Shown here: positions 1 through 64,000 of the stretch, piece after piece | Numbering within the stretch: position 1 is the first letter of the stretch | Layout of the letters: every line of letters starts with the position of its first letter | Source: Ilumatobacteraceae bacterium | GTDB taxonomy: Bacteria; Actinomycetota; Acidimicrobiia; Acidimicrobiales; Ilumatobacteraceae | NCBI GenBank assembly: GCA_022843125.1 | Contig: JALHOG010000013.1 | Location: 24,432 to 88,431 of the forward strand | Length of the DNA stretch: 64,000 bases | Direction: 5' to 3' | Position numbers and translations under genes: made by a program | The notes under the pieces: model-generated | What the model was told of the DNA's origin: nothing | Seen by the model: only the letters and a program-made list of their open reading frames with translations | The model's database searches: none

Positions 1-1103
<1,103 letters not shown>

Positions 1104-1109
1104 TCCGAC

Positions 1110-1115
1110 ATGCTA
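1110..1115 (-). promoter_or_regulatory. -10 element of ftsH (leaderless)
   Basis: TAGCAT on the minus strand, 6 nt before the ATG at 1103. The expected transcription start coincides with the start codon. Confidence 0.6.
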
Positions 1116-1203
1116 GGGCCCCCCTACACGCTTGCCTGATCGTTCTCCAAACCGTTACAGGTGGCACAGCGCGGGTATCCCTGGACACAGCGTTGCGTCG
1201 CCG

Positions 1204-1209
1204 TACGGT
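1204..1209 (+). promoter_or_regulatory. -10 element of the DUF3499 gene (leaderless)
   Basis: TACGGT, 7 nt before the ATG at 1217. No Shine-Dalgarno sequence is visible between them. Confidence 0.55.
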
Positions 1210-1216
1210 TTCACGC

Positions 1217-1453
1217 ATGGCGAGGCAGTGTTCCCGGACGGGATGTAGCGAACGGGCGGCGGTGACGCTGACCTATCAGTACTCACATGCGCAGGTGTGG
1301 CTCGACGCGCTCTCGGCAGAGCGAGACCCACACGCGTACGACCTGTGCGATCGTCACGCCGACCGGCTGACCGCTCCGCAGGGGTGGCAGGTCCGGGATC
1401 GACGCCAGGTCGAGACGGCCGCGACACCGATGTACCACGCCGTCGCCGTCTGA
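1217..1453 (+). CDS. DUF3499 family protein
   Basis: A 78-residue protein starting MARQCSRTGCSERAAVTL. It carries paired cysteines near the N-terminus (CSRTGC) and a second Cys/His cluster (LCDRHADRLTAP), so a small zinc-binding fold is likely. The layout, including HAYDLCDRHADRLTAPQGW, matches the actinobacterial DUF3499 family, whose function is unknown. It lies divergently from ftsH, with about 113 bp carrying both candidate promoters. Longer ORF extensions upstream are not supported because the -10-like hexamer sits immediately before this ATG. Recognition as DUF3499 is from memory of the family pattern. Confidence 0.85.
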   Translation: MARQCSRTGCSERAAVTLTYQYSHAQVWLDALSAERDPHAYDLCDRHADRLTAPQGWQVRDRRQVETAATPMYHAVAV

Positions 1454-1509
1454 CGCCGCCACCCGACCGTCGCTGTCGCCGGTTCGGGGAACGCCTACGC
1501 TCGGGCCGC

Positions 1510-3048
1510 GTGCTGCCACGAGGGTCGATCCGCGGTCTGCTGGTCGCCGGACTGGTCGTCGTGTGGGCCGGCGCGCTGGTGCGGTTCCGGCACTGGAACG
1601 CGAACGACGACCTCGCGATCCTGCAGCTCCACCTCGAGCGCGTGGGCAGCGGTGACATCCCGCTCGTCGGTGCCTACTCCCGGCTCGACTTCCACCACCC
1701 GGGACCGCTCCGCGAGTGGGTGTTCGCCGCGACCTACTGGGTCTCGGGACGTCGCTCGGCGGCCCTGCCCGCCACCGCGGTCACCCTGAACCTGGCCTGG
1801 ACCCTGGCGGCGGGCGCCGCCGGCTGGCGGATCGGCCGTCGCACGGGGTTGATCGCCGCCGCAGGCGGCGCGCTGCTGCTGCACCTCGGGCTCGGCTGGA
1901 ACCTGCACTCTGCCTGGAACCCGTACCTCGCTGTGCTCGCGGCCTATGCCGCTGCGTGGGGTGTCGTGCTGGTCATCGTCCGGGGGGCTGCCGCGTGGCC
2001 GCTCGCCGTCGTGGCAGCGTCGTTCGCCGCACACCAGCACGTGTCGGCCCTGCCACTCGGGCTGCTCGCGCTTGCCGTCGTCGCCGTCGTGGTCGGGCGC
2101 GCTGGCACTCGAACCGATCGCTGGAGCGCCGCCGGCGTGACGATCGTTCTGTGGTCAGGGCCGCTGCTCGATCTCGTTCGTGGGAGCGAGTCGAACATCG
2201 CGCGGACCCTCCGCAACGGCGGTGACGGCGAAGCGGCCGGCATCGCCGAAGCCGGACGGCACGTGGGACGCCTCGTACTCCCGTGGTCGATCGCGAGCGG
2301 CGACGCGCTCAGGGCGACCGGGCTGGAGACGGCATCGAGCGCCCTGATCGTCGCTGTCGTCATCGTGCTCTCCCTGGCCGTCGCTGTCGCCATCGCCGCG
2401 ACCCGCGAGGCGGTCGTCCCGATCGCCGTTGCTCTCGGTGTGGTGTCGATCGTGTGGGTCACCGTCGCGCTCGGGTTCGCTCCCCCGCTGTTCCCGTACC
2501 TCTTCGCCCCGTCGGTCGGCGCGCTGGCGAGCGTGTCCGCGCTGGTGCTGCTCGCGCTCGTGCCCGCCGTCCTCGCTCGCGTCCCGCCCCGGCCCGGTGT
2601 CGGCACATCAACTGGTGTGGTCACCGTCGCGTGCGTCGCGCTCGCGTGGACAGTGGGGGGTTGGCGGCAGATGCAGCCGATCGCCACCGCTCCACTCCAG
2701 CAGCAGATCGACACTGCGGTCCGCGCTGCTGTCGATCCCGGGCAGCCGTACACGATCGCCGCGGGTGGCCTCGTCGACTCGGTGGCCCACGGGGAGGTGG
2801 CGTTGGCGGTGCAGCAGGCGGGTGGTGAGGGCCGCTCGGACATCTTCTCGCTCGGCTTGCCTGCGGCGATCACGTCCGATCCGATGTTCGCCGTCGCGAT
2901 GGGCGCTCCGCTGACCTGTCTCCTCGCCGAACCGGGTCCGCCGCCGATCGTCCTCGCGGCCAGCACCGCCAGCGGGCTCGACGTCGGTGTCTTCCTGGCC
3001 GACGACGGGACCGAGCTCGAGTTCGCCCTGTTCTGCCTCGCGCAGTGA
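1510..3048 (+). CDS. polytopic membrane protein, GT-C-like, function unknown
   Basis: About 512 residues from GTG 1510 (VLPRGSIRGLLVAGL). The frame is open further left, but the upstream part overlaps the DUF3499 gene and reads as Arg/Pro-rich shadow. There are roughly ten hydrophobic segments. Between TM1 and TM2 an acidic NDDLAI motif is followed by YSRLDFHHPGPLREW. That 'YSR..(F/W)HPGPL' signature is common in uncharacterised actinobacterial membrane proteins resembling GT-C glycosyltransferases, where an early loop holds catalytic acids. The C-terminal region (about 390-512) is an extracytoplasmic domain. It is probably co-oriented with the DUF3499 gene 57 nt upstream. A polyprenyl-phosphate-sugar transferase role is inference only. 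Confidence 0.7.
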   Translation: MLPRGSIRGLLVAGLVVVWAGALVRFRHWNANDDLAILQLHLERVGSGDIPLVGAYSRLDFHHPGPLREWVFAATYWVSGRRSAALPATAVTLNLAWTLAAGAAGWRIGRRTGLIAAAGGALLLHLGLGWNLHSAWNPYLAVLAAYAAAWGVVLVIVRGAAAWPLAVVAASFAAHQHVSALPLGLLALAVVAVVVGRAGTRTDRWSAAGVTIVLWSGPLLDLVRGSESNIARTLRNGGDGEAAGIAEAGRHVGRLVLPWSIASGDALRATGLETASSALIVAVVIVLSLAVAVAIAATREAVVPIAVALGVVSIVWVTVALGFAPPLFPYLFAPSVGALASVSALVLLALVPAVLARVPPRPGVGTSTGVVTVACVALAWTVGGWRQMQPIATAPLQQQIDTAVRAAVDPGQPYTIAAGGLVDSVAHGEVALAVQQAGGEGRSDIFSLGLPAAITSDPMFAVAMGAPLTCLLAEPGPPPIVLAASTASGLDVGVFLADDGTELEFALFCLAQ

Positions 3049-3106
3049 CCGCAGCGACATCAGGTGAGGCCGGGTCAGGCCACCGCCCGCCGCGAGCGCC
3101 CACCGC

Positions 3107-3112
3107 TAGCGT
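3107..3112 (+). promoter_or_regulatory. -10 element of the CPBP protease gene (leaderless)
   Basis: TAGCGT, 6 nt before GTG 3119. It decides the start codon. Confidence 0.6.
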
Positions 3113-3118
3113 GTCGGG

Positions 3119-3838
3119 GTGGCCGACACCACCGTGACCCCTGCGGCCGACGCGCCCGCGATCCCGGCCGCTTCTGCCGTCTCGGCGTGGATGGCCGGAT
3201 GGGTGGGCGGCCCGTTCCTGGCCGCATCGCTCGCACTGGTCGCGATCAACGGCGGCGTCGACGATCCGTCGATCCCGGCGATCGCGGCCGCGACCACGCT
3301 CGGATGGGTCGTGTCGCTGGCCGTGGTGTGGTGGGTGTCGTCCCGGCGCGGCACGGGCGACGTGCTGCGTGACCTGGCCGTGCGTTTCGACGTGCGCGAT
3401 CTGCTGGCCGTCCCGGCCGGTGTCGCCGCCCAGCTCGCGCTGGTCCCCGCGGTCTACGTGCCGCTGCGGGCGATCTGGCCCGACACGTTCGCCGGGTCCG
3501 AGGTCGAGCAGCGGGCGCAGGAGCTCGTCGACCGGGCCGGCGGGTTCGACACCGTCCTGCTGGCCCTGATCGTGGTGGTCGGCGCCCCGATCGTGGAGGA
3601 GCTCGTGTACCGGGGGCTGCTCCAGCGGTCGATCGGACGGGCGATCGGCGCCGTGGCGTCGCTGGTGCTCGTCAGCCTCGTGTTCGCCGCGATCCACTTC
3701 AGCCCGGTCGAGATCCCGGGTCTCTTCGTCGCCGGGCTCGTGTTCGGCGTCGGGGTGCTGGTCACCGGCCGCATCGGGCCGTCGATCCTCGCCCACGCGG
3801 CCTTCAATGCAACCGGGTTGTTCATCCTGCTCGCCTGA
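3119..3838 (+). CDS. CPBP-family intramembrane glutamic/metallo-protease
   Basis: A 239-residue polytopic membrane protein. The C-terminal half has the CPBP (CAAX-processing/bacteriocin-processing, Abi) signature: EELVYRG as motif 1 (about residues 160-166), a histidine-containing helix FAAIHFS as motif 2, and ILAHAAFN as motif 3. Family members cleave within the membrane; bacterial substrates are mostly unknown. The N-terminal 30 residues are Ala/Thr/Pro-rich and probably cytoplasmic. The GTG start is chosen because of the adjacent TAGCGT hexamer. Confidence 0.88.
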   Translation: MADTTVTPAADAPAIPAASAVSAWMAGWVGGPFLAASLALVAINGGVDDPSIPAIAAATTLGWVVSLAVVWWVSSRRGTGDVLRDLAVRFDVRDLLAVPAGVAAQLALVPAVYVPLRAIWPDTFAGSEVEQRAQELVDRAGGFDTVLLALIVVVGAPIVEELVYRGLLQRSIGRAIGAVASLVLVSLVFAAIHFSPVEIPGLFVAGLVFGVGVLVTGRIGPSILAHAAFNATGLFILLA

Positions 3839-3918
3839 CCCGACACACCGTCATCCGGGTGACTGGGTGGCGCACGGTCCACCTGCAAGACTGTGGCTCC
3901 CGCCGTGGACGCGCGCCC

Positions 3919-6888
3919 ATGACCGATCGACTCGACGACCCCCTCGACGAACCTCTCGACGAACGCCCCGACGACACGCTCGACGGGGTCGACCCGCCGT
4001 CGTCGGCATCGAACGACGACGGCACAACCGAGCCCGCATATGTGCGGGCGCGATGGCAGGGGGTCGACGCCGACTCGGGGGAACGTGTCGATCTGGCCGA
4101 GCTACGCGACACATCGGTCCTGACCGACGATGCCCCGATCGACGATCTGGACGAGTCCGAGGCCGGGGATCGGCCCGTGGCACTGCCCTGGTGGGAACGG
4201 ACCCGTCGGCGCGTGTTCCGCCGTCAGATCGAATGGTTGAACCGGCCATGGCCCACCCAGCGGGTCGTGACGTTCCTGCTGACCGTCGTGACGCTCGCCG
4301 CGACCACGGCGATCATGATGAACGTCGTCCACTTCAACCCCTTGTCGCCCGGCAAGGACCTGGTGTTCGACGACACGACCCCGACCGGCGGCGACTTCGG
4401 CGCCCACGTGTGGGGCCCGGCCTACCTCCGCGACCACCTGCTCCCGGCGGGATGGTTCAACGGTTGGTCGATGGACTGGTACGCGGGCATGCCGGCGTAC
4501 CGGTTCTACATGGTGCTGCCGGCGTTCATGATCCTGCTCGTCGACACGGTCCTGCCGTACGGCGTCGCGATGAAGGTCATCAGCGTCGTCGGCCTCATCA
4601 CCCTGCCCGCCTGCTGCTGGGCGTTCGGCCGCCTCGCCAAGTTCCGCTACCCGATGCCCGAGCTGTTCGCCGTCGCCGGGGTCTGCTTCGCGCTCGACGA
4701 GAGCTTCAGCATCTACGGCGGCAATCTGCGATCCACGATGGCGGGGGAGTTCTCGTTCTCCATCTCGCTGTCGCTCGGGATACTCGGCCTCGGCGTCCTC
4801 GCGGCCGGTCTCCGCACCGGCAAGTACCGGGTGTGGGCGGCGGTACTGATCGCCACCGCATGCGTGTCTCACGGCATCGTGCTGATCTTCGTGGCGGGCG
4901 CGGCGCTGATCTTCTCCCTCGTCTGGGTCGACCGCAAGCGGATCGTCTACGCCGTCACCGTCGGCATCACCACGTTGCTGCTGATGGCCTGGTGGGTGGG
5001 TCCGTTCCTCGGCAACCACGCCTTCATGACCGACATGAAGTACGGCGGCGAGCCGGGTCAGGGCTCGTTCGATTCCTGGTGGGACATGTTCTTCCCGCTC
5101 ACGGCGCCGCTCGACGTCCTGATCACCTCGCTGGCGATCGTCGGGTTCGCTTCCTGCATCGTGCGGCGCAATCTCAACGGGGTGGCGCTGGGTCTCACCG
5201 GCGTGGCGCTCGTCATCGGCGTCTATCTCGCACGAGACAGCCTGCCGGTGATCGGTCTGCTCTGGAACCCACGCCTGCTGCCCTTCCTCTACATCGTGCG
5301 CTACCTGCTGATGATGGTCGGCGCAGTCGAGTTGCTCACGCTGTTCTGGAACATGATCCGCGACCGCCGAGCCCGTGACGATGCCGGCTACGTCGCCAAC
5401 ACGGCCTTCGCCGTCACCACGTCGCTGGTGGCGTTCGCGGTGCTCGGGTTCATGTTCCAGTCGCTGTTCGTCTTCGGCAAGAACGTCCCCGACGCCGACG
5501 GTACGGTCGCTTACGAGGCGGGTCTGTTCCTGCCGGGCTCGCTGCCCGACCTCACCGTGCGCGCCACCGAGACCAACGTCAAGGCTGCCGGCAACGGCTG
5601 GGCGCGGTACAACTTCCTCGGCTACGAGGGGCGCAACGAGTACTACACCGAGTACCACCAGGTGGTCACGCGGATGGCCACGCTCGGCAACGACCCCGAC
5701 TTCGGGTGCGGTCGGGCGATGTGGGAGAACCACGAGGACAACGGCAAGTACGGCACGACCATGGCGTTGATGCTGCTGCCGTTCTGGACCGACGGTTGCA
5801 TCGGGTCGATGGAGGGTCTGTACTTCGAGGCGTCGGGCACCACCCCGTATCACTTCCTCACGACTGCGGCGATGTCCAGGAAGTCGTCGAACCCGGTGCG
5901 GGAGCTGCGCTACACCGACAACAACGCCGAGGTCGGTGTGTCCCACCTGCAGGACCTCGGCGTGCGGTACGTCATGCTGCGCTCGACGGAGGCCCAGCAG
6001 CAGGCCGAGGCTCGCGACGAGTTGACGCTGATCGCCGAGTCGTACCCGTGGAAGATCTACCAGGTGGCCGGCTCCGACATCGTCGTACCGCTCACCACGC
6101 AACCGGTGGTCGTCAACGAGCGCGGCGGAGACCAGCGCGAGCGCCACCTCGAGCTCGGCACGAGCTGGTTCCAGAACAAGGACGAATGGGCGGCGCTCCC
6201 CGCCGACGGTGGTCCGTCGTCATGGCAGCGCATCGACGCCGTCGTCGACGAGGGCCGCCGCGAGCTCAACGGGGAGGGCGAGAAGAACCGCGTCGATGTC
6301 GTGGTGCCCGGTCAGGTGATCGAACCGGTGGCGCTGCCCGAGGTGCAGGTGTCCGGCGTCGACATCGGCGACCAGTCGATCGCCTTCGACGTCGACCGCA
6401 CCGGAGTGCCCGTGCTGGTGCGCGTGAGCTACTTCCCGAACTGGAAGGTGAGCGGCGCCGACGGCCCGTACCGGGTGGCGCCGAACATGATGGTGGTGGT
6501 GCCGACCACGACCTCCGTCGAGTTGACCTACGGACGCAACGGGATCGATTACGTCACAGCGCTGCTCACCCTGCTCGGCCTGGCGCTGTGCGTGTTCTGG
6601 CGCTTCCGTGGCGACCTGCGATTCGACAGCGACGTCCCCGCGCCGTTGTGGGCGCCAGGACGTGGCGCGGCCGATGAAGCAACCGGTCAGACGGCCGTCG
6701 CGGCGGGCGACTCCGGCGACCGGGACGTCACCGACGTCCGGGGCGATCCGTTCGCCGGGACGGCGCTCGCCGACGTCGAGGAAGACCTGCTCGACCCCGA
6801 CTCGTGGTGGGCGTCCGACACCCGTTCGGCAGCCTCTTCGTCGCCGCCCCCCGATGGCGACGGCCGGGCCGACCCGCCCGCCCGGTAG
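3919..6888 (+). CDS. large GT-C-like membrane protein (PTPS-related membrane domain family)
   Basis: About 989 residues from ATG 3919 (MTDRLDDPLDEPLDE). The ORF extends 60 nt further left, but this ATG begins a plausible acidic N-terminus. Residues 1-100 are acidic and soluble. TM1 (about 113-133) is followed by an extracytoplasmic loop with DFGAHVWGPAYLRDHLLP and WYAGMPAYRFYMVLP, the signature of the '6-pyruvoyl-tetrahydropterin synthase-related' membrane domain (PF10131), a GT-C-fold group. About a dozen TM segments run to around residue 540. A large extracytoplasmic domain follows, with a final TM near residue 880 and a 90-residue acidic tail. A role in exporting or glycosylating a surface polymer is plausible, but the substrate is unknown. 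The phosphohexomutase immediately downstream fits a sugar context. Confidence 0.75.
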   Translation: MTDRLDDPLDEPLDERPDDTLDGVDPPSSASNDDGTTEPAYVRARWQGVDADSGERVDLAELRDTSVLTDDAPIDDLDESEAGDRPVALPWWERTRRRVFRRQIEWLNRPWPTQRVVTFLLTVVTLAATTAIMMNVVHFNPLSPGKDLVFDDTTPTGGDFGAHVWGPAYLRDHLLPAGWFNGWSMDWYAGMPAYRFYMVLPAFMILLVDTVLPYGVAMKVISVVGLITLPACCWAFGRLAKFRYPMPELFAVAGVCFALDESFSIYGGNLRSTMAGEFSFSISLSLGILGLGVLAAGLRTGKYRVWAAVLIATACVSHGIVLIFVAGAALIFSLVWVDRKRIVYAVTVGITTLLLMAWWVGPFLGNHAFMTDMKYGGEPGQGSFDSWWDMFFPLTAPLDVLITSLAIVGFASCIVRRNLNGVALGLTGVALVIGVYLARDSLPVIGLLWNPRLLPFLYIVRYLLMMVGAVELLTLFWNMIRDRRARDDAGYVANTAFAVTTSLVAFAVLGFMFQSLFVFGKNVPDADGTVAYEAGLFLPGSLPDLTVRATETNVKAAGNGWARYNFLGYEGRNEYYTEYHQVVTRMATLGNDPDFGCGRAMWENHEDNGKYGTTMALMLLPFWTDGCIGSMEGLYFEASGTTPYHFLTTAAMSRKSSNPVRELRYTDNNAEVGVSHLQDLGVRYVMLRSTEAQQQAEARDELTLIAESYPWKIYQVAGSDIVVPLTTQPVVVNERGGDQRERHLELGTSWFQNKDEWAALPADGGPSSWQRIDAVVDEGRRELNGEGEKNRVDVVVPGQVIEPVALPEVQVSGVDIGDQSIAFDVDRTGVPVLVRVSYFPNWKVSGADGPYRVAPNMMVVVPTTTSVELTYGRNGIDYVTALLTLLGLALCVFWRFRGDLRFDSDVPAPLWAPGRGAADEATGQTAVAAGDSGDRDVTDVRGDPFAGTALADVEEDLLDPDSWWASDTRSAASSSPPPDGDGRADPPAR

Positions 6889-6891
6889 CAT
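6886..6891 (+). promoter_or_regulatory. -10-like element of the phosphohexomutase gene
   Basis: TAGCAT begins with the TAG stop codon of the preceding gene and ends 11 nt before ATG 6903. The gap is at the long end for a leaderless start. Confidence 0.4.
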
Positions 6892-6902
6892 CCGACACCC
6901 GT

Positions 6903-8255
6903 ATGTCAGTCCTCGATGAGATCGTCAAGGCGTACGACATCCGAGGCACCGTCCCCGACCAGCTCCACGCTGAGATCGCGCACGCCCTCGGGGTCGGTTT
7001 CGCCTCCATCTGCCAGAGCGACCGCGTCCTCGTCGCCCGCGACATGCGCCCATCGGGCGAGGATCTCGTGGCGGCGTTCGCGAAGGGGCTCAACGAGCAG
7101 GGCCTCGACGTGATCGACCTCGGCCTCGCGTCCACCGATGTCCTGTACTACGCCGCTGGTTCGCTCGATGCCCCTGGTGCGATGTTCACCGCTTCCCACA
7201 ACCCGGCTCAGTACAACGGGCTGAAGTTGTGCCTCTCCGGCGCCCGCCCGGTCGGCATCGAGAGCGGCCTCGCCGACGTCAAGGCGGTCGCTGACGCCGT
7301 GCTCGAAGGCAACGGCCCGCCACCGGCCTCGCGCTCCGGCTCGTACAGCGAGCGTGCGGTGCTCGACCAGTTCGTCGAGCACGTGCTCGGCTTCGTCGAC
7401 GTCGCCGCGATCCGGCCGATGCGGGTGGTTGCCGACACTGCGAACGGCATGGGTGGCCTGGTCGTTCCAGCGGTGTTCGAGCGCATCCCGCAGATCGATC
7501 TCGAGGTCATGTACGGCGAGCTCGACGGCACCTTTCCGAATCACCCTGCCGATCCGCTGCAGCCCGCCAACCAGCGCGACCTATGTGCGCGGGTGGTGGC
7601 CGGCTCGTTCGACCTCGGCCTCGCGTTCGACGGCGATGCAGATCGCGTGTTCATGGTCGACGAGAGCGGTCTCGGGTTGAGCGGCTCGACCACCACGGCC
7701 TTGCTCGCGAGCACGATCCTGCGTACCGAGCCGGGTGCCACGATCCTCCACAACCTGATCTGCTCACGCGCCGTCCCCGAGGTGATCCGCGAACACGGCG
7801 GTGTACCCGTGCGCACTCAGGTGGGTCACTCGTACATCAAGCAGATCATGGCCGAGACCGGTGCCGTGTTCGGTGGCGAGCACTCGGCGCACTACTACTT
7901 CGCACGCAACTACCGGGCCGACAGCGGCATCGTCGCATCGCTGCTGGTGATCGAGGAGTTGAGCCGGACCGAGCAACCGTTGTCGGTGCTGCGCAAGCCG
8001 CTCGAGCGGTACGCCGCGAGCGGCGAGATCAACACCCAGGTCGACGATCCGGCCGCTGTCATCCAGCGTGTCAGCGACGCGTTCGCCGATCACGAGCAGG
8101 ATCGGCTCGACGGCCTCACGGTGAACTGCGGATCGTGGTGGTTCAACCTGCGGCCGTCCAACACCGAGCCGTTGCTGCGCCTCAACCTCGAGGCGTCGAA
8201 CCGTGACGAGTGCGACACCAAGGTCGCCGATCTGCTCGTCCTCATCACCGGCTGA
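6903..8255 (+). CDS. manB: phosphomannomutase / phosphoglucomutase
   Basis: A 450-residue alpha-D-phosphohexomutase interconverting hexose 6- and 1-phosphates for sugar-nucleotide synthesis. Motifs in order: the phosphoserine loop TASHNP (Ser98), the metal loop DGDADR (about 245-250), the sugar-binding loop GEHSAHYYF (about 325-333) and the phosphate-binding loop RPSNTEP (about 418-424). The length is typical of the PMM/PGM class. The start MSVLDEIVKAYDIRG matches the family start, and the first part of the longer open frame is non-coding in character. Substrate preference between mannose and glucose cannot be read from sequence. It lies 14 nt after the large GT-C-like gene. Confidence 0.93.
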   Translation: MSVLDEIVKAYDIRGTVPDQLHAEIAHALGVGFASICQSDRVLVARDMRPSGEDLVAAFAKGLNEQGLDVIDLGLASTDVLYYAAGSLDAPGAMFTASHNPAQYNGLKLCLSGARPVGIESGLADVKAVADAVLEGNGPPPASRSGSYSERAVLDQFVEHVLGFVDVAAIRPMRVVADTANGMGGLVVPAVFERIPQIDLEVMYGELDGTFPNHPADPLQPANQRDLCARVVAGSFDLGLAFDGDADRVFMVDESGLGLSGSTTTALLASTILRTEPGATILHNLICSRAVPEVIREHGGVPVRTQVGHSYIKQIMAETGAVFGGEHSAHYYFARNYRADSGIVASLLVIEELSRTEQPLSVLRKPLERYAASGEINTQVDDPAAVIQRVSDAFADHEQDRLDGLTVNCGSWWFNLRPSNTEPLLRLNLEASNRDECDTKVADLLVLITG

Positions 8256-8335
8256 CGCGTCGACCGGTCATCCCATCGCCGGCCCAGCCGGTCCTCACGA
8301 TCGCCGGCTCTGCCGGCCGACAAGGAGCGTTCCCG

Positions 8336-8572
8336 ATGTCTCTCGATGCCTCGCTGCTCGCGATCCTCGCATGCCCGGACGACAAGGGTCCGCTGTACTA
8401 CATCGAGTCCGAGGCCGTGCTCTACAACCCGCGTCTGCGTCGCACGTATGCGGTTCGTGACGGCATCCCGGTGATGCTCGTCGACGAGGCCGTGGCGCTC
8501 GACGACGCCGAGCAGGCCCGCCTGGACGATCTGGTCCGTACGCAGGCCATCTCGCCCACGTTCGGCGAGTGA
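8336..8572 (+). CDS. Trm112 family protein
   Basis: A 78-residue protein (MSLDASLLAILACPDDKGPL, later DGIPVML). This is the Trm112/YcaR layout, a small activator or partner fold for methyltransferases in other organisms. Only one cysteine (in ACPDD) of the usual four zinc ligands remains, as is common in the actinobacterial form with LYNPRLRRTY. An AAGGAG-like ribosome site lies about 9 nt before the ATG. It follows the phosphohexomutase by 80 nt, a pairing I recall as frequent in actinobacteria. Confidence 0.85.
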   Translation: MSLDASLLAILACPDDKGPLYYIESEAVLYNPRLRRTYAVRDGIPVMLVDEAVALDDAEQARLDDLVRTQAISPTFGE

Positions 8573-8583
8573 CGAGGCACGTG

Positions 8584-8596
8584 TCACGCAGCGTGA
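8584..8596. repeat. 6-bp inverted repeat TCACGC-A-GCGTGA
   Basis: Perfect 6-bp arms around one base, about 70 bp before the surface-repeat gene. It is a possible operator or the end of a weak hairpin. No experimental basis. Confidence 0.3.
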
Positions 8597-8651
8597 TGTG
8601 TGGATCGCGAAACGTGGGCGTGAGTGGTGGCATCTGACATGACGAATGAGT

Positions 8652-8657
8652 TACAGT
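8652..8657 (+). promoter_or_regulatory. -10 element deciding the start of the surface-repeat gene
   Basis: TACAGT, 8 nt before GTG 8666 and downstream of the alternative ATG at 8639. A transcript from here would lack that ATG. Confidence 0.55.
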
Positions 8658-8665
8658 CATCCCCC

Positions 8666-10150
8666 GTGACCCCCCGTGTGCTCCGAACCGCCGCCCGTGC
8701 CGCCGTGACCACGGCACTGCTCGTGTCGGCCGCTGTCGTTGCTGTCGCGGTCTCGCCCGGTGGCGACCGCACGGTCGAAGCGGTCGGCGAGGCGTTCGGT
8801 TCCGGCGGCGAGTACCACTCGGTCGAGCCCGAACGGATCCTCGACACGCGCGTCCCGGCGCTCGACGTGGCCCCTGCGGGTCGCAAGCCGACCGGCCCCG
8901 AGCCGTCTGGTCCGACGTTCGATGTCCAGGTCGTCGGTCGCGCCGGACTGCCGGCGTTCCGGGACGCCAATCGCGACGGCTTCGACGACAACGTGCTCGC
9001 CGTCGCGGTCAACATCACCGTCGTCAACCCGACGGGGCTCGGGTACCTCAAGGCGTACGGCGCCGGTGAGAACGCCGGTGACAGCTCGATCGTCAACTTC
9101 CGTCCCGCCGAGGTGGTCCCCAACTCCGCCGTGCTGCGACCGGGTCGTGACGGCAAGCTGACCGTGCGCGTCGCCACGCCGCTGGCGGCAGGGTCCGTCG
9201 ACGTGCTGATCGACGTGTTCGGCTGGTTCTCGTCCAGTGGGTACGTGACCAACGGTGGCACCTACGGCGCACGTCTCGTTGCGCCGCCCACCGGCCCCGG
9301 TCGCATCTTCGACTCCCGCAACGCGTCGGGCGGCTCGGCGCCGCTGCGTGCCGGCGAGGAGCGGGCGATCAAGATCTGGGGAGCCGATGCGAGCGATCCG
9401 GCCGTTGCCGACATCGTGCCGAACAGCGCCGACGTGGTCGGCGTGATGGTCAACATCACCGGCGTCAACAACCTCGGTGGCAGCGCCTCGACCTTCTTCA
9501 GCCTCAACCCGAAGCCGTCGACGCCGTCGACCCCGCCCAGCACGAGCAACGTCAACCTGCTCCGAGGCCAGTTCCGCTCGACCCTGGCGATCGTGCCGGT
9601 CTCGGCCGACGGCAACGTCTACCTGTACAACCTCGCCGGCGAGGCGCACGCGATCCTCGACGTGACCGGCTACCTCGTCCGAAACCAGCCGCCGACGTCG
9701 TGCAAGGGTCGCGTGATCCCGCTCGTCGCACCGTTCCGCGCCTTCGACACCCGCCAGACCGCCTTCTTCCAGACGCCGCTGCCACCGGCCCAGGCCGAGG
9801 ACTGGAGCTTCCGCGACTTCGCGAACGACGTCAGGATCGGCGGCCAGCCGGTCGGCCCTCAGCTCGGTCTGATCGGCAACCTCACTGCTGCCGGCCTCGG
9901 TCGCCAGTACGCCTGGGCGCCCGTGTCGAGCTTCCTCACGGCCTATCCCACCCCGGCCGCGTCCGGCACCCAGGTGCCGACCGTGTCGAACCTGGTGATC
10001 GCCGAAAACGAAGTCGTGCCGAACATGGCGTTCCTCACCTACGGCGCGACTGGATCCGATCCTTACCAGATCCGGTTCTACAACCGGGCCGGTTACCTCG
10101 ACTACCTGCTCGACGTCACCGCTGTGGTGCTCGCCGACTGCGCTGCCTGA
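8666..10150 (+). CDS. exported protein with three actinobacterial 'LDTR' surface repeats
   Basis: About 494 residues from GTG 8666; ATG 8639 would add nine residues. The N-terminus (TPRVLRTAARAAVTTALLVSAAVVAV) is a good signal peptide. The mature protein holds three repeats, each opening with a (P/E)xRhhD(T/S)R element: PERILDTR, PGRIFDSR, PFRAFDTR. They continue through segments such as AVNITVVNPTG and NVYLYNLAGEAHAILDVTGYL. These modules recur in exported actinobacterial proteins, often beside amidases or peptidases. Here no enzymatic domain is attached, so a structural or adhesive envelope role is inferred. Third-codon GC matches the neighbours. Confidence 0.75.
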   Translation: MTPRVLRTAARAAVTTALLVSAAVVAVAVSPGGDRTVEAVGEAFGSGGEYHSVEPERILDTRVPALDVAPAGRKPTGPEPSGPTFDVQVVGRAGLPAFRDANRDGFDDNVLAVAVNITVVNPTGLGYLKAYGAGENAGDSSIVNFRPAEVVPNSAVLRPGRDGKLTVRVATPLAAGSVDVLIDVFGWFSSSGYVTNGGTYGARLVAPPTGPGRIFDSRNASGGSAPLRAGEERAIKIWGADASDPAVADIVPNSADVVGVMVNITGVNNLGGSASTFFSLNPKPSTPSTPPSTSNVNLLRGQFRSTLAIVPVSADGNVYLYNLAGEAHAILDVTGYLVRNQPPTSCKGRVIPLVAPFRAFDTRQTAFFQTPLPPAQAEDWSFRDFANDVRIGGQPVGPQLGLIGNLTAAGLGRQYAWAPVSSFLTAYPTPAASGTQVPTVSNLVIAENEVVPNMAFLTYGATGSDPYQIRFYNRAGYLDYLLDVTAVVLADCAA

Positions 10151-10198
10151 GCGTCGCGCCGTCCGTCACCGCCTCACCCGGCCGAGTGTGCCCACCGC

Positions 10199-10204
10199 TA
10201 GCAT
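10199..10204 (+). promoter_or_regulatory. -10 element of ahcY with a long leader
   Basis: TAGCAT lies 108 nt before the ahcY ATG. Unlike most genes here, the transcript would carry a leader of about 100 nt. Confidence 0.45.
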
Positions 10205-10261
10205 GGGCCTGCATCGCGGGCTGATCCGATGCGGGCCAGCAGGCCTCGGCTCGCTCCATAC

Positions 10262-10280
10262 GGCCCGGAACGCCCGGGCC
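10262..10280 (+). promoter_or_regulatory. ahcY: hairpin in the ahcY leader
   Basis: GGCCCGG-aacgc-CCGGGCC is a perfect 7-bp stem with a 5-nt loop. A second weaker stem (GCATCG / CGATGC) lies upstream within 10211-10232. I do not see the conserved core of the known SAH riboswitch, so no ligand is assigned. The leader structure may be regulatory or simply reflect high GC. Confidence 0.35.
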
Positions 10281-10312
10281 ACCGACCCCTTCCACTGCCT
10301 GGAGGCCCTGCC

Positions 10313-11776
<1,464 letters not shown>

Positions 11777-11818
11777 TCCGCGTGTAACGAAATGCGCTGC
11801 CCGCTCCCTTGAGGAGTG

Positions 11819-12307
11819 ATGGAATCAGCACCAGTGATGAGCGACCTCGCGGTGCAGCGGGTGCGTCGGGTCTACGAATCCGACCACCCTCGGCTGTGGC
11901 GTTCGCTCTACGCGTACACGGGCTCACGAGCGATCGCAGACGATGCGGCTGCCGAGGCCTTTGCCCAGGTCCTCCGACGCGGCGACGACGTCCACGACGT
12001 CGCCGCGTGGGTGTGGCGCTCCGCCTTCGCAATCGCGAGGGGTGAGTTGCAGCGTCGGGGCCGATCCGGCGCTGCGGTCCCCGAGATCGCCGTCGAGGAT
12101 CTCGCCGGCGATCTCGCCGACGTCCTGTCCCGGCTGAACGGTCTCTCGCCGGACGACCGTGAACTGCTCGTGCTGTGCCACGTCGCGGGGTGGAAGCCCC
12201 GCGAGCTGGCACCGGTGCTCGGCGTGCCGGTCGGTGCGCTGCGCGTGCGACTCCATCGTGCCACCCGCCGAGCCCGCGAGCTCCTGAACACGGAGGCCGT
12301 CCGATGA
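11819..12307 (+). CDS. ECF-type RNA polymerase sigma factor
   Basis: About 162 residues. The sigma-70 region 2 part spans roughly 15-65 (YESDHPRLWRSLYAY, then ADDAAAEAFAQVL). Region 4 follows (LSPDDRELLVLCHVAGWKPRELAPVLGVPVGALRVRLHRA), with a clear helix-turn-helix. The start is uncertain. GAGGAG at 11811-11816 lies only 2 nt before ATG 11819, so GTG 11834 or ATG 11837 (MSDLAVQRV) are alternatives. The stop overlaps the next gene by 4 nt, coupling it to the membrane partner. Confidence 0.88.
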   Translation: MESAPVMSDLAVQRVRRVYESDHPRLWRSLYAYTGSRAIADDAAAEAFAQVLRRGDDVHDVAAWVWRSAFAIARGELQRRGRSGAAVPEIAVEDLAGDLADVLSRLNGLSPDDRELLVLCHVAGWKPRELAPVLGVPVGALRVRLHRATRRARELLNTEAVR

Positions 12308-13965
12308 ACGAGCACCCCGAGACCAATCGCGACCCGATCGACCGGCTCCGCGCGTTCGATCAGGTCGACGTCCCCGATCAGTGGGACGACATCGTCGGCC
12401 GCTCGGCCGCACCCGAGCTCGCCGAGTTGCGGGCGACCGATCCGATCGATCATCGCCCCCGGTGGCTGCTGGCCGCGGCAGCCGCCACGACGCTGGTGAT
12501 CGCTGCCGGCGTCCTGATCGTCGCCAACCGTGACGACGAAGGTGGGATCGCCCCGGCGACATCCCCGTCGACCCTCCCCGTGTCGACCACGGCGCCGTTC
12601 GAACCGATCCCGTCGACCGAACCTCCGACCACGGAGCCGACGCCCGCGACGTCGATGGACACGACGCCCGCCACGACGCAGCCGTCAGCGCCCGCGTCGA
12701 CGGTGGTGCCGAGCTCGATGAACCCGCTGGTGTCGTCGTGCCCCGACACCGAGCTCTTCGCGGCGCCGGCGTCGCCGGCACCCGCCGCGACCGCATCCTC
12801 GTTCGGCCGGCTGGGGCTCGAACCGAACCTGCAGCTGCGGCTCCCGAACGGCCCGGCGGAGGGGACGTTGCAGAGCGGATCGATCGTCCGCGGCATCACC
12901 CCCATCCCGGGTGGCGTTGCGGTGCTGTACCAGCCGGTCGACACCGACCCGGCGTGGCAGCTCGTCGGCGTCGGCGATGACGGGTCGATCCTCTGGCGTC
13001 GCTGCGGTTCGGAGCAGACGTTCGAGCTGTACTCGATGGGCTCCGACGTCGTCCACATCAGGGAAACAGCCGCCGGCTGGTCGGCCTGGCGGGCGTTCGA
13101 CGTGCTCTCGGGCCAGGACGCCACGCCACTCACCGCCGACCCGACAGCGTTCACGCTCGACTCGACCGACCGGTTCCTGCTGCTCGAGGCTGCCGAATCG
13201 CTCCAGCTCGTCGATCTCGCCGACGGCCTGGTGACCGACGTCGAGCGGCCCGAGTTCGACGGTGAGTTCACGCTCTACTCGCTCGACGACCGCGACGGGG
13301 GTGTGCCGGTGATTGTCGCCCAGGAAGAGCAGTTCGGGCCCACGTTCGGCGTGTACGTCGACGGTGCCTGGCGCACCGACCGTGAGACGTTGATGGCCGA
13401 ACGCGACATCCAGGCGAACGAGAACTCCGAGCTCTACGGGCCGGATCTCGATCTGGGTAACGGGATCCTTGGCCGTGACCCGTTGGGTGCGACCGTGTGG
13501 TTCCACGACACCGAGGGCCCGCTGACCACCGAGGGCTTCCACACCGCAGTGTTCGACGGTGGCCCCGACGGCGACGTGGTGCTGAGCAACGCCTGCCGCC
13601 AGGCGGGAGAAGCCGACGGCATCCCGACCTGCGAGCAGGAAGCGTTCGTGGCCCTCGACCTGCTCACCGGTGAGGTGTTGTGGGAGCGACCGTCCTTCGC
13701 AGCGGTCGGGCCGTCGGCTGACGGTTCCGTGCTCGTCAACACGGGTGCTGCCTGGGAGCTCGTCGACCTCCGCACGGGTGAGACGCTCGCCGGTCAGGTG
13801 TGGGACGAGTTCGCCTTCTCCACCTCCTGCTGCGGCGAAGGCGCTTACGTCTGGGCCGACAACGCCGGTGGCGTCGCGTGGGCGGTCAACTACGACACGA
13901 TTCGCATCTACTACCCCGAGGCCGACGCCCGGCCCACAGGGGTCGAAGTCGCCCTGGCCCCCTGA
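12304..13965 (+). CDS. sigma-coupled membrane protein with extracytoplasmic propeller-like domain (putative anti-sigma)
   Basis: 553 residues from ATG 12304, overlapping the sigma gene by ATGA. A short acidic N-terminus of about 55 residues (IDRLRAFDQVDVPDQWDDI) precedes one TM segment (about 58-79). A Thr/Pro/Ser-rich linker runs to about residue 140. The rest is a large extracytoplasmic domain with repeated 'GxVLW..', 'LVDLADG' and 'ELVDLRTGETL' phrases resembling PQQ/WD-type beta-propeller blades. No HxxxCxxC zinc anti-sigma motif is present in the N-terminus. The membrane position and translational coupling suggest it holds and releases the ECF sigma, which is inference. Confidence 0.65.
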   Translation: MNEHPETNRDPIDRLRAFDQVDVPDQWDDIVGRSAAPELAELRATDPIDHRPRWLLAAAAATTLVIAAGVLIVANRDDEGGIAPATSPSTLPVSTTAPFEPIPSTEPPTTEPTPATSMDTTPATTQPSAPASTVVPSSMNPLVSSCPDTELFAAPASPAPAATASSFGRLGLEPNLQLRLPNGPAEGTLQSGSIVRGITPIPGGVAVLYQPVDTDPAWQLVGVGDDGSILWRRCGSEQTFELYSMGSDVVHIRETAAGWSAWRAFDVLSGQDATPLTADPTAFTLDSTDRFLLLEAAESLQLVDLADGLVTDVERPEFDGEFTLYSLDDRDGGVPVIVAQEEQFGPTFGVYVDGAWRTDRETLMAERDIQANENSELYGPDLDLGNGILGRDPLGATVWFHDTEGPLTTEGFHTAVFDGGPDGDVVLSNACRQAGEADGIPTCEQEAFVALDLLTGEVLWERPSFAAVGPSADGSVLVNTGAAWELVDLRTGETLAGQVWDEFAFSTSCCGEGAYVWADNAGGVAWAVNYDTIRIYYPEADARPTGVEVALAP

Positions 13966-13997
13966 CGCCCTCGCCCCCGACTGCCACCCCGACGTCT

Positions 13998-14040
13998 GGC
14001 GGGAACGATCACGCGCTCGGAGCGCGTGATCGTTCCCGCC
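13998..14040. terminator. bidirectional terminator: perfect 20-bp hairpin
   Basis: Arms 13998-14017 and 14021-14040 are exact reverse complements with a CGG loop. It lies 32 nt after the rightward propeller gene and includes the stop and last ten codons of the leftward YjdF-like gene (stop at 14009-14011). There is no long T-run. This is the strongest hairpin seen in the window. Confidence 0.7.
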
Positions 14041-14605
14041 GTCGGGCGGTCGGGGCGAAGCGAAGTGCGAGCAGCGCGCCGATCGCGCCGCCGGTACTCG
14101 ACAGCATGAGGTCGCCGATCGTGTCGCCGTAGGTGAGGTCGAGCCCGGCGGTGCCCAGCTCCTGGACGAGCCACTCGGCGGCCTCCCACCAGATGATCGC
14201 CAGTGCACCGATCCCGTAGCCCAGCGCCCAGGTCGCGACCCTCGGGAGCGCGCACCGCAGCAGGAGCAGGGTGATGCCCGCCACGAGGAGCACCCAGTTG
14301 ACGAGGTGCAGGACGTCGTCGGTCGAGTCGAACGAGTTGTAGAAGTTGAGCGCGTTGCCCAACGTGTCGACGAGGAACGGCGACACGATCAGGGCGTCGG
14401 CCAGGTGTGGGTACGGTGGACGGCGCCCTCTGAGCCGCCAACCGATGGGGACAGCGGCCATCGGGAGCAGGTAGAACGGCGCCCGAAACGCCATCCCCTT
14501 CCCCTCGAACTGGGGGAGGTTCGGGAACGCCACGCTGAACACGAGCGCCAGCACCAGCGCGATCCGTACCCCCCATGCGATCCGTTCGGCCGTCGTCTCG
14601 GACAT
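14009..14605 (-). CDS. YjdF/DUF2238-like integral membrane protein
   Basis: 198 residues from ATG 14605 (MSETTAERIAWGVRIAL), with about five to six TM segments. Conserved polar positions sit in membrane-adjacent loops: DTLGNALNFYNSFDSTDDVLH, EAAEWLVQELG, then DTIGDLMLSSTGGAIG. That order of D..N..Y..D..H, E..EW and DTIGDL is the pattern I associate with DUF2238 (YjdF), function unknown. Its C-terminal RRRERSRAPSA tail is encoded by the hairpin at 13998-14040. The upstream extension of the frame overlaps the divergent acyl carrier protein gene and is rejected. Confidence 0.65.
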   Translation of the reverse strand: MSETTAERIAWGVRIALVLALVFSVAFPNLPQFEGKGMAFRAPFYLLPMAAVPIGWRLRGRRPPYPHLADALIVSPFLVDTLGNALNFYNSFDSTDDVLHLVNWVLLVAGITLLLLRCALPRVATWALGYGIGALAIIWWEAAEWLVQELGTAGLDLTYGDTIGDLMLSSTGGAIGALLALRFAPTARRRERSRAPSA

Positions 14606-14645
14606 GGCGCGAGACTCTGTCACAGCTGCGCACGGGATGGGGGAG

Positions 14646-14651
14646 TAGCAT
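14646..14651 (+). promoter_or_regulatory. -10 element of the acyl carrier protein gene (leaderless)
   Basis: TAGCAT, 8 nt before GTG 14660. Confidence 0.55.
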
Positions 14652-14659
14652 GCTTCGCC

Positions 14660-14950
14660 GTGCCCGCAGAGACGCATGTGACCCACGGCCCGATCGGGCG
14701 CGACGAGATCCTCCAGATCGTTCGCGACCGCCTCGCCGACATCCTCGAGATCGATCCCGGCAGCATCAGCGAGGGGCAGTCGTTCGTCGACGACCTCGAC
14801 GCCGACTCGCTCGCGCTGATCGAGCTGGTCGAATCGCTCGAGGAGGAGCTCTCCGATCGCACGGTCGGGTTCCGCATCGAGGACGAGGATCTGGAAGACC
14901 TGAAGACCGTGCGCGACGCCGTCGACTACGTGCACTCACGCGTCGGCTGA
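14660..14950 (+). CDS. acpP: acyl carrier protein
   Basis: A 96-residue acidic protein with the 4'-phosphopantetheine site DADSLAL (Ser50). It starts at GTG 14660 (VPAETHVTHGPIG), set by the TAGCAT hexamer. The last base of its stop codon abuts the rnc start, so acp-rnc-mutM form an operon. The usual role is carrying fatty-acyl intermediates; the acp-rnc order is conserved widely in bacteria. The N-terminal extension of about ten residues is longer than in E. coli ACP. No fatty-acid synthase genes lie nearby, so a specialised acyl carrier cannot be excluded. Confidence 0.88.
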   Translation: MPAETHVTHGPIGRDEILQIVRDRLADILEIDPGSISEGQSFVDDLDADSLALIELVESLEEELSDRTVGFRIEDEDLEDLKTVRDAVDYVHSRVG

Positions 14951-15652
14951 GTGCCGGGCGGCGCGGTGCTGATCGATCTCGGCTCGCTCGAGCAGCGGCT
15001 GGGCTACGCCTTCGCCGATCCCGAACTGCTGCGGCGAGCGATGTGCCACCGATCCTGGGTGGCCGAGTCGGCCGACACCGCCAGCAATGAACGGCTGGAG
15101 TTCCTCGGCGACGCCGTGCTGGGTTGGGTGATCGCCGACATCGTGTATCGCAATTTCTCCGACCAGGCCGAGGGCGCGCTGACCGACCTCCGCAAGAGCG
15201 TCGTCAACGCCACCGCGCTGGCCGAGGTCGCCGCCGAGCTCCATCTGGGTGAGCACCTCCTGCTCGGCCGGGGCGAGGACGCGGCCGGTGGTCGGCTCAA
15301 GGTCTCGATCCTGTCCGACGCCATGGAAGCGGTGCTCGGAGCGGTGTACCTCGACGGTGGCAAGGAGGTCGCCCACGACCTCATCGACCGTCTGTTCTCG
15401 GCCCGGCTCGAAGCGGCGGTCGCCACGCTCGACCGGCTCGACTACAAGTCGGCGCTGCAGGAACTCGTGGCGACGCGGTCGATGCCTGCGCCGGAGTACT
15501 CGGTCCGCTCCACCGGGCCCGACCATCACAAGACGTTCTTCGCGGTCGCAAAGATCGCGAAGCAGGTGATGGGCGAGGGAGAAGGACGATCCAAGAAGTC
15601 GGCCGAGCAGGCGGCAGCAGCAGCGGCGTTCAACGCGATCACTGCCGACTGA
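14951..15652 (+). CDS. rnc: ribonuclease III
   Basis: 233 residues. The catalytic domain carries the signature NERLEFLGDAVLG (about residues 46-58) and the second acidic site SDAMEAVLGAVYLDGG (about 119-134). A C-terminal double-stranded RNA-binding domain ends SKKSAEQAAAAAAF. It cleaves double-stranded RNA in rRNA and mRNA processing, as a homodimer with two metal ions per site. The GTG start immediately follows the acp stop. A start at the inner GTG (VLIDLGS) is possible and would remove five residues. Confidence 0.97.
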   Translation: MPGGAVLIDLGSLEQRLGYAFADPELLRRAMCHRSWVAESADTASNERLEFLGDAVLGWVIADIVYRNFSDQAEGALTDLRKSVVNATALAEVAAELHLGEHLLLGRGEDAAGGRLKVSILSDAMEAVLGAVYLDGGKEVAHDLIDRLFSARLEAAVATLDRLDYKSALQELVATRSMPAPEYSVRSTGPDHHKTFFAVAKIAKQVMGEGEGRSKKSAEQAAAAAAFNAITAD

Positions 15653-15656
15653 CGCG

Positions 15657-16508
15657 ATGCCAGAGCTCCCGGAGGTCGAGACGGTCCGTCGTGGGCTCCA
15701 CCGGTTCGTCGTCGGCAGGCATGTGCAGCGCGTCGAGGTCGGACGCGAGCGCACGGTGCGACGCACGTCGCGCCAGCAACTCATCGACGGATTGACCGGG
15801 ACCACGATCATCGGAGCGAACCGGCGCGGCAAGTACCTGCTGCTCCCGCTCGACTCGGGCGACGAGGTGATGATCCACCTGCGGATGAGCGGGCAGGTGC
15901 TGATCGCCGACGCCGGCGCGGTTCGCCCTCCCCACACCCATGTGGTCGCCCATCTCGCGCCGGGTGTCGGGTACGGCGCCCAGGAGCTGTGGTTCGTCGA
16001 CCCGCGCACGTTCGGTGAGGTGGTGGTGTTCGACCCGACGAATGTCGCTGTCGAGATCCCCGACCTGGCGCGTCTCGGGATCGACCCGATCGCCGACGAC
16101 CTGTCGCTGGCGGTGCTGCGACGGCTGCTGCGTGCCCGCCACCGTCTGCTGAAGCCGCTCCTGCTCGACCAACACGTGATCGCCGGGATCGGCAACATCT
16201 ACGCCGACGAGATCCTCCACGAGGCACGCCTCCGACCCGACCGCATGTCCGACGAACTCGGCCCGGCGGGTGAGCGCCGCCTCCACGACGCGATCCACCG
16301 GATCCTGCCCGCCGCGGTGTCGGCGGGCGGGTCGACCCTCGGCGACGCCCAGTACGTCGACCTGTTCGGTGCCGGGGGTTCCTACCAGGACGCCCACCGT
16401 GTGTACGGCCGGACGGGGGAGCGGTGCATCACCTGCGGCGTCGGCTGGATCCGCCGCACCGTGAGCGCCCAGCGCTCCACCCACTTCTGCCCGCGCTGCC
16501 AACGCTGA
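15657..16508 (+). CDS. mutM: formamidopyrimidine-DNA glycosylase
   Basis: 283 residues beginning MPELPEVETVRRGL, where Pro2 is the catalytic amine and Glu3 the general acid after Met removal. The helix-two-turn-helix region has GIGNIYADEILHEA (about 178-191). The C-terminal zinc finger is C-x2-C (CITCG) and C-x2-C (CPRC) at the very end. It removes 8-oxoguanine and related lesions from DNA. It starts 4 nt after rnc. All family key residues are present, so it should be active. Convergent with the exported protein gene ending at 16529. Confidence 0.97.
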   Translation: MPELPEVETVRRGLHRFVVGRHVQRVEVGRERTVRRTSRQQLIDGLTGTTIIGANRRGKYLLLPLDSGDEVMIHLRMSGQVLIADAGAVRPPHTHVVAHLAPGVGYGAQELWFVDPRTFGEVVVFDPTNVAVEIPDLARLGIDPIADDLSLAVLRRLLRARHRLLKPLLLDQHVIAGIGNIYADEILHEARLRPDRMSDELGPAGERRLHDAIHRILPAAVSAGGSTLGDAQYVDLFGAGGSYQDAHRVYGRTGERCITCGVGWIRRTVSAQRSTHFCPRCQR

Positions 16509-16528
16509 CGACGTTCACGTGCGTGTGG

Positions 16529-17404
16529 TCAGCCGCGCGTGCCGACGGTCTGGATCTCGATGACGTCGTACGTCAAGGACGTCGACAGCACGATGTCGTC
16601 GCGGCGCTCGTAGTGGCCCTCGGAGGTGGTGGCCTCCACGATCCAGGTGGATGTCATCGTGATCGTGTGCGACCCGTCCGGTGCCTCGTCGTAGGTGTAG
16701 CCGCAGTCGGGGCTCTCCTCGACCGAGTCGCGGGCTGAGTCGGGGATCGGTGTCCCCGCTCCGTCGCAGGTGACCACGTCGCCGTTCCCCATGTCGAACG
16801 TGGTGGTACGGAGCGTCGCCGTCACTCTCGCCCATGTTGTCGGTGATGCGCTCGCCGTGGCGGTGACGAGCGGGTCGGCGTCGACGGCGAGCCACATGCC
16901 GAGGTTGACGACGCCGGTGTTCCCCGGTGGGTTGAGGAGCGGGCGAGGAGCCCACACCAGTTCGGTCACCTCGTCGACCAGGCCGGGAATCCGGACCCGC
17001 GGGTCGGGGTCGGTCTGTCGCTGCCAATAGCCGCGATCACCGACGGTGCCATCGGCGTACGTGCACCTGTCCCTCACCCGAAGCCAGGTGACGCCCGTGG
17101 TCGGGTCGTACCGCCACCACAGCCCGTCGTAGTACGCGTACGTGTAACGACCGTCACCTCGCGCCGTCGTGTTCGACGGCCGCACCGGCACGGGGACTGT
17201 GCAGACCGGGGGCGGCTCGCCCGGCGGCCGCGACTCGCCACCGTCGACCTCGTCGTCGGCGTCGATCTCACCCCAGAGCGACGGCTGAGTCGTCGCCGGC
17301 GCCGGATTCGGCGGCGGGTCGGTCGATGGCTGCGCATGGCCCGTCGAGGGGAGCAGCACCGAGGTCAGGGTTGCTGCGAACAGCACTGCCCGTCGTCTCC
17401 TCAT
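16529..17404 (-). CDS. exported protein of unknown function
   Basis: 291 residues from ATG 17404 (MRRRRAVLFAATLTSVLLP), which gives a clean signal peptide with a likely cut after GHAQ. The mature part opens with a Pro/Thr-rich stretch. An all-beta-looking region follows, with YTYAYYDGLWWRYDPTTGVTWLRVRDRC (about 105-133, in two halves) and paired cysteines (CDGAG, CGYTYDEAPDG). I do not recognise a family. The ATG overlaps the stop of the upstream lipoprotein gene by 4 nt, so the two are probably co-expressed and act together outside the membrane. Confidence 0.75.
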   Translation of the reverse strand: MRRRRAVLFAATLTSVLLPSTGHAQPSTDPPPNPAPATTQPSLWGEIDADDEVDGGESRPPGEPPPVCTVPVPVRPSNTTARGDGRYTYAYYDGLWWRYDPTTGVTWLRVRDRCTYADGTVGDRGYWQRQTDPDPRVRIPGLVDEVTELVWAPRPLLNPPGNTGVVNLGMWLAVDADPLVTATASASPTTWARVTATLRTTTFDMGNGDVVTCDGAGTPIPDSARDSVEESPDCGYTYDEAPDGSHTITMTSTWIVEATTSEGHYERRDDIVLSTSLTYDVIEIQTVGTRG

Positions 17405-18129
17405 GGACACTGCCCCACATCCGGGAACTGCTGATCGGTCACGAACTCGGTGATTCGCCATCCGCCGCCGCTCCTGATCGCAGTAAATGATCCAGTCCGG
17501 GTCTCCACGAGCTCGGACACGACCTGCTCTGCTCCCCCCGCATCGAGTTCGATCACGACGCCGGCATCCACGACGCAGCCATCGATCGATGCGAATTCCT
17601 CGTCGAGGAGGAACGCAGACGGGAGCGCGGTCTGGACGCCCGTTTCGACATCCGGGCTCTGCCTGATGACCTGATTGGCAGCGACCAAGTCGTCCATCGA
17701 TCTGAGAATCCGGCCCAGGATCGGTTCGTCGGCGACGATCGCCATTCGGTCACGGAGGGCAGCGTCGCTCGGAGCGGCTGCCAACAAGTTCAGAGCCTCG
17801 ACGAATGCAGCGACTGCATCGTCGAGCTCGGACGCTTCAGGAATTGGCGTCGGCGCATCCGGGCCGGATGGCGCTGTCGAGGCAGACGGGACTGGGGCGG
17901 TGGTCGAGGCGGGCGACGATGGCGCCGGCGGCGTCGCGCGAGCCGTCGTGGGTGGTGCTGTCGTGGGCGGGGTGGTGGTCGGCGAGATCGTGGTCGGCGG
18001 GGCCGGCGCGGTCGTGGTGGATGCGGGAGGTGTGGGTGGCGGGGTGGTGGGCGCCGCGTCGTCGTTGCCGGAGCAGGCGGAGATCGTCGCCAGGAGCGCC
18101 AGAACGGCGGGGATTCGGCGGCGGGACAT
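17401..18129 (-). CDS. lipoprotein with Thr/Pro-rich linker, function unknown
   Basis: 242 residues from ATG 18129 (MSRRRIPAVLALLATISAC). The lipobox ISAC predicts lipidation at Cys19. Residues 25-100 are almost only Thr, Pro, Ala and Ser, a flexible wall-spanning linker. The C-terminal 140 residues form a folded domain with SIDGCVVDAGVVIEL and a TRTGSFTAIRSGGGWRI phrase of the kind seen in small NTF2-like or beta-strand domains. A TACGGT hexamer 6 nt upstream (18136-18141) fixes the start. First gene of a two-gene operon inserted between mutM and smc on the opposite strand. Confidence 0.75.
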   Translation of the reverse strand: MSRRRIPAVLALLATISACSGNDDAAPTTPPPTPPASTTTAPAPPTTISPTTTPPTTAPPTTARATPPAPSSPASTTAPVPSASTAPSGPDAPTPIPEASELDDAVAAFVEALNLLAAAPSDAALRDRMAIVADEPILGRILRSMDDLVAANQVIRQSPDVETGVQTALPSAFLLDEEFASIDGCVVDAGVVIELDAGGAEQVVSELVETRTGSFTAIRSGGGWRITEFVTDQQFPDVGQCP

Positions 18130-18135
18130 GGACGT

Positions 18136-18141
18136 ACCGTA
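18136..18141 (-). promoter_or_regulatory. -10 element of the lipoprotein operon (leaderless)
   Basis: TACGGT on the minus strand, 6 nt before ATG 18129. Confidence 0.55.
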
Positions 18142-18241
18142 GGTGGTTTCCAATCCGGGCGGCAATGGGGACTCGTCCCCATTCGGACGTGTCGTGCGCT
18201 CGCTCACCCACGTCTCTGGCACCGTCTGAGGCCGTGGCAGC

Positions 18242-18247
18242 TAGATT
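18242..18247 (+). promoter_or_regulatory. -10 element of smc (leaderless)
   Basis: TAGATT, 9 nt before GTG 18257. Confidence 0.5.
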
Positions 18248-18256
18248 CGGACCGCT

Positions 18257-21200
18257 GTGTTTCTCAAGCACCTGACCCTCAAGGGCTTCAAGTCCTTCGC
18301 CGACGCGACCACGATGACTCTCGAGCCGGGGGTCACGGTCGTCGTCGGCCCCAACGGGTCGGGCAAGTCGAACGTCGTCGATGCCATCGCGTGGGTGCTC
18401 GGCGCCCAGGCGCCCAAGGCGGTGCGGTCCCAGAAGATGGACGACGTGATCTTCGCCGGCACCGAGAAGCGCCCGGCGCTCGGTCGGGCCGAGGTCAGTC
18501 TCACGCTCGACAACTCGTCGGGCCTGCTGCCGGTGGAGTTCAACGAGGTCACCCTGACCCGCATCCTGTTCCGCAGCGGTGACAGTGAGTACGCGATCAA
18601 CGGTGTGCCGTGCCGGCTGCTCGATCTCCAGGAGCTGCTGTCCGACGCCGGGGTGGGCCGCCAGCAGCACGTGATCGTCAGCCAGGGCCAGATCGACGCC
18701 GTCCTCAACGCCCGGCCGGAAGACCGGCGCGGCATCATCGAGGAAGCGGCAGGCGTCCTCAAGTACCGCAAGCGCAAGGAGAAGGCGGAACGCCGCCTCG
18801 ATGCCACCGAGGCCAACCTGCTCCGCCTCCAGGACCTGCTCCGCGAGGTACGCCGCCAGCTCCGGCCGCTCGAGCGTCAGGCCGAGGCGGCGCGCCGTCA
18901 CGAGGTCCTCGTGCGCGAGTTGGGCGAGCTGCGGATCTTCGTCGCCGGTCGCGAGATCACCTCGCTGCGCCGCAAGCTGGAGTCGATCGAGGTCGACCGG
19001 CTCGGCGCCGCCGAGGCCGAGGCCGACCTGAAGTCGACCCTCGCTCGGCTCGACACCGAGGTGATGTCGCTCGAAGCCCAGCTGTCGGCACGCGGGGCGA
19101 ACGACATCAGCGACCGTCTCGTGCACGTCGAACAGCTCCGCGAGCGGGCCCGCGGCCTCGCCGGCATCCTCGCCGAGCGCAAGCGGTCGCTCGAACGCGA
19201 CCACGGATCGCTGCTCGACGCCGGCGTCGTCGCCAACCTCGAAGCCGACGGGGCGAAGTTCCGGGCCGAGCTCGACGAGGTGCTCGTCGCGCTCGAACAG
19301 GTCGCGCCCGATGCTGAGACGTTGGCGTCAGACGAGGAGGCGTTCCGTTCCGAGCGCGAGCGGTTCACCGAGGCGTTCTCGACCACCGATGACGGCGGCG
19401 CCAAGGCGGCGAGCGCGGCGGCCGAAGTGCGCGGCGAGCTGCGGTCGATCCGCAACGGTGTGGAGCGCTCCGAGAGCGAACTCCGCCGCGCCACCACGAA
19501 GTCCGACGAGGTGCGGGTCAAGCTCGAACGTCTCGCGGAGGAGTCGGAGCGGCTGCGGGGCGAGTGCGCTGCTGCCGAGTCGGTCGAGACGCCGCTCGTC
19601 GATCAGATCGAGGAGGCCGAGCAGGCCCGCCTCTCGGCCGAGGCCGCGTTCGAGCGGCTCACCGCCGAACGGCATGCGGCGAGCGATCTCGCGTCACGGT
19701 CGAACGCACGGGTCGAAGCGCTGCAGTTGGCGCTCGACGCTGCGCGCGAGCGCGCCGGCGCAGAACGGCTCGCCGACGTCGACGGTGTGCTCGGCACCCT
19801 GCTCGACCTGGTCGACATCGACGCCGGCTGGCAGGAGGCCGTCGAAGCCGCGCTCGGCGAGGCACTCACGGCCGTCGTCGTCGACGGCAGCCAGACCGCT
19901 CGGCTCGCACTCGACGCGCTGCGCGAGTCGGGCACGAGCGGCGCCGTGCTCGCGGTCGGGGCGCGCTCCACGTCGCAGACTGCGCCCGCGGTCGGTGAGG
20001 CCGTGCGCCCGCACGTCCGCCCGCTGCGCGACGACCTCGCCGGTCTCCTCGACGCGCTCGTCGGTGGTGCGGTGTGCGTCTCCGACCCCGCCACGGCAGT
20101 CGACGCCGCGATCGAACATCCTGCGGCCGTGATCGTGACGCGCGGGGGCGACCGGTTCGCTCCCACCGGGTGGCGCGTCGGCGCGGCCGCCGGTGGTGCC
20201 ACCGCTGCCGCACTCGCCGAGGCGCAGGAGCGGGCGACGCTCGCCACCACCAACCTCGCCGTCGCCGAGCTCGAACTGTCCGCCGCGAAGGACACGCTCG
20301 ACACGGCCCGCCGGCTCGAGCAGGAGCTCACCCGCAAGCTCGACCAGAACGACGCCCGCTTCACCGCTGCCTCCGAGGGCCTCTCCCGTGTGCTCGGTCA
20401 GCGGCGCGAGCTCACCACCGAGATCGAGACCCTCGATCGCACGGTCGCGGAGCTCACCGGGCACGTGGCCGTCGAGCGGGGTCGGATCGCAGAGCTCGAG
20501 GCCGTCCTGCCGGCGCTCGACGCCGACGAGCAGGCCGAGGCCGACGCCGCTCGCGCCCGCGGCGAGGCCCGTGCCGACCTCGAAGCACGCGCAGCCGTCC
20601 TCTCGTCGCGGCGCCGCGAGCTCGAGGTGCGCAATGCCGGCTTGCACGAGCGTCAGCAGTTCCTCGAGCAGCGCATCGCCGAGACCGAGCGCCGGCTCGC
20701 CGCCGACATCGAGGCCCGAGCACTCGCCGCCGAGCGGCGCGTCCACATCGAGCGCTCGATCACCGCCATCGAGCGCCTCGCCGAGCTCGTCGCCGCGCAT
20801 CGCACGGTGATCGAGGCGGAGCACGAGCAGCTGTCCGAACAGCGGCGCCGCCAGAGCGACGAGGTGCGCGCGCTCAACGCTGCGCTCGACGACGGCCGCA
20901 AGGCTCGCCATGAGTCGGAGCGTCGCCTCGACGAGGTCCGCCAACGGGCCCACCGCGCCGACATCGAGGAGGCCGAGGCCAAGCTGCGGCTCGAGAACGC
21001 CGTCGAGACCCTGCGCCGCGACCTCGACATCGAGCCGGAGGTCGCCGAGGCCGCCGAACAGCCGGAGCTACCCGAGGGTGCCACAGCGGCCGGCCGCGTG
21101 CGCGAGCTCGACCGTGAGCTGCGCTTGCTCGGCCCGATCAACCCGCTCGCGCTGGAGGAGTTCAACGAGCTGCAGCAGCGGCACACCTTCCTCGAGGAGC

Positions 21201-21739
21201 AGCTCGAAGACGTGCGCAACACGCGCCGCGAGCTCGCCCGGGTCATCAAGGCTGTCGACCACGAGATCCAGAGCGTGTTCGCCGCTGCGTTCGCCGACGT
21301 CGGCGCGAACTTCACCCAGCTGTTCGGCACCCTGTTCCCGGGCGGCGTCGGCAAGCTCGTGCTGACCCAGCCCGACGACCTGCTCAACACGGGCATCGAG
21401 GTCGAGGCGAAGCCGAGCGGCAAGAACGTGAAGAAGCTGTCGCTGCTGTCGGGTGGCGAGCGCTCGCTCACCGCGCTCGCCTTCCTGTTCGCCGTGTTCC
21501 GCAGCCGGCCGTCGCCGTTCTACGTGATGGACGAGGTCGAGGCTGCCCTCGACGACGTCAACCTGCACCGGTTCCTGGGCCTCGTGCAGGAGTTCCGCAA
21601 GGACGCCCAGCTGATCGTCGTGTCGCACCAGAAGCGCACGATGGAGGCCGGCGACAGCCTCCTCGGCGTGTCGATGCAGCCAGGTGGTTCCAGCAAGGTG
21701 GTCACCGAGCGGGCCAGCACCGCCATCGGTCGTGCGTGA
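18257..21739 (+). CDS. smc: chromosome segregation protein SMC
   Basis: 1160 residues. The N-terminal ATPase head has Walker A GPNGSGKSN (31-39). Coiled coil runs about 165-500, a hinge domain lies about 505-650 (VLGTLLDLVDIDAGW onward), and a second coiled coil runs about 660-1000. The C-terminal head carries the ABC signature LSGGERS (about 1063-1069) and Walker B YVMDEVEAALDD (about 1089-1100). It works as a dimer with ScpA/ScpB in condensing and resolving chromosomes. Length and order are canonical. The start GTG gives VFLKHLTLKGFKSF, the standard SMC beginning. The last base of its stop is the first base of the next ATG (TGATG). Confidence 0.98.
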   Translation: MFLKHLTLKGFKSFADATTMTLEPGVTVVVGPNGSGKSNVVDAIAWVLGAQAPKAVRSQKMDDVIFAGTEKRPALGRAEVSLTLDNSSGLLPVEFNEVTLTRILFRSGDSEYAINGVPCRLLDLQELLSDAGVGRQQHVIVSQGQIDAVLNARPEDRRGIIEEAAGVLKYRKRKEKAERRLDATEANLLRLQDLLREVRRQLRPLERQAEAARRHEVLVRELGELRIFVAGREITSLRRKLESIEVDRLGAAEAEADLKSTLARLDTEVMSLEAQLSARGANDISDRLVHVEQLRERARGLAGILAERKRSLERDHGSLLDAGVVANLEADGAKFRAELDEVLVALEQVAPDAETLASDEEAFRSERERFTEAFSTTDDGGAKAASAAAEVRGELRSIRNGVERSESELRRATTKSDEVRVKLERLAEESERLRGECAAAESVETPLVDQIEEAEQARLSAEAAFERLTAERHAASDLASRSNARVEALQLALDAARERAGAERLADVDGVLGTLLDLVDIDAGWQEAVEAALGEALTAVVVDGSQTARLALDALRESGTSGAVLAVGARSTSQTAPAVGEAVRPHVRPLRDDLAGLLDALVGGAVCVSDPATAVDAAIEHPAAVIVTRGGDRFAPTGWRVGAAAGGATAAALAEAQERATLATTNLAVAELELSAAKDTLDTARRLEQELTRKLDQNDARFTAASEGLSRVLGQRRELTTEIETLDRTVAELTGHVAVERGRIAELEAVLPALDADEQAEADAARARGEARADLEARAAVLSSRRRELEVRNAGLHERQQFLEQRIAETERRLAADIEARALAAERRVHIERSITAIERLAELVAAHRTVIEAEHEQLSEQRRRQSDEVRALNAALDDGRKARHESERRLDEVRQRAHRADIEEAEAKLRLENAVETLRRDLDIEPEVAEAAEQPELPEGATAAGRVRELDRELRLLGPINPLALEEFNELQQRHTFLEEQLEDVRNTRRELARVIKAVDHEIQSVFAAAFADVGANFTQLFGTLFPGGVGKLVLTQPDDLLNTGIEVEAKPSGKNVKKLSLLSGGERSLTALAFLFAVFRSRPSPFYVMDEVEAALDDVNLHRFLGLVQEFRKDAQLIVVSHQKRTMEAGDSLLGVSMQPGGSSKVVTERASTAIGRA

Positions 21740-22221
21740 TGCCCGATCGGCGTGACTCTGCGCTGATCGAGGCAGCGGCCGATGCGGCTCGGGTGACCGA
21801 CGACTTCGTGCGTGGTGTCATCGGGCTCGCCGACGGGCAGATCGGTGACGACAACCAGCAGCACAGCTGGCTCCAACGCCGGCTGCGCGGCCGGGGCGGC
21901 CAACGTTCGGTGGCGCGCGGCATGGGAGCGCTGTACGCCCACGACCAGTTGCGCAAGGCAGCGACCGAGGCCGACGAGTTCGTCGCCGCGGTCCAGGCGT
22001 TGGCCGGTGCCTGGACACCGCCTGCGCTCGACGCCCACGGACGGCTCGCGGCGCTCCGGGTCGAGGAGATGCCGGTGACGCTGCGCGACCCGCAGGTCAC
22101 CTCCGGGTCGCCGGCGTTGCGTGATGTCCACGACAGGCTGTCGCGATCGATCGGGATCCTCACCGAAGCCCGCACCAAGGCGGTCCTCGCCGAGATGCGC
22201 GCCGCCCGCGACGGGTCGTGA
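21739..22221 (+). CDS. hypothetical protein translationally coupled to smc
   Basis: 160 residues from ATG 21739 (MPDRRDSALIEAAADAARV), overlapping the smc stop by one base. It is mostly helical and charged, with no signal peptide, TM segment or cysteines. A central HDQLRKAATEADEFVAAVQAL helix and a Pro-containing linker are visible. I do not recognise a family. The tight coupling suggests a role connected with SMC or chromosome organisation, but that is context only. Coding is supported by codon use and by the overlapping start-stop. Confidence 0.7.
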   Translation: MPDRRDSALIEAAADAARVTDDFVRGVIGLADGQIGDDNQQHSWLQRRLRGRGGQRSVARGMGALYAHDQLRKAATEADEFVAAVQALAGAWTPPALDAHGRLAALRVEEMPVTLRDPQVTSGSPALRDVHDRLSRSIGILTEARTKAVLAEMRAARDGS

Positions 22222-22252
22222 GCCGGATCGCGCACCGACGCGGCTCCGCTTG

Positions 22253-22591
22253 TCAGGGCATGCCTGTGATCATCGAGAGGACGTCGAGGATTTGGTGCGA
22301 CACGACCGGCCCGACGTTGCCGTCGGCCCTGGAGCACCGTTCGACAGCCACGGCGCGCATCTGCTCGACCAGGGCGCAACTCGCCGCCGTCAGGCCGTTG
22401 AGCTCGTCGGGCTCGACACCCACGTGACTCGGGAACGTCCGCGGCGTGGTGGTGAGCGGGACGACGAACACCGTCGATGGGCGGAACCTCAGGAACGCAT
22501 CGGCTGTGGCGATCACCGCCCGGCGCGTGAACCCTGCCTCCGATCCGATCGGCGTGCCGAAGTCGACGGTGACGACGTCGCCGAAGTTCAC
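22253..22591 (-). CDS. MazF/PemK-family mRNA interferase toxin
   Basis: About 112 residues from GTG 22591, whose GTGA overlaps the antitoxin stop. The family fold is visible in FGDVVTVDFGTPIGSEAGFTRRAVI (strands S1-S2 with the GSExG(F)RRA loop), TVFVVPLTTTPRTFPSHV (S3-S4) and ALVEQMRAVAVERC. In the family an Arg in the S1-S2 loop and a Thr in the PLTT strand form the active site; both are present. The likely role is cleavage of RNA at short sequences when the antitoxin is degraded. The cluster insertion point between smc and ftsY is not a usual place for such a pair. Confidence 0.88.
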   Translation of the reverse strand: MNFGDVVTVDFGTPIGSEAGFTRRAVIATADAFLRFRPSTVFVVPLTTTPRTFPSHVGVEPDELNGLTAASCALVEQMRAVAVERCSRADGNVGPVVSHQILDVLSMITGMP

Positions 22592-22833
22592 GGCGCCGTC
22601 AGATCGGGATTGAGCCACGCGTCGCGCTCGCGGACGTAGGTTTCCCATGCGACGGGATCGGAACGGAGATGCTGCTCTGCGGCTGCCATCTCCTCGTAGA
22701 AGCGCTCACGACGCAGCGACTCCAGCGCGGCGTCCAACGTGTCGGCCATCGTCGCATTGCGATCCTCGGCGAGACGCCGGAGTCGCTCGCGCTGGTCGGT
22801 GCTCACCCGAATCGTCGTAGACGTGACTGTCAT
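22588..22833 (-). CDS. ribbon-helix-helix antitoxin (MazE-like partner)
   Basis: 81 residues. The N-terminal TSTTIRVSTDQRERLRRLAE is a ribbon-helix-helix pattern (beta strand followed by two helices, ATMADTLDAALESL). The acidic C-terminal half (SDPVAWETYVRERDAW) is the expected toxin-binding tail. It precedes the MazF-like gene and overlaps it by GTGA, so translation is coupled. A TAGACT hexamer 6 nt upstream (22840-22845) indicates a leaderless, probably autoregulated promoter. Confidence 0.85.
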   Translation of the reverse strand: MTVTSTTIRVSTDQRERLRRLAEDRNATMADTLDAALESLRRERFYEEMAAAEQHLRSDPVAWETYVRERDAWLNPDLTAP

Positions 22834-22839
22834 ACATCA

Positions 22840-22845
22840 AGTCTA
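22840..22845 (-). promoter_or_regulatory. -10 element of the toxin-antitoxin operon (leaderless)
   Basis: TAGACT on the minus strand, 6 nt before ATG 22833. Confidence 0.55.
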
Positions 22846-22943
22846 CGCGCGGGCCAGCGGATCGACCCCGTCACCCGGTGGGGTGATCGTCGTTACCAAC
22901 CTCCGAGCTTTGATTGGCGTCTTCCGGACGTTCTTATACGAAA

Positions 22944-22961
22944 CGTGACACACCCGTCACG
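22944..22961. repeat. inverted repeat CGTGAC-N6-GTCACG before the EAL gene
   Basis: A perfect 6-bp interrupted palindrome, 31 bp before ATG 22993 and just after an AT-rich TTATACG stretch (22934-22940) that may be the promoter. It is a possible operator for the EAL gene. Its half-site resembles the array at 45085-45444 but the spacing differs. Confidence 0.4.
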
Positions 22962-22992
22962 CAGACCACCCCGTTTGGAAGGGGATACGACG

Positions 22993-23910
22993 ATGGAACT
23001 CATGCTGGACAACGTGATGGCTGCCGAGCGGCAGCGAGTGCGCCAGGCGCCGACCGCCCTGCTGCACCGCGATCTCGCCGAGGGTCTCGACGACCTCGTC
23101 GAGTGGGCGGCCGTTCCGGCCGCACCGCAGCGCCCCATCGATCCGGTCGACACCGATCCCCGCCCGACCACCCGCGAGATCCTCGATGACATCATCGACC
23201 AGGGTGGCCCGCAGATCGTCTTCCAACCGATCCATCACCTCGAGACCGGACAGGTGATCGGCGCCGAGGCGCTGTCGCGCTTCCCGCTCGGCCTGTCGAC
23301 CCAGCAGTGGTTCGACGAGGCGTACCGTCTCGGCGTCGGCGCCGAGCTCGAACTGAGCGCTGTCGCCGCCACCGTCAATCGTCTCGACGAGGCCACCTGG
23401 GGTCGCGTCGGTTGGAACTTCGTGGGCCTCAACGTGTCGCCCGCGCTCGTTTTCGACGAGCGGTTCGGCGCCGTGATCGCCGGATACCCGGGGCACCGTC
23501 TCATGATCGAGCTCACCGAGCACGCCACGAGCATCGCCTACACGTCACTGCGCACCCGACTCGAGGAGCTGCGCGAGATGGGCATGCGGATCGCCGTCAA
23601 CTCGGTGCGCTGCGAACCCACCAACCTCACCCGCCTGATGGACATCGCTCCCGAGGTCATCAAGCTCGACGTCTCGTTCACCGCAGCGCTCGTGCGTGAG
23701 CCCGGGCGCCGTGCCGTCGCCAGCGAGATCCTGCGTGAGTGCATCCGCGCCGGTGTGTTCGTGGTCGCGGTCGGCGTCGAGCACGACGACGAGCTCGCCG
23801 TCCTGCGCAAGCTCGGCGTCGACGCGGTGCAGGGGCACCTGTTCGGCCAGCCCCGCAGCATCGACAAGGTCGGCCCGCGGCCGGTCTTCCCGCCGGCTCC
23901 CCGCTGGTGA
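22993..23910 (+). CDS. EAL-domain protein, probably catalytically inactive
   Basis: 305 residues from ATG 22993 (MELMLDNVMAAERQRV), preceded by GGAAGGGG. The longer open frame to the left is rejected because it covers the antitoxin gene. Residues about 65-300 are an EAL domain. Retained: AEALSRF (metal Glu), GLNVSP (Asn), MIELTE (Glu), VIKLDVSF (Lys/Asp), VGVEHDDEL (Glu) and VQGHLFGQP (Gln). The DDFG(T/S)G loop that supplies essential catalytic acids in active c-di-GMP phosphodiesterases is replaced by AVNSVRCEP. It therefore likely binds c-di-GMP or a protein partner rather than cutting it. No GGDEF or sensor domain; the 60-residue N-terminus is helical. Confidence 0.82.
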   Translation: MELMLDNVMAAERQRVRQAPTALLHRDLAEGLDDLVEWAAVPAAPQRPIDPVDTDPRPTTREILDDIIDQGGPQIVFQPIHHLETGQVIGAEALSRFPLGLSTQQWFDEAYRLGVGAELELSAVAATVNRLDEATWGRVGWNFVGLNVSPALVFDERFGAVIAGYPGHRLMIELTEHATSIAYTSLRTRLEELREMGMRIAVNSVRCEPTNLTRLMDIAPEVIKLDVSFTAALVREPGRRAVASEILRECIRAGVFVVAVGVEHDDELAVLRKLGVDAVQGHLFGQPRSIDKVGPRPVFPPAPRW

Positions 23911-23952
23911 CACGCCGGCCCGGTGTGGCCTGGCCGTCCGACCCGATGCCGA

Positions 23953-23958
23953 TAGCGT
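23953..23958 (+). promoter_or_regulatory. -10 element of ftsY (leaderless)
   Basis: TAGCGT, 9 nt before ATG 23968. Confidence 0.55.
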
Positions 23959-23967
23959 CGGGTCACC

Positions 23968-25104
23968 ATGGAGTTCTTCTGGATCTTCCTCATCCTCGCC
24001 GTGCTCGTCACGGTGTTCGGGATCGGCGTCGTCATCGCCGGCCGGCGCCGTGCGGGCAGCGTCGAGGCCCCGCCCGCCGCTCGGCCGCTACCCACCGCGC
24101 CGACCACCGAGCGAACGAAGCCATCCGTCGGCGCGCCGGTCATCGACACGCCCGCCGTTGCGGTCGACGAGCCCCCCGTTCCTCCCAAGCCCGCGTCGCT
24201 GCGGGACCGCCTCGCCAAGGCCCGGTCTGCGTTCTCGGGCGCGTTCAGCGGGGTGCTGGGTCGGGGTTCCATCACCGACGAGACCTGGGATGAGCTGGAG
24301 GAGGCGCTGCTACGGGCCGACGTCGGTCTCGGTGTCACCGACGCCCTCCTCGGCGAGCTGAAGGAACGTGTCCGGTCGAAGGAGATCACCGAGCCGTCCG
24401 ATCTGCTCGACGCGCTCCAGGCCGAGATGGCCTCCCGACTCGAGGGTTCCGACCGCTCGTTGCGGTTCGACGCGTCGCTGCCCGCCGGTCAGCCCAACGT
24501 GTGGATGTTCGTCGGCGTCAACGGTGTCGGGAAGACCACCACGATCGGCAAGGTCGCCCAGCAGCAGATCAGCGACGGCCGCACCGTGCTGCTCGCTGCA
24601 GGCGACACGTTCCGTGCGGCTGCTGCCGAGCAGCTCGGCACATGGGCCGAGCGTTCGGGGGCCGAGTTCGTGCGGGGCGCCGAGGGCGGCGACCCGTCGT
24701 CGGTGATCTTCGACGGTGTCGAGCGTGCAGCGGCGCGCGAGCTCGACCTGGTGCTGGCCGACACCGCTGGGCGGCTCCACACCAAGACGAACCTCATGGA
24801 GGAGCTGCGCAAGGTGCGCCGTGTCGCCGAGAAGGGCGCTGGCACTGTCACCGAGACGCTCCTCGTGATCGACGCCACGACCGGCCAGAACGGCCTCACC
24901 CAGGCGCGCGAGTTCCGTGAAGCCACCGACGTGACCGGGGTCGTGCTCACCAAGCTCGACGGTTCGGCAAAGGGCGGGATCGTCTTCGCGATCGAGACCG
25001 AGCTCGGCATCCCCGTCAAGCTCGTCGGCGTTGGCGAGCAGATCGGCGACCTGATCGCGTTCGATCCTCGCGAGTTCGTCGCGGCGCTGTTCGACCGGGC
25101 CTGA
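23968..25104 (+). CDS. ftsY: signal recognition particle receptor FtsY
   Basis: 378 residues. A single N-terminal membrane segment (about 2-24, FFWIFLILAVLVTVFGIG) is followed by a Pro/Ala-rich linker to about residue 75, the N domain (SLRDRLAKARSAF onward) and the SRP GTPase G domain. G-domain motifs are GVNGVGKTTTIGK (about 181-193), DTFRAAA, DTAGRLHTK, TKLDGSAKGG and GVGEQIGDL. It docks Ffh-ribosome complexes at the membrane translocon. An N-terminal TM anchor instead of an acidic A domain is common in actinobacteria. Confidence 0.97.
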   Translation: MEFFWIFLILAVLVTVFGIGVVIAGRRRAGSVEAPPAARPLPTAPTTERTKPSVGAPVIDTPAVAVDEPPVPPKPASLRDRLAKARSAFSGAFSGVLGRGSITDETWDELEEALLRADVGLGVTDALLGELKERVRSKEITEPSDLLDALQAEMASRLEGSDRSLRFDASLPAGQPNVWMFVGVNGVGKTTTIGKVAQQQISDGRTVLLAAGDTFRAAAAEQLGTWAERSGAEFVRGAEGGDPSSVIFDGVERAAARELDLVLADTAGRLHTKTNLMEELRKVRRVAEKGAGTVTETLLVIDATTGQNGLTQAREFREATDVTGVVLTKLDGSAKGGIVFAIETELGIPVKLVGVGEQIGDLIAFDPREFVAALFDRA

Positions 25105-25157
25105 CGGAAATCCTGGATCCCCCGGAACCGCGGCGCGACACGGAACGTCGAAAGCAC

Positions 25158-26783
25158 ATGAACAGCGTGATCACTCGCCACTCCCCCCGGATCGCACCTC
25201 TCGCTCTCGCCGGTGTCCTCGTACTCGGGGCGTGCGGCTCCGACGACGACACTGCCGCGACCGCCACCGACGGCGACACGGTGCCCCCAGCCGCTGACGG
25301 CCCGCTCGCCCCGATCCCGGTTCGCACCGCCGGTGGCGGCGCCCAGGGCGGAGCCGCCGCCACCGCCGAGGTCGCGTCCGACAGCCGGATGGCGACCGAC
25401 ATGATGATGCCGTTCCGGATCACCAATTTCGTCGTGGGTGACGGCCTCCCGGCGCTGCCGACCAACGATCTGGGCTACGTGTTCCAGATGGGTGCGGCGG
25501 TCACGGCCGACCAGGTGACTGCGCTCGCGACGTCGCTCGGGGTCACCGGTGAGCCCGTCCGCACCGACGAGGGCTACGGGGTGTCGTGGCGCGTCGGCCC
25601 CGACGACGGCAGCGCCCCGGCGGTCTGGGTGTACGAGGACGCGCAGCTGTCGTGGAACTACAGCTCGGCGTGGGCGCTGACCCCCGGCTACGCCGGGTGC
25701 ACCGCCGCCGAGTCGCCGCCGAGGGTTGGGACCGACGGGGCCACGGGCGGCGGTACGGGCACGGCCGAGCCGGCGATCGTCGAGGAGGTCACCGTCGTCG
25801 ACGAGTGCATCGAACCGGCGCCACCGGCCAACGTCCCGACTGCGGATGACGCCGAAGCCCGCACTCGCGAGCTGATGGGCGCGCTCGGTCTCGATCCGGC
25901 TGCATTCACGTTCGAGCCCTACGCCGACGAGTGGTCGGCGAGCGTGAGCGCGGTCGAGCAGCTCGGCGACCTGTTCACCGGCCGACGGGTCGACGTCGGG
26001 TTCGGTGCCGAGGGCGTGATGCAGTACGCCGGCGGTCAGCTCGCCGAACCCCAGCCGGTCGGACCGTACCCGCTGATCGGTCTCGACGAGGCCGTCGAGC
26101 GCCTCCGCGACCAGTCCGGCTTCTACGCCGGCGGCATCGCCATGTCGGGCTCCGCCCGGGCGACGGCCGGCGGTGACGTCGCCGTGTCGAGCGAGAGCGT
26201 CCTCCCGGAGCCTGCGGTCGACCCGGCCGTCACCGAGGCCACCGAGCCGGGTGTGATCGAGCCGGCGCCTGTCGACTCGATCCCGCTCGAGGAGGTCACC
26301 GTCACGCTCGTCGACGTCGAGGCCGACATCTGGTGGACGATGGATGTCGACGGATCGGTGTTCCTGCTCCCCGCGTACCGATTCATCGGCGATGACGGCG
26401 GCTGGTACACCGTGCCAGCGGTGACCGACGAGTTCCTCGTCCAGGTCGAGCCCGACGTCGTTCCGATGCCCGAGCCGATGCCGGTCGAGAGCGTGCCGAT
26501 GGAGACGGTGCCGTTCGAGATCACCCCGGTCGAGACCAAGCCCGAGATCCTGCCCACCGAGACGATCCCCGGTGAGCCCGTCGAGTTCGACACCGCCGTG
26601 CTCGAGGCCTCGATCGGGTCCTCGCTGGCCGACTTCACCAGTGCGGCGGAAGCGCTCGGCGCGAGCGTCCGCGTCACGAAGATCGACGGTGTCGACCAGG
26701 CGGCGACGATGGACTACAGCCCGATGCGGGTGAACGTCGCGGTCGAGGGTGACATCGTCACCGAGATCCTCGGCGTCGGCTGA
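25158..26783 (+). CDS. lipoprotein of unknown function
   Basis: 541 residues from ATG 25158. The signal sequence ends LAGVLVLGACGSDDD, with lipobox LGAC. The mature protein has a Ser/Asp/Ala linker, then two folded parts. About 80-350 contains cysteines in YAGCTAAE and VDECIEPAP; about 380-430 has the phrase DIWWTMDVDGSVFLLPAYRF. A low-complexity linker rich in Val-Pro-Glu-Thr (VETKPEILPTETIPGEPVE) follows, then a C-terminal domain of about 65 residues. No family recognised. It sits alone between ftsY and ffh and probably ends at the hairpin at 26820-26859. Confidence 0.75.
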   Translation: MNSVITRHSPRIAPLALAGVLVLGACGSDDDTAATATDGDTVPPAADGPLAPIPVRTAGGGAQGGAAATAEVASDSRMATDMMMPFRITNFVVGDGLPALPTNDLGYVFQMGAAVTADQVTALATSLGVTGEPVRTDEGYGVSWRVGPDDGSAPAVWVYEDAQLSWNYSSAWALTPGYAGCTAAESPPRVGTDGATGGGTGTAEPAIVEEVTVVDECIEPAPPANVPTADDAEARTRELMGALGLDPAAFTFEPYADEWSASVSAVEQLGDLFTGRRVDVGFGAEGVMQYAGGQLAEPQPVGPYPLIGLDEAVERLRDQSGFYAGGIAMSGSARATAGGDVAVSSESVLPEPAVDPAVTEATEPGVIEPAPVDSIPLEEVTVTLVDVEADIWWTMDVDGSVFLLPAYRFIGDDGGWYTVPAVTDEFLVQVEPDVVPMPEPMPVESVPMETVPFEITPVETKPEILPTETIPGEPVEFDTAVLEASIGSSLADFTSAAEALGASVRVTKIDGVDQAATMDYSPMRVNVAVEGDIVTEILGVG

Positions 26784-26819
26784 CCGCACCGGTCGCCTGC
26801 CGACCCGCCGGTCGTCCAA

Positions 26820-26859
26820 GCGCCCAGGCTCACCTCCCAACGGGGGGTAGCCTGGGCGC
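26820..26859 (+). terminator. 18-bp hairpin between the lipoprotein gene and ffh
   Basis: Outer arms GCGCCCAGGCT (26820-26830) and AGCCTGGGCGC (26849-26859) are perfect complements. Inside, ACCTCCC and GGGGGGT pair with one G-U, separated from the outer stem by a single unpaired C and closed by a 3-nt AAC loop. It lies 37 nt after the lipoprotein stop. The 3' arm contains the ffh -10 element and ends 4 nt before the ffh ATG. Terminator for the upstream gene is the simplest reading. Confidence 0.55.
26848..26853 (+). promoter_or_regulatory. -10 element of ffh inside a hairpin arm
   Basis: TAGCCT, 10 nt before ATG 26864, embedded in the 3' arm of the 26820-26859 hairpin. Confidence 0.45.
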
Positions 26860-26863
26860 TCGC

Positions 26864-28279
26864 ATGTTCGACACTCTCTCCAACCGCCTCGACGGGATCG
26901 TCAAGCGCCTCCGCGGCAAGGGTCGTCTCACCGAGGCCGACGTCGACGAGGTCATGAAGGAGATCCGCGCCGCGCTCCTCGAGGCCGACGTCAACGTCAC
27001 CGTCGTCCGCTCGGTCTGCAACCGCATCCGCGAGCACGCCATCGGTGCCACCCGCAGCCAGGCGCTCGACCCCGGCCAGCAGGTCGTCAAGTCGGTGCAC
27101 GACGAGCTGGTGCGCATCCTCGGCGGCGAGACGCTGAAGATCCAATACGCGCCCAAGCCGCCGACCGTCATCCTCATGGCCGGTCTGCAGGGGTCCGGCA
27201 AGACCACCGCCACCGGCAAGCTCGCCCTGTGGTTCAAGTCGCAGGGCCGCAACCCGCTCCTCGTCGGTGCCGACCTGCAGCGCCCGGCCGCCGTCGAGCA
27301 GCTCCGCACCCTCGGCCGCCAGGTCGACGTGCCGGTCTACTCCGACCCGGAGGATCCGGTGCTCACCGCGTTCCAGGGTGTCGAGGAGGCCAAGCGGCTC
27401 GGCCGCGACGTGGTGATCGTCGACACCGCCGGCCGGCTCTCGATCGACACCGAGATGATGGAGCAGGTGCGCCTCATCTCGGGTGCCGTCGCCCCCACCT
27501 ACACCTTCCTCGTGATCGACGCGATGACCGGTCAGGACGCCGTTCAGACCGCCGAGGCGTTCCACCAGACGCTCCAGATCTCCGGCGTGATCCTCTCCAA
27601 GCTCGACGGCGACGCCCGCGGTGGAGCGGCGCTGTCGGTGAAGGAGGTCATCGGCCGGCCGATCGCCTTCGCCTCCACCGGTGAGAAGCTCGACGCGTTC
27701 GAACAGTTCCACCCCGACCGCATGGCGGGGCGGATCCTCGGCATGGGCGACATGCTCACCCTGATCGAGCAGGCCGAGAAGGCGTTCGAGAAGGATCAGG
27801 CCGAACGCGCCGCCGAGAAGCTGATGGAGGGCGAGTTCACCCTCGACGACTTCCTCGAGCAGATGCAGGCGCTCAAGAAGATGGGGTCGCTCGGCAGTCT
27901 GATGGGGATGATCCCCGGGATGCCGAAGGAGCTGAAGAACGCCAAGATCAGCGACGACGACCTCAAGCCGATCGAGGCGATCATCCACTCGATGACCGCC
28001 GAGGAGCGCGCCCGGCCGCAGCTCATCAACGGCTCGCGGCGAGCCCGGATCGCGAAGGGCTCCGGGCGTGACCCCGGCGAGGTGACCCGCCTCGTCAAGC
28101 AGTTCGGCGAGATGCAGAAGATGATGAAGAAGATGGGCATGGGCGCGAAGAAGGGCAAGCGCGGCGGCTTCGGCCTGCCCGGGATGCCCGGCCTCCCCGG
28201 TATGCCCGGCGGCATGAAGGGCATGCCCGACATGGCCGAGCTCGAACAGCTGATGGGCGGCGCGAAACCACCGAAGTGA
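26864..28279 (+). CDS. ffh: signal recognition particle protein Ffh (SRP54)
   Basis: 471 residues. The N domain is about 1-90, and the G domain carries GLQGSGKTTATGK (about 107-119), DLQRPAAVEQL, DTAGRLSID and SKLDGDARGG. The Met-rich M domain (about 300-440) includes the RNA-binding stretch INGSRRARIAKGSG followed by QMQALKKMG and KMMKKMGMG. It binds 4.5S RNA and signal sequences and pairs with FtsY. The C-terminal tail is collagen-like (LPGMPGLPGMPGG). Canonical length; the ATG is the family start. Confidence 0.98.
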   Translation: MFDTLSNRLDGIVKRLRGKGRLTEADVDEVMKEIRAALLEADVNVTVVRSVCNRIREHAIGATRSQALDPGQQVVKSVHDELVRILGGETLKIQYAPKPPTVILMAGLQGSGKTTATGKLALWFKSQGRNPLLVGADLQRPAAVEQLRTLGRQVDVPVYSDPEDPVLTAFQGVEEAKRLGRDVVIVDTAGRLSIDTEMMEQVRLISGAVAPTYTFLVIDAMTGQDAVQTAEAFHQTLQISGVILSKLDGDARGGAALSVKEVIGRPIAFASTGEKLDAFEQFHPDRMAGRILGMGDMLTLIEQAEKAFEKDQAERAAEKLMEGEFTLDDFLEQMQALKKMGSLGSLMGMIPGMPKELKNAKISDDDLKPIEAIIHSMTAEERARPQLINGSRRARIAKGSGRDPGEVTRLVKQFGEMQKMMKKMGMGAKKGKRGGFGLPGMPGLPGMPGGMKGMPDMAELEQLMGGAKPPK

Positions 28280-28286
28280 CGGTGGA

Positions 28287-28937
28287 TCAGCCGAGCCAGT
28301 CGGCTGGCTCGGGTGCGTCGACGTGGGGACGGTGCTCGCTGAACGGGCTGGCGGTCACGGCGACGCCGAGGTCGGCGGCGAACGCGTCGACCCCGCGAAC
28401 GCTGCCGCCGGCGCAGGTCCAGTCGATCGAGGCGCAGTCGGTGCCCGGCGGGGCGTCGGCATCCAGGGCGCCGGTCCAGTAGACGACGACCGGGATGTCG
28501 GGATCGCGCGAGCACCCGACCGTGGCCGCGTCGGTGACCGGGTCGTCGATCACGACGCCGGCGAGTCGACCCTCGAGGGTGTCGCCCGAGCACACGAGCG
28601 CGGCAGCGAAGGCCGCTCCGTTGGAGAACCCGTTGAGCACGACCCGCTCGCACGCCGCGTCGTCGACGACGCCCCGCACCCGATCGAGGCCGGCGGCGAG
28701 GTCGGTGTCGGTCGCGTAGCGCCACTCGCGCCCGCCCCAGCCCTCGCCGTTGCCCTCCGGCGCGAGGAAGGCGACTCCTTCGTCGACGACCGGGTCGGCA
28801 CCCGATCCGCCCTTGCCGTGGAGCACGACGATGCAGTCGTCGGCCGACACTGCTGCAGGCTCGGGCGCGTCGCCGCCGCATCCGGCTGCGACGGCAGTGA
28901 GCGCGGCGAGGGTGGCGCAGAGCCGGATCAGCGTCAC
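28287..28937 (-). CDS. lipoprotein alpha/beta-hydrolase-like protein
   Basis: About 216 residues from GTG 28937, whose GTGA overlaps the stop of the aminotransferase gene. The signal sequence ends LTAVAAGCGG, a lipobox. The mature part reads DCIVVLHGKGGSG (oxyanion-type HG), VVLNGFSNGAAFAAAL (nucleophile elbow G-x-S-x-G, Ser in GFSNG), VVIDDPVTD and, near the end, SEHRPHVDAPEP with candidate catalytic His. This fits a small dienelactone-hydrolase or esterase fold exported to the cell surface. The substrate is unknown. Third gene of the kinase-aminotransferase operon. Convergent with ffh, 7 nt apart. Confidence 0.72.
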   Translation of the reverse strand: MTLIRLCATLAALTAVAAGCGGDAPEPAAVSADDCIVVLHGKGGSGADPVVDEGVAFLAPEGNGEGWGGREWRYATDTDLAAGLDRVRGVVDDAACERVVLNGFSNGAAFAAALVCSGDTLEGRLAGVVIDDPVTDAATVGCSRDPDIPVVVYWTGALDADAPPGTDCASIDWTCAGGSVRGVDAFAADLGVAVTASPFSEHRPHVDAPEPADWLG

Positions 28938-30268
28938 CACTCGGCTCCGAGGGCGCGGGCGTCGGCTCCGCCCTGGAGGACGTAGCCGGTGAGGAGCGCG
29001 TCGAGCTCGGTGAGCAACAGCTCGGCGTGTTCGGCGGCGAACTGGAGCGGTGGGCGCAGCTTCAGCACGTTCGTGTAGCGGCCCGTGACCCCGGCGAGGA
29101 TGCCGCGGTGGCGCAACCCGGTGGCGATCCGCTTCGCGTCGGCGTACGCGATCGGCTCGCGGGTCTCGCGGTCGGCGACCAGATCGAGGCCCCAGAACAA
29201 CCCACTGCCCTGGACGTTGCCGATGATCGGGTGGCGTGTCGCGAGCTCGCGCAGCCCGTCGCCGAGGACGCCGTGCATCGCCTGCGCGTTGGCGAGCAGT
29301 GCCTCCTCCTCGATCACGTCGAGCACCGCGAGCGCGACCGCGGCCGAGACCGGGTTGCCGCCGAACGTGTTGAAGTAGTTGCGGCGGGTCGCGAACTCGG
29401 CGGCGATCGCCGGGGTGGTGACCACGGCGGCGACGGGGTGGCCGGCACCCATCGGCTTGCCGAGCGTCACGATGTCGGGTAGCAGGTCGTAGTTGGTGTG
29501 CCCCCAGAAGTTCCGGCCGAGTCGGCAGTAGCCGGCCTGGACCTCGTCGGCGATCACCAGCCCGCCCCGGGTGCGGATCATCTCGGCGGTCAGCGACATG
29601 TAGTCGTCGGGCGCCACGAGCACCCCGTTCGAATCCCAGCTGGTGTCGATGAGGATCGACGAGATGCCGTGGCCACGAGCGGCGAGCGTGTCGAGGCCGT
29701 CGTCGACGAGGGCGGCGTAGTGCGCGCCGAGATCGGGTTCGGGTGCCCGGAACGGGCCGCGGTAGGTGTTGGGCGGTTCGATCACGGCGAGCCAGTCGGG
29801 TCGCTCGTGCTCGGGGTACGAGTCGGTCGAGAGCTTGCCGACCAGCTCCGAGTTGCCGTGGTACGAGCGCTCGGTCACCATCACGCCCTCGTTGCCGGTG
29901 ACGACGCGGGCGATCTGGACCGCGAGGTCGTTGGCCTCGGTGCCGGTGCAGACGAAGTAGCAGGTGCCCAGGTCGCCCGGGAGCATGGCGCCGAGCCGCT
30001 CGGCGAGTGCCACGACGTGTTCGTGGAGGTAGCGCGTGTGGGTGTTGATCAGCCCGGCTTGGTGACACAGCGCCTCGACGACCCGCGGATGTGCGTGGCC
30101 GACCGACGGCACGTTGTTGTAGCAGTCGAGGTACCGCCTGCCGTCGGCGTCGTACACCCACACGCCCTCACCGCGAACGAGGTGCACGGGTTCGTCGTAG
30201 AACAGCTGATAGCTGGGGGCGAGCGCCTCGGCGCGGCGCCTCAGGAGCGGGTCGGACGTGCTGGTCAC
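28934..30268 (-). CDS. class III PLP enzyme of the phospho-lyase type (ethanolamine-phosphate / phosphohydroxylysine lyase-like)
   Basis: 444 residues from GTG 30268 (GTGA overlap with the kinase stop). It has the aminotransferase class III fold: YLDCYNNVPSVGHAHPRVVEAL, FVCTGTEANDLA, IADEVQAGYCRLG and the PLP lysine in TLGKPMGAGHP. The DCxNNVxxVGHxHPxVVxA phrase and the INTHTRYLHE segment resemble the AGXT2L/ETNPPL group, whose known members are phospho-lyases, not aminotransferases. With the upstream kinase-like gene this suggests phosphorylation of an amino alcohol followed by elimination of phosphate and ammonia. The reaction is inferred; plain transamination is the alternative. Confidence 0.8.
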   Translation of the reverse strand: MTSTSDPLLRRRAEALAPSYQLFYDEPVHLVRGEGVWVYDADGRRYLDCYNNVPSVGHAHPRVVEALCHQAGLINTHTRYLHEHVVALAERLGAMLPGDLGTCYFVCTGTEANDLAVQIARVVTGNEGVMVTERSYHGNSELVGKLSTDSYPEHERPDWLAVIEPPNTYRGPFRAPEPDLGAHYAALVDDGLDTLAARGHGISSILIDTSWDSNGVLVAPDDYMSLTAEMIRTRGGLVIADEVQAGYCRLGRNFWGHTNYDLLPDIVTLGKPMGAGHPVAAVVTTPAIAAEFATRRNYFNTFGGNPVSAAVALAVLDVIEEEALLANAQAMHGVLGDGLRELATRHPIIGNVQGSGLFWGLDLVADRETREPIAYADAKRIATGLRHRGILAGVTGRYTNVLKLRPPLQFAAEHAELLLTELDALLTGYVLQGGADARALGAEW

Positions 30269-31308
30269 AGCATCTCCCTGATGCGTTCGGTGGCGGCGGC
30301 CGGGTCGACGTCGAGCCAGCGGGCCAGGTTGGCGAGGGTGCCGGGCCGCTCGGTGGCGACGGCGTCGGCGATGTGCGGGGCGTGCGCTATCTGGAACTCG
30401 ATCAGCAGGGTGCTGAGCACGAGCCGGCACAGGACGAGATCGGGGATCGCGTCGAGCTCTGCGTCGGTGAGGGGTCGCACTGGTGCGAGCCCGGCGGCAT
30501 AGCCGGCGGTGAGCGCTCCGAGCGCGCCCGTCGGGTCGGGCTGGTGGGGGGCGAGGTTGGCGCCGGCGACGGCGATGTCGGCGACCGTGACGGTGCGCAC
30601 GAGGTCTCCGAAGTCGATCAGCCCGGTGACCGTGTCGGATGTTGCGTCGGCGCGCAGCAGGTTGCCGGCGTGTCCGTCGTTGTGGACGATCTGGCGGGGG
30701 AGGAGCGCCATCGCGCCGAGCGCCCGGTCGAGCCGGGGCCGGGCCTGGTCGACGAGGATGCGCGCGTCGGGAAAGAGCGCCTCGGTGAGGTCGGGGTCGA
30801 CGACACGCCCATTCGCGATGTCCCACGGCATGAACCCGTCGGCCGCCGGGTGGTCGAAGTCGGCGAGCGCAGCGGCGACCCCGCCGAGCAGCTCACCGAT
30901 GGCGGTCATCCCTGCGTGGGAGACCACCTGGTCGTCGTGGAAGGTGACCCCCGGGAGGTAGGTCTCGAGCCGGACCCGGTGGCGGCGGCCGGCGATCTCG
31001 ACCGCGGGCACGAGCTGGCCGTTCCGTGACGGCAGCATGCGGGCGACCGGCAGGTGGGGGGCGGCACGTTCGAGGTGGACGAGCGCACGGGCGTGGAAAT
31101 CGATCGCCTCGTCGGGTTCGCTCGCGCTGGCCACGCGGAGCACGAACTGCCCACCGTCGGCGGTGGTGAACCGGGTGTTGTGGGCCCGTTCGCCGCGCAG
31201 CCGGAGGGTGTCGCCCCCCACGCCGTACAGTTCGTCGGCGATCCGGCGGGCGTCGGCGTCGGTGAGCTGGGGTGGGTCGAAGCGGAACAGCTCGATCACG
31301 GTGCTCAT
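30265..31308 (-). CDS. APH/choline-kinase-fold phosphotransferase (hydroxylysine-kinase-like)
   Basis: 347 residues from ATG 31308. The protein-kinase-like small-molecule kinase fold is seen in the N-lobe (GERAHNTRFTTADGGQFVLRVA, with the ATP-binding Lys position replaced by Arg in FVLRV), the catalytic loop HNDGHAGNLL (Brenner-type HxDxxxxN) and the metal motif LIDFGD. HYKK/AGPHD1 hydroxylysine kinases belong to this family and act with phospho-lyases like the adjacent gene. First gene of a three-gene leftward operon inserted between ffh and rpsP. Substrate (hydroxylysine, ethanolamine, homoserine or other) is not determined by sequence. Confidence 0.82.
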   Translation of the reverse strand: MSTVIELFRFDPPQLTDADARRIADELYGVGGDTLRLRGERAHNTRFTTADGGQFVLRVASASEPDEAIDFHARALVHLERAAPHLPVARMLPSRNGQLVPAVEIAGRRHRVRLETYLPGVTFHDDQVVSHAGMTAIGELLGGVAAALADFDHPAADGFMPWDIANGRVVDPDLTEALFPDARILVDQARPRLDRALGAMALLPRQIVHNDGHAGNLLRADATSDTVTGLIDFGDLVRTVTVADIAVAGANLAPHQPDPTGALGALTAGYAAGLAPVRPLTDAELDAIPDLVLCRLVLSTLLIEFQIAHAPHIADAVATERPGTLANLARWLDVDPAAATERIREML

Positions 31309-31348
31309 CTGTAGCAGCCATCCGGTCGGAATGCGGGGACGGGGCCGC

Positions 31349-31354
31349 TAACCT
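31349..31354 (+). promoter_or_regulatory. -10 element of the rpsP operon
   Basis: TAACCT, 61 nt before the rpsP ATG. The transcript would have a leader with a CAGGAG ribosome site at 31401-31406. Confidence 0.4.
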
Positions 31355-31415
31355 TTCACGGCTGCGTTCCGTCCGGTTCGGACGCGGGCCCGTTTCGCAT
31401 CAGGAGACAGTTCAC

Positions 31416-31688
31416 ATGGCAGTCAAGCTGCGCCTCACTCGTATCGGCAAGAAGAAGCAGCCGCAATATCGCATCGTGGCCGCCGACGCGCGTTCGCCTC
31501 GCGACGGCCGGTTCATCGAGATTCTCGGTCACTACGACCCTCGCCAGAACCCGTCGGGCCTCAAGGTCGACAACGACAAGGCGGTCAAGTGGCTCAACCA
31601 GGGCGCTCAGCCGACCGAGCGCGTGGCGAAGCTCCTCGAGATCTCGGGCGCCATGGCCGACTACAAGTCGGCGAAGGCCGCCAAGTGA
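31416..31688 (+). CDS. rpsP: 30S ribosomal protein S16
   Basis: 90 residues (MAVKLRLTRIGKKKQPQYRI), the canonical S16 start and length. RNA-contacting KKKQPQYRIVAADARSPRDGRFIE and the WLNQGAQPTERV motif are present. A clear AGGAG ribosome site precedes the ATG by about 10 nt. Its stop overlaps the KH-domain gene by GTGA. Head of rpsP-khpA-rimM-trmD-rplS, an arrangement conserved across actinobacteria. Confidence 0.98.
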   Translation: MAVKLRLTRIGKKKQPQYRIVAADARSPRDGRFIEILGHYDPRQNPSGLKVDNDKAVKWLNQGAQPTERVAKLLEISGAMADYKSAKAAK

Positions 31689-31939
31689 GCCAGTCTGCTC
31701 CCACTGCGGTTGCTGTCCTCACGCACATCGTCCGCTCGATCGTCGACCAACCTGATGCGGTCGTCGTCGAGGAGACGAGCAACGATGACGGCAAGCACCG
31801 CCTCGATGTGCGCGTCGGCCCCGGCGATCTCGGCCGCGTGATCGGCCGGCGTGGTCGGACCGCCGCCAGCATCCGCACCGTCACCCGAGCCGCTGCCTCC
31901 AAGGACGGCGTCGAGCTCGACATCGAATTCCTCGACTGA
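31685..31939 (+). CDS. khpA: KH-domain RNA-binding protein KhpA
   Basis: 84 residues from GTG 31685, overlapping the rpsP stop. It is a single KH domain with the GxxG loop GRRGRTAASIRTV (about 58-70) preceded by GPGDLGRVI. It matches the KhpA/YlqC family that binds RNA, with KhpB as partner in Gram-positives, and is normally found between rpsP and rimM. An acidic EETSNDDGKHRLDV strand lies before the loop. No other domain. Confidence 0.93.
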   Translation: MSQSAPTAVAVLTHIVRSIVDQPDAVVVEETSNDDGKHRLDVRVGPGDLGRVIGRRGRTAASIRTVTRAAASKDGVELDIEFLD

Positions 31940-31943
31940 TCCC

Positions 31944-32417
31944 GTGGGCGACCTGCTCGAAGTCGGCAGGATCGGCCGTGCCCACGGCATCAAGGGCGAC
32001 GTCTTCGTCGACCTCACCACCGATCGGACCGAACGTGTCGCGGTGGGGAGCAAGCTCTACACCCGAGGTCGCTGGTTGCTGATCACCGCGTCGGCGCGGT
32101 CGACAGATCGCTGGCGGGTCCACTTCGAGGGCATCGACGACCGCTCCGCCGCCGAAGCGCTGACCGGCGCGGTCGTGTCGGCCGAGCCGATCGACGACCC
32201 CGATGTGCTCTGGATCCACCAGCTGTTCGGTTGCTCGGTCGTCGAGGTCGACGGTACTCCGCGCGGGCAGTGCGTCTCGGTGGTCGAGAACCCGGCGGCC
32301 GACCTGCTCGAACTCGACTCGGGGGCGCTCGTGCCGGTCACGTTCGTCACCAGCGTCGCCAACGGCGTGATCACCGTCGACCCGCCCGAGGGGCTGTTCG
32401 AGCTGTTCGAAGGCTGA
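31944..32417 (+). CDS. rimM: ribosome maturation factor RimM
   Basis: 157 residues from GTG 31944 (VGDLLEVGRIGRAHGIKGDV). The RimM N-terminal barrel is followed by a PRC-type C-terminal domain (HQLFGCSVVEVDGTPRG, then NPAADLLEL). It assists 16S rRNA 3'-major-domain assembly and binds S19. Starts 4 nt after khpA. The conserved GxxGxxGxx(K)G start and the PRC YG/LFG pattern are present, so the identity is secure. Confidence 0.95.
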   Translation: MGDLLEVGRIGRAHGIKGDVFVDLTTDRTERVAVGSKLYTRGRWLLITASARSTDRWRVHFEGIDDRSAAEALTGAVVSAEPIDDPDVLWIHQLFGCSVVEVDGTPRGQCVSVVENPAADLLELDSGALVPVTFVTSVANGVITVDPPEGLFELFEG

Positions 32418-32423
32418 TCGGTC

Positions 32424-33158
32424 GTGCGGATCGACGTGTTCACCCTGTTCCCGGGGATGGTCGACCACTTCTGCGCCGAGAGCCTGCTCGGCAAGGCCCG
32501 CACCGCCGGGCTGCTCGAACTGCGGCTCCACGACCCCCGAGAGCACACGAGCGACGTGCACCGCACGGTCGACGACGCACCGTTCGGCGGCGGCGCCGGA
32601 ATGCTGATGCGCCCGCAGCCGCTGTTCGAGAGCGTCGAGGCCGCCGACCCGCCCCGGCCGCTCTACCTGCTCGGCCCTGGTGGACGACGGTTCGATCAGG
32701 CCCTCGCACGCGAGTTCGCCTCCGGCGACGGGTTCAGCATGATCTGCGGTCGGTACGAGGGCGTCGACCATCGGGTGCGCGAACATCTCGTCGATGGCGA
32801 GTTGAGCGTCGGCGACGTCGTGCTCAACGGCGGCGAGGTCGCTGCGTGCCTGGTCATCGAGGCCGTGGTGCGGCTGCTGCCCGGAGCGATGGGCAACGCC
32901 GAGAGCCCGCTCACCGAGAGCTTCGGGGCCACCGGACTGCTCGAGGAGCCGCACTACACCCGCCCGGCCGACTTCCGTGGCCAGCTCGTGCCCGAGATCC
33001 TGCGCAGCGGCGACCACGCCAGGATCGCCCGGTGGCGGCTCGCCCAGGCCCTCCATCGCACCGCTGCGGCCCGTCCCGACCTGATCGAGGCCCGGGGTGG
33101 GTTGACGCCCGATGAGCGCGCGCTGTTGGAAGAGTTCCCACCCGTCCCGTATCCTTGA
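32424..33158 (+). CDS. trmD: tRNA (guanine37-N1)-methyltransferase TrmD
   Basis: 244 residues from GTG 32424 (VRIDVFTLFPGMVDHF). It is a SPOUT fold with the SAM-binding trefoil knot: GGGAGMLMRPQPLF, FSMICGRYEGVDHRV, LSVGDVVLNGGEVAA. The catalytic Asp lies in the C-terminal region after SPLTESFG. It methylates G37 next to the anticodon to prevent frameshifting. It begins 6 nt after rimM. All family motifs are intact. Confidence 0.97.
   Translation: MRIDVFTLFPGMVDHFCAESLLGKARTAGLLELRLHDPREHTSDVHRTVDDAPFGGGAGMLMRPQPLFESVEAADPPRPLYLLGPGGRRFDQALAREFASGDGFSMICGRYEGVDHRVREHLVDGELSVGDVVLNGGEVAACLVIEAVVRLLPGAMGNAESPLTESFGATGLLEEPHYTRPADFRGQLVPEILRSGDHARIARWRLAQALHRTAAARPDLIEARGGLTPDERALLEEFPPVPYP
33150..33155 (+). 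promoter_or_regulatory. candidate internal promoter for rplS
   Basis: TATCCT (33150-33155) with TTGGAA at 33126-33131, spacing 18 bp, overlapping the end of trmD and 60 nt before the rplS ATG. Confidence 0.4.
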
Positions 33159-33215
33159 CGAGCCCCATGTTCGCGGTCTCCCGAGGCCAGGACGATCAGA
33201 TCTGAGAGAGACGCC

Positions 33216-33563
33216 ATGAAGACGACCGACCTCGTTGACCAACAGTCGCTGCGCGATGACATCCCCGTGTTCTTCCCCGGTGACGAGCTCAAGGTGCACG
33301 TTCGCGTCGTCGAGGGTGGCAAGGAACGCGTCCAGATCTTCCAGGGCAACGTGATCCGTCGCCAGGGCAGCGGCCTCCAGGAGACCTACACCGTTCGCAA
33401 GCTCAGCTACGGCGTCGGGGTCGAGCGCACCTTCCCGGTGCACGCTCCGACCGTCTCGAAGATCGAGGTCATGAAGCGGGGCGACGTGCGTCGCGCCAAG
33501 CTCTACTACCTCCGCGATCGCGTCGGCAAGGCTGCCAAGATCCGCGAGAAGCGCGAGTACTGA
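33216..33563 (+). CDS. rplS: 50S ribosomal protein L19
   Basis: 115 residues ([19 protein letters not shown]), L19 fold with [22 protein letters not shown] and [13 protein letters not shown]. It sits at the subunit interface. It is preceded by GAGAGAGAC about 5 nt before the ATG. It probably has its own promoter as well as read-through from trmD. Ends with the Lys/Arg-rich [11 protein letters not shown] tail. Confidence 0.98.
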
Positions 33564-33649
33564 TCGGCGAGCGGCGCTACCGCGTCGCCGCGATCACCCA
33601 TCGGGCCGGCCGGCCCCGCTGTTCACGACGAACGCGGAGGTGCGCGCCC

Positions 33650-34036
33650 ATGCCACGATCCATGTCCTCGGCCGACTGGCCGTCACCCGACCGATCGAGC
33701 GGCGCTCGCGGGCGCTGGGGCGAGGAGCGTGCTGCTGCACGGCTGCGCTCGCTCGGTTTCGAGATCATCGATCGCAACTGGCGCTCGGCCGAACGCGAGC
33801 TGCCCGGTGAACTCGACGTCGTCGCCCGTGACGGCGATCTCGTCGTGTTCTGCGAGGTCAAGGCGCGCCGCACGGCTGGACGGGCGGTGTGGGCGATGAA
33901 CGACGTGAAACAGGGGCGGCTCCGGGCGCTGGCTGAGGCGTGGTTGCGCTCCCACGACATCGGTGACGTCGACATCCGGTTCGACGTGATCGCGATCGAG
34001 GGTGTTCGCCTCCACCACTACGAAGCGGCGTTCTGA
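33650..34036 (+). CDS. yraN: YraN/UPF0102 family endonuclease-fold protein
   Basis: 128 residues from ATG 33650 with GGAGG about 8 nt upstream. A Ser/Pro-rich start is followed by the UPF0102 pattern GRWGEERAAARLRSLGFEIIDRNWR, then GELDVVARDGDLVVFCEVKAR, a PD-(D/E)XK-like ELDVVA...EVKAR active site. Function is not settled; the fold implies a nuclease of the Holliday-resolvase type. The gene usually follows rplS or rnhB in actinobacteria. Here lepB and rnhB are absent between them. Confidence 0.9.
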   Translation: MPRSMSSADWPSPDRSSGARGRWGEERAAARLRSLGFEIIDRNWRSAERELPGELDVVARDGDLVVFCEVKARRTAGRAVWAMNDVKQGRLRALAEAWLRSHDIGDVDIRFDVIAIEGVRLHHYEAAF

Positions 34037-34041
34037 ACGAC

Positions 34042-34152
34042 TCAGCCGAGGAGTGCCCAGAGGAGCATCGCGCTGGCCGCGATGCAGACGGCTCCGATCA
34101 GGATGTAGTCGGTCAGGTTTGCTCGGTACTTGCGGTACGGGTTGAAGCCCAC
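34042..34152 (-). CDS. 36-residue single-span membrane protein
   Basis: GTG at 34152 gives VGFNPYRKYRAN then LTDYILIGAVCIAAS and AMLLWALLG, 36 residues. A basic N-terminus (FNPYRKYR) is followed by one TM helix to the C-terminus. Short proteins beginning MGFNP(H/Y)R and ending in a single TM are, as I recall, common in actinobacterial genomes and uncharacterised. CACAAT lies 6 nt upstream of the GTG on the same strand, a weak -10. It fits exactly between yraN and the divergent exported protein. Too short for routine gene calling. Confidence 0.65.
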   Translation of the reverse strand: MGFNPYRKYRANLTDYILIGAVCIAASAMLLWALLG

Positions 34153-34170
34153 GGCGTCATTGTGGCCCAC

Positions 34171-34176
34171 TACCCT
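34171..34176 (+). promoter_or_regulatory. -10 element of the exported protein gene (leaderless)
   Basis: TACCCT, 8 nt before GTG 34185. Confidence 0.5.
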
Positions 34177-34184
34177 CGGGCTGC

Positions 34185-34826
34185 GTGCGGCGTGCTCGGA
34201 TCATCTCGGCGCTCGTCGGCGCTGCGTTGCTGATCGGGTCGCCTGCGGCCGCCCAGGAGGAGCCGGCGCCGCCGGTCACGCTCCCGGTCGTCCCGGTGCC
34301 CGTCGGATGTGAGGCGCCACCGCTGCCGCACATCGTGTTCGTCGGTACCGTCGTCGAGCGCGACTACCGCACCGTCCGCTTCGAGATCGAGCAGATCCGT
34401 GCGGGGCGGTCGGATCCGTTCGCCGATGCCGGGCTGATCGACGTGCGGTACGGGCTCGACGCCCAGTATCTCGACGAGGGCGAGCGGTACCTCGTCGCAG
34501 CGCCGGTGGATCCCGTGCTCGGCCTGCTCGTGTCTCGCGTGACCGAGCCGATCGAGGACTTCGGCGGCGACGAGGTGATCGGCGTGTCCGAGAGCGATGT
34601 CAACTGCCCGCCGTTCGACGACCCGAACCGGACGCTGTTCGTCGACGGGACCCCGATCGACGCCGGGCTGCTCGATCCGCTCACTGGCGCGCGTCCGCAG
34701 ATCCTCGGGTCGATCCTGCTGCCGCTCGCTGTCGGTGTCGGTGTCATCTTCCTCCTGGCGATGCTCCGGCTCAGCGTCAGCGGGCTCGCCCGCGGCATCG
34801 TCGACGCCGCCCGACCTCGCGCGTGA
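34185..34826 (+). CDS. exported, C-terminally anchored protein of unknown function
   Basis: 213 residues from GTG 34185. The signal peptide RRARIISALVGAALLIGSPAAAQ ends at a likely AAAQ cut. The extracytoplasmic domain (about 25-165) is beta-rich, with HIVFVGTVVERDYRTVRFEIEQI resembling small OB-like or tissue-inhibitor-type folds and three cysteines. A TM helix at about 177-199 (ILLPLAVGVGVIFLLAMLRL) is followed by a basic tail. The 'FVGTV..RDYRTVRFEIE..' phrase suggests a netrin/NTR-like module as seen in other actinobacterial surface proteins, but this is tentative. Confidence 0.72.
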   Translation: MRRARIISALVGAALLIGSPAAAQEEPAPPVTLPVVPVPVGCEAPPLPHIVFVGTVVERDYRTVRFEIEQIRAGRSDPFADAGLIDVRYGLDAQYLDEGERYLVAAPVDPVLGLLVSRVTEPIEDFGGDEVIGVSESDVNCPPFDDPNRTLFVDGTPIDAGLLDPLTGARPQILGSILLPLAVGVGVIFLLAMLRLSVSGLARGIVDAARPRA

Positions 34827-34841
34827 TCGTTCGAGGGCGGT

Positions 34842-37800
34842 TCATCCCAGGTCTGACACCGGACGAACGAGGGCGGTGCGGAGTTCGGCGAGGGCGTCGG
34901 GCCAGGCGTCGAGGGGGATCTCGTCGGCGGGGCCGCTCGTGCGGCAGTGGACGAGCACGCCGCCCACGACCGGCTCGCCGAGGATCCGTTCGAGCGCGAC
35001 GCCGTAGGCCGCGAGTTGGCGGCGGTAGCGAGCGATCCGCTCGGCACGGTGCGCTCCCGCTCTCCAGGCGTCGGTCTTGTAGTCGACGATGAGGAAGCCG
35101 TCGGGCGTGCGAACGAGCAGGTCGACGTACCCCTCGAGCACGCGATCGCCGACGGTGGCGGCGACGAACAGTTCGCGGTGATGCTCGCTCGCCGTGGCGG
35201 CACGCACGATCGGTGCGGCGAGCGCGGAGCGGGCCAGCGCGTCGACCGTCGGTTCCAGGCCGATGATCCCCTCGGCGGCGCACTGGGCGGCCGCGAGTGC
35301 AGCGATGTCGTCGCCGGTCACGAGGTCGCAGAACTGCAAGGTGCCGTGCACGGCGCGCCCCACGGCCGTGCCGTAACGCCCGCGCTGCCACGGCGGCAGC
35401 TCCAGATCGACCGGTTCCTTGCGGAGGCCCTCGTCGTCGGCGGCGCCCGGATCGGTCCACATCGGGAGCTCGCTCGCGAGGTCTTCGGCGAGCCGGGTGG
35501 CGCTGATCGTGAGCCGCCGGCCGGCGTGGTGCAGCGCGCGTGCCCGCTCGGCTGCCCACGCATCCGGGTCGGCCCACTCCAGTGCCTCGGGTGCCGGGCG
35601 CTCGATCGACCACCCGCCCGGGTTCGTGACCAGCGCAGCCGCGCCCGATTCGGGGTCGGCAGCACCGTGTGCCGCCAGCAGCGCCCCGCTCGGGAGCCGA
35701 TTGGTGGCGGCGTCGGGCTTGGGCGGCACACGGTGGAGTGAGACGACCAGATGATCGACGGCGCGCGTGCACGCCACGTAGAGGAGGCGTCGGCGTTCGG
35801 CGTCGCTCATCTGCTCGTCGATGGGCTGGAACTCGTCGTAGAGCTCGTCGCCCTCCTTGCTCGCGATCGTCCAGGAGTTTCGGTGCCACACCACGGTGTC
35901 GGTCGACTTGCCGGGCGGCTGTGTGGTGAGGCCGGTGACCACCGTGATCGGGAACTCGAGCCCCTTCGCGGCGTGGATCGTCATGATCCGCACGGCGTCG
36001 TGGTCGTGCTCGGGCAGGATCGTGTCGGCGGTGCGTGCCTCGGACGCCTGCAGCCGGACCCACGCGAGATAGCGACGCAGGCCGTGGCCGCCTGCGTCGC
36101 ACCACGCACGGGCCTGTTCGACCACGTAGCGGATGCGGCGCCACACGTCGCGAGCGTCGGGACTGTCGAGCGCGGCGTCGAGCAGGCGGCGTTCGTCGAC
36201 GAGCGCGGTGATGAGGTCGGCGGGCGGCCACCATGTCGATCGTTCGGCGAGGGATCGCACGTGGGCGATCGCCTGGGCCACCGGGTGATCGGTGAGGTCG
36301 TCGGGCGGGTCGCGCCAGACGGACCACGATCCACCGCTGCGGCGCCAGTCGTACAGCTCGACGTCGCTGCATCCGTAGAGCGCCGTGCGCAGCGCAGCGA
36401 TGAGCGCGAGCTCGTTGGTCGGGTCGTCGGCTGCGTGCAGCGCCAGCATGACGTGGCGGATGTCGGGCGTGGTGTACACCACGGAGCTGTTCTCCGCCCG
36501 ATACGGGATGTCTCGTTCGGTGAGGGCTGCTTCGAGCGCCGGCAGCGACGTGCGTGCCGGCAGCAGGATCGTGATGTCGCCCGGCCGGCACTCGCGCAGG
36601 TCGTGGGTGTCGTCGTCGACGACCTCCCACCGCTCGTGGAGCGCGGTCGCGACGGCGTCGGCGACGTCGGCAGCCTCCCGGCCGCGTACCTCGTCGGCGA
36701 CCGACTTCTGCTGTGCCAGGTCGTCGTGGGCGTCGACGCCGAGCAGCCGGACCGAGCCGTGGGCGAGGTGGTGCGGGCGGCATGCGTCGAGCGGCAGGTA
36801 CTCGGGTTGAGCATCCGCCTGGAAGGTGATCAGGCGGCCGAACACGTGGTTCACCCAGCCGATCACCGCCTCGGAGGAACGGAAGTTCGCGGTGAGGCGG
36901 GCGCGCTCGGCGCCGATCTGGTCGGCGGCGCGGAGGTACTGGGCGATGTCGGCGCGGCGGAAGCGGTAGATGGACTGCTTCGGGTCGCCGACGATGAAGA
37001 GTCGTCCCGCCAGCGGGCGTAGGGCGCCCCAGTCGGTGGTCTGCTCGGGCGCGTCGGGGGCACTGGCGAGCCGCACTGCGATCTCGAGCTGGATGGGGTC
37101 GGTGTCCTGGAACTCGTCGAGCAGCAGGCGCCGATAGCGCTCGTGGAGGTTGGAGCGGATGTCGGCGTGGGACGCGACGAGGCGGCGGGCGAGGACGAGC
37201 AGGTCGTGGAACTCGACGGTCCCGTCGGCGGCGCGCTGGCGGGCGCCCTCGAGCACCCAGCTGCCGAGGATCGCACCGATCAGCCGGGTGCGGTGGTCGC
37301 GAGCTCGCTCGAGGATCGCGGACGCTTCGTCTCGCACCGCCTCCTCGCGCGTTCGTATGTCGGCCAGCGCGTCGGGACCACCGAAGGTCTTCCAGTTGTT
37401 CCTGTTGCCGATGCGGCCGGGGTTGTTGACCAGCTTGGCGACCGCGTCGACTGCCGGGAGCGCGCCGACGGTGCTGTCGAGGGCGTGCAGGTCGGCGGCG
37501 GCAACGGTGAGCTCCGCCTGGAGTTGTGCCTGCTTGTCGTCGGGTGGGCAGGCGATCTCGAGGACGGCCGCAATGAGACCGAGCAGACGACTGGTCGAGG
37601 GAGCGAACGGCAACGGTGGGGACGTGTCGACCCGGGTGGCGACGAGATCCCAGTTCTGGTGGAAGCCGATCGCGACACGCCGAAAGCCCTTGCGCAACCC
37701 GAATCCGTCGAACTCGAGGAGCTGGATCAGCTCGGCCCCGCCGTCGACGGCGCCGCCTGCCGGCGTGGGGTCGGCGAGGAGTCGTTCGAGCAGATCGGAC

Positions 37801-38231
37801 CAGCGATCGTCGTAGGCGAGGTTGCTCTCCAACTCGTCGAGCACGGTGAAGCCCGGCGGCAGGCCCGCGGCGACGGGGAACTCGTTGAGGATGCGCCGTG
37901 CGAACGCGTGCAGCGTGCCGATCGGCGCGTGGTCGAGCCCGTCGAGTGCGGACTCGTACCGTTGCTGGTCGAACAGGTCGGCGGGCGCGTCGCTGGCGCG
38001 CTGCAGGTCGTCGCGGAGCCGGCGGCGAAGGTCGGCGGCGGCCTTCTCGGTGAACGTGATCGCCGCGATCTGGCCGATCTCGACGTCGGCGCGGACGAGG
38101 CCGAGGATGCGCCCGACGAGGCTGGTGGTCTTGCCGGCACCGGCGCCGGCTTCGACGAACAGGTTGGTGGCGAGGTCGTCGCGGATGCGGTCGCGGTCGG
38201 CGAGGTCGGGGGGCGGGGCGGCGTCACTCAC
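34842..38231 (-). CDS. addA: AddA-type helicase-nuclease (UvrD-like, with C-terminal PD-(D/E)XK nuclease)
   Basis: 1129 residues from GTG 38231, overlapping the AddB-like stop by GTGA. Superfamily 1A helicase motifs in order: GAGAGKT (I), TFTEKAAADLRRR (Ia), TLHAFARRIL, LLLDEFQDTDPIQLEIA (II), VGDPKQSIYRFR (III), LTANFRSS (IV), MTIHAAKGLEFPITV (V) and YVACTRAVDHL (VI). The C-terminal nuclease has GYVDLLVRTPDGFLIVDYKTD with the catalytic D-x(n)-DYK. With its partner it should process DNA double-strand ends for RecA loading, the RecBCD role. AdnA of mycobacteria is the alternative, but the partner here lacks a helicase Walker A, favouring AddAB/RexAB type. Confidence 0.88.
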   Translation of the reverse strand: MSDAAPPPDLADRDRIRDDLATNLFVEAGAGAGKTTSLVGRILGLVRADVEIGQIAAITFTEKAAADLRRRLRDDLQRASDAPADLFDQQRYESALDGLDHAPIGTLHAFARRILNEFPVAAGLPPGFTVLDELESNLAYDDRWSDLLERLLADPTPAGGAVDGGAELIQLLEFDGFGLRKGFRRVAIGFHQNWDLVATRVDTSPPLPFAPSTSRLLGLIAAVLEIACPPDDKQAQLQAELTVAAADLHALDSTVGALPAVDAVAKLVNNPGRIGNRNNWKTFGGPDALADIRTREEAVRDEASAILERARDHRTRLIGAILGSWVLEGARQRAADGTVEFHDLLVLARRLVASHADIRSNLHERYRRLLLDEFQDTDPIQLEIAVRLASAPDAPEQTTDWGALRPLAGRLFIVGDPKQSIYRFRRADIAQYLRAADQIGAERARLTANFRSSEAVIGWVNHVFGRLITFQADAQPEYLPLDACRPHHLAHGSVRLLGVDAHDDLAQQKSVADEVRGREAADVADAVATALHERWEVVDDDTHDLRECRPGDITILLPARTSLPALEAALTERDIPYRAENSSVVYTTPDIRHVMLALHAADDPTNELALIAALRTALYGCSDVELYDWRRSGGSWSVWRDPPDDLTDHPVAQAIAHVRSLAERSTWWPPADLITALVDERRLLDAALDSPDARDVWRRIRYVVEQARAWCDAGGHGLRRYLAWVRLQASEARTADTILPEHDHDAVRIMTIHAAKGLEFPITVVTGLTTQPPGKSTDTVVWHRNSWTIASKEGDELYDEFQPIDEQMSDAERRRLLYVACTRAVDHLVVSLHRVPPKPDAATNRLPSGALLAAHGAADPESGAAALVTNPGGWSIERPAPEALEWADPDAWAAERARALHHAGRRLTISATRLAEDLASELPMWTDPGAADDEGLRKEPVDLELPPWQRGRYGTAVGRAVHGTLQFCDLVTGDDIAALAAAQCAAEGIIGLEPTVDALARSALAAPIVRAATASEHHRELFVAATVGDRVLEGYVDLLVRTPDGFLIVDYKTDAWRAGAHRAERIARYRRQLAAYGVALERILGEPVVGGVLVHCRTSGPADEIPLDAWPDALAELRTALVRPVSDLG

Positions 38232-41200
38232 GATACGCCCGCTTCCGCCTCGGCCGGATCGGCGAACCATCGGGAGAGGCGCGGGTCGAGCCGCTTGCGA
38301 TCCCACTCGGCCCAACGCTCCTCGGTACCGAGTCCGTCGGGTTGGCAGTAGTGGCAGTCGACGTAGTGCTGATAGCCGGGCTTGGCGGGGATGTTGGGGA
38401 ACCAGCCCGCCTCGATGCCGGCGACGACGTGGTCGAGGTCGGCCCCGATGCGCGACCACACGGCGTCGTCGAACTCGTACCCGATGCGCTGAAACCTGCC
38501 GGCCCGGAAGAACGCGTACTCGGCGCGCACGGCGGTGGTGGGGTCGCCGGTGACGGATAGTGCCGCTGCCGCGTACGCGGGGAGCTGGAAGCGGAGCCGC
38601 TCGGCCGTCGGGGACTCTCGACTGATCCCGCGGAACGAGTCGGACTTGCCGGTCTTGTGATCGGTGACGACGATGCCGGCGGCGGTCCGGTCGATCCGGT
38701 CGACGGCGCCGCGGACGGCGAGGCGTCGGCCGCCCGGGAGTGCCAGGGTGACGGCGCCGTCATCGCCGAAACGCTGCTCGGACGCGATCACCTGTGCCCG
38801 GCGGGCGACCACGTAGCCGCTGTCGGAACGTGCCCAGTCGCCGAGCTCGAGCGCGAGGTGCTGACGGTGGATCGCCCAGGTGGCGGGCCGCCCCGTGCGG
38901 CCGGCGCGCTCCCAGCGTTCGCACGTCTCGACGAACAGCACACTCAGACGGACGAGGTGCGCCGCCTCCCACCCGTCCGGTCCGGGCTGTGGCAGCTCGC
39001 CCGCGATGACCTCGCGCTGGAACTGGTCGAGCACTTCGTGCAGCACCGACCCCCGGTCGGCGTGGGTGATGGTGATCTCGTCGCCCGGCTCCTCGACCGC
39101 GCGGACCCCCAGCAGATACTGGATGAAGTAGGCGTGGGGGCAGACGGTCCAGGTCTGCAGCTGGGTCGGGGACACCGGCATGTCGAGCCTCGGGACACCG
39201 GCCGCGCTCAGGTCACCGTCGAATGCCGTGAGGGCCTCGGAGCGGCGGGCGGAACGCAGTTCGAGTGCACGGTGCAGGATGACGTCGCCGGTGACGGCGC
39301 GGATCGCGGCCGGCCCGGCGGTGGCCACCAGCGCCGAGCGGGTGCGGAGGCGGTGTTCAGTGACATGGGACGGGAACGGCACCTGGAGCAGCGCTGCGGC
39401 GTGGCTGGCGACGACGGTGGTCGGGACCGGCGGGGCGTCGGGTGCGGCGTGGGACGCGAGCGCGGCGAGCCAACGCGACGGCTGGCGCACGGTCGAGGCG
39501 CGCAGGTCGCCCCGTGGACTCGTGATCACGACTCGAGCCGCGCTGTCGAGCACACCGAGGAACTGGCGGTGGGCGCGGGCGGCGCCCGCATCGGAGGTGG
39601 GGAGCCCGGCGATGCGACGGTCGGCGTCGCCGAGCAGCGGGTCGATCGACGGGGCAGCCGGCAAGATTCCGTCGGCGGCGCCGAGCACGATGACGAGTTC
39701 GGCGTCGAGACCGGCGGCTCCGGTCAGTGAGCCGATCGTCACGCCGGTGCCGATCCTCCCGAGCCGCCCCGGTGCCACGTCGAACTCGGCCGCGAACACC
39801 GAGCGGAACTCGCTGCGGTTGGGCGGACCGCCGACGGCATCGAGGTGGCGGAGCCGGTCGAGGACGCGCACGGTGTGCTCGTACGCCTGGTACTCGGCTT
39901 CGAACGCGGCGTGCCCCGAGCGGTGCAGCACGTCGAGCCCGAGCCGGGTGTCGATCTGGGTCACGGCCCAGTCGGCCCACTCGGCCCACGTGCGGGCGGC
40001 GCCGTGCCGGCCGAGATCGTCGCGGAGTTCGATGACGAAGGCGAGCAGCGACTCGGCGGCGTCGGCGGTGTGGCTGACGACGGGGGCTGAGGGCTCTGGG
40101 CTCTCGTCGTCGTCGCCCACGTGGCGTTCCTCGGCCCGTCGCCGCTGCCACGCGGCGTACGAGCGCAGTCGTGGCACCCAGTGGTCGTCGCCGACGATCC
40201 CGGCATCGCGACTGACACGCTCCCACATGGCCGTGGGGACGGGGTCGCCGGCGCGGTTGCGGACCGGCAGGTCTGCCAGCAGGTCGAACAGGTCGCGGCG
40301 GCGGAGCCCGCGACGGTCGACGTCGAGCAGGTCGAGCAGGAAACGCGGCACCGCCCGCTCGCTCACGTTGGTGCCGGGGCGCCCGTTCCAGGGGATGCCG
40401 GCGACACCGAGGTGATGCTCGACGAGACGGGCATACGGGCGGTCGGTGGGCCAGACGACGGCGATACGTCCGAGTGCGGTGCCCGTGCGGGCGGCGTCGG
40501 CGAGGACACGTAGGGCGTGGCGGACCTCCTCGTCGGCGTCGGTGACCGAGACCACCTCGGTCTCCGCTCGTAGGACGACGGGCGTGGCTGCGGGCGCGAC
40601 GCCGACGAGGGCGGTGGCGGCGGTCATCAGGTCGCGGTCGGCCTGGCGCTCGCCGGTGAGACCGAGGAGCACCGTGACGTCGCCCTGCTCACCGAGCGCT
40701 CGCAGCAGCTGCAGATCGAGCTGGCCCAGCGACTGGGGGAGGAACACGGCGATGCGGGCGAGGTCGGCGGGCAGGCCGCTCGTGAGCACGACGTCGATCG
40801 CCCGCTGGAGCAGGTCGCCCTCGTCGTACCACCGCTCGGCGAGGCGATCGGCGACGAGACGCGACACGTGGGCGGCGTCGCGTCCGCGGCGCGAGGCCTG
40901 CTGTAGTCGTGCGGTGGCCGCAGGGCCGGCCATCCGCAGCTCGCGGTGCAGGTCGCGCAGGGCGACGACGGTCGAGGGATGATGGGCGACCTCGTCGAAC
41001 GCGGTGCGATGGTTCGACAGGACGGCCCGCACGGCGAGGTCGACGACGGCGGTCGACACCGGCAGGCGTTGCTCGGCTCGCAGCGCGGGCCCGGCCAGCC
41101 GCTCGGCGAGGCGGTAGAGGGTGACGAAGTCGACGGCGGCGATGCCGACATCTCGCCCGAGGCGGCGCCGGCACATCACGCCGGCTGCGTTGGTGGGGAC

Positions 41201-41308
41201 GAGCACGGTCACCGGGCGGAGCGGGTCACCACGTTTTGCAGACCCGACCGCAGCGGCCAACGCGGCGTGCGCGATGCCGGCGGTGACCGGTGTGACGGTG
41301 AGGCTCAC
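38228..41308 (-). CDS. addB: AddB/RexB-type subunit with Fe-S-type nuclease domain
   Basis: 1026 residues from GTG 41308 (VSLTVTPVTAGIAHAAL). The N-terminal half is an inactivated helicase-like fold: no Walker A Lys (PVTVLVPTNAAGVMCRR). The C-terminal third is a PD-(D/E)XK nuclease with RGSVLHEVLDQF, GAVDRIDRTAAGIVVTDHKTGK and QLPAYAAA. An Fe-S 'staple' is suggested by Cys in WTVCPHAYF before the nuclease and C-x2-C in YVDCHYCQPD after it. The expected fourth Cys six residues later is absent (GLGTEERW). It probably recognises the recombination hotspot and cuts one strand. A TACCGT hexamer 7 nt upstream fixes the start. Confidence 0.85.
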   Translation of the reverse strand: MSLTVTPVTAGIAHAALAAAVGSAKRGDPLRPVTVLVPTNAAGVMCRRRLGRDVGIAAVDFVTLYRLAERLAGPALRAEQRLPVSTAVVDLAVRAVLSNHRTAFDEVAHHPSTVVALRDLHRELRMAGPAATARLQQASRRGRDAAHVSRLVADRLAERWYDEGDLLQRAIDVVLTSGLPADLARIAVFLPQSLGQLDLQLLRALGEQGDVTVLLGLTGERQADRDLMTAATALVGVAPAATPVVLRAETEVVSVTDADEEVRHALRVLADAARTGTALGRIAVVWPTDRPYARLVEHHLGVAGIPWNGRPGTNVSERAVPRFLLDLLDVDRRGLRRRDLFDLLADLPVRNRAGDPVPTAMWERVSRDAGIVGDDHWVPRLRSYAAWQRRRAEERHVGDDDESPEPSAPVVSHTADAAESLLAFVIELRDDLGRHGAARTWAEWADWAVTQIDTRLGLDVLHRSGHAAFEAEYQAYEHTVRVLDRLRHLDAVGGPPNRSEFRSVFAAEFDVAPGRLGRIGTGVTIGSLTGAAGLDAELVIVLGAADGILPAAPSIDPLLGDADRRIAGLPTSDAGAARAHRQFLGVLDSAARVVITSPRGDLRASTVRQPSRWLAALASHAAPDAPPVPTTVVASHAAALLQVPFPSHVTEHRLRTRSALVATAGPAAIRAVTGDVILHRALELRSARRSEALTAFDGDLSAAGVPRLDMPVSPTQLQTWTVCPHAYFIQYLLGVRAVEEPGDEITITHADRGSVLHEVLDQFQREVIAGELPQPGPDGWEAAHLVRLSVLFVETCERWERAGRTGRPATWAIHRQHLALELGDWARSDSGYVVARRAQVIASEQRFGDDGAVTLALPGGRRLAVRGAVDRIDRTAAGIVVTDHKTGKSDSFRGISRESPTAERLRFQLPAYAAAALSVTGDPTTAVRAEYAFFRAGRFQRIGYEFDDAVWSRIGADLDHVVAGIEAGWFPNIPAKPGYQHYVDCHYCQPDGLGTEERWAEWDRKRLDPRLSRWFADPAEAEAGVS

Positions 41309-41315
41309 CCGGTCG

Positions 41316-41321
41316 ACGGTA
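41316..41321 (-). promoter_or_regulatory. -10 element of the addBA operon (leaderless)
   Basis: TACCGT on the minus strand, 7 nt before GTG 41308. Confidence 0.55.
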
Positions 41322-41350
41322 GTGGAGGGGTGTGACGGCGCGGTCGAGCG

Positions 41351-42037
41351 TCAGCGGTTGCGGGCTGCCTCGGCCCGGGCTCGCAGGTCGGAGACCGCAT
41401 GCTCGAGGCCGTCGGGATCCTTGTACAGGGCGCTGCCAGCGATCAGGACGTTGGCGCCTGCAGCGACCGCACCGGCGATCGTCGACGGGCCGATCCCGCC
41501 GTCGACCTCGAGATCGACCGCGTCGGTCAGCCCACGGTCGTCGATCATCCGGCGCACTTCGGCGATCTTGCGTTCCATTGACGCGATGTACGTCTGACCA
41601 CCGAAGCCTGGGTTGACGGTCATGACGAGCACCATGTCGACGAGGTCCAGGACGTGCTCGACGGCGCTCGCAGGGGTCGCCGGGTTGAGCGCGACAGCGG
41701 CGGTGGCACCGAGCGACGTGATGTTGCCGAGCGTGCGGTGGAGGTGCGGGCATGCCTCGACGTGCACGATGAGGCGGGAGCAGCCGGCGGCGATGAACTC
41801 GGCGGCGAGCACGTCGGGCGTGTGCACCATCAGATGGGCTTCGAAGGGCACGCTGCAGTGGGCACGGGCGGCTCTGATGACGTCGGGCCCGAAGGTGAGG
41901 TTGGGGACGAACTGGCCGTCCATCACGTCCCACTGGATGTGGTCGACGCCTGCTGCTTCGAGGGCAGCGACCTCGTCGCCGAGGCGGGCGAAGTCGGCGG
42001 GGAGGACCGATGGGACGATCTGGATGGGGCGGGTCAC
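41351..42037 (-). CDS. rpe: ribulose-phosphate 3-epimerase
   Basis: 228 residues from GTG 42037 (VTRPIQIVPSVLPADFARLG). TIM barrel with HIQWDVMDGQFVPNLTFGP (metal His/Asp), FEAHLMVHTPD, the catalytic second Asp in DLEVDGGIGPST and the phosphate loop MTVNPGFGGQ. It interconverts ribulose-5-phosphate and xylulose-5-phosphate in the pentose phosphate pathway. The start is chosen 8 nt after a TATCGT hexamer; a longer frame from 42091 is less likely. Confidence 0.96.
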   Translation of the reverse strand: MTRPIQIVPSVLPADFARLGDEVAALEAAGVDHIQWDVMDGQFVPNLTFGPDVIRAARAHCSVPFEAHLMVHTPDVLAAEFIAAGCSRLIVHVEACPHLHRTLGNITSLGATAAVALNPATPASAVEHVLDLVDMVLVMTVNPGFGGQTYIASMERKIAEVRRMIDDRGLTDAVDLEVDGGIGPSTIAGAVAAGANVLIAGSALYKDPDGLEHAVSDLRARAEAARNR

Positions 42038-42045
42038 GGCGCCCG

Positions 42046-42051
42046 ACGATA
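42046..42051 (-). promoter_or_regulatory. -10 element of rpe (leaderless), decides the start
   Basis: TATCGT on the minus strand, 8 nt before GTG 42037. Confidence 0.55.
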
Positions 42052-42087
42052 GGGGATCGGTCGGTGGTCGGGCGCGGTCATGTGCGG

Positions 42088-42312
42088 TCATGTGCGGTCG
42101 GCGGCGGCCTCGTCACCCCATGTGGCCCATCGCTCGTCGTCATCGTCCCACGCCTCGTTGCGCGCCTCGTTCGCCGCCCTCCAGCTCTCCGCACGTCCCT
42201 TCGTCGGGTACGGGCCGAGGATGTGGTCTCCCGGACCACGCTCGCTCGCTCGCACCGCGACTCCCTTGTGGAGGTCGAAGTACCACTCCTCGGTGACGGG
42301 ATCGGAAGCCAT
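42088..42312 (-). CDS. small SPOR-like protein
   Basis: 74 residues from ATG 42312 (MASDPVTEEWYFDLHKGVAV). The body WYFDLHKGVAV...LGPYPTKGRAESWRAANEARNEAWDDDDERW resembles the short actinobacterial proteins with '(W/Y)YxxLxxxxVE...GPYxTxxEA...ERNxxWD', which are SPOR-like in outline. The acidic DDDDE end is typical of these. No signal peptide or TM. Function unknown. The longer frame upstream overlaps the divergent methyltransferase gene and is rejected. Confidence 0.7.
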   Translation of the reverse strand: MASDPVTEEWYFDLHKGVAVRASERGPGDHILGPYPTKGRAESWRAANEARNEAWDDDDERWATWGDEAAADRT

Positions 42313-42385
42313 GATCGCAAGGTTCCCACATTGCCGTCGCCGTGAACCTGCCGTGAACCATGCCGTGAACCAGGGCGACGTTCCG

Positions 42386-42391
42386 TAGAGT
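42386..42391 (+). promoter_or_regulatory. -10 element of the RNA methyltransferase gene (leaderless)
   Basis: TAGAGT, 6 nt before ATG 42398. Confidence 0.55.
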
Positions 42392-42397
42392 CGCAGG

Positions 42398-43576
42398 ATG
42401 CTCCGTGTCCGGCCACATCGATTCGTCGCCGGTGGCGAGACCCTTGCCCGTGATGAGGATGGGCGGATCGTGTTCGTGCGCGGCGGGTTGCCGGGGGAAG
42501 ACGTCACGGTCGAGGTGATCGAGGAGAAGAACGACTGGCGGCGCGGTGTGGTCACCGAGGTGCACAGTCCCTCGGCCGACCGGGTGGTGCCGCCGTGCGT
42601 GCACCGATTGGAGGGGTGCGGTGGGTGTGATTGGCAGCACATCGAGCTCGGCGCGCAGCTCGACGCGAAGGTCGCGATCGTCAGCGATGCACTCGCCCGG
42701 ACGGCGAAGCTGAGCGATGCGGTGGTCCGGCCCGCGGGGGCGGTGCCGCCGTGGGGGTACCGCACGACGATCCGAGTGGTCGGCGACGCCGATGGGCGCG
42801 CGGCGTACCGGGCTGAGCGGTCGAACGACACGGTTTCCGCGCTGGGCTGTCCGGTGGCACATCCGGCGCTGGTGGAACTGCTCGACGACATCCGGATCAG
42901 CGCCGGGCTCGAGGTGGCGCTCCGGGTGTCGGTCGCAACCGGCGAGATGTCGGCCCATTGGGACCGTGACGCCGGTGAGGTGACGGGGTTGCCCGAAGCC
43001 GTGGCGGTGGGTCGGGGGGCAGCCGTGCACGAGGTCGTCGCAGGGCATCGGTTCCGGGTGTCGGCTCAGTCGTTCTTCCAGAGCGGACCTGCCGCGGCGG
43101 AGTTGGTGGTCGCGACGGTGCGGCGTCTGGCACCGGAGCTCGACCGGGCTCGGCGGGTGCTCGACGCCTACGCAGGCGTGGGTCTGTTCGCGCTGGCCGC
43201 CGTGTCGCCCCGATCGCACGTCGTGCTGGTCGAGTACTCGAAGTCGTCGGTGGGGGACAGTCGGGTGAACCTGGCCGAGCGGAACGCGACGATGGTGCCG
43301 CGCGAGGTCGCCCATTGGAAGCCGCTGGAGCGGCAACGTTTCGACGTGGTGATCGCCGATCCGGCCCGGACCGGCCTCGGCAAGCCCGGTACCCGTGCGC
43401 TCGTCGCTGCGCGGGCTCCGGTGCTCGTGCTGGTGAGCTGCGATCCGGCGTCGTTGGCGCGCGATGTGACGCTGCTGTCGGCTGCGGGCTATCGGCACGA
43501 TGGCACCGAGGTGCTCGATCTGTTCCCGCACACCCATCACGTCGAGACGGTGACTCGATTCGTGCTGGCAGACTGA
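42398..43576 (+). CDS. TrmA/RlmD-family RNA (uracil-C5) methyltransferase
   Basis: 392 residues. The N-terminal TRAM-type OB domain (about 1-65) is followed by a four-Cys Fe-S cluster site: Cys in PPCVHR, C-x2-C in EGCGGCDWQH and Cys in ALGCPVAHP. The Rossmann methyltransferase domain has VLDAYAGVGLFALAA (SAM motif I), VIADPARTGLG and the catalytic nucleophile in VLVSCDPASLARD. It should place a 5-methyl group on a uridine of tRNA or 23S rRNA; which one cannot be told. psuG starts 6 nt downstream, pairing two uridine-modification-related enzymes. Confidence 0.9.
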   Translation: MLRVRPHRFVAGGETLARDEDGRIVFVRGGLPGEDVTVEVIEEKNDWRRGVVTEVHSPSADRVVPPCVHRLEGCGGCDWQHIELGAQLDAKVAIVSDALARTAKLSDAVVRPAGAVPPWGYRTTIRVVGDADGRAAYRAERSNDTVSALGCPVAHPALVELLDDIRISAGLEVALRVSVATGEMSAHWDRDAGEVTGLPEAVAVGRGAAVHEVVAGHRFRVSAQSFFQSGPAAAELVVATVRRLAPELDRARRVLDAYAGVGLFALAAVSPRSHVVLVEYSKSSVGDSRVNLAERNATMVPREVAHWKPLERQRFDVVIADPARTGLGKPGTRALVAARAPVLVLVSCDPASLARDVTLLSAAGYRHDGTEVLDLFPHTHHVETVTRFVLAD

Positions 43577-43581
43577 CCGGC

Positions 43582-44481
43582 GTGATCCAGCCTGTTCTTT
43601 CCGACGATGTGGCGCGAGCGGTTGCCGACGGTCGGCCAGTGGTCGCGCTCGAGTCGACGATCTTCTCCAATCTCGGGTTGCCGTCCCCGGCGAACGCCGA
43701 GGCGCTCGACCGATGCCTGAACGCGGTGCGCGACGGTGGCGCGATCCCTGCAGTGACCGCCGTGCTCGATGGGGTGCCACGGGTCGGGCTGTACGCCGAT
43801 GAGCACCCGAGGATCCTGGGGAAGGCTCGCAAGGCTGCTGAGCGCGACCTGGCGGTTGCGGTCGCTCAGCGGTGGGACTTCGGAGCGACGACCGTGTCGG
43901 CGTCGGTGGCATTGGCCGCTGCGGCCGGCGTGAGCGTGTTTGCCACGGGCGGTATCGGTGGTGTGCACCGTGGGGCCGAGCTCACCGGGGACATCAGTGC
44001 CGATCTGGACGCGTTGGCCCATCATCCTGTGGTCACCGTGAGCGCCGGGGCGAAAGCGTTCCTCGATCTGGCCAGGACGTTGGAGTACCTCGAGACGTAC
44101 GGCGTTCCGGTGCTGGGTTGGCGTCACGACCAGTTCCCGGCGTTCTACACGCGCTCGTCGGGGTTACCGGTGCCGCATCGGGTGGAGGGCGGCGCAGAGG
44201 TGGCGGCGATCCTGACGCATCGTCCGCGGGAGCGGACTGGTGTGCTCGTCGTCGTTCCGATCCCCGAGTCGGCCGAGCTCGACGCTGATGCGTTGGACGA
44301 CGTGTTGGCGGGGGCGCTCGCCGATTGTGATGCGGCCGGGATCGTCGGTGCGGCGGTCACGCCGTTCGTGCTCGGGCGGATCGGGGCGGCGACGGCGGGC
44401 CGGAGCGTGCCGGCGAACCTTGCCTTGGCCGAGAACAATGCCGCGGTCGCTGCCGAGATAGCGGTCGCCATCGCCTCGTGA
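43582..44481 (+). CDS. psuG: pseudouridine-5'-phosphate glycosidase
   Basis: 299 residues from GTG 43582 (VIQPVLSDDVARAVADGRPVV). Family signatures are VALESTIFSNLGLPSPANAE, the GGIGGVHRGAE loop, TVSAGAKAFLDL with the active-site Lys, and PANLALAENNAAVAAEIA at the end. It splits pseudouridine 5'-phosphate to uracil and ribose 5-phosphate. The usual kinase partner PsuK is not adjacent here. Coupled in position to the RNA methyltransferase. Confidence 0.93.
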   Translation: MIQPVLSDDVARAVADGRPVVALESTIFSNLGLPSPANAEALDRCLNAVRDGGAIPAVTAVLDGVPRVGLYADEHPRILGKARKAAERDLAVAVAQRWDFGATTVSASVALAAAAGVSVFATGGIGGVHRGAELTGDISADLDALAHHPVVTVSAGAKAFLDLARTLEYLETYGVPVLGWRHDQFPAFYTRSSGLPVPHRVEGGAEVAAILTHRPRERTGVLVVVPIPESAELDADALDDVLAGALADCDAAGIVGAAVTPFVLGRIGAATAGRSVPANLALAENNAAVAAEIAVAIAS

Positions 44482-44487
44482 TCGGGC

Positions 44488-45009
44488 CTACTGGAATGGC
44501 GGTGGCGGTGATCCGGTCCGCGGTGGGTCGGACGGCTCGAACGGGGACGGGTCGGTCAGGCGGGCGCACACCTGGCAGGTCCAGAGGGTCGCGTCGGGTC
44601 GGAAGCTTGGATCTGGCGCAGAGGTGTAGCGAGCTGGACGGGCGAGCACACCGCACACGGTGACTTCGCGTTCGAGGATGTCGCGGCGGCGCGACATCGG
44701 GTCTCGCGGTGAGCGGAGGGCGTGCCTACGGAACGGGATGTTGCTCTCCGCTCGGGCGCGCTCGAGTGGACGATCGTCGGTGCGTACCGAGCGTGCGCCG
44801 TGGCGGCAGCGCCAGCGGTAGGCGCGCTGGCGGCAAGCGTGCGAGCAGTAGAGACGTGGCCGGCCGGGGCGGTAATCGAGCGGGAACGAGCGATCGCACG
44901 CGGGACAATCCCACTGCTGGATGACACCGGTGATGTAGGCCTCGCGTGGCATGGCGTGGCGGGGGCGAGGCGGTGGCTGATCGATCGGTCGGCGGGAGGT
45001 CGGTGTCAT
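44488..45009 (-). CDS. double zinc-ribbon protein (CxxC...YCxxxCRQRAY type), function unknown
   Basis: 173 residues if started at ATG 45009; ATG 44952 (MPREAYITGVIQQWDCP) would give 154. The first zinc module is WDCPACDRSF...RLYCSHACRQRAYRWRC, a treble-clef-like finger common in small actinobacterial and phage proteins. A basic linker follows (RRHALRSPRDPMSRRRD), then a second cysteine set (VCGVLARP, WTCQVCARLTDP). The protein is strongly basic, consistent with nucleic-acid binding. Its 5' side faces the nine-site repeat array (nearest site 77 bp from 45009), so array and protein may be functionally linked; that is inference. Convergent with psuG. Confidence 0.7.
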   Translation of the reverse strand: MTPTSRRPIDQPPPRPRHAMPREAYITGVIQQWDCPACDRSFPLDYRPGRPRLYCSHACRQRAYRWRCRHGARSVRTDDRPLERARAESNIPFRRHALRSPRDPMSRRRDILEREVTVCGVLARPARYTSAPDPSFRPDATLWTCQVCARLTDPSPFEPSDPPRTGSPPPPFQ

Positions 45010-45084
45010 CGGTGGATCGTGCGCAGAGGGGTGTTGCAGCGGCCGTCGAGGCCGGGTCCCCGATCGTGGTGGTGTCGGGCACTT

Positions 45085-45444
45085 CGTGAATCGTCACGGA
45101 GGTCGATGGTGGTGGTGTCGTGTTCATCGTGAATCGTCACGCCGGTCGGTGGTGGTGTTGTGGGCTCTTCGTGAATCGTCACGCACGTGGTGCTAGTGGT
45201 GTTGTGGGGTCTTCGTGAATCGTCACGCACGTGGTGCTGGTGGTGTCGCTCCGTCGTGAATCGTCACGCAAGCGCAAACGTGCCCGCTCCCCGAGTTGTG
45301 GATGATGCGTGACGATTCACGATGGGGGCGAGCGGTCTGCGGTCGATGCGTGACGATTCACGATGGGGGCGAGCGGTCTGCGGTCGATGCGTGACGATTC
45401 ACGATGGGGGCGAGCGGTCTGCGGTCGATGCGTGACGATTCACG
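45085..45444. repeat. nine-site phased array of a 14-bp interrupted palindrome, in two inverted blocks
   Basis: Block 1 holds five copies of CGTGAATCGTCACG, cores (GTGAATCGTCAC) at 45086, 45129, 45171, 45215 and 45256. Block 2 holds four copies in reverse orientation, CGTGACGATTCACG, cores at 45309, 45350, 45391 and 45432. Spacings are 43, 42, 44, 41, then 53 across the junction, then 41, 41, 41. In block 2 three complete 41-bp units (45309-45431) are identical; in block 1 only the palindrome is conserved and the intervals are GT-rich and variable. The site has CGTGA / TCACG arms around four bases. The array occupies the 480-bp gap between the zinc-ribbon gene and the reductase gene, the only gap over 300 bp in the window. 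No ORF of convincing composition lies inside. Confidence 0.95.
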
Positions 45445-45490
45445 ATGGGGGCGAACGGCCTCTGTTCAGCGACTCTCCGAACGTCGAGGG

Positions 45491-46075
45491 TCAGAGCTTC
45501 GCGGCGGTGCGCTCGACCCGGTCGAGCCAGGCGACCCGCTTGGCGTCGTCGGCTCGATCGAGGCCGTAGATCGCACACCACGTCGTGCGTGTCCGCTTCG
45601 AACACATCGCTCGGATCGACCGGAACGCGACTCGCTTGCCCGTCTCGCCCTCGAGTGCGTTCATGTACTTGGGGGACCCGTGGCTCGTGACTACGACGAT
45701 GCGCCGGATGTTGGTGAGCAGCGGACGCAGGATGTTCGCACCCGCCGGTAGCTCCCAGGCAACCCCCGACACCCACACCCGGTCGATCCAGCCCTTCAGC
45801 ATCGCAGGCTGACCACTCCACCACGTCGGGTACACCAGCACGAGCGCCTCGGCCCACGCCAGGTCGTCGGCGTACTGCTGCAACTCGGGCGCGACACCCG
45901 GGTCCGCGTGGGTGCGCCGCTCCTCACTGCTCATCGTCGGCTCGAAACCCTCGGCGTACAGGTCGGTGATCCTGGTCTCGTGGCCGGCACGCGCCAGCCC
46001 GATCAGAACCCGATCCTTGGCCGCAGCGACGAGCGACTCGGGATTGGGATGGCAATGCACCACCAGCACCCGCAT
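45491..46075 (-). CDS. flavodoxin-fold NAD(P)H-dependent oxidoreductase (copy 2)
   Basis: 194 residues from ATG 46075 (MRVLVVHCHPNPESLVAAAK). Quinone-reductase/KefF-type fold with the flavin phosphate region in the first loop, VLVYPTWWSGQPAMLKGWIDRV (FMN or FAD and dimer contact) and VVVTSHGSPKYMN. It likely reduces quinones by two electrons using NAD(P)H. It is a tandem paralogue of the gene at 46089-46676, 13 nt downstream of it, and shares YPTWWSGQPA(M/V)LKGW. The first long ORF extension is rejected because it overlaps that paralogue. Confidence 0.88.
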   Translation of the reverse strand: MRVLVVHCHPNPESLVAAAKDRVLIGLARAGHETRITDLYAEGFEPTMSSEERRTHADPGVAPELQQYADDLAWAEALVLVYPTWWSGQPAMLKGWIDRVWVSGVAWELPAGANILRPLLTNIRRIVVVTSHGSPKYMNALEGETGKRVAFRSIRAMCSKRTRTTWCAIYGLDRADDAKRVAWLDRVERTAAKL

Positions 46076-46088
46076 CACGGCCACCTCG

Positions 46089-46676
46089 TCACAGCCGTGC
46101 CATCCGCTTCTGGATGCGGGCGAGGAACTCGCGCCTGTCCTCGTCGGTCGTGGTGTCCATCGCGTACAGCGCGAGCCACGTCGAACGCGCGAACGTCCCA
46201 CACGACAACCGTAACGCCCTCGTGATCACGCGGCGCCCGTTGTCGTTGATCAACCACACGTACCGCCGCGGCGACCCGTACGTGCTGATCCCGACGATCC
46301 GGCGGATGTGTTTGAGACCGGGCTGCACCTTGTTCCGCTCGTCGAGATAGAACCCGACACCGGGCACCATCACGCGTTCGAGCCAACCCTTGAGCACCGC
46401 CGGCTGGCCACTCCACCAGGTGGGGTAGACGAACACCAGGGCGTCGGAGCGCTTGAGCCGAGCCGCATAGTCGGCCACCTGTGGATCCTTGATCGGGTCG
46501 TCGCCTTCGTAGCCGACCCGTTCCTCGAGCGACATCTGGGCGCGGAAGCCGTCGGCGTAGAGGTCGATCACGTCGGTCGTGTGACCGGCTGCCTCGAGTG
46601 CCGTCACGGCGGTATGTGCCGCAGCGTGCGTGAAGCTGTCGTCGCAGGGATGGGCGATCAGGACGAGAGCGTGCAT
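46089..46676 (-). CDS. flavodoxin-fold NAD(P)H-dependent oxidoreductase (copy 1)
   Basis: 195 residues from ATG 46676 (MHALVLIAHPCDDSFTHAAA). Same fold and motifs as its neighbour: VIDLYADGF, VFVYPTWWSGQPAVLKGWLERVMVPG and IVGISTYGSPRRY. Likely FMN/FAD quinone or nitro-compound reductase. It starts 4 nt after the GNAT gene ends, so GNAT-copy1-copy2 form a leftward operon whose promoter is at 47303. The two copies have diverged clearly in the C-terminal half, suggesting different substrates. Confidence 0.88.
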   Translation of the reverse strand: MHALVLIAHPCDDSFTHAAAHTAVTALEAAGHTTDVIDLYADGFRAQMSLEERVGYEGDDPIKDPQVADYAARLKRSDALVFVYPTWWSGQPAVLKGWLERVMVPGVGFYLDERNKVQPGLKHIRRIVGISTYGSPRRYVWLINDNGRRVITRALRLSCGTFARSTWLALYAMDTTTDEDRREFLARIQKRMARL

Positions 46677-46680
46677 CGGG

Positions 46681-47295
46681 TCAGTTCGCGAGCCTGTGCT
46701 CGAGGCCGACGCGCACGTCGGCCCACTCGGTGTCGGTCACGGAGTACATCGCCGAGTCCCGCGGCTCGACCGGGTCGGAGTTGTACCGCACACGATGGTG
46801 CCGCAACACACCCTCGAACGTCGCACCGATCCGCTCGATCGCCGTGCGACTGCGCACGTTGGCGGCATCGGTGCAGAGCGCCACCCGCCACACGCCGAGC
46901 GTGTCGAACGCATACGAGAGCAGGAGCAGCTTCGCCTCGGTGTTGATCGGTGTGCGCTGCGCCGCGGCGGCCAACCACGTCCCGCCGATCTCGACCTCAT
47001 CGGGGGTCGCACGCCCGCGCCACCAGCGGATCTCCATGAACCGGGTGCAACCGACGACTTCGCCGGTGTCGAGCCGGCGCTGAGCGAACGGCAACGCCTC
47101 GCCCTCGGCCTGGAGCCCGAGCAGGGTGTCGACGTACTCGGCCATCGCCGACCGCGACGCGGGCACCCAGGTGTGCGCGAACGTGCCGCGATCAGCATCG
47201 GCCGCGTTGACGAGGTCGTCGACGTGAGCGGGCTCGAGCGGTTCCAGCTGGGCGAAGGTCCCGGTGAGGGTGACACGTTCGAGTGGGCGAGGCAC
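46681..47295 (-). CDS. GNAT N-acetyltransferase (RimJ/RimL-like)
   Basis: About 204 residues from GTG 47295 (VPRPLERVTLTGTFAQLEPL). Acetyltransferase_3 layout with GTWLAAAAQRTPINTEAKLLLLSYAFDTLGVWRV (acetyl-CoA binding region) and DAANVRSRTAIERIGATFEGVLR (the N-x-x-S-R-x-x-x-E-x-x-G motif). The substrate is unknown; the family acetylates protein N-termini or small amines. The start is moved from GTG 47304 to 47295 because the TACCGT hexamer at 47303-47308 overlaps the former and sits 7 nt before the latter. Head of the operon with the two reductases. Confidence 0.88.
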   Translation of the reverse strand: MPRPLERVTLTGTFAQLEPLEPAHVDDLVNAADADRGTFAHTWVPASRSAMAEYVDTLLGLQAEGEALPFAQRRLDTGEVVGCTRFMEIRWWRGRATPDEVEIGGTWLAAAAQRTPINTEAKLLLLSYAFDTLGVWRVALCTDAANVRSRTAIERIGATFEGVLRHHRVRYNSDPVEPRDSAMYSVTDTEWADVRVGLEHRLAN

Positions 47296-47302
47296 GCCGG
47301 TC

Positions 47303-47308
47303 ACGGTA
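47303..47308 (-). promoter_or_regulatory. -10 element of the GNAT-reductase operon, decides the start
   Basis: TACCGT on the minus strand overlaps the alternative GTG at 47304 and lies 7 nt before GTG 47295. It occupies most of the short space to the divergent aminotransferase gene. Confidence 0.55.
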
Positions 47309-47318
47309 CTCGCCTGCC

Positions 47319-48497
47319 ATGATCGGGCTCATGAACGCTCGGCGCGACGCCTACGGTCTTCGGTCACTCGACATCGAGCGGCTCCGCACCAAGGGCGGCA
47401 CCAAGTGGCAGACGCCTGGCCTCCCCTTCGCCGCATGGGTGGCCGACATGGACTTCGACGTCGCGCCAGAGATCGCAGACGCTCTCCGACACCTGGTCGA
47501 TCGCAGCGAGTTCGGCTATCCCGACTGGGGCGGGATCTTCGCGTTGTCGCCCGCCGCCCGCCTTTTCCCGTCCCGCCAGGCCGAGCGGTACGGCTGGGAA
47601 CCGCGCATCGACCGGCTGCACGACCTCGCCGACGTCATCCAGGGCGTCCGGGCGACCATCTTCCACCTCTCGCAGCCCGGCGACGGCGTCGTGCTCCATC
47701 TCCCCGCGTACCACCCGTTCCTGCACACGATCGAGGAGATGGATCGCGAACTGGTCCCGGTGAGCTGGACCGGCGATGCCTTCGACTACGACGATCTCGA
47801 GCAGCGGCTCGCCGCATCCGGCGGCGCTCGCGTCTGGATCCTGTGCCATCCGCACAACCCGCTGGGCCGCGTCTTCGAACGTGACGAACTCGAGCGCATC
47901 GCCGACATCGCGACCCGCCACGACCTGGTCGTCATCTCCGACGAGATCCACGCCGACCTCACCCTGCCCGGCCACGCGCACATCCCGTTCGAATCGCTCG
48001 ACCCCACCGTCTCTGCGCGCACCGTCACCGTCACCTCCGCCTCGAAGGCGTTCAACCTCGCCGGGCTGCGGTGGGCGGTGCTCCACGCCGGTCACGAACC
48101 GATGCACCGCGCGCTCGAACGCCTCCCCGGCCACTACCTCGGCGCCCCGAACATCATGGCCGTCACCGCCACCGTCACCGCCTGGACTCACGGTGACGAC
48201 TGGCTCAGCGCCGTCATCGACGTCATCGACGAGAACCGTCGCGTCCTGCCCGAGCTGCTGACCGAGCACCTCGATGGCGCTCGCTGCCACCCACTCGAGG
48301 CGACCTATCTGGCCTGGGTCGACTGCCGCTCGCTCGGCCTGGGCGACGACCCGGCGCACACGTTCCGTGCCCGCGGGGTCGAGGTGAACCCGGGCAACCA
48401 GTTCAGCCCGCACGGCCACGGCGCAGGCCACGTGCGGCTCAACATCGCGACCAGCCCGGCGATCCTGGCGGCCACCGTGATGGCGATGGCGGGATGA
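47319..48497 (+). CDS. PatB/MalY-type PLP enzyme (aminotransferase class I/II, cystathionine beta-lyase-like)
   Basis: 392 residues from ATG 47319; ATG 47331 is also possible. Fold type I: FAAWVADMDFDVAPEIADAL (the WVADMDF phrase typical of PatB/MalY), PAYHPF, CHPHNPLGRVF, VISDEIHADLTL and the PLP lysine in TSASKAFNLAGLR. Such enzymes cleave C-S bonds of cystathionine or cysteine conjugates, or act as aminotransferases. Only 23 bp separate it from the divergent GNAT gene, so their promoters must overlap. Substrate not determined. Confidence 0.9.
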   Translation: MIGLMNARRDAYGLRSLDIERLRTKGGTKWQTPGLPFAAWVADMDFDVAPEIADALRHLVDRSEFGYPDWGGIFALSPAARLFPSRQAERYGWEPRIDRLHDLADVIQGVRATIFHLSQPGDGVVLHLPAYHPFLHTIEEMDRELVPVSWTGDAFDYDDLEQRLAASGGARVWILCHPHNPLGRVFERDELERIADIATRHDLVVISDEIHADLTLPGHAHIPFESLDPTVSARTVTVTSASKAFNLAGLRWAVLHAGHEPMHRALERLPGHYLGAPNIMAVTATVTAWTHGDDWLSAVIDVIDENRRVLPELLTEHLDGARCHPLEATYLAWVDCRSLGLGDDPAHTFRARGVEVNPGNQFSPHGHGAGHVRLNIATSPAILAATVMAMAG

Positions 48498-48553
48498 CTC
48501 GAACGGCGACCGACGGCACGTCCGAGCGCTGTGCGGGAAGCCTGATCGCCGTC

Positions 48554-48559
48554 TACCGT
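48554..48559 (+). promoter_or_regulatory. -10-like element of ccdA
   Basis: TACCGT, 11 nt before GTG 48571. Confidence 0.4.
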
Positions 48560-48570
48560 GTTCCCCACTT

Positions 48571-49422
48571 GTGCTGAACGGACCATTCGCGCTCGCCCTC
48601 GTCGCCGGCATGGTGGCGACCGTTAACCCGTGCGGCTTCGCGCTGCTCCCCGCGTACCTGTCCGCCTTCGTCGGCATGGACGACCGCGGCTCCAGGATGA
48701 GTGCCGTCGGCCGAGCGATCGCAGTGTCCGCAGTGCTCACCGCCGGCTTCGTCACCGTGTTCGGCCTGATCGGCGTCGTGTTCGGCAGCGCCCTCAGCGA
48801 GGTCCAGCAGCGAGCTCCCTGGTTCACGATCGTCCTCGGTGTCATCCTCGTCGGGCTCGGCATCTACATGCTCACCGGCCGCGAGTTCACCCTGCGCATC
48901 CCCAAGCTCCAGCGCGGCGGATCGGACGGCACCATGCTCTCGATGTACCTGTTCGGCCTGTCGTATGCGCTGGCGTCCCTCACCTGCGCCATCGCGCCGT
49001 TCCTCGGGGTCACGTCGAGCGCCGCCACCGGCAACCTGGCGTCGCGCATCGTGACGTTCTCCCTGTACGGAGTGGGCATGGGTCTGGTGGTGACCGTCCT
49101 CACGGTCGCCGTCGCGTTGGCCCGCTCTGGTGTCGTCGCCCGGTTCCGCTCGTTCATCCCGCACATGAACCGGATCGCCGGGGTGCTCATGCTGATCGCC
49201 GGCGCCTATGTCGCGTACTACGGCTGGTTCGAGCTGCGGGTGCTCGAGTTCGGCTCGGACGGTGACGATCCGATCATCGACGTCGCGCTCGACGTGCAGT
49301 CGAGACTGCAGAGCCTGATGCCGAACCAGGGCAACTACGGCTGGTACACGCTCGGCGCGTTCGGTCTGATCGGCGCCGCAGTGGCCTGGTCGAAGCGCAC
49401 GCACAGCGTCGACCCGGCCTGA
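48571..49422 (+). CDS. ccdA: CcdA-type thiol-disulfide transmembrane protein
   Basis: 283 residues from GTG 48571. Six or more TM segments with the two redox cysteines in TVNPCGFALLPAYL (Cys21) and ASLTCAIAPFLG (Cys139), the DsbD-beta/CcdA signature. It carries electrons from cytoplasmic thioredoxin across the membrane for cytochrome c maturation or other extracytoplasmic thiol reduction. A soluble tail of about 60 residues includes another hydrophobic segment at the end. No ResA, CcsA or CcsB genes are adjacent, so the partner is unknown. Convergent with the dehydrogenase gene, 2 nt apart. Confidence 0.9.
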   Translation: MLNGPFALALVAGMVATVNPCGFALLPAYLSAFVGMDDRGSRMSAVGRAIAVSAVLTAGFVTVFGLIGVVFGSALSEVQQRAPWFTIVLGVILVGLGIYMLTGREFTLRIPKLQRGGSDGTMLSMYLFGLSYALASLTCAIAPFLGVTSSAATGNLASRIVTFSLYGVGMGLVVTVLTVAVALARSGVVARFRSFIPHMNRIAGVLMLIAGAYVAYYGWFELRVLEFGSDGDDPIIDVALDVQSRLQSLMPNQGNYGWYTLGAFGLIGAAVAWSKRTHSVDPA

Positions 49423-49424
49423 CG

Positions 49425-51881
49425 TCACGCACGCATCCGCAGACCCTCCGGATCGAGCACCGGCTCGTGGCGGATCACCGCCGGGCGACGCCGCCCGATG
49501 ATCTCGATCTCGAACCGGCCCTCGCTGTGCACCAACTCGGTCGGGATGTACCCGAGCGCGAGTGACACCCCCGAGTAGTGGGCGTATCCACCCGAGGTGA
49601 CCCAGCCGACCACGGTGCTGCCGTCGGCTCCCTCGTGCCACACCGGCTCGTCGCCGATCACGTCGGCCGGAGCGTCCGGATCGACGTCGACCTCGAACAT
49701 CACCAGTGAGCGCTGAGGACCACCGTTGGCGATCTCGGCCTCGACGGCTTCCCGCCCGATGAACTCGTGATCGAACTTGAGCACCCGGTCCATGCCCGCC
49801 TCGAGTGGCGTGTAGATCGGCCGGTACTCGCGGAACCAGGTCCCGAAGCTCTTCTCCAACCGCATCGTGATCAACGCCCGGAACCCGAACAACCGCATGT
49901 CGAACTCGCGCCCCGCATCCCAGAGCAGATCGAACAGATACCGCTGATACTCGGGCGCACACCAGATCTCGTAGCCGAGATCACCGGTGTACGTCATCCG
50001 CGACAGCCACACCGGTGCCATGCCGAGGTCGACCCGCCGGAACGCCATGAACGGGAAGTCGGCCGTGGCGAGTGACGTGTCGGTCAGCGCCTGCAGCACG
50101 TCGCGCGAACGCGGCCCCGCCACCGTCAACCCGACCATCGACAGCGACAACACCTCGAAACGGATCGGCGAATCGGTCGGCAGATGGTCGAGGAACCAGC
50201 GCGGGTGGTGGACCTCGGCCGCCTGGGAGCCGAACAGGAAGAATTCGTCGTCACCGACCCGGCTCACCGAGAACTCGCCGACGATCATGCCCTGGCGGTT
50301 GAGCATCGCCGTGAGGTTGGTGCGGCCGATCTTCGGGAGCCGGTTGGTGAACAAACCCTGAAGCCATGCAGCGGCACCATCGCCCGACACCCGGTACTTC
50401 GCGAAGTTCGAAGCCTCACTGAGGCCGACCCGCTCGCGCACGGCCCGCGACTCCTCGGCGACCAGCTCGAACGCGTTCGAACGGTAGAACGTGACGTCCT
50501 CAACCGGTGGCTTGCCTGCTTCCTGGAACCAGAGCGGGTGCTCGAGGCCGAAGCCGGCGCCCATGACCGCATTGTGATCGAGAAGACGGTCGTAGATCGG
50601 GGTCGTCAGCAGTGGCCGGGCGGCCGGCAACTCCTCGTTGGGGAACGTGATCCGGAACCGCCGGGAGTAGTTCTCCCGGACCTTCGCGTTGGTGAACGCG
50701 AGCGTCGCGAAGTCGCCGTACCGGGCGACGTCCATCGCCCAGATGTCGGCACCGGGGTCACCGTTCACCATCCACTCGGCGAGCGAGAGCCCGACGCCGC
50801 CGCCCTGCGACAACCCGGCCATCACCGCGCACGCCGACCACATGCCGCGCATGCCCTTGATCGGGCCGACCAGCGGGTTGCCGTCGGGGCTGAACGTGAA
50901 CGGCCCGTTGACGAACTTCTTGATGCCGGCGCGCCCGACCGCGGGGAAGTGCTCGAAGGCGCGTTCGAGCTCGGGCGCGATCCGGTCGAGATCGTGGGGG
51001 AGCAGCTGGAACACGAAGTCCCACGGGGTCTCCTTCGCCGCCCACACCCGGTTGTCCTGCTCGTAGGTGCCGAGCAGGATCGACTGGCCTTCCTGCCGGG
51101 CGTAGATCTCGCCGGCGAAGTCGATCATGTGCGGCAGCTCGCGGCCGTTCGCCTCGTTGTACGAGATCACCTCGTCCATCGGCTCGGTCATCAGGTAGTG
51201 GTGCTCCATCGCGAGCACGGGCAGCTCGAGCCCGGCCATGCGGCCGACCTCGCGAGCCCACAGGCCGCCGGCGTTCACGACGTGCTCGGCATGGATGGTC
51301 GCGCCGTCGCGGTCGGTGATGACGTCCCACGTGCCGTCCTGGCGCTGGCTCAGACCGGTGACCCAGGTGTCGGTGTAGACCTGGGCGCCACGGTTGCGCG
51401 CGCAGATCGCGTAGGCGTGCGTCACGCCGTACGGGTCGACGGAGCCCTCGTCCTCGTCGTAGAGCGCACCGACGAAGAACTTCTCCTCCAGGAGCGGGTT
51501 GAGCTCCTTGGCCTCCTTCATCGAGATGATCTCCATGTGCATCCCGAGATAGCGGCCGCGCGCCTGCGCCATCCGCAGCCAGTCGAGGCGCTCCGGCGTG
51601 TCGGCGAGCTGGATTCCGCCGGGAAGATGGATGCCGCAGTTCTGACCCGACTCGGCCTCGATCTCCTTGTAGAGGTTGACCGTGTACTGCTGGAGGCGGG
51701 CGACGTTGGGGTCACCGTTGAGCGTGTGCATGCCGCCCGCGGCGTGCCAGGTCGACCCGGCGGTGAGCTGCTTGCGCTCGAGCAGCACGACGTCGGTCCA
51801 GCCGGCCTTCGTGAGGTGGTAGAGCACGCTGGCCCCGACGACACCGCCGCCGATCACCACCACTTGCGCAGACGACTTCAC
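49425..51881 (-). CDS. FAD-dependent dehydrogenase fused to GcvT-type domain (dimethylglycine/sarcosine dehydrogenase-like)
   Basis: 818 residues from GTG 51881 with a strong AAGGAG site 8 nt upstream. The N-terminal DAO domain has GGGVVGASVLYHL (FAD Rossmann) and AGSTWHAAGGMHTL, whose His matches the covalent-FAD histidine of dimethylglycine dehydrogenase. An FAO_M-like middle domain (about 370-430) precedes a C-terminal GcvT aminomethyltransferase-fold domain (about 435-815) with KYRVSGDGAAAWLQGLFTNRL and YTGDLGYEIW. It should oxidise an N-methyl group and pass the one-carbon unit to tetrahydrofolate. It follows the MttB-family gene by 25 nt, giving a methylamine/betaine-type catabolic locus. 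Confidence 0.9.
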   Translation of the reverse strand: MKSSAQVVVIGGGVVGASVLYHLTKAGWTDVVLLERKQLTAGSTWHAAGGMHTLNGDPNVARLQQYTVNLYKEIEAESGQNCGIHLPGGIQLADTPERLDWLRMAQARGRYLGMHMEIISMKEAKELNPLLEEKFFVGALYDEDEGSVDPYGVTHAYAICARNRGAQVYTDTWVTGLSQRQDGTWDVITDRDGATIHAEHVVNAGGLWAREVGRMAGLELPVLAMEHHYLMTEPMDEVISYNEANGRELPHMIDFAGEIYARQEGQSILLGTYEQDNRVWAAKETPWDFVFQLLPHDLDRIAPELERAFEHFPAVGRAGIKKFVNGPFTFSPDGNPLVGPIKGMRGMWSACAVMAGLSQGGGVGLSLAEWMVNGDPGADIWAMDVARYGDFATLAFTNAKVRENYSRRFRITFPNEELPAARPLLTTPIYDRLLDHNAVMGAGFGLEHPLWFQEAGKPPVEDVTFYRSNAFELVAEESRAVRERVGLSEASNFAKYRVSGDGAAAWLQGLFTNRLPKIGRTNLTAMLNRQGMIVGEFSVSRVGDDEFFLFGSQAAEVHHPRWFLDHLPTDSPIRFEVLSLSMVGLTVAGPRSRDVLQALTDTSLATADFPFMAFRRVDLGMAPVWLSRMTYTGDLGYEIWCAPEYQRYLFDLLWDAGREFDMRLFGFRALITMRLEKSFGTWFREYRPIYTPLEAGMDRVLKFDHEFIGREAVEAEIANGGPQRSLVMFEVDVDPDAPADVIGDEPVWHEGADGSTVVGWVTSGGYAHYSGVSLALGYIPTELVHSEGRFEIEIIGRRRPAVIRHEPVLDPEGLRMRA

Positions 51882-51906
51882 GTTCGGTTCTCCTTGGCTG
51901 GATCTG

Positions 51907-53487
51907 TCAGTAGTCGACGGGGACGCCGCCGTCGGCGACCCGACGGTCGACGAACTCGCGCAGCTCGGCCTTGCGGTCGGGGTCCATCGCGGGCGGCTCG
52001 TAGGCGGCGAGGAATCGGTCGGACAGCGAGTGCGCCTTCTGGTCGGCCGTCGGGCTGCCCGCCTCGACCCACGCCTCGTAGTTCCGCCAGTCGCTCAGCA
52101 GCGGCCGGTAGAAGGCGTCCCGGAAGCGGGCTTGGGTGTGTGCGGTTCCGAAGAAGTGTCCGCCGGGCCCGACCTCGTCGATGGTGTCGATCGCGAGCGT
52201 GTCGGCGCTCACGTCGAGGGGATCGAGGATCGCGCTCACCATCTGCAGCAGGTCGGCGTCGAGCACCATCTTGTCGAGGCTGGCGTGGAGGCCGCCCTCC
52301 ATCCATCCCGCACCGTGCATCAGGAAGTTGGCGCCGCCCATGACCGCGCCCCACAGCGAGAACACGCTCTCGTACGCCGCCTGAGCATCGAGTGCGTTCG
52401 CCGCGCATGCGTTGGAGCTGCGATATGGGACGCCGTACCGGCGGCACAGCTGGCCGGTGATCATCGCAGTGCGCACGTACTCCGGTGTCCCGAACGCCGG
52501 CGCTCCCGACTGCATGTCGACGTTGCTCGTGAAGCCGCCGTACATCACCGGGGCACCGGGGTTGACGAGCTGCACGAAGGCGATGCCGGCGAGCGCCTCG
52601 GCGTTCTGCTGGGCGAGCGCCCCGGCGAGCGTGATCGGCGCCATCGCGCCCGCGAGCGTGAACGGCGTGACCACCACGGGTTGATTGTTGAGGGCGAACT
52701 CGATCATGCCCTGTGCCATCGGCACGTCGAGCCGCAGCGGCGAGTTGGTGTTGACGATCGTGATCACCGACGGTTCGCGGCGCAACGTGTCGAGGTCGAC
52801 CCCGCGTGCGATGCGCATCATCTCGATCGCATCGATGTTGCGCTGGCGGCCGAGGCTGTAGCAGTGCAGGCCCTTGTCGGTGAGCGTGAGGATGTCCCAC
52901 GAGGCCTCGAGGTGGCGGATCGAGGCGTGGATGTCGACCGGTTCGACCGGGTAGCCCGGCACGTGGTGCACGGTGTCGAGCATCTGCGCGAGCTTGAGCA
53001 GGTCGCGGAAGCCCTCACGGTCCCCGGTTTTCCTCACGCCGTTGCGGTCGATGTAGTGGGGTGCGCTCGCAACGGTCCCGAAGGCCATCCAGTTGCCGCC
53101 GATGCGGAGGTCGTGCGCCGGGTTCCAGCTGTGGAGGGTGAACTCCGACGGCGCCGTGGTGATGGCACGCTCGATCAGCTCGCGCGGGAACCGCACACGG
53201 TTCGTCGCCTCGTCGACGTCGGCGCCCGCCTCGCGCACGATCCGGCGCGATTCGGGGCACAGGAACTCCATGCCGATCCGCTCGAGGATCGTGAGCGACG
53301 CCTCGTGGATCGACTCCAGTTCGTCGGCGGAGAGGATCTCGGCGTGGTTGAGCCGCATCTGCGGTTGGCGGAACGGGCGTTGCTCCGGGAGGCGCGGGCC
53401 GCGGTCGGCGCGATCGGCGCGGTCGCGCCCGCGGCGACGGCCCCCGGTCGCCGGCTCCTCCCCGGTGTGGGTCACGGCGTCGGTCAC
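51907..53487 (-). CDS. MttB-superfamily (trimethylamine/glycine-betaine methyltransferase) protein, non-pyrrolysine
   Basis: About 526 residues from GTG 53487, 7 nt after TAGTGT. Residues 1-45 are an Arg/Asp-rich extension. From about residue 48 (RLNHAEILSADELESIHEASLTILERIGMEF) the protein follows the MttB fold: HSWNPAHDLRIGG, PVMYGGFTSNVDMQSGAPAFGTPEY, MGGANFLMHGAGWMEGGLHASLDKMVLDADLLQM. No in-frame amber codon is present, so it belongs to the non-pyrrolysine branch that includes glycine-betaine:corrinoid methyltransferases. No corrinoid protein is adjacent. Demethylation of a quaternary amine, with the product passed to the downstream dehydrogenase, is a reasonable inference. Confidence 0.88.
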   Translation of the reverse strand: MTDAVTHTGEEPATGGRRRGRDRADRADRGPRLPEQRPFRQPQMRLNHAEILSADELESIHEASLTILERIGMEFLCPESRRIVREAGADVDEATNRVRFPRELIERAITTAPSEFTLHSWNPAHDLRIGGNWMAFGTVASAPHYIDRNGVRKTGDREGFRDLLKLAQMLDTVHHVPGYPVEPVDIHASIRHLEASWDILTLTDKGLHCYSLGRQRNIDAIEMMRIARGVDLDTLRREPSVITIVNTNSPLRLDVPMAQGMIEFALNNQPVVVTPFTLAGAMAPITLAGALAQQNAEALAGIAFVQLVNPGAPVMYGGFTSNVDMQSGAPAFGTPEYVRTAMITGQLCRRYGVPYRSSNACAANALDAQAAYESVFSLWGAVMGGANFLMHGAGWMEGGLHASLDKMVLDADLLQMVSAILDPLDVSADTLAIDTIDEVGPGGHFFGTAHTQARFRDAFYRPLLSDWRNYEAWVEAGSPTADQKAHSLSDRFLAAYEPPAMDPDRKAELREFVDRRVADGGVPVDY

Positions 53488-53494
53488 GGCCGGG

Positions 53495-53500
53495 ACACTA
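53495..53500 (-). promoter_or_regulatory. -10 element of the mttB-dehydrogenase operon (leaderless)
   Basis: TAGTGT on the minus strand, 7 nt before GTG 53487. Confidence 0.55.
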
Positions 53501-53531
53501 CACCCGCACGGCCATTCCCGGAACAGCCGTG

Positions 53532-54128
53532 TCAGGAATCGAGGAGACGTTCGAGTCGTCGGTCGAAGTCGACGAGGACCCGATCGAGCGCGTGCGTCAG
53601 CCGGCGCCGATCCCCGGTTGCGAGCAGGTCGAGCGTGAGCCCGGTGAACGCCGCCTTGATGACGGTCGCCTCGGCGCACGCGTCGGTGGGAGCGATGCCG
53701 AGACCGAGCAGTCGGTGCTCGATGTTGACGCGCCACCCGCCGATCTGTTCGGCCCGTACCTCGCCGGCCAGCCCGGTGACGGTGGCGTCGAGCGTGACCG
53801 CCTCGAGCCCGAGCCGCACCTGGTTGAGGTTGGTGCGCGACGCGAGCATCCATCGCCACCAGCGCCGGAGGATCTCGCTCTGGCTGATCGACGGCTGGCG
53901 AGCCACCCAGCGCAACTCCACCTGGCGGTGCAGGAGCTCGGTGCGGTGCAGCGCCGCGGCGAGCAACGCCTCCTTGCTCCCGAAGTGGTGCATCAGGCGA
54001 TTGGGTGTGGTGTCGAGCGCAGCGGCCATCGGACGCAGCGAGCTGTCGCCGAGGCCGTGCTCGGCCAGGTAGTCGACCACCTGGTCGAGCAGTTCCTGCC
54101 TGGCGGCGAGGTCGGGAGTGCGGGCCAC
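53532..54128 (-). CDS. TetR-family transcriptional regulator
   Basis: 198 residues from GTG 54128 (VARTPDLAARQELLDQVVDYL). The N-terminal helix-turn-helix (SLRPMAAALDTTPNRLMHHFGSKEALLAAAL) is the TetR pattern. The remainder is a helical ligand-binding domain with a central RWWRWMLASRTNLNQVRLGLEAVTL. It lies 44 nt upstream of, and in the same direction as, the MttB-dehydrogenase operon, so it is a natural candidate for its regulator. Start supported by TAGCGT 8 nt upstream. Confidence 0.9.
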   Translation of the reverse strand: MARTPDLAARQELLDQVVDYLAEHGLGDSSLRPMAAALDTTPNRLMHHFGSKEALLAAALHRTELLHRQVELRWVARQPSISQSEILRRWWRWMLASRTNLNQVRLGLEAVTLDATVTGLAGEVRAEQIGGWRVNIEHRLLGLGIAPTDACAEATVIKAAFTGLTLDLLATGDRRRLTHALDRVLVDFDRRLERLLDS

Positions 54129-54136
54129 GCCGGGGG

Positions 54137-54142
54137 ACGCTA
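54137..54142 (-). promoter_or_regulatory. -10 element of the TetR gene (leaderless)
   Basis: TAGCGT on the minus strand, 8 nt before GTG 54128, overlapping the last codons of the PhnD-like gene. Confidence 0.55.
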
Positions 54143-54940
54143 ATCGGGGGCGGGGGCCAGGGCCGCCAACGCGCCGTAGGCATCAGCGTCGAGCGGGGTG
54201 AACCCGTCGACCATCAGCACCGCGTTCGCGTCGGTCTGGCGGCCCGCTGCGTCATCGAGCGCCGTGCGCAGCGCGGTGATCCACGTGTCGGCGGCGTCGG
54301 CCGCGGCGATCACCGGCAGGCAGGGGACGGTCGGGCCGTGCCCGATCGGGATGACGCCACGAACGAGCTCGGGACGGTCGCGCAACACGTGTGCGAACGT
54401 GACCGCATCGATCGACGCGATGTCGGCGGCGCCGTCGCGCACGGCCGTCAGGCTGGCGAGATGCGACCCGGTGATCGAGGTCGAGCCGGGCCGGTTGCCG
54501 TCGCCGCTCTGGCCGATGAACCAGGTGAGGCTGACCCAGCCCGACAGGCTGTCGGTGCTGTTGACGGCGGCTCGCGCCGTGGCGAGGTCGAGCGTGACCT
54601 GGCCATCGCGGGCGACGATCACCGAGCGGTAGTGGTCACCCGACCAGTCGGCGGTGCGGTACCGGAACGTGCCGACCGTACGGACTCGGCCGGCGAGCTC
54701 GGTGATCAGTGGCCAGCCGCACGCCTGGGAGACGAGGAGCTCCGGGTCGTGCCAGAGCGCATGGACGTCGGTGCGGACGTCGGTGCGGCCGTTGGTGCGG
54801 CCGTCGGTGCCCCACGGCGCCAGGGGTGGGAGTTCGGGGAGCGCGGAACGCACGGCGTCCCAGAGCGACTCGGTGGCGGAGCGCCACGTCTCGAACGGGT
54901 ACATCGGGAGGCTGGCCGTCCCCGAACCCGGTGGCGTCAT
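54140..54940 (-). CDS. PhnD-like periplasmic-binding-fold protein without signal peptide (copy A)
   Basis: 266 residues from ATG 54940, overlapping the desaturase stop by ATGA. The body has LPMYPFETWRSATESLWDAV, VSQACGWPLITEL, VARDGQ, VNSTDSLSGWVSL and DIASIDAVTFAHVL, the pattern of phosphate/phosphonate-type (PhnD, PF12974) type-2 periplasmic binding proteins. There is no signal peptide, lipobox or TM, and no ABC permease or ATPase nearby, so it is predicted cytosolic. A short T-D-G-R-T-N/V repeat (about 45-58) interrupts the first lobe. Coupled to the desaturase. A paralogue lies at 56778-57614. Confidence 0.75.
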   Translation of the reverse strand: MTPPGSGTASLPMYPFETWRSATESLWDAVRSALPELPPLAPWGTDGRTNGRTDVRTDVHALWHDPELLVSQACGWPLITELAGRVRTVGTFRYRTADWSGDHYRSVIVARDGQVTLDLATARAAVNSTDSLSGWVSLTWFIGQSGDGNRPGSTSITGSHLASLTAVRDGAADIASIDAVTFAHVLRDRPELVRGVIPIGHGPTVPCLPVIAAADAADTWITALRTALDDAAGRQTDANAVLMVDGFTPLDADAYGALAALAPAPD

Positions 54941-55860
54941 GCGGCGAGGCTCCGCTGCTCGCTCGCGCGTACCGGTTCGCCGAACGGGCGCACGAGGTAC
55001 CGGCGGGCGATCTGGGCGTAGCCGCGATACCAGCCCGCACCGGCCGCCGCCAGCTCGTCGGCGCCGAGGTCGGCGTGGAGCTTCGGGAGCCGGTACCAGG
55101 CCGCGCCGGGCAGTGCGTGGTGGGTGTGGTGCAGGTTGTTGTTGAGGTACAGCACCGAGAAGAACAGGTTCGACCGGACCACCGCGGAGGCGGTCCCCGC
55201 CCCGGCGGTGTCGCGGTGTTCCACGAAGCTGCGCAGGAGCGTCAGCGCCGTGCCACCCCACACCAGCCCGACGACGTACTCCCATGCGGGCAGCCCGGCG
55301 AGACCGACCACGACCCAGACCGCCAGGGCCGCGACGACGAGGTGGCGAGCCCACATCCTGCGGGCCGCAGGATCACGTCGGATTGCAGGCAACGCCGCCC
55401 GGACCGTGCGGGCGATCGACCACCACGGCCCGATCACGAGCCGGCCGGCGAGCGTCCGGTTGGCGACCAGCAGCCGGCGGGTGAGCGGGCCCGATCGTTC
55501 CCACTCCTCGAGCGTGACGTGGAACGACTCCGGGTCGACCCCGGGTGCCGTCAACTCGCTGGCGTGGTGGTCGAGGTGGGCGATGCGGTACTCGCGGTAC
55601 GGGCACCACAGGGCGAACGGCGTTCCGACGAGCGCGATGTTCACGCGGCGCCACGGTGTCGGGTGGCCGTGGATCACCTCGTGCTGGAGCGAGAACTGCA
55701 GTCCGCTGAGCACGGCCAGTGCCGGAATGCTGACGAACCACGGGATGCCGCCGTGGCCGACCACGACCGCCGCCAGCGTGATCGCCCACCCGACGATGAG
55801 CAGCACCGTGGGCCACTCGATGCGGGCCGGGTTCGGCGGTGTGAGCGGGTCGTTGGTCAC
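54937..55860 (-). CDS. membrane fatty acid desaturase family protein
   Basis: 307 residues from GTG 55860. Four or more TM segments and three histidine boxes: LQHEVIHGH (HxxxHxH), IAHLDHH (HxxHH) and NNNLHHTHH (HxxHH), the di-iron site of membrane desaturases and hydroxylases. A terminal EHRDT in the third region also fits the family. The substrate (lipid or carotenoid) is unknown. Divergent from the XRE regulator at 56000, separated by 139 bp containing an inverted repeat, so probably controlled by it. Its ATGA overlap couples it to the PhnD-like gene. Confidence 0.87.
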   Translation of the reverse strand: MTNDPLTPPNPARIEWPTVLLIVGWAITLAAVVVGHGGIPWFVSIPALAVLSGLQFSLQHEVIHGHPTPWRRVNIALVGTPFALWCPYREYRIAHLDHHASELTAPGVDPESFHVTLEEWERSGPLTRRLLVANRTLAGRLVIGPWWSIARTVRAALPAIRRDPAARRMWARHLVVAALAVWVVVGLAGLPAWEYVVGLVWGGTALTLLRSFVEHRDTAGAGTASAVVRSNLFFSVLYLNNNLHHTHHALPGAAWYRLPKLHADLGADELAAAGAGWYRGYAQIARRYLVRPFGEPVRASEQRSLAA

Positions 55861-55956
55861 GGCTCGTCAGTTTTCGGCATCGCGAAACCCCAGGTCGATG
55901 GCATCGCCGGCGGTGAAGGCGCACATCCCGCTGCACTTGCGGGCTGTTTCGCGACA

Positions 55957-55975
55957 GTTGTGGCGAATCCACAAC
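55957..55975. promoter_or_regulatory. candidate operator GTTGTGG-N5-CCACAAC between desaturase and XRE genes
   Basis: A perfect 7-bp inverted repeat with a 5-bp centre, 13 bp upstream of the XRE -10 element, where the -35 would lie. Outer ACAG / CTGT bases extend the symmetry imperfectly. A second distal pair, CGCGAAAC (55881-55888) and GTTTCGCG (55946-55953), lies in the same gap. Confidence 0.5.
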
Positions 55976-55987
55976 ATCTGTCGTGGA

Positions 55988-55993
55988 TAGTCT
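55988..55993 (+). promoter_or_regulatory. -10 element of the XRE gene (leaderless)
   Basis: TAGTCT, 6 nt before ATG 56000. Confidence 0.55.
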
Positions 55994-55999
55994 GCAGTG

Positions 56000-56851
56000 A
56001 TGACCGATCGCCGGGAGATGCTGGGGACGTTCCGTGAGCGTTTGGCCGGCGTCATCGCCGGCAGCGGCCTCAACCAGAGCCGGTTCGCAGCGTCGACCGG
56101 CGTCGACCGATCGACCCTGTCGCAGCTGCTCTCGCCGGGGAACCGGCGCCTCCCACGGGTCGAGACCCTCGCGCAGGTGGCCGAGACCCATCAGGTGTCG
56201 ATCGACTGGCTGCTCGGGCTCACCCACAGCGGTCCGATGCAGGCCGAGATGATGCGCGAACAGACCTCGTTCGCGTTGAACGCACTCGCCCCGAACGACG
56301 AGCGCCTGATCGCATGGTTCGCCGAGGCAGAGGGCTACAAGGTTCGTTACGTGCCCCAGACCTTGCCCGATCTGCTGAAGACCGAGGCCGTGATCCGCCA
56401 CGAGCTCGACCACTCGGTCGCGTCACGCCCCGAGCAGAAGATGGAGACCGCAGCAGTGCGCCTGGCCTGGACGCGCACCGCCGGGAGTGATCTCGAGTGC
56501 TGTTCGAGCGTCCAGTCGATCGAGTCGTTCGCGCGCGGTGAGGGCGTGTGGCGCACGTTCCCGATCGCACATCGACGCGATCAGCTCCGCCAGATCGCCT
56601 CGCTCGCCGACGAGCTCTACCCGATGTTCCGCTGGTTCCTGTTCGACGGGCTGCAGCGGTACGCCGTGCCGGTCACGGTGTTCGGGCCGCAGCGGGCCGC
56701 GCTCTACCTCGGGCAGATGTACCTCGTGCTCACGTCGGCCGACCACGTCCGGACGCTCAGCGCGCACTTCGACGACCTCATTCGTGGTGCTGTCGTCCAG
56801 CCGCCCGACGTCCCGGCGCTGGCGCGGCGGCTGGCTGATTCACTGGAGTGA
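56000..56851 (+). CDS. XRE-family transcriptional regulator with large C-terminal domain
   Basis: 283 residues. The N-terminal HTH (about 8-70, FRERLAGVIAGSGLNQSRFAASTGVDRSTLSQLL) is of the cro/C1 type, followed by LPRVETLAQVAETHQVSIDWLLG. The C-terminal 200 residues are a ligand- or oligomer-type domain with HRRDQLRQIASLADELYPMFRWFLFDG and VTVFGPQRAALYLGQMYLVL. It lacks the IrrE/DUF955 peptidase part seen in stress XRE regulators. Divergent from the desaturase and probably its regulator. Its last 74 bp overlap the 3' end of the convergent PhnD-like gene. Confidence 0.83.
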   Translation: MTDRREMLGTFRERLAGVIAGSGLNQSRFAASTGVDRSTLSQLLSPGNRRLPRVETLAQVAETHQVSIDWLLGLTHSGPMQAEMMREQTSFALNALAPNDERLIAWFAEAEGYKVRYVPQTLPDLLKTEAVIRHELDHSVASRPEQKMETAAVRLAWTRTAGSDLECCSSVQSIESFARGEGVWRTFPIAHRRDQLRQIASLADELYPMFRWFLFDGLQRYAVPVTVFGPQRAALYLGQMYLVLTSADHVRTLSAHFDDLIRGAVVQPPDVPALARRLADSLE

Positions 56852-57614
56852 GCGTGACCGTCGCGAGATCGAGCGTCGGCAGGTAGTCGGTCATCGTCGT
56901 GCGCTCGAACCCATCGATGCACAGCGCGTCGCGGACGGCGTCGAGATCGGGGTCGGCGATCGCGTCCTCGAACGCTGCGGCCAGCGCCGCGACATCGCCG
57001 TCTCCACGCAGGGTGATGGCCGGGCTCGGGATCAGCGGGCCGACACCGACCCGGTGGAGCCCGGCGATCAGCTCGGGTTCCTGACGGCCGATCAACTCGA
57101 GGCTCCACGAGTCGATGCAGGCCAGGTCGGCACGGCCGGCGGCGAGCATCCGCAGGCTCTCGTAGTGGGCCGACGTGTACTCGACCGCGCCGGGCCACGA
57201 GTTGGCCGGTCCGACGGTGCCGGCCAGCAGGCTGACCCAGCCCGACAGGCTGTCCTCGCTGTTCGCGACCGCGCGCACACCGGGGCGAACGAGCTCGTCG
57301 AGCGTCGCCGGCCGATCCGACAGCAGGACGCTGCGGTACAGGTGGCCGACGGCGTCGCCGATCGTGAGGCGGAACGTCCCGACGACCACATGGTTCTGCG
57401 CGTACCAGCGCGCGAGTGGCCAACCGCACACATGGTTCACGACACAGTCGGGGTCGGCCCAGCGGGCATGGACGTCACCGGTGTGCGCGAGCTTCGGCGG
57501 CGTCCAAACGGTGCGCTCGTGCACCGCCGCCCAGAGCGCGTCCCATGCCCACCGCACGGAGTCGAACGGGTACATGCCCAGCTCGGCGATGTGGGCTGGG
57601 CGATCGGGGGCCAC
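56778..57614 (-). CDS. PhnD-like periplasmic-binding-fold protein without signal peptide (copy B)
   Basis: 278 residues from GTG 57614; the inner ATG at 57575 (MYPFDSVRWAWDALW) is an alternative. It shares with copy A the MYPF(D/E) start, VNHVCGWPL, ANSEDSLSGWVSLL and ADLACIDSWSLELI elements of the PhnD fold. No export signal, lipobox or transporter neighbours. The C-terminal Pro/Ala/Arg-rich tail (about 255-278) lies in the 74-bp region shared antisense with the XRE gene. A cytosolic sensor or small-molecule carrier role is possible; nothing in the sequence fixes the ligand. Confidence 0.73.
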   Translation of the reverse strand: MAPDRPAHIAELGMYPFDSVRWAWDALWAAVHERTVWTPPKLAHTGDVHARWADPDCVVNHVCGWPLARWYAQNHVVVGTFRLTIGDAVGHLYRSVLLSDRPATLDELVRPGVRAVANSEDSLSGWVSLLAGTVGPANSWPGAVEYTSAHYESLRMLAAGRADLACIDSWSLELIGRQEPELIAGLHRVGVGPLIPSPAITLRGDGDVAALAAAFEDAIADPDLDAVRDALCIDGFERTTMTDYLPTLDLATVTLTPVNQPAAAPAPGRRAAGRQHHE

Positions 57615-57638
57615 GCCCCATGATCGCTCACGCGGGCG

Positions 57639-57644
57639 TAGCGT
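57639..57644 (+). promoter_or_regulatory. -10 element of the MOSC gene, decides the start
   Basis: TAGCGT, 8 nt before ATG 57653 and downstream of the alternative ATG at 57620. Confidence 0.55.
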
Positions 57645-57652
57645 TCCGAGAC

Positions 57653-58324
57653 ATGCACGTGGCGGTGGGGCAGTACGTGTTCAGCGGCACCGATCTGCGC
57701 CGGACGATGCACCAGGCCGACGAGTTGCTCGCCGCCAACGGCGCCTCGTCCGACCGGCGCCGACGCGTCGGGGAAGCGCTGCACGAGCTCGACCCGGTCG
57801 CGGCGATCGGCGTGCTCTGGCCGGAGTTGCTCGCCGCCCGCGACGACCGGGTGCTGCCACACCAGGCTGTCGGTGTCGTCGTCAGGCTCAGCCGGTCGGA
57901 TGGCGGTGTCCCGAAGCGCTCGGCCGACGACGTCACGGTCGGATTCCGCGGCGTCGCCGGCGACCGGCAGGCAACGCGTGCCCATCACGGCCGACCGTGG
58001 CAGGCGCTGTGCCTCTGGTCGCGCGAGGTGATCGATGCACTCGTCGCCGAGGGACATCCGATCGCGCCGGGTGCCGCGGGTGAGAACGTCACGATCGCCG
58101 GGCTCCCGTGGGAGGACGTGACGCCCGGCGTCCGCCTGCGCATCGGTGAGGTGCTGTGCCAGGTGAGTGCCTACGCGGTGCCGTGCCGGCAGAACGCGCG
58201 CTGGTTCATCGACGGCCGGTTCGATCGGATCCACCACTCGAACGGACCGGTCAGCCGCGTCTACGCCACCGTGATCCAGCCCGGCGCCATCCGCTCCGAC
58301 GACACGGTGGTCCTCGAACCCTGA
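57653..58324 (+). CDS. MOSC-domain protein with N-terminal helical extension
   Basis: About 223 residues from ATG 57653 (MHVAVGQYVFSGTDLRRTMH). Residues 1-70 form a helical module (DLRRTMHQADELLAANGA, VGEALHELDPVAA). The MOSC domain follows, with VGFRGVAGDRQ, HHGRPWQALCLWS, GAAGENVTIAGLPWEDV and the conserved cysteine near its end in AYAVPCRQNARWF. MOSC domains act in molybdenum-cofactor sulfuration and related sulfur transfer or Moco-dependent reduction. Starts a rightward run with the AhpD-like gene 12 nt downstream. Confidence 0.87.
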   Translation: MHVAVGQYVFSGTDLRRTMHQADELLAANGASSDRRRRVGEALHELDPVAAIGVLWPELLAARDDRVLPHQAVGVVVRLSRSDGGVPKRSADDVTVGFRGVAGDRQATRAHHGRPWQALCLWSREVIDALVAEGHPIAPGAAGENVTIAGLPWEDVTPGVRLRIGEVLCQVSAYAVPCRQNARWFIDGRFDRIHHSNGPVSRVYATVIQPGAIRSDDTVVLEP

Positions 58325-58336
58325 CACCATCGCGCG

Positions 58337-58966
58337 ATGCCGCGACTCCGCCAGGTCTCTCGCGCCGACGCCGACGAGCGCACGGTGCTCCCGCTCTACG
58401 ACTTCCTGTTCGGCGACCGTGATCCCGTTGCCGAACCGGGCACTGCGACCGGCACACCGGGCGACTGGTGGACCGTCTTCGCGCTGGTGCCCGACGTGTT
58501 CGACCACTGCGTCCGTGGCTTCGGCCTGTACCGCAGCCCGAAGCGTCGACTCGACCCGCTGCTACGCGAGCTCGGCCAGACCCGAGCCGGCTGGTTGACG
58601 TCGAGCCAGTTCGTGTACTCCCAGCACTGCAAGAGCTGCCGCGGCCTCGGCATGCCGGAGGAGAAGATCGCCGCGATCCAGCACTGGGAGGTCGCCGAGT
58701 GCTTCGACGCGCGTGAGCGTGCGGTACTGGCCTACACCGACTACCTGGTCGACCAGCACGGCCGCGTGCCCGACGCGGTGTTCGCGGCGCTGCGCGACCA
58801 TCTGAGCGACGAGGAGATCCTCGAGCTCACGTACATCACCGGCCTCTACTTCATGCACGCGGTGATGACGAAGGCGCTCCGCCTCGAGTTCGACGACCGC
58901 GACGATCCGATGGTCGAGGTGCCCGCGCCGGACGGCTTCGACGCCGAGCGCTTCGCCCGCGACTGA
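58337..58966 (+). CDS. carboxymuconolactone-decarboxylase / AhpD-like protein
   Basis: 209 residues from ATG 58337, no promoter hexamer, so probably co-transcribed with the MOSC gene. The all-helical fold has LRELGQTRAGWLTSSQFVYSQHCKSCRGLGM, where the HCxxC motif matches the AhpD-type redox site. The C-terminal LSDEEILELTYITGLYFMHAVMTKALRLE is typical of the superfamily. AhpD reduces peroxiredoxin; related proteins decarboxylate or act as reductants of unknown substrates. The activity cannot be set further. Confidence 0.83.
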   Translation: MPRLRQVSRADADERTVLPLYDFLFGDRDPVAEPGTATGTPGDWWTVFALVPDVFDHCVRGFGLYRSPKRRLDPLLRELGQTRAGWLTSSQFVYSQHCKSCRGLGMPEEKIAAIQHWEVAECFDARERAVLAYTDYLVDQHGRVPDAVFAALRDHLSDEEILELTYITGLYFMHAVMTKALRLEFDDRDDPMVEVPAPDGFDAERFARD

Positions 58967-58980
58967 GCGAGACTGGCGCA

Positions 58981-59540
58981 TGGCCCGCAACGACAAGTTC
59001 GAGCTCCGTGGGGTCAACCACATCGCGCTCGTGTCGTCCGACATGGCGCGCACGGTGCGCTTCTACCGCGACGTGCTCGGCATGCCGCTGGTGAAGACAA
59101 TCGAACTGCCCGGCGGCATGGGCCAGCACTTCTTCTTCGACATCGGCAACGACGACTGTCTCGCGTTCTTCTGGTTTCCCGGTGCGGCCGAGGCGCAGCC
59201 CGGCGTGTCGAACGCCGCCACGCTGCCCGACCGCGGCGACATCACCTCGGCGCACGCGTCGATGAACCACCTGGCGTTCGACGTGCCGCTGGAACGCTTC
59301 GAGGAGTACCGCCAGCGGCTCATCGAGGACGGCGTCGAGGTGAGTGCGATCCTCGACCACGACGACTCCGAGTGGCAGGTGGCCCGCAGCTTCCATCCCG
59401 GCGTGTTCGTCCGATCCTTCTACTTCCGTGACCCCGACGGCATCCTCCTCGAGTTCGCCAGCTGGACCCGCGACATGGGCCGCCCCGACGACGTCGCGAT
59501 CCCACCCGTCGACGCCACCGGTACCCACGTCGACGTCTGA
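58981..59540 (+). CDS. VOC (glyoxalase/bleomycin-resistance/dioxygenase) superfamily protein
   Basis: 186 residues, ATG 14 nt after the AhpD-like gene. There are two beta-alpha-beta-beta-beta units: RGVNHIALVSSDMARTVRFYRDVLGM with the first metal His, MNHLAFDVPLERFEEYRQRL with the second, and VRSFYFRDPDGILLEFASW with the metal Glu. This metal-binding pattern is typical of glyoxalase or extradiol-dioxygenase-type VOC enzymes. Probably third gene of the MOSC-AhpD-VOC operon. Substrate unknown. Confidence 0.87.
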
Positions 59541-59615
59541 CCCCTCTGCGATCCGCACCGGAACCGCCTGCGAACATGGTGGTGGCACAACCTGGGCACG
59601 GAGTGCCGGAGTCGC

Positions 59616-59621
59616 TACCGT
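59616..59621 (+). promoter_or_regulatory. -10 element of ilvE (leaderless)
   Basis: TACCGT, 7 nt before ATG 59629. Confidence 0.55.
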
Positions 59622-59628
59622 TTCCGGC

Positions 59629-60663
59629 ATGTCCGACGCCACGACCCAGGTCCCCGCTCCACCCACCGCCCCGTTCGGCTCGGTGTTCGCCGGCGTGGTG
59701 GCCACGGCGACCTACGAAGGCGGCGTCTGGAGCGAGCCCGAGCTCGGCCCGCTCGCCCCGTTCTCGCTGCATCCGGCCACCCACGCGCTCCACTACGGCA
59801 GCACCTGCTTCGAGGGGTTGAAGGCACACCGTGGCGTCGACGGTCAGGTGCGCCTGTTCCGGGCCGCTGCCCACGTCGCACGCATGCGCCAGTCGGCCGA
59901 CCTGCTGTGCCTGCCGAAGCCGAGCGAGGAACTGCTGTCGGGCATGATGCACGCAGGGGTCGCGGCGAACCTCGACGAGGTGCCCGCTGCGCCCGGGTCG
60001 CTGTACCTGCGCCCCACGCTGATCGGGACCGAGCCCAACATCGGCGCCGCGGCCGCGCCGTCCGCGAGCGCGCTGCTGTTCGTGCTCCTCAGCCCGGTCG
60101 GCGACTACTTCTCGGGTGGCATCCGTCCGCTCAAGCTCGCGATCGAGACCGAGCAGCCGCGCACCACGCCGCAGTTCGGGATGGTGAAGTCGGGCGCCAA
60201 CTACGTGATGGCGCTCGGCCCGACCCTGAAGCTGAAGGCCGAGCTCGGCATCGACCAGGTGCTGTTCTGCCCGGGCGGCGAGGTGCAGGAGACCGGCGCG
60301 TCGAACTTCATGCTGATCGACGCCGAGCGCGTCGTGACCCCAGCCCTCACCACCTCGTTCCTCCACGGCGTCACCCGCGATTCGATCCTGACGCTGGCCC
60401 GCGACCTCGGCTACCAGGTCGAGGAGCGCACGATCACCGCCGACGAGGTCGTCGCATGGGCAGGCCGACCCGGCGCCGAGGCGGCGCTCTCGGGCACTGC
60501 GGCGGTGCTGTCGCCCGTCGGGACCGTCGTCAGCGCCGGCGAGACCATCACGGTCGGTGACGGCGGCATCGGCGAGCACACGATGCGCCTGCGCCAAGCC
60601 CTCACCGACATCCACACCGCTGCTGCACCCGACACCCGCGGTTGGTGCACCATCCCGTTCTGA
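59629..60663 (+). CDS. ilvE: branched-chain amino acid aminotransferase
   Basis: 344 residues from ATG 59629. Fold type IV PLP enzyme: LHYGSTCFEGLKAHR, SLYLRPTLIGTEPNIG, the PLP lysine in FGMVKSGANYVMAL, and VQETGASNFMLI with FLHGVTRDSIL. It is the long BCAT class (class II, as in mitochondria, firmicutes and actinobacteria). It transfers amino groups between leucine, isoleucine or valine and 2-oxoglutarate. Longer frames to the left overlap the VOC gene and are rejected on the TACCGT hexamer. Confidence 0.95.
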   Translation: MSDATTQVPAPPTAPFGSVFAGVVATATYEGGVWSEPELGPLAPFSLHPATHALHYGSTCFEGLKAHRGVDGQVRLFRAAAHVARMRQSADLLCLPKPSEELLSGMMHAGVAANLDEVPAAPGSLYLRPTLIGTEPNIGAAAAPSASALLFVLLSPVGDYFSGGIRPLKLAIETEQPRTTPQFGMVKSGANYVMALGPTLKLKAELGIDQVLFCPGGEVQETGASNFMLIDAERVVTPALTTSFLHGVTRDSILTLARDLGYQVEERTITADEVVAWAGRPGAEAALSGTAAVLSPVGTVVSAGETITVGDGGIGEHTMRLRQALTDIHTAAAPDTRGWCTIPF

Positions 60664-60722
60664 CGGGCGGTCAGATCAAGCTCTGATCAAGATACGAACG
60701 GAGATCCTGTTCAAGAGGACGG

Positions 60723-62288
60723 GTGCACCGGACCGTCGGGTTCATGCTGCATCGCATCTGGCTCAAACTCGCGCTCGCATTTCTGGCCGTCGGGTCCGCC
60801 TCTGTCGTCATCGGGTCGATCGGGACGACCGCCATCGACGAGCAGGACCGTGCCACCACCGAGGTCGCCGAGGGCGCCGAACGGGTCAAGGCACTCGCGG
60901 CTTCCCAGCAGGCCTACGCCGCAATGCGGCAGGACCTGTTGATCATGGTGCTCGCCGCCGTCAATCCCGACCAGTTCGATTCGTCGTTCCTCCCGACCGT
61001 CGCCGCCAAGCGCGAGGCCAACGAGCAGCTTGCGTTCGGGCTGTTGGACAAGTGGGTCGAGTCGACCGAGCAGCCGGACGACGTGGTCGCCCGACTGGTC
61101 GACGCCCAACGCCACCACTTCGAGATCGTCGAGACGGTGGCGCTGCCACTGGTCAACGGGACGACGCCCACCATCGCGCCGCCTGCGGGATTCGAGACGT
61201 GGACGCTCGGCGCCACGCTGGCCGAGTCGAACCTCCGGTACGGCCTGCTGGGCGAGGTGTATGCATCGACGATGACCGCCGAGCGCGACGCCTACGACGC
61301 CGTCATCGTCGAAGCCGCTGCCACCACCGCGTCGGCCCGCTCGCAGGTGCAGATCGGCATGATCGTCGCCGTGGTGTTCGGGCTGGCACTCGCGATCGTG
61401 GTGGCGTTGCGACTGAGCCGGCGCGTCGCCAAGGTCACCGCCGTCGCGGAACGGCTCGCTTCGGGCGACCTGCAGGAGCGTGTCGGCCCGAACGGCCGCG
61501 ACGAGATCGGGCGCCTCGGTGGCGCCGTCGACCAGGCCTGCGACCATCTGGCTGACATCGGGCGCGCCCTCAACGCGACCGCGGTGCCCCTCGGTGGATC
61601 GGCGGCGCGCCTGGCGGAGGCAATGACCCAGATCGGCGAGTCGGTCCGCTCGGTGTCGGCCGGCGCGGCGTCGGTCTCGGCTGCCGCCGAGGAGCTCACC
61701 GCATCGATCTCCGAGATCGCTCGGAGCACCAGCGCAGCAGCCACGAACGCCACCGAGACCCGTCAGGCAGTGTCGGTCGCCAACGACGCGTGCCGTGAGA
61801 TGTTCACCGGCTCGCAGGCCATCGGGGAGGTCGTCGGCACGATCTCCGACATCGCCGAGCAGACCAACCTGTTGGCATTGAACGCAACGATCGAGGCCTC
61901 CCGCGCCGGAGACGCTGGCCGCGGGTTCGCGGTCGTCGCCAGCGAGGTCAAGGGGCTGGCCGGCCAGACCACCGAGGCGCTCGACACGATCGGCGGCCGG
62001 GTGTCGGCGATCCGGGCGCAGTCGAACGAGGCGGTCAACTCCGTCGACCTGATCGCGCAGATGGCGGATGCGATCAGCGAGCTGCAGATGTCGATTGCGT
62101 CGGCGGTCGAGCAGCAGTCGGCGAGCGTCAACGAGATGGCCGCGGCCATCGCAGCCGTGGCCGCCGAAACTGAACTCGTCACCGGGCAGCTGTCGTCGCT
62201 CGACGACGGCAGAGGCCGTGGCCTCGTGCACAACGTCGCCGAGGCCGCCGTCGAACTGCGCGAGCTGGCCGCCCAGCTCCCGACCTGA
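60723..62288 (+). CDS. methyl-accepting chemotaxis protein
   Basis: 521 residues from GTG 60723 after an AAGAGGA-like site; ATG 60744 is an alternative. TM1 (about 11-33) is followed by a 175-residue extracytoplasmic helical sensor domain, TM2 (about 208-231), a HAMP domain ([22 protein letters not shown] onward) and a cytoplasmic signalling coiled coil. The hairpin tip is [32 protein letters not shown], the strongest MCP signature. The coiled coil is shorter than in enteric receptors. No che or flagellar gene is in the window, so its partners are elsewhere. Confidence 0.95.
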
Positions 62289-62296
62289 CCCGCTCG

Positions 62297-62743
62297 TCAG
62301 GTACGGAGGATCACGAGGAACTGATCGCCGCCACGCTCGACGCCGGTTGTGGCGTGCATGTCGGGAGCGAGCCGTGACACGCGGTCTGCGAGCCACGCCG
62401 CTGCGTCCTGAGCGTCGTCGTGCGTGGGGCAGCGCGCCATCACCTCGCGTCCGCCCTTGCGCTGCAGGCGGTCGACGGCGGTGATGATCGGGGCCGGGTC
62501 GACGACGAACAGGTGACCGGGCCACGGCACCACGGCGGCGATCGCACCCTTCTTCGTGTTGCAGCTCCGGTGCGCGAGGCGGTCGGCGGCTCCCTGTTCG
62601 GTGCCCTTGGCCTTCGCCTTCGTCAGTCGGCTGTCGACGCTCGGCCCGCGGTCGTCGTTGGCCGAGCGGGTCGGATCGACCGGCTCGTCGCACAGCCAGC
62701 ACCGCCACCCGTCACGTTCACCGATGTACTCGAGCCGCCCCAT
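62297..62743 (-). CDS. HNH-endonuclease-like protein
   Basis: 148 residues from ATG 62743, 7 nt after TAGCGT. The N-terminal half has C-x2-C (RCWLCDEPVDP), a basic middle (SRLTKAKAKG) and LAHRSCNTKKG, the HNH order of zinc C-x2-C, His and Asn. The usual central 'D-H' pair is not obvious, so activity is uncertain. The C-terminal 60 residues (CPTHDDAQDAAAWLADRV, then VERGGDQFLVIL) look like a separate small alpha/beta domain. No partner suggests restriction. Convergent with the chemoreceptor gene. Confidence 0.72.
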   Translation of the reverse strand: MGRLEYIGERDGWRCWLCDEPVDPTRSANDDRGPSVDSRLTKAKAKGTEQGAADRLAHRSCNTKKGAIAAVVPWPGHLFVVDPAPIITAVDRLQRKGGREVMARCPTHDDAQDAAAWLADRVSRLAPDMHATTGVERGGDQFLVILRT

Positions 62744-62750
62744 CCCGACG

Positions 62751-62756
62751 ACGCTA
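62751..62756 (-). promoter_or_regulatory. -10 element of the HNH gene (leaderless)
   Basis: TAGCGT on the minus strand, 7 nt before ATG 62743. Confidence 0.55.
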
Positions 62757-62777
62757 CGGGGCACGGTCTCGTTCGGC

Positions 62778-63626
62778 TCACGTGAGCTGGGCGAGCACCA
62801 TGTGCGCAACGTCGTCGGCGCCGCGCCGGATCGGTTCCAGGCCGGCCGACAGGACGGTGACGCCCGACCGATCGAACGCATCGCGGAACGCCGGCCACAA
62901 CGGCGTCGCGACCACCCACGCGATGAGTGCGCCCGGCGTGAGCATGGCCAGCAGCTGCGGCACGGCGGTCGCACCGACGTGCCCGTGGGTGAACGTCCCC
63001 GCGGACACGGATGCCCCGAACGCCTGGCGCCACCGGACGCCCAACAACTCGTCGTTGAGATCCGCCACGACGAGTTCGTCGTAGGCGTGCTTGGTCCGAG
63101 CGACGTCGAGCATCTCGGGCGACAGGTCGAGCCCGGTGACGTGGTGCACGCCCCGCTCAGCCAGCCGGACACCCACGGCACCGGTGCCGCAACCGAGATC
63201 GACGACGCGCACATCGGGGCCAGGCAGCGCGTCGGCGAGCAGGGCGGCGATCCGGTCGCTGCCGATCACGCCCGACCGCTCGAACACATCGCGGTCGTAG
63301 TCGGCCGCCCAGGCCCGGTAGAACGTCGCGGCGTCCTCCACGGAGCGCAGCGACCGTGCCCGCGAGAGGTGATCGACCGGCCCCAGCCACGTGTCGAGCA
63401 CGTCCGGCCAGTCGCCGTGTTCGAGCCCGCCGGCGACGAGCACATCGCGCCAGTCGCGCTGTGAGAGCTCGACGAGCCGGCCGAGTTCGAGCACGTCGCC
63501 GTGCGCTCCGAGGACCGCTGCGGCGACGACTCGCTCGCGGTCCTGGTTGCCCGACTCGACCGCAGCGAGGAGCAGCGTCACGTGGTCGGCCTCCTCGCCG
63601 AATTGCGCTGCGATGTGGCGCGCCAT
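62778..63626 (-). CDS. class I SAM-dependent methyltransferase with N-terminal helical region
   Basis: 282 residues from ATG 63626. Residues 1-90 are helical (EEADHVTLLLAAVESGNQDRERVVAAAVL, ELSQRDWRDVLVAGGL). The methyltransferase domain begins with FYRAWAADYDRDVF and has motif I VVDLGCGTGAVGVRLAERG, the acidic VTGLDLSPEMLDVAR, and ADLNDELLGV. It resembles small-molecule Methyltransf_11/25-type enzymes. The N-terminal part resembles a short HEAT-like or regulatory module. Substrate unknown. The 152-bp gap to the rightward ORF at 63779 is very GC-rich and shows no clear -10 hexamer for either gene. Confidence 0.8.
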   Translation of the reverse strand: MARHIAAQFGEEADHVTLLLAAVESGNQDRERVVAAAVLGAHGDVLELGRLVELSQRDWRDVLVAGGLEHGDWPDVLDTWLGPVDHLSRARSLRSVEDAATFYRAWAADYDRDVFERSGVIGSDRIAALLADALPGPDVRVVDLGCGTGAVGVRLAERGVHHVTGLDLSPEMLDVARTKHAYDELVVADLNDELLGVRWRQAFGASVSAGTFTHGHVGATAVPQLLAMLTPGALIAWVVATPLWPAFRDAFDRSGVTVLSAGLEPIRRGADDVAHMVLAQLT

Positions 63627-63778
63627 GCGCTGCGTGATGCCGTCGTCGATGCGGGCGATCGTGCCCGACCGCCCGCGCCCGCCGCAAGCCGCCGGCGGCC
63701 GGCGGCCGGCACGAGACCGGCCTGCGTGCAGAACCTGCTTGGCGCACGACGTCGTGGGCAGCCAACATCGACGCTCCC

Positions 63779-64000
63779 ATGAACACGACGATCTCGACCG
63801 TGCTGCACGTGGACCCGCGGCTCCACGACGCCCTCTGGGCGCAGTTCGTCGCGCCCGTGCTCGACGGATCCGAAGGACACGTCCGCCACCTCACGCTCAG
63901 CGGGGTGGACGACGTCACCACGCTGTTCCCACTCGGCTCGGTCGTCACGGTCATCACCGGCCCCCAGGGGGCACAGATGATCGCCCGGGGCGATGGTTGG
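63779..64000 (+). CDS. partial hypothetical protein (runs off the right edge)
   Basis: ATG 63779 opens a frame that stays open to the end of the window, 74 codons: MNTTISTVLHVDPRLHDAL onward, ending MIARGDGW. Third positions are almost all G or C, matching the genuine genes here, and the reverse-strand ORF over the same bases has repetitive Ser/Thr composition typical of a shadow. No domain can be named from this fragment. Divergent from the methyltransferase gene. Confidence 0.6.
   Translation, partial: MNTTISTVLHVDPRLHDALWAQFVAPVLDGSEGHVRHLTLSGVDDVTTLFPLGSVVTVITGPQGAQMIARGDGW

Follow-up and report, generated by a model that had tools for sequence, protein, structure and literature searches.

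Plasmid iterons are tandem repeated sites upstream of a rep gene, parS sites are the chromosomal binding sites of ParB, and convergent CTCF sites are asymmetric zinc-finger sites that face each other. The array described here, which shares some traits with each of these systems, lies in a 64,000-nucleotide stretch of an Ilumatobacteraceae genome (hereafter the window). It is the upstream part of a conserved gene-array module, is very likely functional, and had no earlier description among the matches listed in the literature searched, including by the letters of the site. We give an even chance to the reading that it constitutes a multi-site binding platform for the adjacent predicted zinc-finger protein, which would thereby control its own, predicted damage-inducible, gene.

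The nine-site array and the adjacent gene

Between positions 45085 and 45444, CGTGAATCGTCACG occurs nine times without mismatch, five times on the plus strand and four on the minus strand (0.00 exact copies expected by chance from shuffles of the 64-kb window). Block 1 (45085-45268, plus strand) comprises the sites 45085-45098, 45128-45141, 45170-45183, 45214-45227 and 45255-45268, each preceded by a conserved T, and block 2 (45308-45444, minus strand) the sites 45308-45321, 45349-45362, 45390-45403 and 45431-45444. Spacings are 43, 42, 44 and 41 within the first block, 41, 41 and 41 within the second, and 53 at the inversion point, where the spacer (45269-45307) varies in length among relatives when site positions are compared. 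The first-pass annotation had reported these nine copies, their spacings and their two opposed blocks, and our measurements give the same values. Its view that block 1 conserves the 14 bp alone was too strong, since the units at 45152 and 45196 share 95% identity along 44 bp, so that the intervals there are partly common to both. Block 2 consists of near-identical 41-bp units.

The array is flanked on one side by the 3′ end of a gene with a flavodoxin fold (minus strand, 45491-46078; Pfam PF02525) and on the other by the 5′ end of another minus-strand gene (44488-45009), of which the first-pass annotation made no mention. The former, which has a second flavodoxin-fold gene next to it in the same orientation (the pair spans 45491-46676), is not thought to belong to the module. 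The latter encodes a protein of 173 aa with two predicted zinc fingers, as judged from its open reading frame, conserved residues, homologs and a structural model of fair quality (pLDDT 83). The conserved residues, C35-x2-C38...C55-x3-C59-RQRAYRWR followed by H96, C119 and C145-x2-C148, provide two cysteine/histidine clusters and a basic stretch, RQRAYRWR. These cysteines and this basic stretch, combined with the co-variation with the site described below, suggest a DNA-binding role.

For the window protein, Pfam returned no family at its cut-off and NCBIfam no match at E 0.01. There was no transposase among the Pfam or NCBIfam matches at E 0.01, no ParB-like domain among the Pfam matches and, across 41 family members, no replication-initiator domain in Pfam. 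PHROGs gave weak matches, to an unnamed family for 33 of the 41 members, to an HNH endonuclease family for 23 (best 5.4e-6), to a DNA polymerase/primase family for three (best 0.00098) and to a homing endonuclease for one; the HNH-like matches would suit a function other than site binding. The best E value of a Foldseek fold search was 1.1. The closest solved folds, all weak, are zinc fingers of the YacG and FCS types (first finger) and an uncharacterised protein from actinobacteria (second part). None of 52 homologs has a precomputed Pfam domain, nor does any bear a functional name. A phage or plasmid origin was considered and rejected, the protein having no match in plasmid or phage collections; viral contigs yielded two short zinc-ribbon matches.

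The source genome (5.49 Mb, 183 contigs, 93% complete) contains 11 exact copies of the 14-mer, nine in the window array and two on contig C11, plus one with a single mismatch, and none of its backwards control. The 11-mer GAATCGTCACG is found at 26 places, against 0 for the backwards control, and forms four clusters: the window (5 plus, 4 minus), C11 (2 plus, 2 minus), C22 (3 plus, 1 minus) and C56 (1 plus, 2 minus). In all four, plus sites are ahead and minus sites behind. Six more places are solitary and by eye resemble coding sequence. The site form at C22 and C56 is CCCGAATCGTCACG, which is non-palindromic. The C22 array is likewise directly upstream of a homolog of the zinc-finger gene, a clue pointing to this gene.

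A conserved module whose site type follows the protein tree

A protein search of 41 genomes gave matches in 13, some of them weak and partial. Repeat finding upstream of the gene in six of these genomes detected arrays in five, with units of ~36 bp in G006, 35 bp in G004, 35 and 46 bp in G001, 34 bp in G021 and 34-37 bp in G005; G023 has two upstream copies only. The core of these upstream arrays is GAATCGTCTC, replaced in G005 by GAATCGTCAC. Among the ten genomes of the genus, five match a tandem-pair pattern, with 0 backwards matches; these five have both an array and a full-length gene and the other five have neither, G007 and G008 showing partial weak matches to the first finger. Arrays, whose absence from all close relatives had been named as an argument against function, are thus present in four of the nine other genomes of the genus and lacking in five.

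At the family level, a profile search matched 88 of 221 genomes at E 1e-6 or better. Matches at E 1e-20 or better come from 27 genomes and 34 loci, the other 61 genomes matching mostly the first zinc finger. Thirty-two of these gene loci were read in detail, and the remaining two (G238:C417 and G240:C395), absent from the tree, were scored later as held-out loci, after the patterns were fixed. Over the 34 loci, 139 sites are located within 1 kb upstream of the gene and 0 within 1 kb downstream, so that the 5′ position of sites, a feature of autoregulatory arrays, is present. The 32 loci contribute 127 sites in 28,176 nt upstream and 0 in 30,503 nt downstream; their patterns were drawn after viewing the upstream regions, which makes the upstream count partly circular but not the downstream control. 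The held-out loci contribute 12 sites in 2,000 nt upstream and 0 in 2,000 nt downstream. The loci are related and the counts therefore non-independent, G242, G243 and G244 being near-copies. At least one upstream site is found at 32 of the 34 loci, the two siteless ones under the pattern being clade-B loci, G240:C209 and G241 (for which the contig holds only 279 bp upstream).

The orientation of the sites is equally regular. Plus sites strictly precede minus sites at 25 of 26 two-orientation gene loci, that is 23 of 24 and both held-out loci, which read ++- (G238:C417, 3 sites) and ++++----- (G240:C395, 9 sites); the exception, in G021, has one overlapping match. The same order is seen in five gene-less arrays with sites in both orientations (L009, L096, L149, L154 and L156).

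Short-site arrays and the clade-A gene (see below) also occur together: arrays are found in 11 of 221 genomes, 10 of which carry this gene (10/1/1/209 from hand-made counts, Fisher p 1.9e-15), and G158 (81% complete) has an array with no gene found. A pattern match was obtained in 19 genomes; G073, G119, G203, G224, G226, G227, G238 and G029 were dropped, their matches being lone pairs or short series of other site forms, with a different dispersed element in G226. Upstream of 53 remote homologs from other actinobacteria (L177-L184, L186-L230), which mostly match the first finger only, one single AATCGTC was seen and 52 loci had none; the nine Ilumatobacteraceae loci of the same scan all have 1 to 7 words upstream. 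Some arrays reach contig ends (start of G000:C22, ends of G006:C103 and G161:C37, start of G152:C180). Assembly thus apparently tends to break at arrays, so that the number of arrays counted is a minimum. Further upstream of some family genes (L131, L132, L133, L139 and L142) there are separate short-period tandem repeats, with units such as GATCAG, AAGCTCC and GGTGACCT, unrelated to the site.

When 165 units from 29 loci are aligned by their core, the conserved unit appears as an asymmetric site of ~15 bp, TNNYGAATCGTCWCR, of which the 14-mer CGTGAATCGTCACG is a local form. The search pattern dictates the core columns, which are therefore informative by construction; the T four bases ahead of GAATC, absent from this pattern, carries 2.50 bits over the 29 loci. 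Weaker base preferences flank the site on both sides and interval positions 13-34 carry at most 0.22 bits, in line with the first-pass idea that conservation acts on the site itself. The unit proposed there, a 14-bp interrupted palindrome, was abandoned: it occurs in 13 of 165 units and at 3 of 29 array loci. A lone exact 14-mer is also seen in G021, shortly upstream of a small acidic ORF (L012, G021:C1:4034469), the arrays of this genome using the CTC form.

Helical phasing, also proposed initially, does not hold as a general rule. Spacings are tight inside each locus, as expected from tandem duplication, and across loci they cluster at 34-35 and 41-46, with others at 22 (found in G161) and 55-57. 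Spacings of 34-35 and 22 are common, those of different loci are not constrained to whole turns, and the two main modes are ~8 bp apart, which is not one helical turn. A Rayleigh test on 28 locus medians at 10.5 bp gives R 0.57 (p ~1e-4, the loci being related), which we read as the effect of two tight spacing modes.

The protein tree of the 32 loci separates two clades with support 100/100. The 16 loci of clade A have the upstream site GAATCGTC[AT]C. The 16 loci of clade B have mostly longer sites beginning alike, e.g. GAATCTCCACGTGACGAA, and a two-member subclade has GAATCGTCAGTGAC; the variants in the family are A, T or the longer CACGTGACGAA. Mapping site labels on the tree (30 labelled rows) requires 4 changes, the minimum being 3, against a mean of 13.5 for shuffled labels, with 0 of 200 shuffles as low. 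The first test labelled G240 and G241 as B although they lack a clear site, and its repeat without both gave the same four changes. For the A/T split inside clade A, which is unsupported as a branch, 31 of 500 shuffles are as low. The type of site tracks the protein tree, and since the site changes when the protein does, we regard binding of the array by the protein as likely.

The promoter-like element and the arrays without the gene

Ahead of the zinc-finger gene, on the minus strand, a divergent TGTSACACCCC with 2 mismatches is found at 45028-45038 (shuffle p 0.16, alone not significant), ~46 bp from the nearest site and with no overlap. A putative -10-like hexamer, CACGAT (45016-45021, minus strand), so assigned from its sequence, lies a few bases ahead of the ATG at 45007-45009. 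Many gene loci display, just ahead of the start codon, TGTSACACCCC, ~8 nt and a TAnnnT-like hexamer. Matches to TGTSACACCCC with at most 2 mismatches are present at 25 of 32 gene loci, against 2.8 from shuffles, and the window copy is among the weaker ones. In all six genomes read, recA too has a TGTSACAC-type element upstream, and the class is found ahead of a radA-like gene, so called from its sequence and from ATPase and zinc-ribbon domains, and ahead of DUF222 or HNH genes. The GTSACACCC..ATG class (L296-L301, L266-L295) is widespread, with 38 places in the source genome against 1 for the control, some of them surely due to chance.

In mycobacteria, the LexA-independent promoter has the layout tTGTCRgtg-8-TAnnnT, according to PMC5656591. 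The layout of P1 (RecA-NDp, PafBC/ClgR) resembles that of the element upstream of recA, with equal spacing and with TGTCA/TGTGA and TAnnnT parts, and less strictly that of the zinc-finger gene; the downstream part of the -35-like element is CAC here whereas it is GTG in P1. From this resemblance, damage induction is predicted, and the zinc-finger gene would be damage-inducible.

Around 15 arrays lack the gene within the sequence read around them, at least three of them at contig ends, where the gene possibly lies beyond. Such arrays occur in 10 of the 11 array genomes. About six are situated between convergent 3′ ends (from a simple gene caller), a setting in which control of a promoter is hardly plausible; others are elsewhere, and several break off at contig ends. 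One, between rsmA and an S4-domain gene, is at the corresponding place in G001 and G004, and another precedes, in both G021 and G152, the same helix-hairpin-helix/PHP-like gene, these neighbour names being read from the sequences. We considered that such loci may carry decayed gene copies and rejected this: a tblastn search of 14 loci with 32 family proteins yielded no convincing match, the best hit (E 0.008, at L092) lying 2.7 kb from the L092 array. The gene-less arrays fit the autoregulatory model poorly and weigh most against an explanation by autoregulation alone.

Proposed mechanism, alternatives and known systems

A protein-binding regulatory array, as put forward in the first-pass annotation, remains the best reading, relatives keeping arrays at the corresponding gene. 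In the mechanism that we propose, damage would lead to synthesis of the zinc-finger protein, which would bind the sites within each block as an asymmetric unit. As the blocks face each other, bound copies could come together over the spacer, bending or looping the DNA, and bound protein may alter the output of the promoter, tens of bases away in the window; repression limiting the damage response is a guess. More sites would make a larger sink, which fits growth of the blocks by tandem duplication without a fixed number, and gene-less arrays would be further bound targets. A broader version, which we hold to be doubtful, is that a damage-induced zinc-finger family co-evolving with its site ties DNA loops, through convergent arrays, at its own gene and a few fixed spots.

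Alternatively, the zinc-finger protein may fold or hold the chromosome or mark loci, the array at its own gene being one of several anchors. This architectural role, which we think unlikely while granting it an appreciable chance, handles the gene-less arrays, including the two at corresponding places, better than the purely autoregulatory reading, and the maintained head-to-head order speaks for it as well. It is harder to reconcile with the few arrays per genome and with the single GAATCGTCYC words outside arrays, about as numerous in G001 (14) as in the array-less G009 (13), though G021, from another genus, has ~26. Nor is there a fixed distance from dnaA in the single-contig genomes, the arrays being ~1.38 and 1.09 Mb away in G001 and 2.22 and 1.16 Mb in G021. 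The array might also belong to a selfish or mobile repeat, REP-like or miniature, with the zinc-finger protein as helper. Array number does vary, tandem duplication is visible, G032 has three gene-array copies, and there are the weak PHROGs matches to HNH (23/41) and homing (one member) endonucleases. Yet terminal repeats of a transposon were rejected, no site being 3′ of the gene, no transposase appeared in the domain searches, and the neighbours of the gene-array pair match between different genera (G006 and G034) and between species (G001, G004 and G005); we see only a small chance for this origin. G226 (genus g11) contains a dispersed repeat, TCTGGACAGGAATCGTCYC, arranged head-to-head with a short loop soon after gene ends (L236, L260, L166, L167; 67 core matches, control 0). 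Such GAATCGTCYC hairpins, which follow the 3′ ends of genes in these loci, would favor a selfish repeat, but this genome has no protein family match and the hairpins may be unrelated.

It is quite improbable, in our opinion, that the sites bind another chromosomal factor, for instance a damage regulator of which the zinc-finger gene is merely a target. The damage-type promoter element and the array upstream of it speak for this; however, site type changes with the protein clade, and all five members of the genus without the full-length gene are also without arrays. Least of all do we favor an RNA element in which transcribed blocks pair as hairpins or terminators. The opposed blocks can pair, and the window 14-mer allows a 5-bp stem with a 4-nt loop, but the palindrome occurs at only 3 of 29 loci with a core that is asymmetric and constant, the flanks of plus and minus units differ in several loci (G005, G032_C188, C11), the window has no Rfam match, and the promoter-like element of the gene is downstream of the array.

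Taken as the binding platform of the zinc-finger protein, the array would tie an unnamed protein family to the DNA that it likely targets, both partners being available as natural variants. Such protein-site pairs are ready material for working out how a protein of this kind recognizes DNA. The module also brings a candidate component of the LexA-independent damage response in a little-studied group of actinobacteria.

The first-pass annotation had suggested an iteron-like or partition-site-like array, and neither a plasmid location nor proximity to dnaA was found. As in plasmid iterons, tandem sites are 5′ of the gene of their presumed binding protein. However, the module is chromosomal, including in G001 and G021, each a single contig bearing dnaA, and has no plasmid match; its blocks are opposed, some arrays are away from the gene, and no replication-initiator domain was found in Pfam, three of the 41 members giving the weak DNA polymerase/primase match in PHROGs. 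With parS/ParB it shares chromosomal sites and a dedicated, here presumed, binding protein, but its site is asymmetric, its tandem arrays are long, and they lie 1.1-2.2 Mb from dnaA, taken as the mark of the replication origin, in G001 and G021. The facing asymmetric sites recall CTCF by analogy only, zinc-finger binding being here predicted, the facing blocks only tens of bp apart and the protein unrelated. Finally, REP or BIME elements with their RAYT are also short opposed intergenic repeats near a dedicated gene (for REP, as described in PMC3733652). The module has neither their palindromic stem-loop unit nor a repeat-flanked tyrosine transposase gene: its unit is non-palindromic, present in few copies and on one side of a gene in which no transposase domain was found.
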